Positions 1 to 24,640 of a DNA stretch of 24,640 bases are shown here, one piece after another. Each line of letters begins with the position of its first letter. Within the stretch, counting starts at the first letter, position 1. A program made the translations under genes and the position numbers. The stretch is from a virus. The stretch lies in IMG/VR virus record IMGVR_UViG_3300021519_000072, positions 1 to 24,640 of that record; one strand, given 5' to 3'. The notes beneath the pieces are model-generated. The model saw only the letters and a list, made by a program, of their open reading frames with translations. It was not told the origin of the DNA and ran no database searches.

Positions 1-240
1 GCAGTAGAGTGGTTGGCAAAATCTTATGTGGATTTACTTACAAAATTAAACAATGAGGAAATATCACTGAAAGAATTTGAGATTCAGTATATTGAATTAC
101 TTGAACAAGCCAAAGAAATGGAGAAAGAAAGAATTATTAAAGCGTACAATGAAGATTTATATGGTGGCTTAAGTGGACATAGAAAGTTTAATGATGGAGA
201 AGATTACTACAACGAAACCTACGAAGGAGGTGAGCAATGA
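1..240 (+). CDS. Small phage protein, paralogue family copy 1 (5' partial)
   Basis: The reading frame is open from base 1 (Ala-Val-Glu-Trp...), and the AVEW motif matches positions 9-12 of the paralogue at 237. The true start therefore lies about 8 codons upstream of the window, and the TTG at 13 is not the start. The protein is small, acidic and helical, with an LEQAKEMEKE segment in the middle and a C-terminal YYNETYEGGEQ tail. The same parts recur in the genes at 237 (tail) and 685 (head and LEQAKEME). I know this pattern from phages of Bacteroidota, but no function is established. The stop overlaps the next start (ATGA), so translation is probably coupled. Confidence 0.8.
   Translation, partial: AVEWLAKSYVDLLTKLNNEEISLKEFEIQYIELLEQAKEMEKERIIKAYNEDLYGGLSGHRKFNDGEDYYNETYEGGEQ
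224..233 (+). promoter_or_regulatory. Shine-Dalgarno-like sequence before the gene at 237
   Basis: AAGGAGGTGA ends 3 nt before the ATG at 237. It lies inside the Gly-Gly-Glu codons of the gene before. A second copy (GGAGGTGAG at 471-479) precedes the ATG at 482. Few other starts in the window show anything comparable. Confidence 0.5.
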
Positions 241-485
241 GCAACAATAAACAACAAACGGCGGTAGAGTGGTTTGGTAATGAATCTTGGCAACTTAAAG
301 TTCAATTAGATAATCAAGAAATAAGCGTAGATGAATACGCAGTTTTCTATATTAGATTGCTTTACAAAGCCAAAGCAATGCACAGGAAGGAGATAATTAA
401 TAGTTTTTTTGAAGGTGCTTATGGTGGTGATAATATAAGTGGTGAACAATACTACAACGAAACATACGGAGGAGGTGAGCAATGA
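237..485 (+). CDS. Small phage protein, paralogue family copy 2
   Basis: This is an 82-aa protein starting MSNNKQQTAVEWF and ending YYNETYGGGEQ. The head is shared with the gene at 685 and the tail with the gene at 1-240. The middle (LLYKAKAMHRKEII) is the diverged equivalent of LLEQAKEMEKERII. It has no signal peptide or membrane segment. It overlaps its neighbours by 4 nt on both sides. A GGAGG lies 6 nt before the ATG, inside the previous gene's GGEQ codons, which is uncommon for this host group. Function unknown; it is probably an early accessory protein. Confidence 0.85.
   Translation: MSNNKQQTAVEWFGNESWQLKVQLDNQEISVDEYAVFYIRLLYKAKAMHRKEIINSFFEGAYGGDNISGEQYYNETYGGGEQ
243..260 (+). repeat. 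18-nt direct repeat, copy 1 (second at 691-708)
   Basis: The 18 bases coding Asn-Asn-Lys-Gln-Gln-Thr are identical at 243-260 and 691-708. A second identical stretch of 20 bases lies at 103-122 and 805-824. They are in paralogous small genes and reflect duplication or recombination between them. Confidence 0.85.
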
Positions 486-688
486 GCAATCCATTTTTAC
501 AAGACGGAGAAAGTACACACGAATACAAAAATCAAATGTTTGTAGTTGATTTCTATCCACACCCACTTGGCAACACTTGGCAATGCAGCGATTCAAATCA
601 TTATATTAGAGCAAGGGCAAATACCAAGCAAGAAGCAATAGACGAAGCCCACAAAGAATGGGATGAGTATAAAAACCAGAAACTATGA
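482..688 (+). CDS. Small hypothetical protein in the early operon
   Basis: The product is 68 aa, starting MSNPFLQDGES, with aromatic-rich strands (FVVDFYPHPLGNTW) and an acidic helical end (TKQEAIDEAHKEWDEYKNQ). The shape suggests a small alpha/beta domain, but I do not recognise the family. The start is set by the 4-nt ATGA overlap with the gene before, with GGAGGTGAG 3 nt upstream of the ATG. The stop overlaps the start at 685. It does not carry the NNKQQT/QAKEME pattern of its neighbours, so it is an unrelated gene lying between two paralogues. Confidence 0.75.
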   Translation: MSNPFLQDGESTHEYKNQMFVVDFYPHPLGNTWQCSDSNHYIRARANTKQEAIDEAHKEWDEYKNQKL

Positions 689-936
689 CAAACAATAAAC
701 AACAAACGTCAGTTGAATGGTTTCTTGACCAATTGATTGAACATCGAATCATAATTGTTGATAAAACAACATACCAAGTCAAATACAAACATGAAATACT
801 TTTAGAACAAGCCAAAGAAATGGAAGTTGCGGGAAAGGAAATGAGTTATGCCGAAGGTTATGCGGAAGGTTATAAACGGGCATTGGATTACATGACCATG
901 TCAATTAAAAACGCAATTGAAACAAGAAAGCCATGA
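685..936 (+). CDS. Small phage protein, paralogue family copy 3
   Basis: This is an 83-aa protein starting MTNNKQQTSVEWFLDQLIEH, with EILLEQAKEMEVAGKEM in the middle. It shares the head of the gene at 237 and the helix of the gene at 1-240, including an 18-nt and a 20-nt identical DNA stretch (243-260 = 691-708; 103-122 = 805-824). Its C-terminus differs: a YAEGYAEGYKRAL repeat-like helix replaces YYNETY. Function unknown. It starts on an ATGA overlap with 482-688 and its own stop overlaps the start at 933. Confidence 0.85.
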   Translation: MTNNKQQTSVEWFLDQLIEHRIIIVDKTTYQVKYKHEILLEQAKEMEVAGKEMSYAEGYAEGYKRALDYMTMSIKNAIETRKP

Positions 937-1127
937 CACCAAAAGACAAAGCCAAAGAACTCGTTGATAAATTCACCGTGATTGGATTGCAACGAAGAAA
1001 TGAGGGGATTCAATGTGCATTGATTGCAGTTGATGAAGTTTTGGATGATTATGAACAATTCCCCTACAAAGTACAATTAGGGAAAGATTACTGGAACGAA
1101 GTAAAACAAGAAATTGAGAAATGTTAA
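933..1127 (+). CDS. Conserved small phage protein (KAKELVDKF type)
   Basis: The product is 64 aa, starting MTPKDKAKELVDKF, followed by an ECAL-like helix (IQCALIAVDEVLDDY) and a short FPYKVQLGKDYWNEVKQEIEK end. Small proteins with this order (KAKELVDKF..., CALIAVDE, YWNEVKQE) recur in Bacteroidota phages and prophages in the same kind of small-gene cluster. No function is known to me. It is all-helical with no catalytic motif. The start overlaps the stop of the previous gene (ATGA), and the next gene begins 7 nt before this stop. Confidence 0.85.
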   Translation: MTPKDKAKELVDKFTVIGLQRRNEGIQCALIAVDEVLDDYEQFPYKVQLGKDYWNEVKQEIEKC

Positions 1128-1300
1128 ACGAAGAAATTACACCCATAGACCAGTTGATTGAATGGTTGCAGATAAACCACAACATCACCATCCCAACGGA
1201 TTTATTCCACGAATTAAAACGGGATGAAAAAATTCACGCCCAATGGTGGTATAACAAAGGATTCACAAAAGCCAAATCAATCTATTTAGATTCAGAATGA
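1121..1300 (+). CDS. Short hypothetical protein (59 aa)
   Basis: An open frame of 59 codons plus TGA fills the only gap in the left operon. It starts at an ATG that overlaps the previous stop by 7 nt and ends in an ATGA overlap with the nuclease gene at 1297. The protein begins MLNEEITPIDQLIEWL and ends WWYNKGFTKAKSIYLDSE. The QLIEWL segment resembles the VEWF/DQLIE head of the small paralogues upstream, so it may be a distant relative, but that is inference. Function unknown. Confidence 0.75.
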   Translation: MLNEEITPIDQLIEWLQINHNITIPTDLFHELKRDEKIHAQWWYNKGFTKAKSIYLDSE

Positions 1301-1650
1301 AGCATTTGGAAAGCCGTATGCAAGTGCAATGTGTAAAGTGGTTTCGACTACAATACCGCCAAATGGGGGATTTATTAATCCATGTTCCCAACGGTGGATC
1401 ACGCGACTTGTTTACGGCCCAAAGGTTAAAAGCGGAGGGGGTTATCCCAGGTGTTTCGGATTTGGTTCTATTTATGCCCAACCTAACCCACCACGGGTTA
1501 TTCATTGAGTTAAAAATCAAACCAAACAAACAATCCGAACATCAAAAAAAGTGGCAATTGATGGTTGAAGCCATGAATTATAAGTATGTGTTGGTATATT
1601 CGTTTGAGGATTTTATTGTGCAAATCGAATCATACTTTGATAACGCTTAA
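1297..1650 (+). CDS. VRR-NUC domain nuclease
   Basis: The 117-aa product is one VRR-NUC domain (PD-(D/E)XK nuclease superfamily) with little else. It starts with an ExxxQ helix (ESRMQVQCVKWFRLQ), then VPNGGSRD, AQRLKAEGVIPGVSDLVLF and GLFIELKI. The putative metal-binding residues are the Asp of GVSDL and the Glu and Lys of IELK, and the helix QSEHQKKWQLMVEA follows as in the family. In phages these stand-alone enzymes act on DNA, probably in recombination or structure-specific cleavage. The start is fixed by the 4-nt overlap with 1121-1300. Confidence 0.9.
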   Translation: MKHLESRMQVQCVKWFRLQYRQMGDLLIHVPNGGSRDLFTAQRLKAEGVIPGVSDLVLFMPNLTHHGLFIELKIKPNKQSEHQKKWQLMVEAMNYKYVLVYSFEDFIVQIESYFDNA

Positions 1651-2245
1651 CGATATCGCCAAACGCCACATTGAATGGATCAAAATAGCCAAATACTTGG
1701 GTGCGAATCGTGATGAGGTCGATGATATGGTGCAAACGATGTATTTAAAGTTGGGGGAAATACAAATCAAGGAAGGTTCACTAAACAGATTCGCCAATTA
1801 CAACGGAACCATCAACACCATCTATTTATTTAAAATGCTACACAATGCGTTTATAGACATCAAACGGGCAGAAAACAAGACAATACCATACCAAGACCAA
1901 TTTAACCCCATAGAAAGCCCCGAAATGGCTGAAATGGCCCACATGGACTTGATGGGTGAAGTAAAGAAAGCAATTGACGACCTACGCGATTATGACCAGA
2001 TGTTATTGGAACTACATTTTGTGTACGGACATTCAATGCGAGACATTGAAAAAAAGACGGGCATTCCAACCCATAGTGTTTTTAACTCAATAAAAAACGC
2101 TAAACAATTTATCAAACAAAGAACAGTAATCAAATACAAGATTTATGCAGAAGAAAAACGAAACACGGAAGAAGTACACCGAATCACGACCATCCATCGG
2201 GGTGGGGGATATGATTCAGAAGGTGACACAAGCCACGGGGATTGA
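1637..2245 (+). CDS. Sigma-70-like RNA polymerase sigma factor-related protein
   Basis: The product has a sigma-factor layout: an N-terminal helical region with DEVDDMVQTMYLKL (region-2.2-like) and NTIYLFKMLHNAFIDIKRAENK, an acidic linker, then a region-4-like HTH (LLELHFVYGHSMRDIEKKTGIPTHSVFNSIKNAKQFIKQ). It would redirect host RNA polymerase or regulate phage genes. The start is uncertain. TTG 1637 gives LITLNDIAKRHIEWIKIAK, which matches how relatives begin, and overlaps the nuclease gene by 14 nt; an ATG at 1586 would overlap by 65 nt. The last ~33 codons overlap the next frame and look less protein-like. Confidence 0.75.
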   Translation: MITLNDIAKRHIEWIKIAKYLGANRDEVDDMVQTMYLKLGEIQIKEGSLNRFANYNGTINTIYLFKMLHNAFIDIKRAENKTIPYQDQFNPIESPEMAEMAHMDLMGEVKKAIDDLRDYDQMLLELHFVYGHSMRDIEKKTGIPTHSVFNSIKNAKQFIKQRTVIKYKIYAEEKRNTEEVHRITTIHRGGGYDSEGDTSHGD

Positions 2246-2552
2246 ACTTGCCACCAAATTTTTGATGGGCGAGGACTGTGGATGCGATGCCCGTAAACAA
2301 AAATTGAACAAGATGTTCCCAACCCGTCAACCATTGTGTATGACGGAAGATGAATACCATTGGTGGACACATTTTAAGACAGTCAACGACACGACATTGG
2401 CCCCAATGGAGGCAAACAAGATAGCGGAAATATGGTCACGCATATTCCAAAGCAAAAGAATCTACAAGCCATGCTCATGTAACCCCAAGGCATGGCAAAA
2501 CATGATTAACGAATTAACCCAGGTGTATGAAACTTACGAGAAACCTTTGTGA
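2145..2552 (+). CDS. Conserved cysteine-containing Bacteroidota phage protein
   Basis: The 135-aa product carries GVGDMIQKVTQATGIELATKF, then GEDCGCDARKQKLNKMF, TEDEY and a CSC near the end. It matches a protein I know from many Bacteroidota phages (GLGD-IxK-TKATGI, GEDCGCDxRKxxLN) that usually follows the sigma-like gene. The four or five cysteines could bind a metal; function unknown. From ATG 2145 it overlaps the previous gene by 101 nt. Relatives start just before GLGD, so a start near GTG 2202 or ATG 2211 is also plausible. It overlaps the next gene by 26 nt. Confidence 0.8.
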   Translation: MQKKNETRKKYTESRPSIGVGDMIQKVTQATGIELATKFLMGEDCGCDARKQKLNKMFPTRQPLCMTEDEYHWWTHFKTVNDTTLAPMEANKIAEIWSRIFQSKRIYKPCSCNPKAWQNMINELTQVYETYEKPL

Positions 2553-2727
2553 TTGTTGTGACCATTATGCAGAATCAACAAAAGAACTTATCAACGAGTT
2601 TGGGCCAAACATTGAACCCAATCAAATTTATATGTGTATAAAATGCAGACAGAAATATCAAGACCGAGCAAAATGGGGGCCGTGGTTAGACGCAGTCAAG
2701 TCCTTGCTAAGAAGTACGCAATCATGA
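2527..2727 (+). CDS. Small putative zinc-binding protein
   Basis: The 66-aa product has two CxxC-type knuckles, C8/C11 (CDCC) and C37/C40 (CIKC), separated by 25 residues. This is the spacing of a small zinc ribbon, followed by a basic helix. It probably binds zinc and perhaps DNA or RNA; I do not recognise a named family. It starts inside the end of the previous gene (26-nt overlap). Its stop overlaps an ATG at 2724 of the next gene. Confidence 0.7.
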   Translation: MKLTRNLCDCCDHYAESTKELINEFGPNIEPNQIYMCIKCRQKYQDRAKWGPWLDAVKSLLRSTQS

Positions 2728-2870
2728 TTCTACGCGAGGATATGGGCATGACATGGGAAAAGGTAGGCAAGGCCATGGGAATGAACCCACGCGTTTGTAA
2801 TGAACTATATTTGACAGCCATCAAAGATGAAACCACACACAAAGATTTATTTAACATACTTTGGTTATGA
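2724..2870 (+). CDS. Small helix-turn-helix protein
   Basis: From ATG 2724 the product is 48 aa: MILREDMGMTWEKVGKAMGM followed by NPRVCNELYLTAIKD. This reads as a helix-turn-helix (GMTWEKVGKAMGM-turn-recognition helix), so a small DNA-binding regulator is likely. I chose 2724 because it makes the 4-nt ATGA overlap used across this operon. The frame is open further upstream, with starts at GTG 2634, ATG 2643 and ATG 2673, and the residues LAKKYAIMILRED could be a genuine first helix, so a longer form is possible. It overlaps the HNH gene by 44 nt. Confidence 0.6.
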   Translation: MILREDMGMTWEKVGKAMGMNPRVCNELYLTAIKDETTHKDLFNILWL

Positions 2871-3078
2871 CACCACGGATTTTATCCCGTGTGAGGTGTG
2901 CGGAAGCCAGGCCGTGGATATTCACCACATCCATCCACGGGGAATGGGAGGCACAAAAACAAAGGATGTTATTGAGAATTTACAAGCACTTTGTCGACCT
3001 TGCCACATTCAGTACGGCGATAAGAAACAACACATGGATTTTTTAATTATTACACACCAAATAAAAATCAACAAATGA
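2827..3078 (+). CDS. HNH endonuclease
   Basis: The 83-aa product is a compact phage HNH nuclease. IPCEVCG supplies the first zinc CxxC, DIHHI is the beta-beta-alpha His motif, RGMGGTKTKDVIENLQALC gives the Asn of HNH, and CRPCH gives the second CxxC and final His. Family members are metal-dependent DNA endonucleases. In phages they often lie near terminase genes and can assist packaging or act as nicking enzymes. This one lies about 3 kb before terminase, next to the modification block. The start overlaps the previous gene by 44 nt and the end overlaps the ParB-like gene by 4 nt. Confidence 0.9.
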   Translation: MKPHTKIYLTYFGYDTTDFIPCEVCGSQAVDIHHIHPRGMGGTKTKDVIENLQALCRPCHIQYGDKKQHMDFLIITHQIKINK

Positions 3079-3650
3079 TACAAACAGTAAAAACCAAAGA
3101 CATCATCGCCAACGATACGAACCCAAGGGTCATCAAAGATGATAAGTTCAAGAAGTTAGTTCAATCCATCAAGGACTTTCCGCAAATGCTACAACTCCGA
3201 CCCATCGTTGTCAATGACGATATGGTGGTCCTCGGGGGCAATATGCGTTTACGGGCGGTGCAAGAAGTTGGATTAAAAGAAGTGCCAATCATTAAAGCAT
3301 CGGATCTAACACCCGAGCAACAAAAAGAGTTTATCATTAAGGACAATGTAGGATTCGGAGAATGGGATTGGGATGTATTAGCCAATGAATGGGAACCCGA
3401 ATTGTTGACCGAATGGGGTTTAGATGTATGGCAACAACCCGTGGAAGTCGATTACTCACTTTTGGATGAGGAAGATTTATCGGGAGAACTTTCTGACATG
3501 GCCGATGGGGTAAAGAAAGCCATTCAAATTGAATTTGAACCAGACCATTACGAGGAAGCCACGGAGGTCGTGAAGTTTTGGAGAGAACGCGGGGCGTATC
3601 TTGGATACATGATTCTGCAATTCCTCAAAGACGAAAAAGAGAAGTTATGA
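3075..3650 (+). CDS. ParB/Srx-fold domain protein
   Basis: The product is 191 aa. An N-terminal ParB-like domain spans residues ~1-100: VKTKDIIANDTNPRVI, then LRPIVV, then GGNMRLRAVQEVG (residues 54-66), the nucleotide/phosphate-binding loop of the fold. After an acidic linker, a C-terminal helix (FEPDHYEEATEVVKFWRERGAYLGYMI) is characteristic of the Bacteroidota phage version. ParB-fold proteins include CTPases and DNA nucleases; which activity applies here is unknown. ParB-like genes occur beside TET/JBP dioxygenases in phage modification clusters, as here. It overlaps the glycosyltransferase start by 4 nt. Confidence 0.9.
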   Translation: MIQTVKTKDIIANDTNPRVIKDDKFKKLVQSIKDFPQMLQLRPIVVNDDMVVLGGNMRLRAVQEVGLKEVPIIKASDLTPEQQKEFIIKDNVGFGEWDWDVLANEWEPELLTEWGLDVWQQPVEVDYSLLDEEDLSGELSDMADGVKKAIQIEFEPDHYEEATEVVKFWRERGAYLGYMILQFLKDEKEKL

Positions 3651-4351
3651 AAATCTTTTTAATGTATTATGACCGATATACGAATTCTACGACATCTAAA
3701 ATGTTGAAGATTCCGCACATCGTATTATGTCATAATAACAAAGATTTGTTTACTTGTATCGGAGAGCAAGGTCAATTAATAGAAACAAACGAACCCAAAG
3801 GCATACAAAACAATTTCAATTATGGATTGGGATTGATGGCTATGGGGGAATGGGCAGTCTTTATGAGCGATGATTTGGTAGGGGCTAAAAAAATTAGTAA
3901 CGCCAAGTTCGTAGATTGCACGATTGAGGAAACATTGAACGAATTGCTATCAATAATTCCGAAAGCAGACGCCATGGGAGTTAAATTGATTGGCTTAAAT
4001 TCAACGGGTAATCCGTTTTATGCCAAAAACAAATACTCTAAATATGGATTAGTAGACGGGAGATGCTTCGCGATCAAAAAAACGGACTTCAAATTCCACG
4101 AAACCATCAACACCATACCAGATTATTATGCTTCGGCATATCATTTGCACAAATACGGCGGAAATTTGATACTCAATTACACCTTTTTAGACTTCAAACG
4201 ATACGAAAAAGGAGGATTGGGAAGCGAACAAGACCGCATCCATGATAAAATCAAGGATGTAAATTTGTTATTGCGTTTGTTTCCGAAGAATGTTCAATTA
4301 AAAGACAAGCCGAACCAACCAAAAAACACCCATATAATCATAAAACGATGA
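3647..4351 (+). CDS. Glycosyltransferase-like protein, probable modified-base glycosylation (TAGT-like)
   Basis: From the ATGA-overlap start at 3647 the product is 234 aa. It resembles the GT-A-like glycosyltransferases found with phage TET/JBP enzymes: a first beta strand (IFLMYYDR), NFNYGLGLMAMGEWAVFMSDDLVG with an acidic SDDL at 74-77 in the usual metal/sugar-nucleotide position, LIGLNSTGNPFYAK (114-127), LVDGRCFAIKK, and a C-terminal DFKRYEKGGLGSEQDR. The expected role is to add a sugar to a hydroxymethylated base in phage DNA. The family call rests on motif order and on the dioxygenase sitting directly downstream with a 4-nt overlap. The frame is open back to 3578, but the added residues do not look genuine. 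Confidence 0.75.
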   Translation: MKIFLMYYDRYTNSTTSKMLKIPHIVLCHNNKDLFTCIGEQGQLIETNEPKGIQNNFNYGLGLMAMGEWAVFMSDDLVGAKKISNAKFVDCTIEETLNELLSIIPKADAMGVKLIGLNSTGNPFYAKNKYSKYGLVDGRCFAIKKTDFKFHETINTIPDYYASAYHLHKYGGNLILNYTFLDFKRYEKGGLGSEQDRIHDKIKDVNLLLRLFPKNVQLKDKPNQPKNTHIIIKR

Positions 4352-5151
4352 AACGATTAGACCTAACCCTACAACCCAATGAAGCCAAAATCGGTCAAGA
4401 CTGTCCGTATTTAGCCCCGAACATTACCGAAGATTGCATATTCTATGAAAATGGCGAACCGATTGGCTTCTATATCAAATCAATGCCCGAACGAGCATTG
4501 AAATTGGCAAACTTGGCGAATGCAGAATTCCAAAGCAAACGCGTACCCAAATCATTATTGGAACGCAGTGATGTGATGTCCAAAGTTTACAAAGAAGGTA
4601 TGACCAGGGCCGAAGCAAAAAAGAACGGCACGGTCCAGATGTCAACAATCTTAGGTTCGATTCCTCCCAAGCCCCACATGAAAAGACCCTATCCGTCAAT
4701 TTCATCGGTACACCAATCCGATACGGCCCAAACTTTTATTAAGGCCATGTTGATGTTGGCAAAGGAAAGCGAATCAATTATGCATGATATTTTACCCGAT
4801 CAATATGAACGCCAAGTGGAATTATTCAAACAAGTGCCAGACAAATGGAAGTTCGGAAACCTTTTTACATCTTCAATTTCGAACTATAACATATCTGCAC
4901 CTTTCCATCGTGACACGGGCAACATCGTAGGGGCGGTTAATGTGATCATCACGAAACGATTGAACGCCAAAGGGGGTAACTTGTATGTTCCCGATTATGG
5001 GGCCGTCATGGATAGCGCAGACAATTCAATGTTAGTTTACCCCGCTTGGAAAAATGTGCATGGCGTAACGCCAATTATCCCGCTACATGAAGGGGGTTAT
5101 AGGAATAGTTTGATATTTTATCCCCTAAAAGCATTCGTGGGAGAAAAATAA
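4348..5151 (+). CDS. TET/JBP-family 2-oxoglutarate/Fe(II)-dependent dioxygenase
   Basis: The 267-aa product carries the full catalytic set of the TET/JBP family. HxD is at H187-x-D189 (APFHRDTGN), the distal iron His is at H238 (KNVHGVTP), and the 2-oxoglutarate-binding Arg is at R252 (YRNSLIFYP). In between lies the GGNLYVPDYG strand typical of the fold. These enzymes hydroxylate the 5-methyl group of 5-methylcytosine (TET) or thymine (JBP). Residues 1-160 are a helical region with AEAKKNGTVQ and no recognised domain. With the preceding glycosyltransferase it forms an oxidise-then-glycosylate pair. No cytosine-5 methyltransferase is in the window, so its substrate is open. It is the last gene of the left operon. 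Confidence 0.88.
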   Translation: MKRLDLTLQPNEAKIGQDCPYLAPNITEDCIFYENGEPIGFYIKSMPERALKLANLANAEFQSKRVPKSLLERSDVMSKVYKEGMTRAEAKKNGTVQMSTILGSIPPKPHMKRPYPSISSVHQSDTAQTFIKAMLMLAKESESIMHDILPDQYERQVELFKQVPDKWKFGNLFTSSISNYNISAPFHRDTGNIVGAVNVIITKRLNAKGGNLYVPDYGAVMDSADNSMLVYPAWKNVHGVTPIIPLHEGGYRNSLIFYPLKAFVGEK

Positions 5152-5165
5152 TTATCAAAATAATT

Positions 5166-5194
5166 TTGTATTTCAAATATAAAATGTATCTTCG
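5166..5194 (+). promoter_or_regulatory. Bacteroidota-type promoter upstream of the terminase operon
   Basis: TTG at 5166-5168, an 18-nt spacer, then TATCTTCG at 5187-5194 fits the -33 TTG / -7 TAnnTTTG pattern, with C for T in the seventh position. It lies directly after the dioxygenase stop, at a natural operon break. The ATG at 5199 is only 5 nt beyond the box, so the transcript would be leaderless or nearly so. The 13-nt stretch TGTATCTTCGCTT recurs exactly at 7337-7349. Confidence 0.7.
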
Positions 5195-5198
5195 CTTC

Positions 5199-5375
5199 AT
5201 GGAAATAGGACAAATGATCAAATGGGAATTAGATTCGGTTAGCAAAATCACCTGCGTTGGGGTATATCTTCAACAAATCAGCGATGAAATATCCGAAGTA
5301 ATGTGTCACTACATGAATGACAAAAAGTATGCAATCAAAATTGAAGTAGAAACCAAAAAATTAGAAACGATATGA
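5199..5375 (+). CDS. Small hypothetical protein at the head of the terminase operon
   Basis: From ATG 5199 the product is 58 aa (MEIGQMIKWELDSVSKITC...). Longer starts at TTG 5166 or ATG 5184 would place the N-terminus inside the promoter -7 box and were rejected. It has mixed helix/strand character, two cysteines and a lysine-rich end (IKIEVETKKLETI). I do not recognise the family. It overlaps the next gene by 4 nt. Its place right after a promoter suggests it is among the most strongly expressed early members of this operon. Confidence 0.7.
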   Translation: MEIGQMIKWELDSVSKITCVGVYLQQISDEISEVMCHYMNDKKYAIKIEVETKKLETI

Positions 5376-5668
5376 CAAACACAATTGAAATTACGGGAAT
5401 TAGCAACTCAATCGCCTACTGCGAAGCCAAAGGATTGGGCATGATTTTTCAAGCGTATGCAAACGAATGCCCAAGTGAGGAAATCATGGGTATTGGATTT
5501 AACCCTAATTCGGGCTATGTTTACATCGCATTAGAAAATGGAATCTCAATTTGCTCATGTATGGGGCATCAAGTTGATTACTTAGTGACCAATTTTTACA
5601 ACGGCAACGAAACATTTTACGACACTTACAAAGAAGCAACACAACATGAAAGCATGGAGGGAAACTAA
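5372..5668 (+). CDS. Conserved phage protein of unknown function
   Basis: The 98-aa product holds MGIGFNPNSGYVYIALENGISICSC and VDYLVTNFYNGNETFYDTYKEA. This matches a small conserved protein I know from Bacteroidota phages (GIGFNxNSGYVYIALENxI...; NGEExFxxxYEEA). It is probably a small alpha/beta cytoplasmic domain; function unknown. The start overlaps the preceding stop by 4 nt. Its end overlaps the DUF551-like gene at 5646 by 23 nt. Confidence 0.85.
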   Translation: MTNTIEITGISNSIAYCEAKGLGMIFQAYANECPSEEIMGIGFNPNSGYVYIALENGISICSCMGHQVDYLVTNFYNGNETFYDTYKEATQHESMEGN

Positions 5669-5819
5669 CCGAACCACACCAATCGACAACGACTTGGTAT
5701 TAATTGACACCACACAAGTGGGTTACATTATGGATGGACAATGGTATTTAGAACACGATGATTCACCAATTCCACCACCACATTTCTGGATGCCTATCCC
5801 AATTTTACCGAACGACTAA
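5646..5819 (+). CDS. DUF551-like small protein (57 aa)
   Basis: An open frame of 57 codons fills the interval between 5668 and 5819 and ends in a TAATG overlap with the next gene. The protein has the DUF551 layout: TPIDNDLVLIDT...VGYIMDGQWYLEHDD, then PIPPPHFWMPIPILP, where the W-M-P-x-P end is the family hallmark. DUF551 proteins are small phage and prophage proteins of unknown function. Length is typical for the domain. The 23-nt overlap with the previous gene is the main weakness. Confidence 0.8.
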   Translation: MKAWRETNRTTPIDNDLVLIDTTQVGYIMDGQWYLEHDDSPIPPPHFWMPIPILPND

Positions 5820-6193
5820 TGGCATACGATAGAAACGAATTAGAAACGATGGCCGTTGAAGCCATCAAGAAGAACAAGTTGTTTTTCATTCAAGATGTAA
5901 TCGCCTATTTACCTTGTACCAGCAGTACATTTTATAACATCGGTTTGGAAAAATCGGAAACAATAAAAGAGGCGTTGTTGGAAGTTAAAACAAACATCAA
6001 GGTATCAATGCGTTCTAAATGGTATATGAGTGAACAACCGACTTTGCAATTGGCTTTAATGAAATTGATAAGTAGCGAAGAAGAACTCCGCAAACTATCT
6101 ATGAGCCACAATGTATTAGAGGAAAAAGAGAAACCAATTTTCAACGGAATTGATATAGATGTTGCAGAAAACAACGGCCCAGGTCAAGATTAG
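5819..6193 (+). CDS. Terminase small subunit-like protein
   Basis: The 124-aa product has an HTH-like N-terminus (FFIQDVIAYLPCTSSTFYNIGLEKSETIKEALLE) and a central MRSKWYMSEQPTLQLALMKLISSEEELRKLSM. The block 'MRSKW...PTLQLALMKL' with a following helix is typical of Bacteroidota phage small terminase-like proteins, which recognise viral DNA and deliver it to the large subunit. It directly precedes and overlaps (35 nt) the large subunit, which supports the call. The acidic end (DIDVAENNGPGQD) could contact the motor. Confidence 0.8.
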   Translation: MAYDRNELETMAVEAIKKNKLFFIQDVIAYLPCTSSTFYNIGLEKSETIKEALLEVKTNIKVSMRSKWYMSEQPTLQLALMKLISSEEELRKLSMSHNVLEEKEKPIFNGIDIDVAENNGPGQD

Positions 6194-7316
6194 TCGATTA
6201 CGCAAACGGGTTAGAATTGTAAGGGGCGGAACATCAAGTTCAAAAACCTTTTCGATTATTCCGTTGCTGATTGATTATGCAGTCAAAAACCCTAAGTGTG
6301 AAATAAGCGTTGTGTCAGAAACTATCCCCCATTTGCGGAGGGGTGCTATACGCGACTTCCTTAAAATAATGGAAATGATTGGTATGTTTGATCCGTTGAA
6401 ATGGAACAAATCTTCATGGACTTACAAGTTTAGCAACGAAAGTTATATTGAATTCTTTTCTGCAGACCAGCCCCAAAAATTACGGGGGGCGAGGCGTGAT
6501 GTTCTTTTCGTAAACGAGTGCAATAACATAGATTGGGAATCATATTATCAGATGGCGATTCGTACCCGTAAATTCATCTATTTAGATTACAACCCCGTAT
6601 CAGAGTTTTGGGTAGATAGCGAATTAGTGAACGACCCCGATGCGGAAATGATTGTACTCACCTACAAGGATAACGAAGCATTGGACAAATCCATCGTGGC
6701 GGAAATTGAGAAAGCACGAGAAAGGGCAACCACATCAAACTATTGGGCGAATTGGTGGCGGGTATACGGACTTGGTGAGATTGGCAACTTGCAAGGGGTT
6801 ATCTTTAGCAATTGGCAAACCATTGACATACTTCCCGATGATGCAAGATTGCTTGGCATTGGTGTGGATTTTGGGTATACAAACGACCCTACGGCCATCG
6901 TTGCCGTTTATGAATACAATGGTCAACGCATCATCGATGAGGTGGCATATCGCACGGGTATGCTTAATTCGGACATAGCAAAAGCATTACCGACCTTTGT
7001 ACCCGTTTACGCAGATAGTGCCGAACCAAAGTCGATAGATGAAATACGGAGATATGGTGTCAGAATTAAGGGGGTCACCAAGGGCAAAGATTCTATAAAC
7101 TACGGAATACAAATCATGCAAAGCCAATCCTATCTGATCACTTCCACATCGACGAACCTAATCAAAGAATTACGCAATTATTGTTGGGATACGGATGCTC
7201 AAGGCCGAACAACCAACATACCAATTGGTACAGACCACGCAATTGATTCGTTCAGATACCACGAAATGATGGCATTAGGAATTAAAAGCACCTACGGGCA
7301 ATACGATATTCGTTAA
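6159..7316 (+). CDS. terL: Terminase large subunit
   Basis: The 385-aa product is a complete phage packaging ATPase-nuclease. Walker A-like RGGTSSSKT is at residues 22-30, and the Walker B strand with catalytic Glu is DVLFVNE at 114-120, followed by CNNI. The C-terminal RNase H-like nuclease has D237 (GVDFGYTNDPTA), D286 (YADSAEPKSI) and D359/D363 (DHAIDSFRY). It cuts concatemers and pumps DNA into the prohead. Length is at the short end for TerL but nothing is missing. ATG 6159 lies inside the small-subunit gene, as is common. Confidence 0.96.
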   Translation: MLQKTTAQVKISRLRKRVRIVRGGTSSSKTFSIIPLLIDYAVKNPKCEISVVSETIPHLRRGAIRDFLKIMEMIGMFDPLKWNKSSWTYKFSNESYIEFFSADQPQKLRGARRDVLFVNECNNIDWESYYQMAIRTRKFIYLDYNPVSEFWVDSELVNDPDAEMIVLTYKDNEALDKSIVAEIEKARERATTSNYWANWWRVYGLGEIGNLQGVIFSNWQTIDILPDDARLLGIGVDFGYTNDPTAIVAVYEYNGQRIIDEVAYRTGMLNSDIAKALPTFVPVYADSAEPKSIDEIRRYGVRIKGVTKGKDSINYGIQIMQSQSYLITSTSTNLIKELRNYCWDTDAQGRTTNIPIGTDHAIDSFRYHEMMALGIKSTYGQYDIR

Positions 7317-7346
7317 TTGTTTATTACTTGTTTATTTGTATCTTCG
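7317..7346 (+). promoter_or_regulatory. Bacteroidota-type promoter before the DnaA-domain gene and tail module
   Basis: TTG at 7317-7319, a 19-nt spacer and TATCTTCG at 7339-7346 fit the -33/-7 pattern. It lies in the gap right after terL. The box shares TGTATCTTCGCTT exactly with the promoter at 5166-5194. The ATG at 7354 is 7 nt past the box, so again a leaderless or very short leader transcript is predicted. Confidence 0.7.
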
Positions 7347-7353
7347 CTTTGAT

Positions 7354-7797
7354 ATGACAAGCCATTACCAACAATTACACAACCAACGACAAGAAATTAA
7401 ACGCCTTCGCTTATTGTTAGTTCAGATACAAGGCGAGGCCCTAACCAAAATCCAATCGTTAAAGCGTGAAATAATAAACCCACGGGTTGATTTTAACGAT
7501 GCACCCAACCATTGGAAGGAAGTATTGAGGGCGGTTTGCACAGTATCGGAATTAACCCCCGATGAAATACTTTGCCCATCACGGAAACGGGCATCGTTAT
7601 ACGCCCGTCACATGTTCAATTTTATTTGCAGAAAAAGATTAGGGATGCCGTGGGCAGAAATCGGTCGGATCATCCATCGCGACCATTCAACGGCAATCAA
7701 TTCGGTAAACGAGTTTAGCAACATTTTGTACACCGATAAGGAGGTGCAAAGGCAATACGCCAAGGTGTGTGTGTTGCTCAATGAAGCGTTGGAATAA
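7354..7797 (+). CDS. Free-standing DnaA domain IV-like DNA-binding protein
   Basis: From ATG 7354 the product is 147 aa. Residues ~1-50 are a helical, probably coiled-coil arm (HNQRQEIKRLRLLLVQIQ). The rest matches the DnaA C-terminal domain (Bac_DnaA_C, a TrpR-like HTH): SELTPDEILCPSRKR, ARHMFNFICRKRLGMPWAEIGRII, then HRDHSTAINSV, the DnaA signature contacting the DnaA box. The AAA+ ATPase is absent, so it can bind DNA but not initiate replication. A role as a repressor or activator of late genes or as a replication competitor is inference. A start at TTG 7336 was rejected because it falls in the -7 region. Confidence 0.85.
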   Translation: MTSHYQQLHNQRQEIKRLRLLLVQIQGEALTKIQSLKREIINPRVDFNDAPNHWKEVLRAVCTVSELTPDEILCPSRKRASLYARHMFNFICRKRLGMPWAEIGRIIHRDHSTAINSVNEFSNILYTDKEVQRQYAKVCVLLNEALE

Positions 7798-7826
7798 CAA
7801 AGCGGGGTTTGGTCGTTTTATAATTA

Positions 7827-8573
7827 ATGATTGAATCAAAAACCATATTAGTACCCACATCGTTAAAGGATGTAAAGTTGCATCAAATGTTGGCGTATCA
7901 AGGTCTTAAAGAAGACATGGAAGATACCCAACGCCAGTTGGAAGCGGTATCAATTTTTTGTGAGTTGACAATGACCGAGGTTATGGCCATGCCGTTTGAT
8001 GTATTGCAAAAGGCGGTGGAACGCATCACATTGATGTTAACAGAACAACCGACATTCACGCCCAGGTTAAAAATGGATGGCGTGGAATACGGTTTTATTC
8101 CAAACTTGGATGATATGTCGGTGGGTGAGTTTATAGACATTGAAACATACACAAAGGAAACCCACGATTTGTGGAAGGTGATGAGTGTGTTGTATCGCCC
8201 CGTTACCCATAGCGGACAGAATGGGCGGTATGAAGTCGCACCCTATTCGGCAAACCTTGTCACGGGTTTCAAGGACTTAGATTGCAACACCGCATTTGGG
8301 GCCATGGTTTTTTTTTGGAGTTTAGGAATCGACTTACTGAATTCTATCCAGAAGTATTTGGAGGTGGAGATGGCACCGCAGATGAAAACCGCCTTACCAA
8401 AAAATGGGGATGGTTTGGAATGGTCTATCGACTCGCTAACCGAAATTTCCTACAATTGGAAAATGTCTATACTAAGACCATTCACACCGCTTTGTACTGG
8501 ACGGCTTACGAAAGCGACATTGCGGAAATGGAACAAAAAATTATTAAGCAAAGTTACAAGCGATGATAAATAA
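7827..8573 (+). CDS. Probable tail assembly chaperone-like protein, zero-frame product
   Basis: The 248-aa zero-frame product begins MIESKTILVPTSLKDVKLHQML. It has a helical N-terminal part (FCELTMTEVMAMPFDVLQKAVERI) and a core with GVEYGFIPNLDDMSVGEFIDIETY and LWKVMSVLYRPVT. I recognise this core from Bacteroidota siphophages, where it lies just ahead of tail genes and a second frame follows. Codon 161 onwards runs through a T9 tract (8308-8316). Downstream the frame stays open for 86 codons, overlapping another open frame in -1. The chaperone role is inferred from position and the frameshift arrangement, by analogy with lambda G/GT. Confidence 0.65.
   Translation: MIESKTILVPTSLKDVKLHQMLAYQGLKEDMEDTQRQLEAVSIFCELTMTEVMAMPFDVLQKAVERITLMLTEQPTFTPRLKMDGVEYGFIPNLDDMSVGEFIDIETYTKETHDLWKVMSVLYRPVTHSGQNGRYEVAPYSANLVTGFKDLDCNTAFGAMVFFWSLGIDLLNSIQKYLEVEMAPQMKTALPKNGDGLEWSIDSLTEISYNWKMSILRPFTPLCTGRLTKATLRKWNKKLLSKVTSDDK
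8307..8316 (+). promoter_or_regulatory. Candidate -1 ribosomal frameshift site (T9 run)
   Basis: Zero-frame codons GTT TTT TTT TGG contain nine consecutive T residues, so T-TTT-TTT allows perfect re-pairing in both P and A sites after a -1 slip. A -1 slip after the codon at 8313 continues as Leu-Glu-Phe-Arg... to 8566. The alternative is a one-base undercall in the homopolymer: T10 would give the same product. Confidence 0.55.
8315..8566 (+). CDS. -1 frame extension of the tail assembly chaperone-like protein
   Basis: Read in -1 after the T9 run, this region encodes 83 residues (LEFRNRLTEFYPEVFGGG...). They include ENRLTKKWGWFGMVYRLANR and end in an acidic-basic helix (SDIAEMEQKIIKQSYKR). 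The KWGW-(F/Y)-x-x-(V/I)-Y-x-LA block with an E-rich C-terminal helix is a pattern I recognise from small Bacteroidota phage tail-region proteins, so I think this frame is expressed. Joined to the first 163 codons it gives a 246-aa protein. It ends with an ATGA overlap into the next gene, which fits a real terminus. Confidence 0.6.
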   Translation: MEFRNRLTEFYPEVFGGGDGTADENRLTKKWGWFGMVYRLANRNFLQLENVYTKTIHTALYWTAYESDIAEMEQKIIKQSYKR

Positions 8574-9054
8574 CCACATAGGAACGGCATTTAAGGTATT
8601 CAAGGACATCGCCACGACAGAGGGATGGAATTATAGCCACGGAACATTGACCGAGTTGGACTTCAAGGCGTTTACGGTATTTCCGTTAATGCACTGTTCA
8701 ATTCAAAATGTGGCGTTGACCGACCAAATCGCATCCATCCAAATGAATGTCATGATTGCGGATCGTGTAAACTTTTTGAAAGGTGAGAATGAGCAGTTAA
8801 ACTTGATTACAGTTTACGACCAATACGGGTATACAGAGAATGAAAACTATGGGCATATTTTACAAGAAATGTATGTGCAGATGTCAAAGGGGTTGTGGTT
8901 GTTAGAGCAGACTTATTTTAATCAAATCCAATTCCAACGGCCCATTAACTTTATGCCATTTGTTGAAACAATGGATTCAGTATTGGCGGGATTTCAAATA
9001 CAAGTTACAATTGATTTAATCAACCCGTGGGTAACTGATGGCGATTGCGTTTAA
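8563..9054 (+). CDS. Putative tail completion/terminator-type protein
   Basis: The 163-aa product has mixed alpha/beta content: IGTAFKVFKDIATTEGWNYSHGTLTELDF near the start, then long amphipathic strands (IASIQMNVMIADRVNF) and FMPFVETMDSVLAGFQIQVTI. The fold pattern and position (before an HK97 gp10-like gene and the tail-tip genes) suit a tail terminator or neck protein. The family is one I know from Bacteroidota siphophages without a proven role. The start sits in a 4-nt overlap with the -1 frame product upstream. The end overlaps the next gene by 17 nt. Confidence 0.7.
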   Translation: MINNHIGTAFKVFKDIATTEGWNYSHGTLTELDFKAFTVFPLMHCSIQNVALTDQIASIQMNVMIADRVNFLKGENEQLNLITVYDQYGYTENENYGHILQEMYVQMSKGLWLLEQTYFNQIQFQRPINFMPFVETMDSVLAGFQIQVTIDLINPWVTDGDCV

Positions 9055-9589
9055 AAATAGCATGGCCGTTGTTGCGGATTATTCCAAGAAGTGGGCAATT
9101 GCTTGTCGCAATATGTTGGAGGTAAAACGCCCACGAACTTCTATCCGTGCCAAGTGGAAAAAGGTTGGTGGTGGATGGCAAGTGGTGTCAGCAACCAAAA
9201 AAACATTCCGTGGTAATTATGTGGCCAGTGGCCAATTGGTGGCATCCATCCAACCCGATCCGAATGGATTAAATATGGGTATTAGTATGAACAAGACGGC
9301 CGACTATGTGCAAAACGGAAGGAAGCCAGGCAAAGGGATTCCATTGGATTCAATGCGTAGTTGGGTTAAAATGAAACGCATCCAACCAAGGGATTTGTCA
9401 ACGGGTAAATTCAAATCCAAGGCAAACGAAGAAGGGATGAGATTCATGATGAATAGGAAAATAAAGTATTTCGGTATTGAACCATTCCCATTTGTGAGCC
9501 AAGCAAGACAACAAATTTTACCATCGTTCAACAAGGCGTTGACCCAGGCGATGAAACAAGACATACAAAAAGGATTATTTAAGCGATGA
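9038..9589 (+). CDS. HK97 gp10-like neck/tail protein
   Basis: The 183-aa basic protein has a central TADYVQNGRKPGKGIP, the 'Y-hydrophobic-(E/N)-G-(R/T)' stretch typical of HK97 gp10-like and tail-completion proteins, then FGIEPFPFVSQARQQILPSFNKAL, where P-x-P-F-(V/L)-x-x-A marks the C-terminal helix of the family. Such proteins sit at the head-tail interface. Residues 30-60 are rich in Lys/Arg/Trp (KWKKVGGGWQVV). It overlaps the upstream gene by 17 nt and the downstream gene by 4 nt, so expression is coupled with the tail genes. Confidence 0.75.
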   Translation: MAIAFKNSMAVVADYSKKWAIACRNMLEVKRPRTSIRAKWKKVGGGWQVVSATKKTFRGNYVASGQLVASIQPDPNGLNMGISMNKTADYVQNGRKPGKGIPLDSMRSWVKMKRIQPRDLSTGKFKSKANEEGMRFMMNRKIKYFGIEPFPFVSQARQQILPSFNKALTQAMKQDIQKGLFKR

Positions 9590-10692
9590 ACTTCACAGAA
9601 CAACCAGATAGTATAGTGGGATGCAATTCCCCTATTATTTACCAAGGGTATGACGGCAATTATGCAGTCACGGGATTCTATTATGAATTTAAGGTTTATG
9701 TATGGAGTGGAACGGCAACATTACCCGCAACGCCCATTGTAACTATTAACAGATTACCCGACCAATTTGGTGGAGGAAGGGGATGGATTGATGTTCACAA
9801 GATTGTAAGTCAATATGTAAAAAGGGATTATTTCTTAACGGGTACATACAAACCCAATATCGGGGAGGGTGCAATGCGAGTGGTGGTAACTTGCCAAGGA
9901 TTCTATTCAAGTACATCAACGGCAAAAATCACTTCTAACACGATATTAGCAACACAAGGATACACATACACCCAAGATGGATTTAATGTTGGCTACGGGG
10001 CTAAATATGTCTATACTGACAAATCACAAGTGACATTAACAACCGACACACCCCAAGCGTATTTATGGTATGATGCAAGTGTGATTACCTCTATAACTTG
10101 TGGAAGTGCAACTGTGACCCCGAATGCAATTACAACACAATCTCAGTTGATTCAAGGCATTGAAATTAAACAACTAATGACGGCGGGTGGGGTATGGGGT
10201 ACAAACGCCAATATCACATTTGTAAAAGCGGGGGATGATGTAGTGATGCCAGTGGTATTTGATTGCCAAAACAAGTATGGTCAACAAGATGCGTTATACC
10301 TAAACAAATACGGAGTTTATGATTCCTATTTGTTTAACGCATTGAGCCGTAACAATTACGGGATTGAAAAAGAAACATACTCACAACCGATTTTCAAACA
10401 AGCGGATTTGGGTCAAGATTGGAGTTATGGCGTAGGTATCACCACATCGTATTTAGTAAACTCAAAATTAACCATGATGGTAAACACGGATTGGATCAAC
10501 GAAGCGGATATTGATGCTTTGGAACAAGTGTTTTATTCTAACAACATTTTAATGTTAGATGGCAACATAGTGTTGGCTTCACGGGTGGTTGATTCAGCAT
10601 TTGAAAAGAAAAAGGTATTAAACGAATATTTGATTCAGTACACCATACAATTTGAATACAGTCAACCCAAGATTAACAAGATTGTACGATAA
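9586..10692 (+). CDS. Tail protein, beta-rich (probable tail-tip/distal tail component)
   Basis: The 368-aa product is beta-rich throughout, starting MNFTEQPDSIVGCNSPIIY, with alternating Thr/Tyr/Val strands and almost no charged helices before the C-terminus. The order N-terminal SPIIYQGYDG, GGGRGWIDVHKIVSQYV, then FKQADLGQDWSYGVGI and a final helical/strand part resembles proteins preceding the large tail-tip protein in Bacteroidota siphophages. It probably forms part of the tail tip or baseplate hub. There is no signal peptide. It overlaps the next gene by one base (TAATG). Confidence 0.7.
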   Translation: MNFTEQPDSIVGCNSPIIYQGYDGNYAVTGFYYEFKVYVWSGTATLPATPIVTINRLPDQFGGGRGWIDVHKIVSQYVKRDYFLTGTYKPNIGEGAMRVVVTCQGFYSSTSTAKITSNTILATQGYTYTQDGFNVGYGAKYVYTDKSQVTLTTDTPQAYLWYDASVITSITCGSATVTPNAITTQSQLIQGIEIKQLMTAGGVWGTNANITFVKAGDDVVMPVVFDCQNKYGQQDALYLNKYGVYDSYLFNALSRNNYGIEKETYSQPIFKQADLGQDWSYGVGITTSYLVNSKLTMMVNTDWINEADIDALEQVFYSNNILMLDGNIVLASRVVDSAFEKKKVLNEYLIQYTIQFEYSQPKINKIVR

Positions 10693-13496
10693 TGGAGTTA
10701 AGATTTTCATTAACCATTGACAACGGAGTTGAAGATACCATCACTCCAATAATGACTGCGTTAGCAACAAGGGCTGTTGGTGGTTTTACCGAAGCACAAG
10801 ATTGTTGTATTGAAAAGTTGATGGCATTGGGCGGTGCTTTCAATGAGTTATTGCCAGTAGATTTATTTAAAGATGAAAGTGTTGAATTAAATAGGCAGTT
10901 AAAAGATTTACAAGATTTGTCCACAGTTTGGACAGATTACACACAGAATTTCCAAATCCCCGCCTCGGAAACCAACAACATAATCTTTGCGGATTGGTTT
11001 GATGAAAATATCGTATTGGGTGCGTGGAATCCAAACTTAGGAAAGGATGCCACACTTTACATTCATTCCATTCCCGTTTATCAAGGGCGTGTTGAATTTA
11101 TTGGGTGCAAGTTCAAAGACGGAATCCCACAACTTTACAACATCGTATTTTACGGAACGACTAAAAAGATATTGGACATTTGGGGTCAAAAAGTATTGAA
11201 CTCAATATCATGGAGTGATTACGACCATGTGGTAAATTACACAAACATTTTAGCATCATGGGATGGTGCGTTATTGGGTGGAGACATATTGTGGCCCATC
11301 GCAGATTATAACCAAGGATGGAGGTATTCAACATCATCGGGAGTTAATGGTAATATCCGTGACCCAAAAGGGGTGGAGGTTGATGATTTGAGACCGACAA
11401 TTAGATTAAGGGCAATGCTCACAAATGTGTTTAAGTCGGCGGGATACACATTGAATGGTTCATTTTTGACAAGACCAGAAATGACGGATTTGTATGTATT
11501 GCCAATGCAGACGGCTGGGCCATTGTATGACCCTCAATATGTTGGAACGGGTATTGCATCGGCAAGGATTGAGCCATTCACATATACCCAATCAACATTG
11601 GCAACATTGAATTACACGCGTTTAATTTACCCCACCATAGTAACCAACGCATCGGGTAATTATAACAACGGAACGGGTATTTACACGGCCAATCGCAAAG
11701 GGAATTACACATTCCAATTTGGCGTTTATGTATTGTTCAACATCCCCGTAACGGGTCAGTCAATCACATTTGTTGTCATGGTGAATGGGCGAGTAATGAA
11801 AAGCCAATCATTTACAACCAATGTTGGCACATTCCCATTACCCGCTTATGTGAATTTCAATCAATCGTTGAACAGTGGTGACCAAGTGTCATTTAGTTAC
11901 AAGACATTTAATTCAAATGTAACGGCAGGTTCGCCAATGTACTTTGATTGTACGATTGCCCCCCAGGGGATAAATGGAAATGTCGTATCGATGAAGGATG
12001 CCATGCCCAAAATGGCTATCAAGGACTTTGTCAATGGGGTGTTAAAAACCTTCAATTGTATTTTGATTCCAACCAGTGATAAAACCATCGAGATTCACAA
12101 TTTGAATGATTGGTATAAATTGGGAGTAACAAAAAATTGGAGTCCGTTTATCGATACCAAGGATATTGAACACGACAAAATACCAATTCCAAAAACCATA
12201 TCGTTCAAACACAAAGAAAATGGTATGTTAGCGAGTGATTACTACCGAATGGTAAACACACGGGATTATGGTTCTATTGAATTTACCCCATTAATTGATT
12301 ACCCCACGGAGAATTTTATGGTTGAATCACCATTTTGTGTGATTGTACCCCAACAGATGTATCAAGTCAATGCAAATGGGCAAAAAGTTCGATTAACAAA
12401 TCTACAAATCCCCGTGTTTATGGATCAAGATTCAAACTCATTGCAATTGGATTTGACCTTGTTTTATTACGGAGGTAAATTGTCAATAAGTGACCCGTAT
12501 TATTTTAACAATAATGGTGTTCCAGTCAATCAATATGTATTGCCATTGATGACATCGTACGCTGATTTTCCAACAACCAACGCAACTTATTCGGTTGCAT
12601 TTGGATTAGAAACAACGATAAGCGGAGATGCCCCAACGGCAACCATGTGGGATATGTATTGGTCGGATTATTTATCACGGATGTATTCAAGTCAATCAAG
12701 GTTGGTCAAATTGAGTGCGTATATTCCCGTTGGTGAATGGTTGAACTTTAAATTGAACGACACCATCGCCATATCGGGCAATTATTACAAAGTGCAATCG
12801 GTGAAATATGATATGTTGACCGAGTTGGCAAACCTTGAATTAATCACATACCCAGATGTGGAGATTATGCGTTTTGCAACCACGGGACAAAGACCCGTGT
12901 TTACGGAAGTAACTGCAAACGGACAAGGCAAAACATACATTCGAGATTATGTGGTCGCAAATGGCATCATGAACGCGTATACCTATGGAGATACGAACTT
13001 CTTGGATACCAACCAAGATATAATTTACAACCAAAACAATGTATTCACTTTGGTGCAAGAAGTTTCAAACCTTCAAGCCATTGTACAATTCAACCAAATC
13101 ACGATGTATCGTGACAATCCAATAAATTCGACTACCGAGGGAACAACATGGATTCCCGTTCCACAAGAACATCAAGAATCAATCGGATATACGCAAAACA
13201 TCACAAACGATTTAACAACGGCAAAATATATATGCACCGATGGAGGTCAATATAAATTCACGGCTATGGTTGAGGTATCCCAAAGCGGAAATCAACACAT
13301 CACTTTTGCCATTATGGTAAATGGGATTAAAACAACGGGATTTGGAGGAATGGGCAATGATTATGGCGTTGTTTATTTATCTACCATTTTAGACCTTGCA
13401 CCAACGGATCAAGTACAATTAATGTGGAAGTTCTTTTCTGGTGGTTCGCACAACATCACCATTGTATCGTCAAACTTTTTAGTATTAAAAAAATGA
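10692..13496 (+). CDS. Large tail-tip protein with two jelly-roll-like insert domains
   Basis: At 934 aa this is the largest tail gene. The N-terminal part has ELNRQLKDLQDLSTVWTDYTQNFQIPASETNN and LGKDATLYIHSIPVYQGRVEF, a layout I know from Bacteroidota siphophage tail-associated proteins. Residues ~325-425 (ANRKGNYTFQFGVYVLFNI, VMVNGRVMKS, SGDQVSFSY) and ~805-934 (DGGQYKFTAMVEVSQSG, AIMVNGIKTTGFG, APTDQVQLMW) repeat the same strand order, which looks like C1q/TNF-type jelly rolls. These are probably displayed for host-surface binding. It lies between the beta-rich tail protein and the tape measure gene. No enzymatic motif was seen. Confidence 0.8.
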   Translation: MELRFSLTIDNGVEDTITPIMTALATRAVGGFTEAQDCCIEKLMALGGAFNELLPVDLFKDESVELNRQLKDLQDLSTVWTDYTQNFQIPASETNNIIFADWFDENIVLGAWNPNLGKDATLYIHSIPVYQGRVEFIGCKFKDGIPQLYNIVFYGTTKKILDIWGQKVLNSISWSDYDHVVNYTNILASWDGALLGGDILWPIADYNQGWRYSTSSGVNGNIRDPKGVEVDDLRPTIRLRAMLTNVFKSAGYTLNGSFLTRPEMTDLYVLPMQTAGPLYDPQYVGTGIASARIEPFTYTQSTLATLNYTRLIYPTIVTNASGNYNNGTGIYTANRKGNYTFQFGVYVLFNIPVTGQSITFVVMVNGRVMKSQSFTTNVGTFPLPAYVNFNQSLNSGDQVSFSYKTFNSNVTAGSPMYFDCTIAPQGINGNVVSMKDAMPKMAIKDFVNGVLKTFNCILIPTSDKTIEIHNLNDWYKLGVTKNWSPFIDTKDIEHDKIPIPKTISFKHKENGMLASDYYRMVNTRDYGSIEFTPLIDYPTENFMVESPFCVIVPQQMYQVNANGQKVRLTNLQIPVFMDQDSNSLQLDLTLFYYGGKLSISDPYYFNNNGVPVNQYVLPLMTSYADFPTTNATYSVAFGLETTISGDAPTATMWDMYWSDYLSRMYSSQSRLVKLSAYIPVGEWLNFKLNDTIAISGNYYKVQSVKYDMLTELANLELITYPDVEIMRFATTGQRPVFTEVTANGQGKTYIRDYVVANGIMNAYTYGDTNFLDTNQDIIYNQNNVFTLVQEVSNLQAIVQFNQITMYRDNPINSTTEGTTWIPVPQEHQESIGYTQNITNDLTTAKYICTDGGQYKFTAMVEVSQSGNQHITFAIMVNGIKTTGFGGMGNDYGVVYLSTILDLAPTDQVQLMWKFFSGGSHNITIVSSNFLVLKK

Positions 13497-13648
13497 TATT
13501 ACTCATCATAAAATTAGCACAAGCCCAAGAATGGTATGGGGTATCGGATACGGTAGAAATTGCCAAAGGAAAAAACCAATATGCACAAACTTGGAAACAA
13601 GTGTGGAAAGTTTATAAACGCAAATTCAAATCATGGCCGACCAAATAA
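13493..13648 (+). CDS. Small protein upstream of the tape measure gene
   Basis: From ATG 13493 (ATGA overlap with the 934-aa gene) the product is 51 aa: MILLIIKLAQAQEWYGVSDT followed by VEIAKGKNQYAQTWKQVWKVYKRKF and a WPTK end. The frame is open back to 13424, but those residues are the shadow of the upstream gene. Small proteins with this WYG...TWKQVWKxYK pattern precede the tape measure gene in related phages. The N-terminal ILLIIKLA is hydrophobic but short. It overlaps the tape measure start by 16 nt. Function unknown; it may contact the tape measure. Confidence 0.7.
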   Translation: MILLIIKLAQAQEWYGVSDTVEIAKGKNQYAQTWKQVWKVYKRKFKSWPTK

Positions 13649-15468
13649 ATTATAATGTCAATATCAACACCAAGGATGCCGTCCAAAGTGTTGACAACCT
13701 TAATTCAAGTTTAAAAGGGGTTGAAACAACCGCGTCAAAGACGAGTGGTATTGGTGAAAAGTTAGCGGGTATCAAAGGCCCCGTGGGTCAAGCAGTTCAA
13801 GCCGTGCAAGGATTTGGGAAATCTTTGATGGTGTTGGCAGCAAACCCAGTTGTATTGACAATTACGGCCATCACCGCCGCGTTGGGGTTACTTTACAAGG
13901 CATTCACATCCACGGATGAGGGTGGTGAAAAGGTGGATCAACTCATGGCGGGATTAAACGCCGTGATGAATGTATTTCGGGATGTATTGGTCAAGGTTGC
14001 AAATGTATTAATTGGCATATTTACAGACCCTCAAAAGGCATTGAGTGATTTTGCGGGTATGCTTAAAGAAAACATCATTAACCGATTTGAAGGGTTATTG
14101 GAGTTATTACCACAATTGGGCAAAGCCATTGGATTGTTATTTTCGGGCGAGTTTGCGGAAGCGGGAAAGGTTGCCACAAATGCAGTTGCCAAAGTTGCAT
14201 TGGGCGTGGATGACATGACGGGCAAGTTGGATTCAGCGGGAAAGGCCATTGGCAAGGTAATGGATGAAGCCCAACGCGAGGCAGCGATTGCGGCGAACAT
14301 TGCTAAACAATTTGCTAAGATTGAAGATGCGGAAAGGGCATTGGGAGTTCAAAGAGCCAAGCAAAACAAGGAATTGGCTGCGGCGAGATTAATGATGGAG
14401 GATGAGAATGCCACATTACAAGAACGAATCACCGCATTGCAAACAGTTGGTAAAGCGGAAGATGAATTGTTGACCAAAGAAATGGCCATTGCCAAGCAAA
14501 AATTGGCCCTTATCAACCAGCGAAATGCCCTTAGTGATGTTAGTGATGAGATGGCTCAAGAAGCAGCGGACGCACAATCAAAAGTGTATGAGTTGGAAGC
14601 CCAATCCATTTTGCGGAAACGAAAATTAACCAAATCGATTGAATCATTGAATCGTGAGGATGCGGCAAAAAAGAAACAAGAATTAAAGGATATTGAAGAT
14701 GCGGCGAAGTTGGCAGCGGATGCGGAAAAAACAAGATTGGAAGAACTGCAAAAATCTAAGGAAGAAGCGATAAATAAAGCATCAGACCTTCAAAAAATCA
14801 ATGCTTATAATACCATTCAGAATGAAAAAGATTTGGCGAATGCGTTGGAACAAATTGAACTTGACCGAACCAATAAATTAATTGAATCACGCAAAGCAGC
14901 GGGATTGGCGGTTACGGATTTGGAATTAAAAAATGCCCAAGCATTGGCGGACAAAAAATTCCAAATTGAAAAGGAATCAGCGGAAGCCACAAAGAAATTA
15001 GACGCAGCAAAACACGCCAACACATTAGCATTACTTGATGCAACGGGGGCGGCATTATCGACATTTTCACAACTTGCAGGTGAACAAACCGCAATGGGTA
15101 AATCATTGGCCGTGGCAAGTGCCATCATTGATACATATTCGGGGGCGGATAAGGCATTGGCAGCGGGGGCAGCAACACCACCATTGGGATACATAAACGC
15201 GGCGGCGATTGTTGCAGTGGGTTTAATGAATGTGAAAAAAATCTTATCGGTTAAAGTGCCAGGGAAATCATCATCGGGTCAATCCGTTCCAAGTATGGGG
15301 CCAAGTGTGGGAATTATTGGTGGTACTGTCAATCCATCTGCCCAAATGTCTGCGAGTTTGAACAAAACATTAGGTAAACCCGCAAAGGCATATGTGGTTG
15401 GTAACGATATGAGTTCACAACAAGCATTGGATAGGCGCATACAAACAAATGCAACATTCCCAGGTTAA
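13633..15468 (+). CDS. Tape measure protein
   Basis: The 611-aa product has tape-measure architecture. Residues ~1-60 are Gly/Ser/Ala-rich. A hydrophobic segment at ~64-91 (LMVLAANPVVLTITAITAAL...) is followed by ENIINRFEGLLELLPQLGKAIGLLFSG. A long charged, heptad-like coiled coil (~225-475) is rich in Ala, Lys and Glu. A second hydrophobic stretch is at ~512-540 (AGAATPPLGYINAAAIVAVGL). The protein sets tail length; 611 residues suggests a relatively short siphovirus tail, about 90 nm by the usual length rule. I see no peptidase domain. Confidence 0.92.
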   Translation: MADQINYNVNINTKDAVQSVDNLNSSLKGVETTASKTSGIGEKLAGIKGPVGQAVQAVQGFGKSLMVLAANPVVLTITAITAALGLLYKAFTSTDEGGEKVDQLMAGLNAVMNVFRDVLVKVANVLIGIFTDPQKALSDFAGMLKENIINRFEGLLELLPQLGKAIGLLFSGEFAEAGKVATNAVAKVALGVDDMTGKLDSAGKAIGKVMDEAQREAAIAANIAKQFAKIEDAERALGVQRAKQNKELAAARLMMEDENATLQERITALQTVGKAEDELLTKEMAIAKQKLALINQRNALSDVSDEMAQEAADAQSKVYELEAQSILRKRKLTKSIESLNREDAAKKKQELKDIEDAAKLAADAEKTRLEELQKSKEEAINKASDLQKINAYNTIQNEKDLANALEQIELDRTNKLIESRKAAGLAVTDLELKNAQALADKKFQIEKESAEATKKLDAAKHANTLALLDATGAALSTFSQLAGEQTAMGKSLAVASAIIDTYSGADKALAAGAATPPLGYINAAAIVAVGLMNVKKILSVKVPGKSSSGQSVPSMGPSVGIIGGTVNPSAQMSASLNKTLGKPAKAYVVGNDMSSQQALDRRIQTNATFPG

Positions 15469-15483
15469 GACGTTTTTTAGGAT

Positions 15484-15903
15484 ATGCTCATTAACACATT
15501 AGGAATGAATTTTGCCATCAAAGAAAAAATGGCCGACACCAATCCATTGAGTGGTGTTGTGGCTAAGTTCTTGGAAATGGAATCACAATTGCAAGTATTC
15601 CATTGGCAGACATTTGGATTGGGTATTCACAGAGGTATCGGCAAATTATACGAAGCATTAGTTGAACAAGCGGATGAGTTCACCGAAACGGGAATGGGCA
15701 TTTATGGTCGACCTACCTTTGGACAAACATCATTGCCAATCCAAGATTTTAGCGAGGAAGTAATGAACGCATATTTGAATGATGGCATCGCCTTTTTGAA
15801 AGGATTGAACCAAGTGTTTCCAAACGATTCAGACCTTTTGAACATCCGTGATACCATCATGGGAGAATTTAACAGAACGAAATACCTAATAACATTAAAA
15901 TGA
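15484..15903 (+). CDS. Dps/ferritin-like fold protein (DUF5856-like)
   Basis: The 139-aa product resembles the Dps ferritin-like helix-bundle: MESQLQVFHWQTFGLGIHRGIG, then KLYEALVEQADEFTETGMG. Taking the second His (IHRG) as zero, D at +15 and E at +19 match the spacing of the last two Dps ferroxidase ligands, but the Asp normally at +4 is Gly. This may be a ferritin-like protein without full iron oxidation, or a scaffold-like fold. It is known in Bacteroidota phages as DUF5856. It lies between tape measure and capsid genes. The start at ATG 15484 is the longest; ATG 15505 or 15529 is possible. Confidence 0.85.
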   Translation: MLINTLGMNFAIKEKMADTNPLSGVVAKFLEMESQLQVFHWQTFGLGIHRGIGKLYEALVEQADEFTETGMGIYGRPTFGQTSLPIQDFSEEVMNAYLNDGIAFLKGLNQVFPNDSDLLNIRDTIMGEFNRTKYLITLK

Positions 15904-16172
15904 GATTACAAGGCATAGAATTATCGGTGAGTGCAGATTTGACCAAGGAGATGGGATTGTTGAAAGTGAAGTGTGAGAACATCCGCACAAAACACGAAAA
16001 CATGAAAAGCGATATTGCCAAAGCCATGTTACACTACAAGGCGGCCAAAATGTTGTGCGGTAAGGTAGCAAGGATGAAGGAAAAATTTGGTATTGAACCA
16101 AAGGAATTGAATACCATGATGATGGATATGGAAGCCAAAGGTGAGTATTTAAAAAACCTTAACAACCTATGA
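15900..16172 (+). CDS. Small helical protein ahead of the prohead protease
   Basis: The 90-aa product is predicted helical, with a short strand (RLQGIELSVSADLTKEM) and then long Lys/Met/Glu-rich helices (KAAKMLCGKVARMKEKFGIEPKEL, MMMDMEAKGEYLKNLNN). I do not recognise a family name. It overlaps the Dps-like gene and the protease gene by 4 nt each, so it belongs to the capsid-maturation operon. A structural or assembly-cofactor role is possible but unproven. Confidence 0.75.
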   Translation: MRLQGIELSVSADLTKEMGLLKVKCENIRTKHENMKSDIAKAMLHYKAAKMLCGKVARMKEKFGIEPKELNTMMMDMEAKGEYLKNLNNL

Positions 16173-16786
16173 GAATCGTTGAATTGATATTAGATGACCA
16201 ACAAATGGCAAGTGGCATTGATGCGATAAGCATCGTGGAAGCCCCCGCCATTGAGTCCAATTTCATTGCATTGAAATCCCATGAAATAAAGTTTGCCCAA
16301 GTGGATGCAGAAAAACGCATCTTGATGGGGCCAGTATTAATACCCGACAAACCCATTTACCGCAAACAAGTGATGAATGGAGAGATGCAAGAATTTTATG
16401 TCTACTTTTCAAAGAACACCGTATCCCGTGCATCGCAAATGTTTTTGATGAAGGGCAACCAAGGCAAAGCCACATTAGAACACGACATGGCGTTGCAAGG
16501 TATTTGTATGGTAGAATCTTGGATTAAGGAAGACATGGAAAAGGATAAGAGTGCCATCTATGGAATGAACGATCCAATCGGGACTTGGATGGGATGTTTG
16601 AAGGTTACCAACGATGAGATTTGGAATGACTATGTTAAAACGGGTCGTGTTAAAGGATTCAGCATCGAAGGTTATTTTGCGGATAGGTCAATGCCATTGT
16701 CAAAGGTTGAAACCGATGATGAAAAGTTGGTCAAGGTGATTGACATCCTTACCGAATTTCAAAAATCAAACAAAGTAAAAAATTAA
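16169..16786 (+). CDS. XkdF-like prohead protease
   Basis: The 205-aa product matches the putative phage serine protease family Peptidase_S78_2 (XkdF type). The blocks are AISIVEAPAIESNFIALK, KRILMGPVLIPDKPIYR, EFYVYFSKNTVSRASQMFL, TLEHDMALQG, VESWIKEDMEKDKS, GTWMGCLKVTNDEIWNDYVKTG and GFSIEGYF. The likely catalytic pair is H105 (EHDM) with S165 (GFSIEGYF); E117 (VESW) or another acid completes it. It cleaves scaffold and capsid delta domains during head maturation, fitting its position just before scaffold and capsid genes. Here it is a separate gene. Confidence 0.88.
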   Translation: MRIVELILDDQQMASGIDAISIVEAPAIESNFIALKSHEIKFAQVDAEKRILMGPVLIPDKPIYRKQVMNGEMQEFYVYFSKNTVSRASQMFLMKGNQGKATLEHDMALQGICMVESWIKEDMEKDKSAIYGMNDPIGTWMGCLKVTNDEIWNDYVKTGRVKGFSIEGYFADRSMPLSKVETDDEKLVKVIDILTEFQKSNKVKN

Positions 16787-16797
16787 GTTTTATATAT

Positions 16798-17430
16798 ATG
16801 AACGCAACCGAAACATTAAACCGCGTATTGGCAACTTTGGGATTAAAGCCCGAGGAAGCGATTGTGGTTGATTTGGCACAAGTTAAGACCGAGGATGGTC
16901 AAGCCACATTTGAATCAGACAATTTCGCCGTTGGTGAAGCGGTATTTATCGTAACTCCCGATGGTAACATTCCATGCCCAGAGGGTGAATTTGCATTGGA
17001 AAACGGAAACACAATGACCGTGGATGCAAATGGTACAATCAGCGAAATCGCAACGATGGAGGAAGAAGCACCCGAAGCCGAAGCAATCAGCGAAGCACCC
17101 GTACAAGCACAAGACCAACCAATGACCGAATCAATGCCATCAGCAAAGAAGGTTGTTAAAAGCAAAACCGAAATGGAGGAATCTTATTTTAGCAAACAGA
17201 TGACAGAATTGGAAGCCCGATTTGAGGCTCGTTTGTCAGCATTAGAAATGGAAAAGATTGCATTGAGTGCCGAAAACAAAGAGTTGACCGAGCGATTGGC
17301 AACTGAACCCGCAGCACATACATTGCATAACCCAGAATCAAATGGACAAGCAAAGAAATTGCAATTCCACATGGGCAATAAAAGAGCCGAGTCAGTAAAA
17401 GACCGAGTATTTAATCAACTATTCAACTAA
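16798..17430 (+). CDS. Capsid scaffolding-type protein
   Basis: The 210-aa product sits between prohead protease and major capsid genes. The N-terminal part (~1-85) is beta-rich with a hydrophilic turn-repeat character (DGNIPCPEGEFALENGNTM). An acidic Ala/Glu/Pro linker at ~85-115 is followed by a helical segment (~120-180, EESYFSKQMTELEARFEARL) that looks like a coiled coil, and a basic C-terminal tail (GNKRAESVKDRVFNQLFN). A coiled-coil centre with a basic capsid-binding end is the usual scaffold layout. The gap from the protease is 11 nt. Confidence 0.75.
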   Translation: MNATETLNRVLATLGLKPEEAIVVDLAQVKTEDGQATFESDNFAVGEAVFIVTPDGNIPCPEGEFALENGNTMTVDANGTISEIATMEEEAPEAEAISEAPVQAQDQPMTESMPSAKKVVKSKTEMEESYFSKQMTELEARFEARLSALEMEKIALSAENKELTERLATEPAAHTLHNPESNGQAKKLQFHMGNKRAESVKDRVFNQLFN

Positions 17431-17438
17431 CCACGAAA

Positions 17439-18359
17439 ATGAATAATAATCTAAACAAAATCAATTTGAGTGGCCCAACAGTTTCCCCCAATACCTACGC
17501 GGGTCTTTGGAGTGGCAAGTATGTGGCCGCTGCCCTTTTGTCGGGTGAAACCTTGTCAAAAGACCTTATCACATTGCACCCCAATGTTGCTTACAAAGAA
17601 GTGATCCGTAATTGGCAGAATTCAGTATCAATCGATTCTGCAACTTGTGATTACACCGATGGTTCATCAGTTACTTTGGGTGAATATGTGTTGACCACGG
17701 TTGAAAAGCAAGTAAACATGACTTTGTGTAAAAACAACTTGCGTACAACATGGGAAGCAGCCCAAGCGGGATTCAGTGCATTTGAAAAATTACCAGCAAC
17801 ATTTGAGGAATTTTTGTTAGCCCAAGTGGCAGCAGAAGTTGCCCAAGGTGTTGAATTAGGTATTTGGAAAACCAACACATTCTACACGGGTGGTATGGTT
17901 CAATACTTGATTGACAACTCGGCCATCGTTAGTGCGGGTTCGGGTGCAACAAGTGGGTCAAATGTTGTTGCTCGTTTGCAATCAATGTTGGATGCGTCAC
18001 CAGCAGCATTGTATGGTAAAGAAGGATACCAATTCTATGTTGGTCCTTTGACTATGAAGGCGTATCAAGCAGCGTTATCTGCGGGTAACTACAATTTCCA
18101 ATTCTATGTTGGTGAAAAGCCAATGAACTTCCAAGGTATTCCCGTTACCATGTGTCCAGGTCTTAACGATTCGGATTGTGTGTTGGGTCTTAAAAGTGAT
18201 TTGCACTTTGGAACTGGGTTGTTGAGTGATTACAACGAAGTGAAAGTCATTGATATGTCAGATATTGATGGTTCACAGAATGTTCGTACAATCATGCGTT
18301 TTACGGGTGGTATCATTGCAACCAACCCAACTCAACAAGTTGTATTAAACATAACCTAA
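17439..18359 (+). CDS. Major capsid protein (HK97-like fold probable)
   Basis: The 306-aa product lies directly after the scaffold and is followed by a strong terminator, as expected for the most abundant structural protein. Features include an N-terminal Asn-rich start, VNMTLCKNNLRTTWEAAQ, VAAEVAQGVELGIWKTNTFYTGG, YGKEGYQFYVGPLTMKAYQAAL, IPVTMCPGLND and a C-terminal FTGGIIATNPTQQVVL; this order is typical of Bacteroidota phage HK97-fold capsid proteins. The length is within the range for that fold. I cannot show the fold without structure prediction. Confidence 0.88.
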   Translation: MNNNLNKINLSGPTVSPNTYAGLWSGKYVAAALLSGETLSKDLITLHPNVAYKEVIRNWQNSVSIDSATCDYTDGSSVTLGEYVLTTVEKQVNMTLCKNNLRTTWEAAQAGFSAFEKLPATFEEFLLAQVAAEVAQGVELGIWKTNTFYTGGMVQYLIDNSAIVSAGSGATSGSNVVARLQSMLDASPAALYGKEGYQFYVGPLTMKAYQAALSAGNYNFQFYVGEKPMNFQGIPVTMCPGLNDSDCVLGLKSDLHFGTGLLSDYNEVKVIDMSDIDGSQNVRTIMRFTGGIIATNPTQQVVLNIT

Positions 18360-18382
18360 TAATATAGGATAGATATAAACTT

Positions 18383-18414
18383 GGGGTGGGCATAAACACC
18401 CGCCCCTTTTTTTT
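18383..18414 (+). terminator. Rho-independent terminator after the major capsid gene
   Basis: GGGGTGGG (18383-18390), loop CATAAACA, then CCCGCCCC (18399-18406) form an 8-bp stem with one T:G pair, followed by eight T (18407-18414). It is a strong intrinsic terminator in the gap before the tail tube gene. Confidence 0.93.
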
Positions 18415-18435
18415 AACCAAGATAAGAACAAGAAC

Positions 18436-19002
18436 ATGCCAAGTTGTGGAACATTATTAGGAAGATACGAGCCGTGTAAGCAATATGTCGGTGGAATTAA
18501 AGTTGCATACTTTATTCCATTTGAATTTGCAAACCGCGTTACAAAGAACGGAAGTGGTATTGTAACATTGATTGACAATGGAACGACATCAACTCCAATT
18601 GCAGCACCATTTTGGGAATTGAAAGGTTTGTCTACCATGGAAACAACCATCACCGCATCACGCGATAATGGAACATCAATGTATGAAACCATTTTTACTT
18701 TGTCATTTAAGCCAAGTGGCCTTACCGCCACCACGGGAGATGCCGATATGGATGCAATCCAGACATTGACAAAAGGAAGATGGCAAATCATTGTATGGGA
18801 TAGAAACGACCAAATGTGGTTGTTGGGTGAAACTTTGGGTTGTGATGCCAATGGCGGATCAAGTTCATGGGGTGTACAGATGGGCGATGCCCGTTTGAAT
18901 ACCATCACTTTTTCAAGCCAAGAGAAATTACCCCCAGGAATTGTTGATGCCAATTCAGCAGCGAGTATTGCATCGGTGATTACACCAACAATGCCAGTTT
19001 AA
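18436..19002 (+). CDS. Major tail tube protein (probable)
   Basis: The 188-aa product starts MPSCGTLLGRYEPCKQYVGG and is mainly beta-strand (GIVTLIDNGTTSTPIAAPF, LSTMETTITASRDNGTSMYE, IFTLSFKPSG), with RWQIIVWDRNDQMWLLGE and SSSWGVQMGD. Such pattern and length are typical of a tail tube protein. It stands alone between two terminators, right after the major capsid gene, which fits a protein needed in high copy. The possible N-terminal start at 18436 is ATG; upstream is the terminator tract. Confidence 0.75.
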   Translation: MPSCGTLLGRYEPCKQYVGGIKVAYFIPFEFANRVTKNGSGIVTLIDNGTTSTPIAAPFWELKGLSTMETTITASRDNGTSMYETIFTLSFKPSGLTATTGDADMDAIQTLTKGRWQIIVWDRNDQMWLLGETLGCDANGGSSSWGVQMGDARLNTITFSSQEKLPPGIVDANSAASIASVITPTMPV

Positions 19003-19025
19003 GTATTAATTATATTTCTATGTTT

Positions 19026-19054
19026 AAGCCCTCGCCATTCGGTGGGGGTTTTTC
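19026..19054 (+). terminator. Rho-independent terminator after the tail tube gene
   Basis: CCCTCGCC (19029-19036), loop ATTC, GGTGGGGG (19041-19048) form an 8-bp stem with two G:T pairs, extended by AAG/TTT and running into TTTTT. It separates the tail tube gene from the portal operon. Confidence 0.85.
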
Positions 19055-19071
19055 ATTTATAACAAAAATTG

Positions 19072-19079
19072 TATTTTGC
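19072..19079 (+). promoter_or_regulatory. Weak Bacteroidota -7-like element before the portal operon
   Basis: TATTTTGC at 19072-19079 with preceding TTG resembles the TAnnTTTG box. It lies 11 nt before the ATG at 19091 and just after a terminator, where a promoter is expected. No clear TTG was found at the -33 distance, so support is only partial. Confidence 0.4.
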
Positions 19080-19090
19080 GTTTTATAGGT

Positions 19091-19432
19091 ATGCACATCA
19101 ATAACGCATCCACCAATATCAATTTCACATCGTTTGTGGAATTTACGGGTGTATCAACGATTGAGGTGTGGCATAAGCCCACCAAAACAATGGTGACGGC
19201 TACAAGTACCCCAAGCAAGTTATATTCGTTCTACACGATGAATTTGCCCGTTTTAACGCCTATCAATTTGGTGGCTAATAATACGGATGAGATATTGATT
19301 CGTATATTCAATGCAAACCATTTGGTGTGGGAGTATTTAGGGTATTGGATTGTGGGAACTACAAACATTAACAACACATGGAAGGATTGGGATACCACCG
19401 CCCCCGTGTCACCTAATTGGATAACATTATGA
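19091..19432 (+). CDS. Small beta-rich structural-type protein ahead of the portal
   Basis: From ATG 19091 the product is 113 aa, almost all predicted strand (STNINFTSFVEFTGVSTIEV, LINLVANNTDEILIRIF, LVWEYLGYWIVG) with a WKDWDTTAPVSPNWI end. I do not recognise the family. A fibronectin- or head-decoration-like beta domain would fit its operon position. A TTG start at 19076 was rejected because it overlaps the -7-like element. It overlaps the portal start by 4 nt. Confidence 0.65.
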   Translation: MHINNASTNINFTSFVEFTGVSTIEVWHKPTKTMVTATSTPSKLYSFYTMNLPVLTPINLVANNTDEILIRIFNANHLVWEYLGYWIVGTTNINNTWKDWDTTAPVSPNWITL

Positions 19433-21624
19433 GTTTAGAATTTATACAACTACAATCATACACCGCACCATCAATCATTGAGCAAAAAAACAAGGATTGG
19501 GTGCAATATGGTGACGATAACAATTATTATCAGTATTTGATTGACTTGTATCATGGTTCACCAACCAACAATGCGTGTATCAAGGGCATTGCGGATCAAA
19601 TTTATGGCAAGGGATTAGAAGTAACGACCACATCGCGTGACCTACCAGGTTATATTGAGTTCAAAAAGATGTTTAGTGGGGACTGTTTACGGGCGGTAAT
19701 TATGGATTTGAAGATGTTAGGCCAAGCATCGTTTCAACTTATCAAGTCGAAGGATAAGAAAAAGTATGTTCAAGCCAAGCACTTTCCACAACAAACGCTT
19801 CGACCCGCCAAGTGCAACGATAAAGGCGAGATTGAAAAGTATTATTATTACCCCGATTGGGCCAATATCAAGCGTGGAACACAACCCACAGAGATAAGGG
19901 CGTGGGGTTACGATGAATCTTCAAACGAATGTATATTAACAATCAAACCATATTCAACGGGTTCGTTTTACTTCGCACCCGTGGACTACCAAGGCGGTAC
20001 GCAATATGCAAACTTGGAGTCGGAGATATCCAATTTTCACATCAACAACATAATGAATGGTTTGGCACCAAGTATGTTGATAAACTTCAACAATGGGCAA
20101 CCACCAGCAGAGGTTAAAGATACGGTTGAAGCCCAAATCAAATCAAAGTTTGGTGGATCAAGCAATGCGGGTCGTTTTATTATTAGTTGGAACGATGGCA
20201 AGGATTCGGCTGCGGATATCACTCCAGTACAATTAAGTGATGCACACAACCAATATCAATTCCTTAGTTCGGAATCAATGCAAAAGGTAATGATATCACA
20301 CCGAGTGGTATCGCCATTGTTATTGGGTATTAAAGACGGAACGGGATTTGGTAATAACGCGGATGAATTAAAGTCGGCATCCATTTTGTTTGACAATGTT
20401 GTTATCAGACCTTTCCAACGATTGGTTATTGATGCAGTTACCAAGGTATTAAATCACAATGGTTACAACCTTAATATGTATTTCAAGACATTACAACCAC
20501 TTGAATTTACGGATTTAACGGGCAATGTAATTGATGATGAAACCCGCGAGGAAGAAACGGGCGTATCGTTGTCATTAAAAAAAAAGATTGAATTAGTCCA
20601 TCCCAAAGCGGGAGAATCCAAGGATGATTTTTTAGGTCGTTGCATCCCTTATGTGATAAATGAAGGCAAAGACAATGACCAAGCGGTTGCAATGTGCAAT
20701 TCATTTTGGACGGAAATGAGTGCAGGTGAGAAAGTGTCATTTGATTATGACGATACTTTGTCAACCGATAGAGGTAAAAAGTTAGCGGAAAAGGAAATCA
20801 AGGATGGTTCAATCGTTTATATTATTTCCGCCCGTGGGGATAAGGAAGGAATGTTGGCAACGGCAAACGGATTGGGAATACCAGAATCAAGGGTATACGC
20901 TACGGGGTCAAATAAAGCCAAAATTGAGAAGATAAACGAGTTGGGTATATCTAAGCATTACGATAACAATTCGGATGTCATAGACGGGCTAAAAGGCATT
21001 GGTGTTCAATTTGAAATCACCGATTCACAAAGTGATGATTGGTTGAAACATTTGAAAAGCCGTGGGGAAATAATTAACGGAGATGTGTGGGAATTGATTG
21101 ATGTAACGGAAGTTACGGATGCGGATGAGGAATTAAGATTTAACATGGCGTATGAAAACCCCAATAAAAAAAGTGGTGATGATAAAGGGGTTTACAAAAT
21201 CCGTTATCGGTACGGCCCTAATTTCCTATCCGACAATTCAAGGCAGTTTTGTTCTGCAATGGTTCAAGAATCCAAAGGGGGAGTAATTTATCGCCGTGAA
21301 GATATTTTGACAATGGGGGATGCGGGTGTTAACGGACAATTTGCACCAAGCGGACAAAGTTCATATTCCATTTGGAAATACAAGGGTGGTGTTAATTGCC
21401 ACCACAGATGGGAACGATTGACATTCAGACGGAAGCAAATCAAGGGTAAATTTTTACCAAAGCAACCAGGGGAAAGCGGTGAGAATCGCGATTTAGAAAA
21501 TTACAACGAAGTATCAAATAAGAGTGCCAACGCTGCGGGGGTTCCATTTTCACCAAGTGGATGGGAAACGGCATCAACAAGGCCAATTGATATGCCAAAC
21601 AAAGGTTCATTAAAAAACAAATAA
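19429..21624 (+). CDS. Portal protein fused to HAD phosphatase-like and C-terminal domains
   Basis: From ATG 19429 (ATGA overlap) the product is 731 aa. Residues ~1-365 are a phage portal protein (DNNYYQYLIDLYHGSPTNNACIKGIADQIYGKGL, HFPQQTLRP, SPLLLGIKDGTGFGNNADEL), forming the head's dodecameric DNA gate. Residues ~394-428 carry an ESKDDFLGRC...AVAMCNSFW motif common in phage head proteins. Residues ~435-525 form a HAD-type domain: FDYDDTL with D439/D441, IISAR, a Lys in SNKAKIEK, and HYDNNSDVI with D512. Residues ~560-731 form a Cys/His-containing domain (SRQFC, YRREDI, YSIWKYKGGVNCHHRW) ending PIDMPNKGSLKNK. Confidence 0.88.
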   Translation: MSLEFIQLQSYTAPSIIEQKNKDWVQYGDDNNYYQYLIDLYHGSPTNNACIKGIADQIYGKGLEVTTTSRDLPGYIEFKKMFSGDCLRAVIMDLKMLGQASFQLIKSKDKKKYVQAKHFPQQTLRPAKCNDKGEIEKYYYYPDWANIKRGTQPTEIRAWGYDESSNECILTIKPYSTGSFYFAPVDYQGGTQYANLESEISNFHINNIMNGLAPSMLINFNNGQPPAEVKDTVEAQIKSKFGGSSNAGRFIISWNDGKDSAADITPVQLSDAHNQYQFLSSESMQKVMISHRVVSPLLLGIKDGTGFGNNADELKSASILFDNVVIRPFQRLVIDAVTKVLNHNGYNLNMYFKTLQPLEFTDLTGNVIDDETREEETGVSLSLKKKIELVHPKAGESKDDFLGRCIPYVINEGKDNDQAVAMCNSFWTEMSAGEKVSFDYDDTLSTDRGKKLAEKEIKDGSIVYIISARGDKEGMLATANGLGIPESRVYATGSNKAKIEKINELGISKHYDNNSDVIDGLKGIGVQFEITDSQSDDWLKHLKSRGEIINGDVWELIDVTEVTDADEELRFNMAYENPNKKSGDDKGVYKIRYRYGPNFLSDNSRQFCSAMVQESKGGVIYRREDILTMGDAGVNGQFAPSGQSSYSIWKYKGGVNCHHRWERLTFRRKQIKGKFLPKQPGESGENRDLENYNEVSNKSANAAGVPFSPSGWETASTRPIDMPNKGSLKNK

Positions 21625-21625
21625 G

Positions 21626-22138
21626 ATGTACGCAAACGATGATGTATTATTAATCACCAAAGAAGACCTATTCAAATACACCCAATTGAGTGGGAATTTT
21701 GATGTGGACAAAATAACCCCATTTATTAAGATAGCCCAGGATATCCAAGTTCAAGAATTGTGCGGTACTGTCTTGTATCGTAGGTTGTTGGATGATGTAA
21801 AGGCAAACACCTTGGCGGGATTTTATCTTTTGTTGGTGTCACACTATTTGCAACCTTTGTTGATCCATTACGCAATGAGTGATTTGTTATTATTTCACGG
21901 GTATGAAGTTACCAATGGTGGTATCGTGCGTAACTCACCCGAGAACACGCAGTTGCCAAGCAAGGAAGAATTGGATACAATTGTGGGCAGACAAAGAAAC
22001 ATAGCAGAAACTTATCGTAGGCGTTGCGTGGATTATTTATCCTTTTTCCCACAACGATACCCAGAGTATACCGCCAACCAACAAGCGGGAGAATACCCAA
22101 ATACAAACCCATCGAATTTCGTGACATGGAATTTGTAA
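21626..22138 (+). CDS. Head-tail connector/head completion protein
   Basis: The 170-aa, largely helical protein starts MYANDDVLLITKEDLFKYTQLS, then VDKITPFIKIAQDIQVQELCGTVLYRRLLDDV and SHYLQPLLIHYAMSDLLLFHGYEV. It ends RNIAETYRRRCVDYLSFFPQRYPEY. The pattern 'I...AQ...(V/L)Q.L.G..LY..L......L' is that of the head-completion adaptors (gp6-like/DUF6712 type) found after portal in Bacteroidota phages. It probably docks beneath the portal ring. The start lies 1 nt after the portal stop, and the end overlaps the spanin-like gene by 13 nt. Confidence 0.82.
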   Translation: MYANDDVLLITKEDLFKYTQLSGNFDVDKITPFIKIAQDIQVQELCGTVLYRRLLDDVKANTLAGFYLLLVSHYLQPLLIHYAMSDLLLFHGYEVTNGGIVRNSPENTQLPSKEELDTIVGRQRNIAETYRRRCVDYLSFFPQRYPEYTANQQAGEYPNTNPSNFVTWNL

Positions 22139-22641
22139 AAAAGACATACAAACCCAAGGAGGAAAAGGTCAAGAAGTTGACCACCTACATAACGCAATTG
22201 AAAATCGTTAATGCGGTCAAATGTGATTTGTTTACAAAAACAACCAAGATAATCGCCATTATGATATTCTTAACGGGGTGTTCCGCCGAATGGCACTTAA
22301 AAAAAGCCATCCAAAAGAACCCCGCTATGGCACAAACATCCACCCACACCATCGATACGCTATTTGTACGCGATTCTGTGAGCATTACAGACACTTTCAC
22401 AACTAAAACGATTGATACCATTACAATTGAAAAAGATGGCGTTAGAACGATAGTTTACAGAAACCACGATGTGATTAGAGTTCACACAGTTGTGAAGGCG
22501 GACACGATTAGATACACCAAGACCATCACATTACCCCCAATGATTCAATACAAGGAACGGATAAAGGTTCCCCAGGTGGTGGGCGTTGGATTGGGCATAT
22601 TATTATTTGGATTATTATTGTTTTTATTAGCACGAAGATGA
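22126..22641 (+). CDS. Lipoprotein with C-terminal membrane anchor, candidate unimolecular spanin
   Basis: The product has a lipoprotein signal ending IIAIMIFLTGC-S (lipobox LTGC), a strand-rich periplasmic part with many Thr-Ile-Asp repeats (HTIDTLFVRDSVSITDTFTT), and a C-terminal transmembrane segment (VVGVGLGILLFGLLLFLLARR). Outer-membrane lipidation plus inner-membrane anchor is the topology of a unimolecular spanin, which fuses the two membranes in the last step of lysis. Start: ATG 22126 gives 171 aa with a 40-residue N-region. TTG 22228 would give a neat 18-residue signal (MFTKTTKIIAIMIFLTGC). Function is inferred from topology, with no endolysin in this window. Confidence 0.7.
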   Translation: MEFVKKTYKPKEEKVKKLTTYITQLKIVNAVKCDLFTKTTKIIAIMIFLTGCSAEWHLKKAIQKNPAMAQTSTHTIDTLFVRDSVSITDTFTTKTIDTITIEKDGVRTIVYRNHDVIRVHTVVKADTIRYTKTITLPPMIQYKERIKVPQVVGVGLGILLFGLLLFLLARR

Positions 22642-22829
22642 GCAATTGGCAACAAAATTATAACAAGACAACCCAACCATCACAAGGTTGGAAGACCCCA
22701 TCAAGGTCATCCCCACAAGGGGGCGGAGTACGGGCGTGTTTCTGCAAAGAAAAATTAACCTATTCAAAATCATGTTGTGACGGATCGTTGTGGGCGCAAG
22801 GCATTGGCAACATCACACGCAACCCCTAA
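22638..22829 (+). CDS. Small cysteine-rich protein in the tail-fibre region
   Basis: The 63-aa product has a polar Gln/Ser/Gly-rich N-terminus (NYNKTTQPSQGWKTPSRSS) and a cysteine-containing end: ACFCKEKLTYSKSCCDGSLWAQGIG. The block C-x-K-E-x-TYS-x-x-CC-(D/E)-G-SLWAQGIG recurs as a short gene or a C-terminal piece near fibre genes in Bacteroidota phages. Function unknown; the cysteines could bind a metal or form bridges. Start on an ATGA overlap with the spanin-like gene. Confidence 0.75.
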   Translation: MSNWQQNYNKTTQPSQGWKTPSRSSPQGGGVRACFCKEKLTYSKSCCDGSLWAQGIGNITRNP

Positions 22830-22857
22830 CAAGTAACAATTTAATCGTTTTATAGAT

Positions 22858-23130
22858 ATGAGTATTAACGCATCTTCATTTTCGGCGGGTTACACGGGAA
22901 GTGTAGTCGTTGCCAATACATCGGCCAAGGTTGGTCAATTTCGTGGCTTTGTGGTCAATAGTGACTGTGTGGTTTCGGCTTGTTTAAACCAGGCAAGTGC
23001 ATCATTGATGACAACATTAGGATTAACAAGTGTAACGATCCGTCAAGGTGGTTTCGTTTGTGTTCCCGATGGAACTTATATTTCATCAATCACCTTGTCA
23101 AGCGGTACGATTATATTGTACAATGTTTAA
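22858..23130 (+). CDS. Small beta-strand protein, possible decoration or fibre-associated
   Basis: The 90-aa product is Ser/Thr/Val-rich with even strand spacing (GYTGSVVVANTSAKVGQFRGF, VTIRQGGFVCVPDGTYISSI, TLSSGTIILYNV). This gives a compact beta barrel or trimerising fold of the kind seen in small phage structural proteins. I know similar sequences (..GxYLSxITLSSG.I..Y) in Bacteroidota phages without assigned function. Upstream is a 28-nt gap; downstream a 8-nt overlap with 23123. Confidence 0.7.
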   Translation: MSINASSFSAGYTGSVVVANTSAKVGQFRGFVVNSDCVVSACLNQASASLMTTLGLTSVTIRQGGFVCVPDGTYISSITLSSGTIILYNV

Positions 23131-23278
23131 CCAAGGCCCATTTGTTGGTGTACGCCCGTTTTATTCGCCATTGGCGGATGAGATTGTATTGGGGTATATT
23201 GCCCGTGTCACGGCAGATGGTGGATATTACGAAGGGATTGAATGTTTAGAAATTAAATTAAACGCATTAAGGGTATGA
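23123..23278 (+). CDS. Short conserved protein (51 aa) in the fibre operon
   Basis: From ATG 23123 the product is 51 aa: MFNQGPFVGVRPFYSPLADE then IVLGYIARVTADGGYYEGIECLEIKLNALRV. The frame is open back to 23048, but those residues shadow the preceding gene, and ATG 23123 gives an 8-nt overlap typical of the operon. I recognise no family. Its last codons overlap the fibre gene start (ATGA). Confidence 0.65.
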   Translation: MFNQGPFVGVRPFYSPLADEIVLGYIARVTADGGYYEGIECLEIKLNALRV

Positions 23279-24640
23279 GTACTTTATTAGAACAAGCAAG
23301 TTTAATTATGATTCCGAGTGGCTACAAGGAAGATGTGGTCTATTCGGTAATACCCGAAACGGGTGCGGGTGATTTATCATTGACACGAGCATCCAACGGA
23401 ACACGCATAAATAGTGCGGGGTTGGTGGAGGTTGTGCCGTGGAATTTGGTGCAGTATAGCGAGGATTTTTCAAATGCAATTTACACTTTACAAGGAGGTG
23501 CAACAATTACCACAAACACCACAACCGCACCAAATGGAACATTAACCGCTGACACTTTTGCGGTTGCAAATGGGCAATATCTTTATCAATTCATTAATTT
23601 AGTTGCGGGTCAATCGTATACAATTAGCATTTATTTGAAAGTTGCGAGTGGTACTAAACAATTTAAGTTTAACACATACGGAAGTAGCAACAATTTCACA
23701 TCAAGTGCAATTACAGTTACAACCGAATGGCAAAGATTTGAATATACATTTACGGCAGTTGCCTCGGGGTCAACGGGAATTTATCCCGCCATTGTTGACG
23801 GATTGGCAAGTGCCACTTTCTTTATTTGGGGGTTTCAAGTTAACATCGGCTCAACCGCCAAACCCTATTTCCCCACTACCGACAGATTAAATGTTCCACG
23901 CCTAACTTATCAAAATGGCGGGGGCGGATGTCCAAGTTTGTTGTTGGAGAAGCAGAGTACGAATTACGCAATATATAGTCAAGATTTAAATCAATCAGTT
24001 TCGTCTCTTATGGGCGGGAGTGTAACCGACAATAATACTACAAGCCCCGACGGTACACAAAACGCGGACAAATTTACAGTTAGTAGTGGGACTTCGGGAC
24101 ATACGGGATATTATGAAAGTCCAAATGGAACAAACGGAAGCCCGTTTACTGCAAGTATATTTTTAAAAGCGGGAACGGGTAGGTATTTTCTTTTTCGTGC
24201 AATGACCAACACCTATGGAACTCGTTATGGAGTTACTATTGATTTGCAAAGTGGTACAATTTTAAGCACAAACACCGCGGGAAGCCCAACGGGTACTGCG
24301 TCAAAAATTGAGAATTTTGGCAATGGTTGGTATAGAGTTAGTTTGACAATGAATTGTATTAATACGCAAATTGCATATGTATGGGCAGCGTCAAACACCG
24401 CAACACCTTCACTTGATATTTATTTGGATTATTCATATACGGGCAACGGCACGGATTCATATTACATATGGGGTATGACTTTGGAAAATTCATCTTACCC
24501 CACATCCTACATACCAACCACATCAGCAAGTGCCACAAGGGTGGCGGATGCTTGTTTTAAGACGGGCATAAGTAGTTTGATTGGTGCAAGTACGGGGACA
24601 TTGTTTTTATACGCAGATATTCAAAAACACAATGACGCAG
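23275..24640 (+). CDS. Tail fibre protein with tandem carbohydrate-binding-like modules (3' partial)
   Basis: An open frame starting MSTLLEQASLIMIPSGYKED runs off the window after 455 codons. After GDLSLTRASNGTRIN..GLVEVVPWNLVQYSEDFSN come two diverged beta-sandwich modules. Module 1 is at ~60-215 (TTTAPNGTLTADTF, YTISIYLKVASGT, WQRFEYTF, FFIWGFQVN). Module 2 is at ~225-425 (TTSPDGTQNADKF, FTASIFLKAGTG, GWYRVSLT, YIWGMTLE, YPTSYIPTTSASATRVADAC). A third, LamG-like domain seems to begin near ATGTLFLYADIQ. The layout is typical of receptor-binding fibres of Bacteroidota phages. It is transcribed with the genes before it. Confidence 0.85.
   Translation, partial: MSTLLEQASLIMIPSGYKEDVVYSVIPETGAGDLSLTRASNGTRINSAGLVEVVPWNLVQYSEDFSNAIYTLQGGATITTNTTTAPNGTLTADTFAVANGQYLYQFINLVAGQSYTISIYLKVASGTKQFKFNTYGSSNNFTSSAITVTTEWQRFEYTFTAVASGSTGIYPAIVDGLASATFFIWGFQVNIGSTAKPYFPTTDRLNVPRLTYQNGGGGCPSLLLEKQSTNYAIYSQDLNQSVSSLMGGSVTDNNTTSPDGTQNADKFTVSSGTSGHTGYYESPNGTNGSPFTASIFLKAGTGRYFLFRAMTNTYGTRYGVTIDLQSGTILSTNTAGSPTGTASKIENFGNGWYRVSLTMNCINTQIAYVWAASNTATPSLDIYLDYSYTGNGTDSYYIWGMTLENSSYPTSYIPTTSASATRVADACFKTGISSLIGASTGTLFLYADIQKHNDA

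Follow-up and report, generated by a model that had tools for sequence, protein, structure and literature searches.

Putative DNA base hypermodification by an exchangeable ParB, TET/JBP dioxygenase and glycosyltransferase cassette in a tailed phage

Results

The DNA analysed here, called the window, comprises 24,640 bases of a tailed-phage genome and is a fragment; near-complete relatives reach 32-38 kb. Three genes on its plus strand, encoding a ParB-like protein, a protein that we call X and a dioxygenase, precede the gene of the terminase large subunit. The features are as follows.

3075..3650, plus strand: ParB-like protein, 191 aa (Pfam ParB_N, PHROG ParB families)
3647..4351, plus strand: X, predicted GT-A-fold glycosyltransferase, 234 aa (model, Foldseek, VIA-align, profile-profile comparison)
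3869..3874, plus strand: D75-D76 of X, acidic DxD-like metal or nucleotide-sugar motif (invariant, n=27)
4348..5151, plus strand: predicted TET/JBP Fe(II)/2-oxoglutarate dioxygenase, 267 aa (Pfam Tet_JBP, model)
4906..4914, plus strand: H187-x-D189, iron-binding motif of the dioxygenase (122/122 relatives)
4921..4923, plus strand: N192 of the dioxygenase (aligned with the Asn of TET2 HRDLHN)
5059..5061, plus strand: H238, third iron ligand of the dioxygenase (122/122 relatives)
5101..5103, plus strand: R252, 2-oxoglutarate anchor of the dioxygenase (121/122 relatives, one gap)
5125..5127, plus strand: L260 of the dioxygenase (aligned with the His of TET2 RISLVFYQHK)
6159..7316, plus strand: terminase large subunit (Pfam Terminase_3, E 1e-13)

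The ParB, X and TET/JBP genes are all coupled, because each neighbouring pair (ParB/X and X/dioxygenase) overlaps by 4 nt. The original prediction had described X (3647-4351) and the dioxygenase (4348-5151) as overlapping in this way, and its coordinates are correct. The terminase gene is a landmark outside the pathway and forms the right border of an exchangeable ParB-to-terminase interval. The nearest relatives of the terminase are those of Flavobacterium phages (52%), which makes a Bacteroidota host no more than a guess, and no prophage was found when GTDB genomes were searched with the window's TET. Elsewhere in the window, a protein with a DnaA C-terminal DNA-binding domain (7336-7797; Pfam E 3e-14) is encoded directly 3' of the terminase gene, and a DUF5856 protein (15484-15903; E 1e-10) lies among the structural genes. 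A portal-like protein of 735 aa (19417-21624) has a long C-terminal extension, in which a HAD-phosphatase-like stretch was recognised by eye (SFDYDDTLSTDRGKK...); that part had no Pfam match.

The dioxygenase matched Pfam Tet_JBP with 41.6 bits (cut-off 34.9, E 1e-10). In an alignment of 122 distinct relatives from public contigs, H187, D189 and H238 were invariant and R252 was kept in 121, with one gap; the HxD...H...R set named in the original prediction is thus correctly placed and near-invariant. The predicted structure (pLDDT 93) had human TET2 as its best match (Z 20.0, rmsd 3.2, 246 residues aligned), and it also matched NgTET1 (Z 19.1), CMD1 (17.4) and CcTET (16.7). Among the 50 matches listed, entries 1-16 belonged to the TET family (Z 20.0 to 16.1) and were followed by FTO (14.8), and the nearest solved structures to this fold are DNA oxidases. 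Structure prediction had been proposed as a check on this gene, and the model falls in the TET group. By profile and predicted fold, the 4348 gene product is a true TET/JBP dioxygenase. A Pfam search of the 267-aa protein for a J-DNA-binding or SWI2/SNF2 domain found neither, only Tet_JBP.

Two further positions of the active site were compared with TET2. Position 192 (N in 119 and D in 3 of the 122 relatives) aligns with the Asn of HRDLHN in TET2, the base-reading N1387. Position 260 (L 116, R 4, I 1, gap 1; n=122) aligns with the His of RISLVFYQHK in TET2, H1904, which contacts 5mC. Both are base-contact positions in the TET2 and NgTET1 structures. Retention of Asn192 together with Leu in place of His at 260 fits a changed base preference and does not decide it. 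Residue 192 was dropped as a decider of the target base, since Asn can pair with cytosine or thymine.

X had no match above the cut-off in Pfam, none in NCBIfam, none by tblastn against 50,697 phage records and nothing convincing among PDB sequences. Its only family-level sequence signal was a weak match (E 0.009) to phrog_842, the T-even beta-glucosyl-HMC-alpha-glucosyltransferase family. An alignment of 27 diverse members, slot-mates of X, showed that R10, D75, D76, D159 and G190 are invariant, and the SDD and GG blocks from which a glycosyltransferase had been read are true conserved positions. The model of X (pLDDT 90) takes a GT-A fold, and the refuting outcome that the original prediction had named for the structure of the 3647 gene did not arise; its best Foldseek match was TarP (6h1j), and VIA-align matched it to GalNAc-T2 with Z 15.5 over 209 residues. 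When X was compared by hhalign with aligned TAGT-like proteins that occupy this slot in relatives, the probability was 96% (E 4e-9, 159 columns). One such protein (L068) scored 53.7 bits for PF20691 TAGT, and X did not reach the cut-off of that family; it is therefore called TAGT-like, not TAGT. From these profile and fold comparisons, X is identified as a GT-A glycosyltransferase distantly related to the TET-associated glycosyltransferases (TAGT). The TAGT of phage T6 is a GT-A enzyme that groups beside GT2 enzymes and glucosylates DNA, and it has been compared with a TarP-type GT2 structure (PMC13216743), the type to which the top Foldseek match of X belongs. We propose that X glycosylates a hydroxymethyl pyrimidine.

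The ParB-like protein scored 31.1 bits against ParB_N (PF02195; cut-off 26.3) and also matched PHROG ParB families. Within its 191 aa, only the ParB_N / NTPase fold was seen and no HTH or dimerisation domain; the canonical ParB/Spo0J organisation (TIGR00180) was not reached, at 21.6 bits against a cut-off of 58.45. ParB lies directly upstream of TET in 76 of the 77 distinct metagenomic loci that had enough sequence to be evaluated, the sole exception being on a contig that breaks off close by. This arrangement is far beyond chance. The original prediction had rightly seen a ParB-like gene ahead of the pair; this gene (3075-3650) is a constant partner and no bystander.

The slot between ParB and TET is exchangeable. 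In the 77-locus set it held a GT-A protein in 51 loci, an FkbM methyltransferase in seven, an ADDT set in six, a 301-aa putative glycosyltransferase in six (the third family of X, GT-B-like by eye only and with no library match) and a GT-A protein with a sulfotransferase in four. One contig (L009) carries a TET, ParB and terminase 92%, 88% and 92% identical to those of the window and an unrelated X. The terminase gene lies within 2.5 kb after the TET cassette in 38 of 41 evaluable loci, and two TET clades that are distant from each other both show the cassette in fixed linkage with ParB and the terminase gene.

ADDT (PF18724) occupies the slot together with a P-loop kinase and a glutamine-amidotransferase-like gene in seven metagenomic contigs, one of which (L045) belongs to the lineage of the window (terminase 93%, ParB 89%). 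Among isolates, ADDT occurs with a kinase after TET in the Gordonia phage MossRose and near TET in the Microbacterium phage MO526 and the Rhodococcus phage Tonitrus. ADDT was present in nine of 29 records tested and absent from the window record, a 24.6-kb fragment. In the Mycobacterium phage Nigel, the set consists of ParB and TET alone. When the TET of Tonitrus was used as a search query, no match was obtained. On a tree of 94 TETs, parts of which are uncertain owing to long branches, the 10 ADDT-linked rows need nine changes, at least eight of them forced by supported branches, and the ADDT-linked TETs are scattered among GT- and FkbM-linked ones. Because the ADDT association changes at least eight times, the tree indicates that finishing enzymes have been swapped often on one oxidase. 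In the clade of the window, the active-site stretches of ADDT-linked and GT-linked TETs are almost identical.

Exchange in this lineage extends to whole chemistries. We sampled 80 contigs whose terminases are 90-95% identical to that of the window. In 66 loci, the window included, ParB precedes the terminase gene, and TET is present in 24 of them. Identity of ParB to that of the window was 88-97% for the other 23 loci with TET and 32-72% for the 42 loci without it, whereas terminase identity was 90-95% in both. Since ParB identity separates the two groups and terminase identity does not, these comparisons indicate that ParB goes with the type of chemistry, not with X or the phage backbone. Genes for 7-deazaguanine synthesis (QueC, PTPS/QueD, QueE-like radical-SAM, GTP cyclohydrolase I and DpdA-like proteins) fill the ParB-terminase interval in three loci with 92-95% identical terminases (L271:2316-5109; L272:2748-6056, with QueC; L294). 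Mom-family adenine-modification genes do so in eight (L276, L280, L282, L303, L304, L308, L313 and L318; two of these match Pfam Mom with E 6e-37 and 9e-48), and DNA methyltransferases in three. In other non-TET loci, ParB and a methyltransferase are joined in one protein; a DPPY/DPPW motif was read in several of the long ParB proteins.

An HMM search of the 24.6-kb window found no C5-methyltransferase. The original prediction had said that none was visible, which is right; far from being an oddity of the window, absence is the rule in the ParB-linked group, as PF00145 was found in none of 11 isolate genomes carrying TET. It was found in five of 50 metagenomic contigs picked without regard to C5-methyltransferases, and in two of the 17 contigs of at least 30 kb. 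The window being a fragment, a methyltransferase or nucleotide enzyme could lie outside it. In its lineage, C5-methyltransferases occur in seven of 20 TET loci and eight of 34 non-TET loci (Fisher p 0.53, range 0.53-1.0). The idea that those near some relatives feed TET was dropped for want of this association.

C5-methyltransferase genes recur just after the terminase gene (L014:4554-5600, L018:5281-6180, L045:6937-7968, L274 and L276) independently of TET. This position forms another site of exchange, and the window carries no such gene there. Close relatives with a GT-A X and a C5-methyltransferase after the terminase are L014, L018 and L019; the ADDT-type L045 also has one there. Hosts could supply 5mC, since a C5-methyltransferase is carried by 11 of 48 Prochlorococcus genomes, all of them relatives of MED4, the host of MED4-184.

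The thymidylate-synthase-type hydroxymethylase PF00303 was found in none of 30 records, the window fragment included. MossRose, MO526 and Tonitrus have ADDT and kinase near TET, without a C5-methyltransferase or PF00303. ADDT and this type of P-loop kinase are not known outside thymine hypermodification. If 5hmU has no other source in these phages, TET would be its natural supplier. In thymine hypermodification, 5hmdU is the common intermediate, on which a 5hmdU kinase acts (PMC6449724). Thymine thus appears the likelier target than 5mC, because the ADDT and kinase partners belong to thymine-derived bases and both C5-methyltransferase and PF00303 are absent from the isolates tested. The suggestion of a thymine target made in the original prediction gains indirect support from this absence and from ADDT and kinase in the slot.

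Discussion

The combination of a TET/JBP dioxygenase with a nucleotide-sugar-type glycosyltransferase is best read as a system for DNA base hypermodification. The predicted folds uphold this part of the original prediction, while thymine as the substrate is a proposal. We think it probable that ParB, TET/JBP and X together hypermodify a DNA base, most likely thymine. The cassette would act on phage DNA after replication. ParB may bind or load on DNA and bring the oxidase to its sites, where TET/JBP would hydroxylate the 5-methyl group of a pyrimidine, most likely converting thymine to 5-hydroxymethyluracil. X would then move a sugar from a nucleotide sugar onto the hydroxymethyl hydroxyl, and the product, a prokaryotic analogue of base J, could shield the packaged genome from host nucleases. 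ParB and TET would form the core and X would set the final decoration, because the slot takes other finishing enzymes in relatives. ParB is put forward as the putative DNA-targeting or loading partner of TET; this role is a proposal because linked inheritance of the ParB-TET block could produce the same pattern. A more specific model is that the cassette is a ParB-guided counterpart of base J, in which TET/JBP would hydroxylate thymine at ParB-marked places and the TAGT-like enzyme would glycosylate it. It would be one plug-in of a ParB-anchored socket that exchanges pyrimidine, guanine and adenine modification chemistries with a matching ParB. We hold this model tentatively, as it is slightly more apt to fail in some part than to hold as a whole.

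Pairing of TET with a glycosyltransferase in phages is already known. The clusters of TET, C5-methyltransferase and glycosyltransferase reported by Burke et al. 2021 and Iyer et al. 2013 likewise belong to tailed phages and have a TAGT-like glycosyltransferase next to TET/JBP. Unlike these clusters, the window and the 11 isolate genomes have no C5-methyltransferase, ParB is constant and the finishing enzyme is exchangeable, ADDT and kinase sets being among the replacements. If thymine is the target, the scheme is that of kinetoplastid base J (JBP1/JBP2 plus a glucosyltransferase), hydroxylation followed by glycosylation, but the 267-aa enzyme of the window has no J-binding or helicase domain and is accompanied by ParB instead. 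In phages M6, ViI and phi W-14, a thymidylate-synthase homologue produces 5hmU at the nucleotide level. Thymidine hypermodification in these phages shares ADDT and kinase genes with the slot of the window's relatives, whereas the thymidylate-synthase homologue is absent here and TET stands in its place. The T6 TAGT (PF20691, phrog_842) is likewise a DNA-acting phage enzyme of GT-A fold with a detectable relationship to X; X differs in falling below the Pfam cut-off and presumably in using another acceptor.

The Prochlorococcus phages MED4-184 and MED4-117 share the gene order of the window (ParB, X, TET, a small gene, terminase), with TETs about 50% identical over the full length and no C5-methyltransferase in their records. 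Their X is an FkbM-type methyltransferase, so that the product would be methylated and not glycosylated. The locus of Tonitrus also has ParB, TET and finishing genes near the terminase without a C5-methyltransferase or a thymidylate-synthase-type gene. It differs in having an ADDT-type protein (annotated aGPT-Pplase2) and a kinase in place of the GT-A glycosyltransferase, and its TET is 26.6% identical to that of the window. The original prediction had regarded thymine oxidation by TET as new for such a phage. The ParB/TET/kinase set of Tonitrus has already been named a thymidine hypermodification system, itself a prediction (PMC11955845), and the idea is therefore not entirely new.

The same cassette may instead act on 5mC made by a phage or host C5-methyltransferase, TET yielding 5hmC and X glycosylating it. 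Phage TETs paired with C5-methyltransferases reportedly oxidise 5mC (Burke et al. 2021, cited in PMC12730594). Some relatives and some potential hosts do carry C5-methyltransferases, just after the terminase gene in the case of the relatives. In addition, N192 might read either cytosine or thymine, ADDT may act on a 5hmC-derived base, and the T6 TAGT acts on a cytosine derivative (PMC13216743). This explanation has to meet the scarcity of PF00145 (0/11 isolates, 2/17 contigs of at least 30 kb) and the equal frequency of C5-methyltransferases in members of the lineage that lack TET. The ADDT and kinase partners, known from thymine-derived bases, also speak against it, as does Leu in most of the family where TET2 has the His that contacts 5mC. 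Taking both sides together, we regard 5mC as an unlikely substrate, with enough in its favour to be kept in view.

Two other explanations take the cassette away from phage DNA hypermodification. Enzymes with related GT-A folds modify proteins and wall polymers, and the target might be host or phage RNA, the pool of nucleotides or a glycoprotein of the virion, the two genes being linked by position only. The fixed linkage to ParB and the terminase gene across two TET clades that are distant from each other, the DNA oxidases that are nearest to the TET fold, and the Mom, 7-deazaguanine and DNA methyltransferase genes at the same place in related phages make this very improbable. Animal TET enzymes act as erasers (PMC12730594), and TET could by analogy remove host-type 5mC marks in counter-defence, X being unrelated. 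We give this hardly any credence, because nearly all relatives have a finishing enzyme in the slot, the isolates have no C5-methyltransferase of their own, and X is a predicted glycosyltransferase whose place is taken in relatives by ADDT, FkbM or other transferases.

Hypermodification of the phage's own DNA thus remains our preferred reading. To the known TET and glycosyltransferase pairing, our data add the constant ParB, the absence of a C5-methyltransferase as a rule, the repeated swaps that bring in finishing enzymes of the thymine type, and a single site at which near-identical phages exchange whole chemistries. Should thymine be the target, phages would be able to make hydroxymethyluracil, and from it a sugar-thymine resembling base J, after replication, and would offer a natural set of thymine oxidases. 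This would also bear on the proposed phage origin of TET/JBP enzymes. The function of ParB in DNA-modification loci has been called unknown (PMC12783734), and the exchange of chemistries beside ParB makes its role there directly testable.

Exchangeable finishing enzymes on one TET core may be a source of new DNA decorations, such as sugars, methyl groups, sulfate and amino acids. A glycosyltransferase and a sulfotransferase lie between ParB and TET in several loci (L061:8698-9998, L053, L057, L060 and L065), which suggests a sulfated sugar on DNA. In the Arthrobacter phage Bolt007 (L123:5815-8086), a TAGT-like enzyme and a PIG-L GlcNAc deacetylase (E 2e-12) are encoded after TET, which suggests an amino sugar on DNA.

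Annotations at these loci call for caution. Genes for TET/JBP proteins are labelled queuine tRNA-ribosyltransferase in L106:17129-17914, in L121:776-1744, in many RefSeq phage records and in PHROG 6059, and the MED4-184 ParB carries the label DNA methylase. The queuine tRNA-ribosyltransferase label was considered for the TET gene and ruled out by fold and Pfam, and both labels are apparently propagated misannotations.
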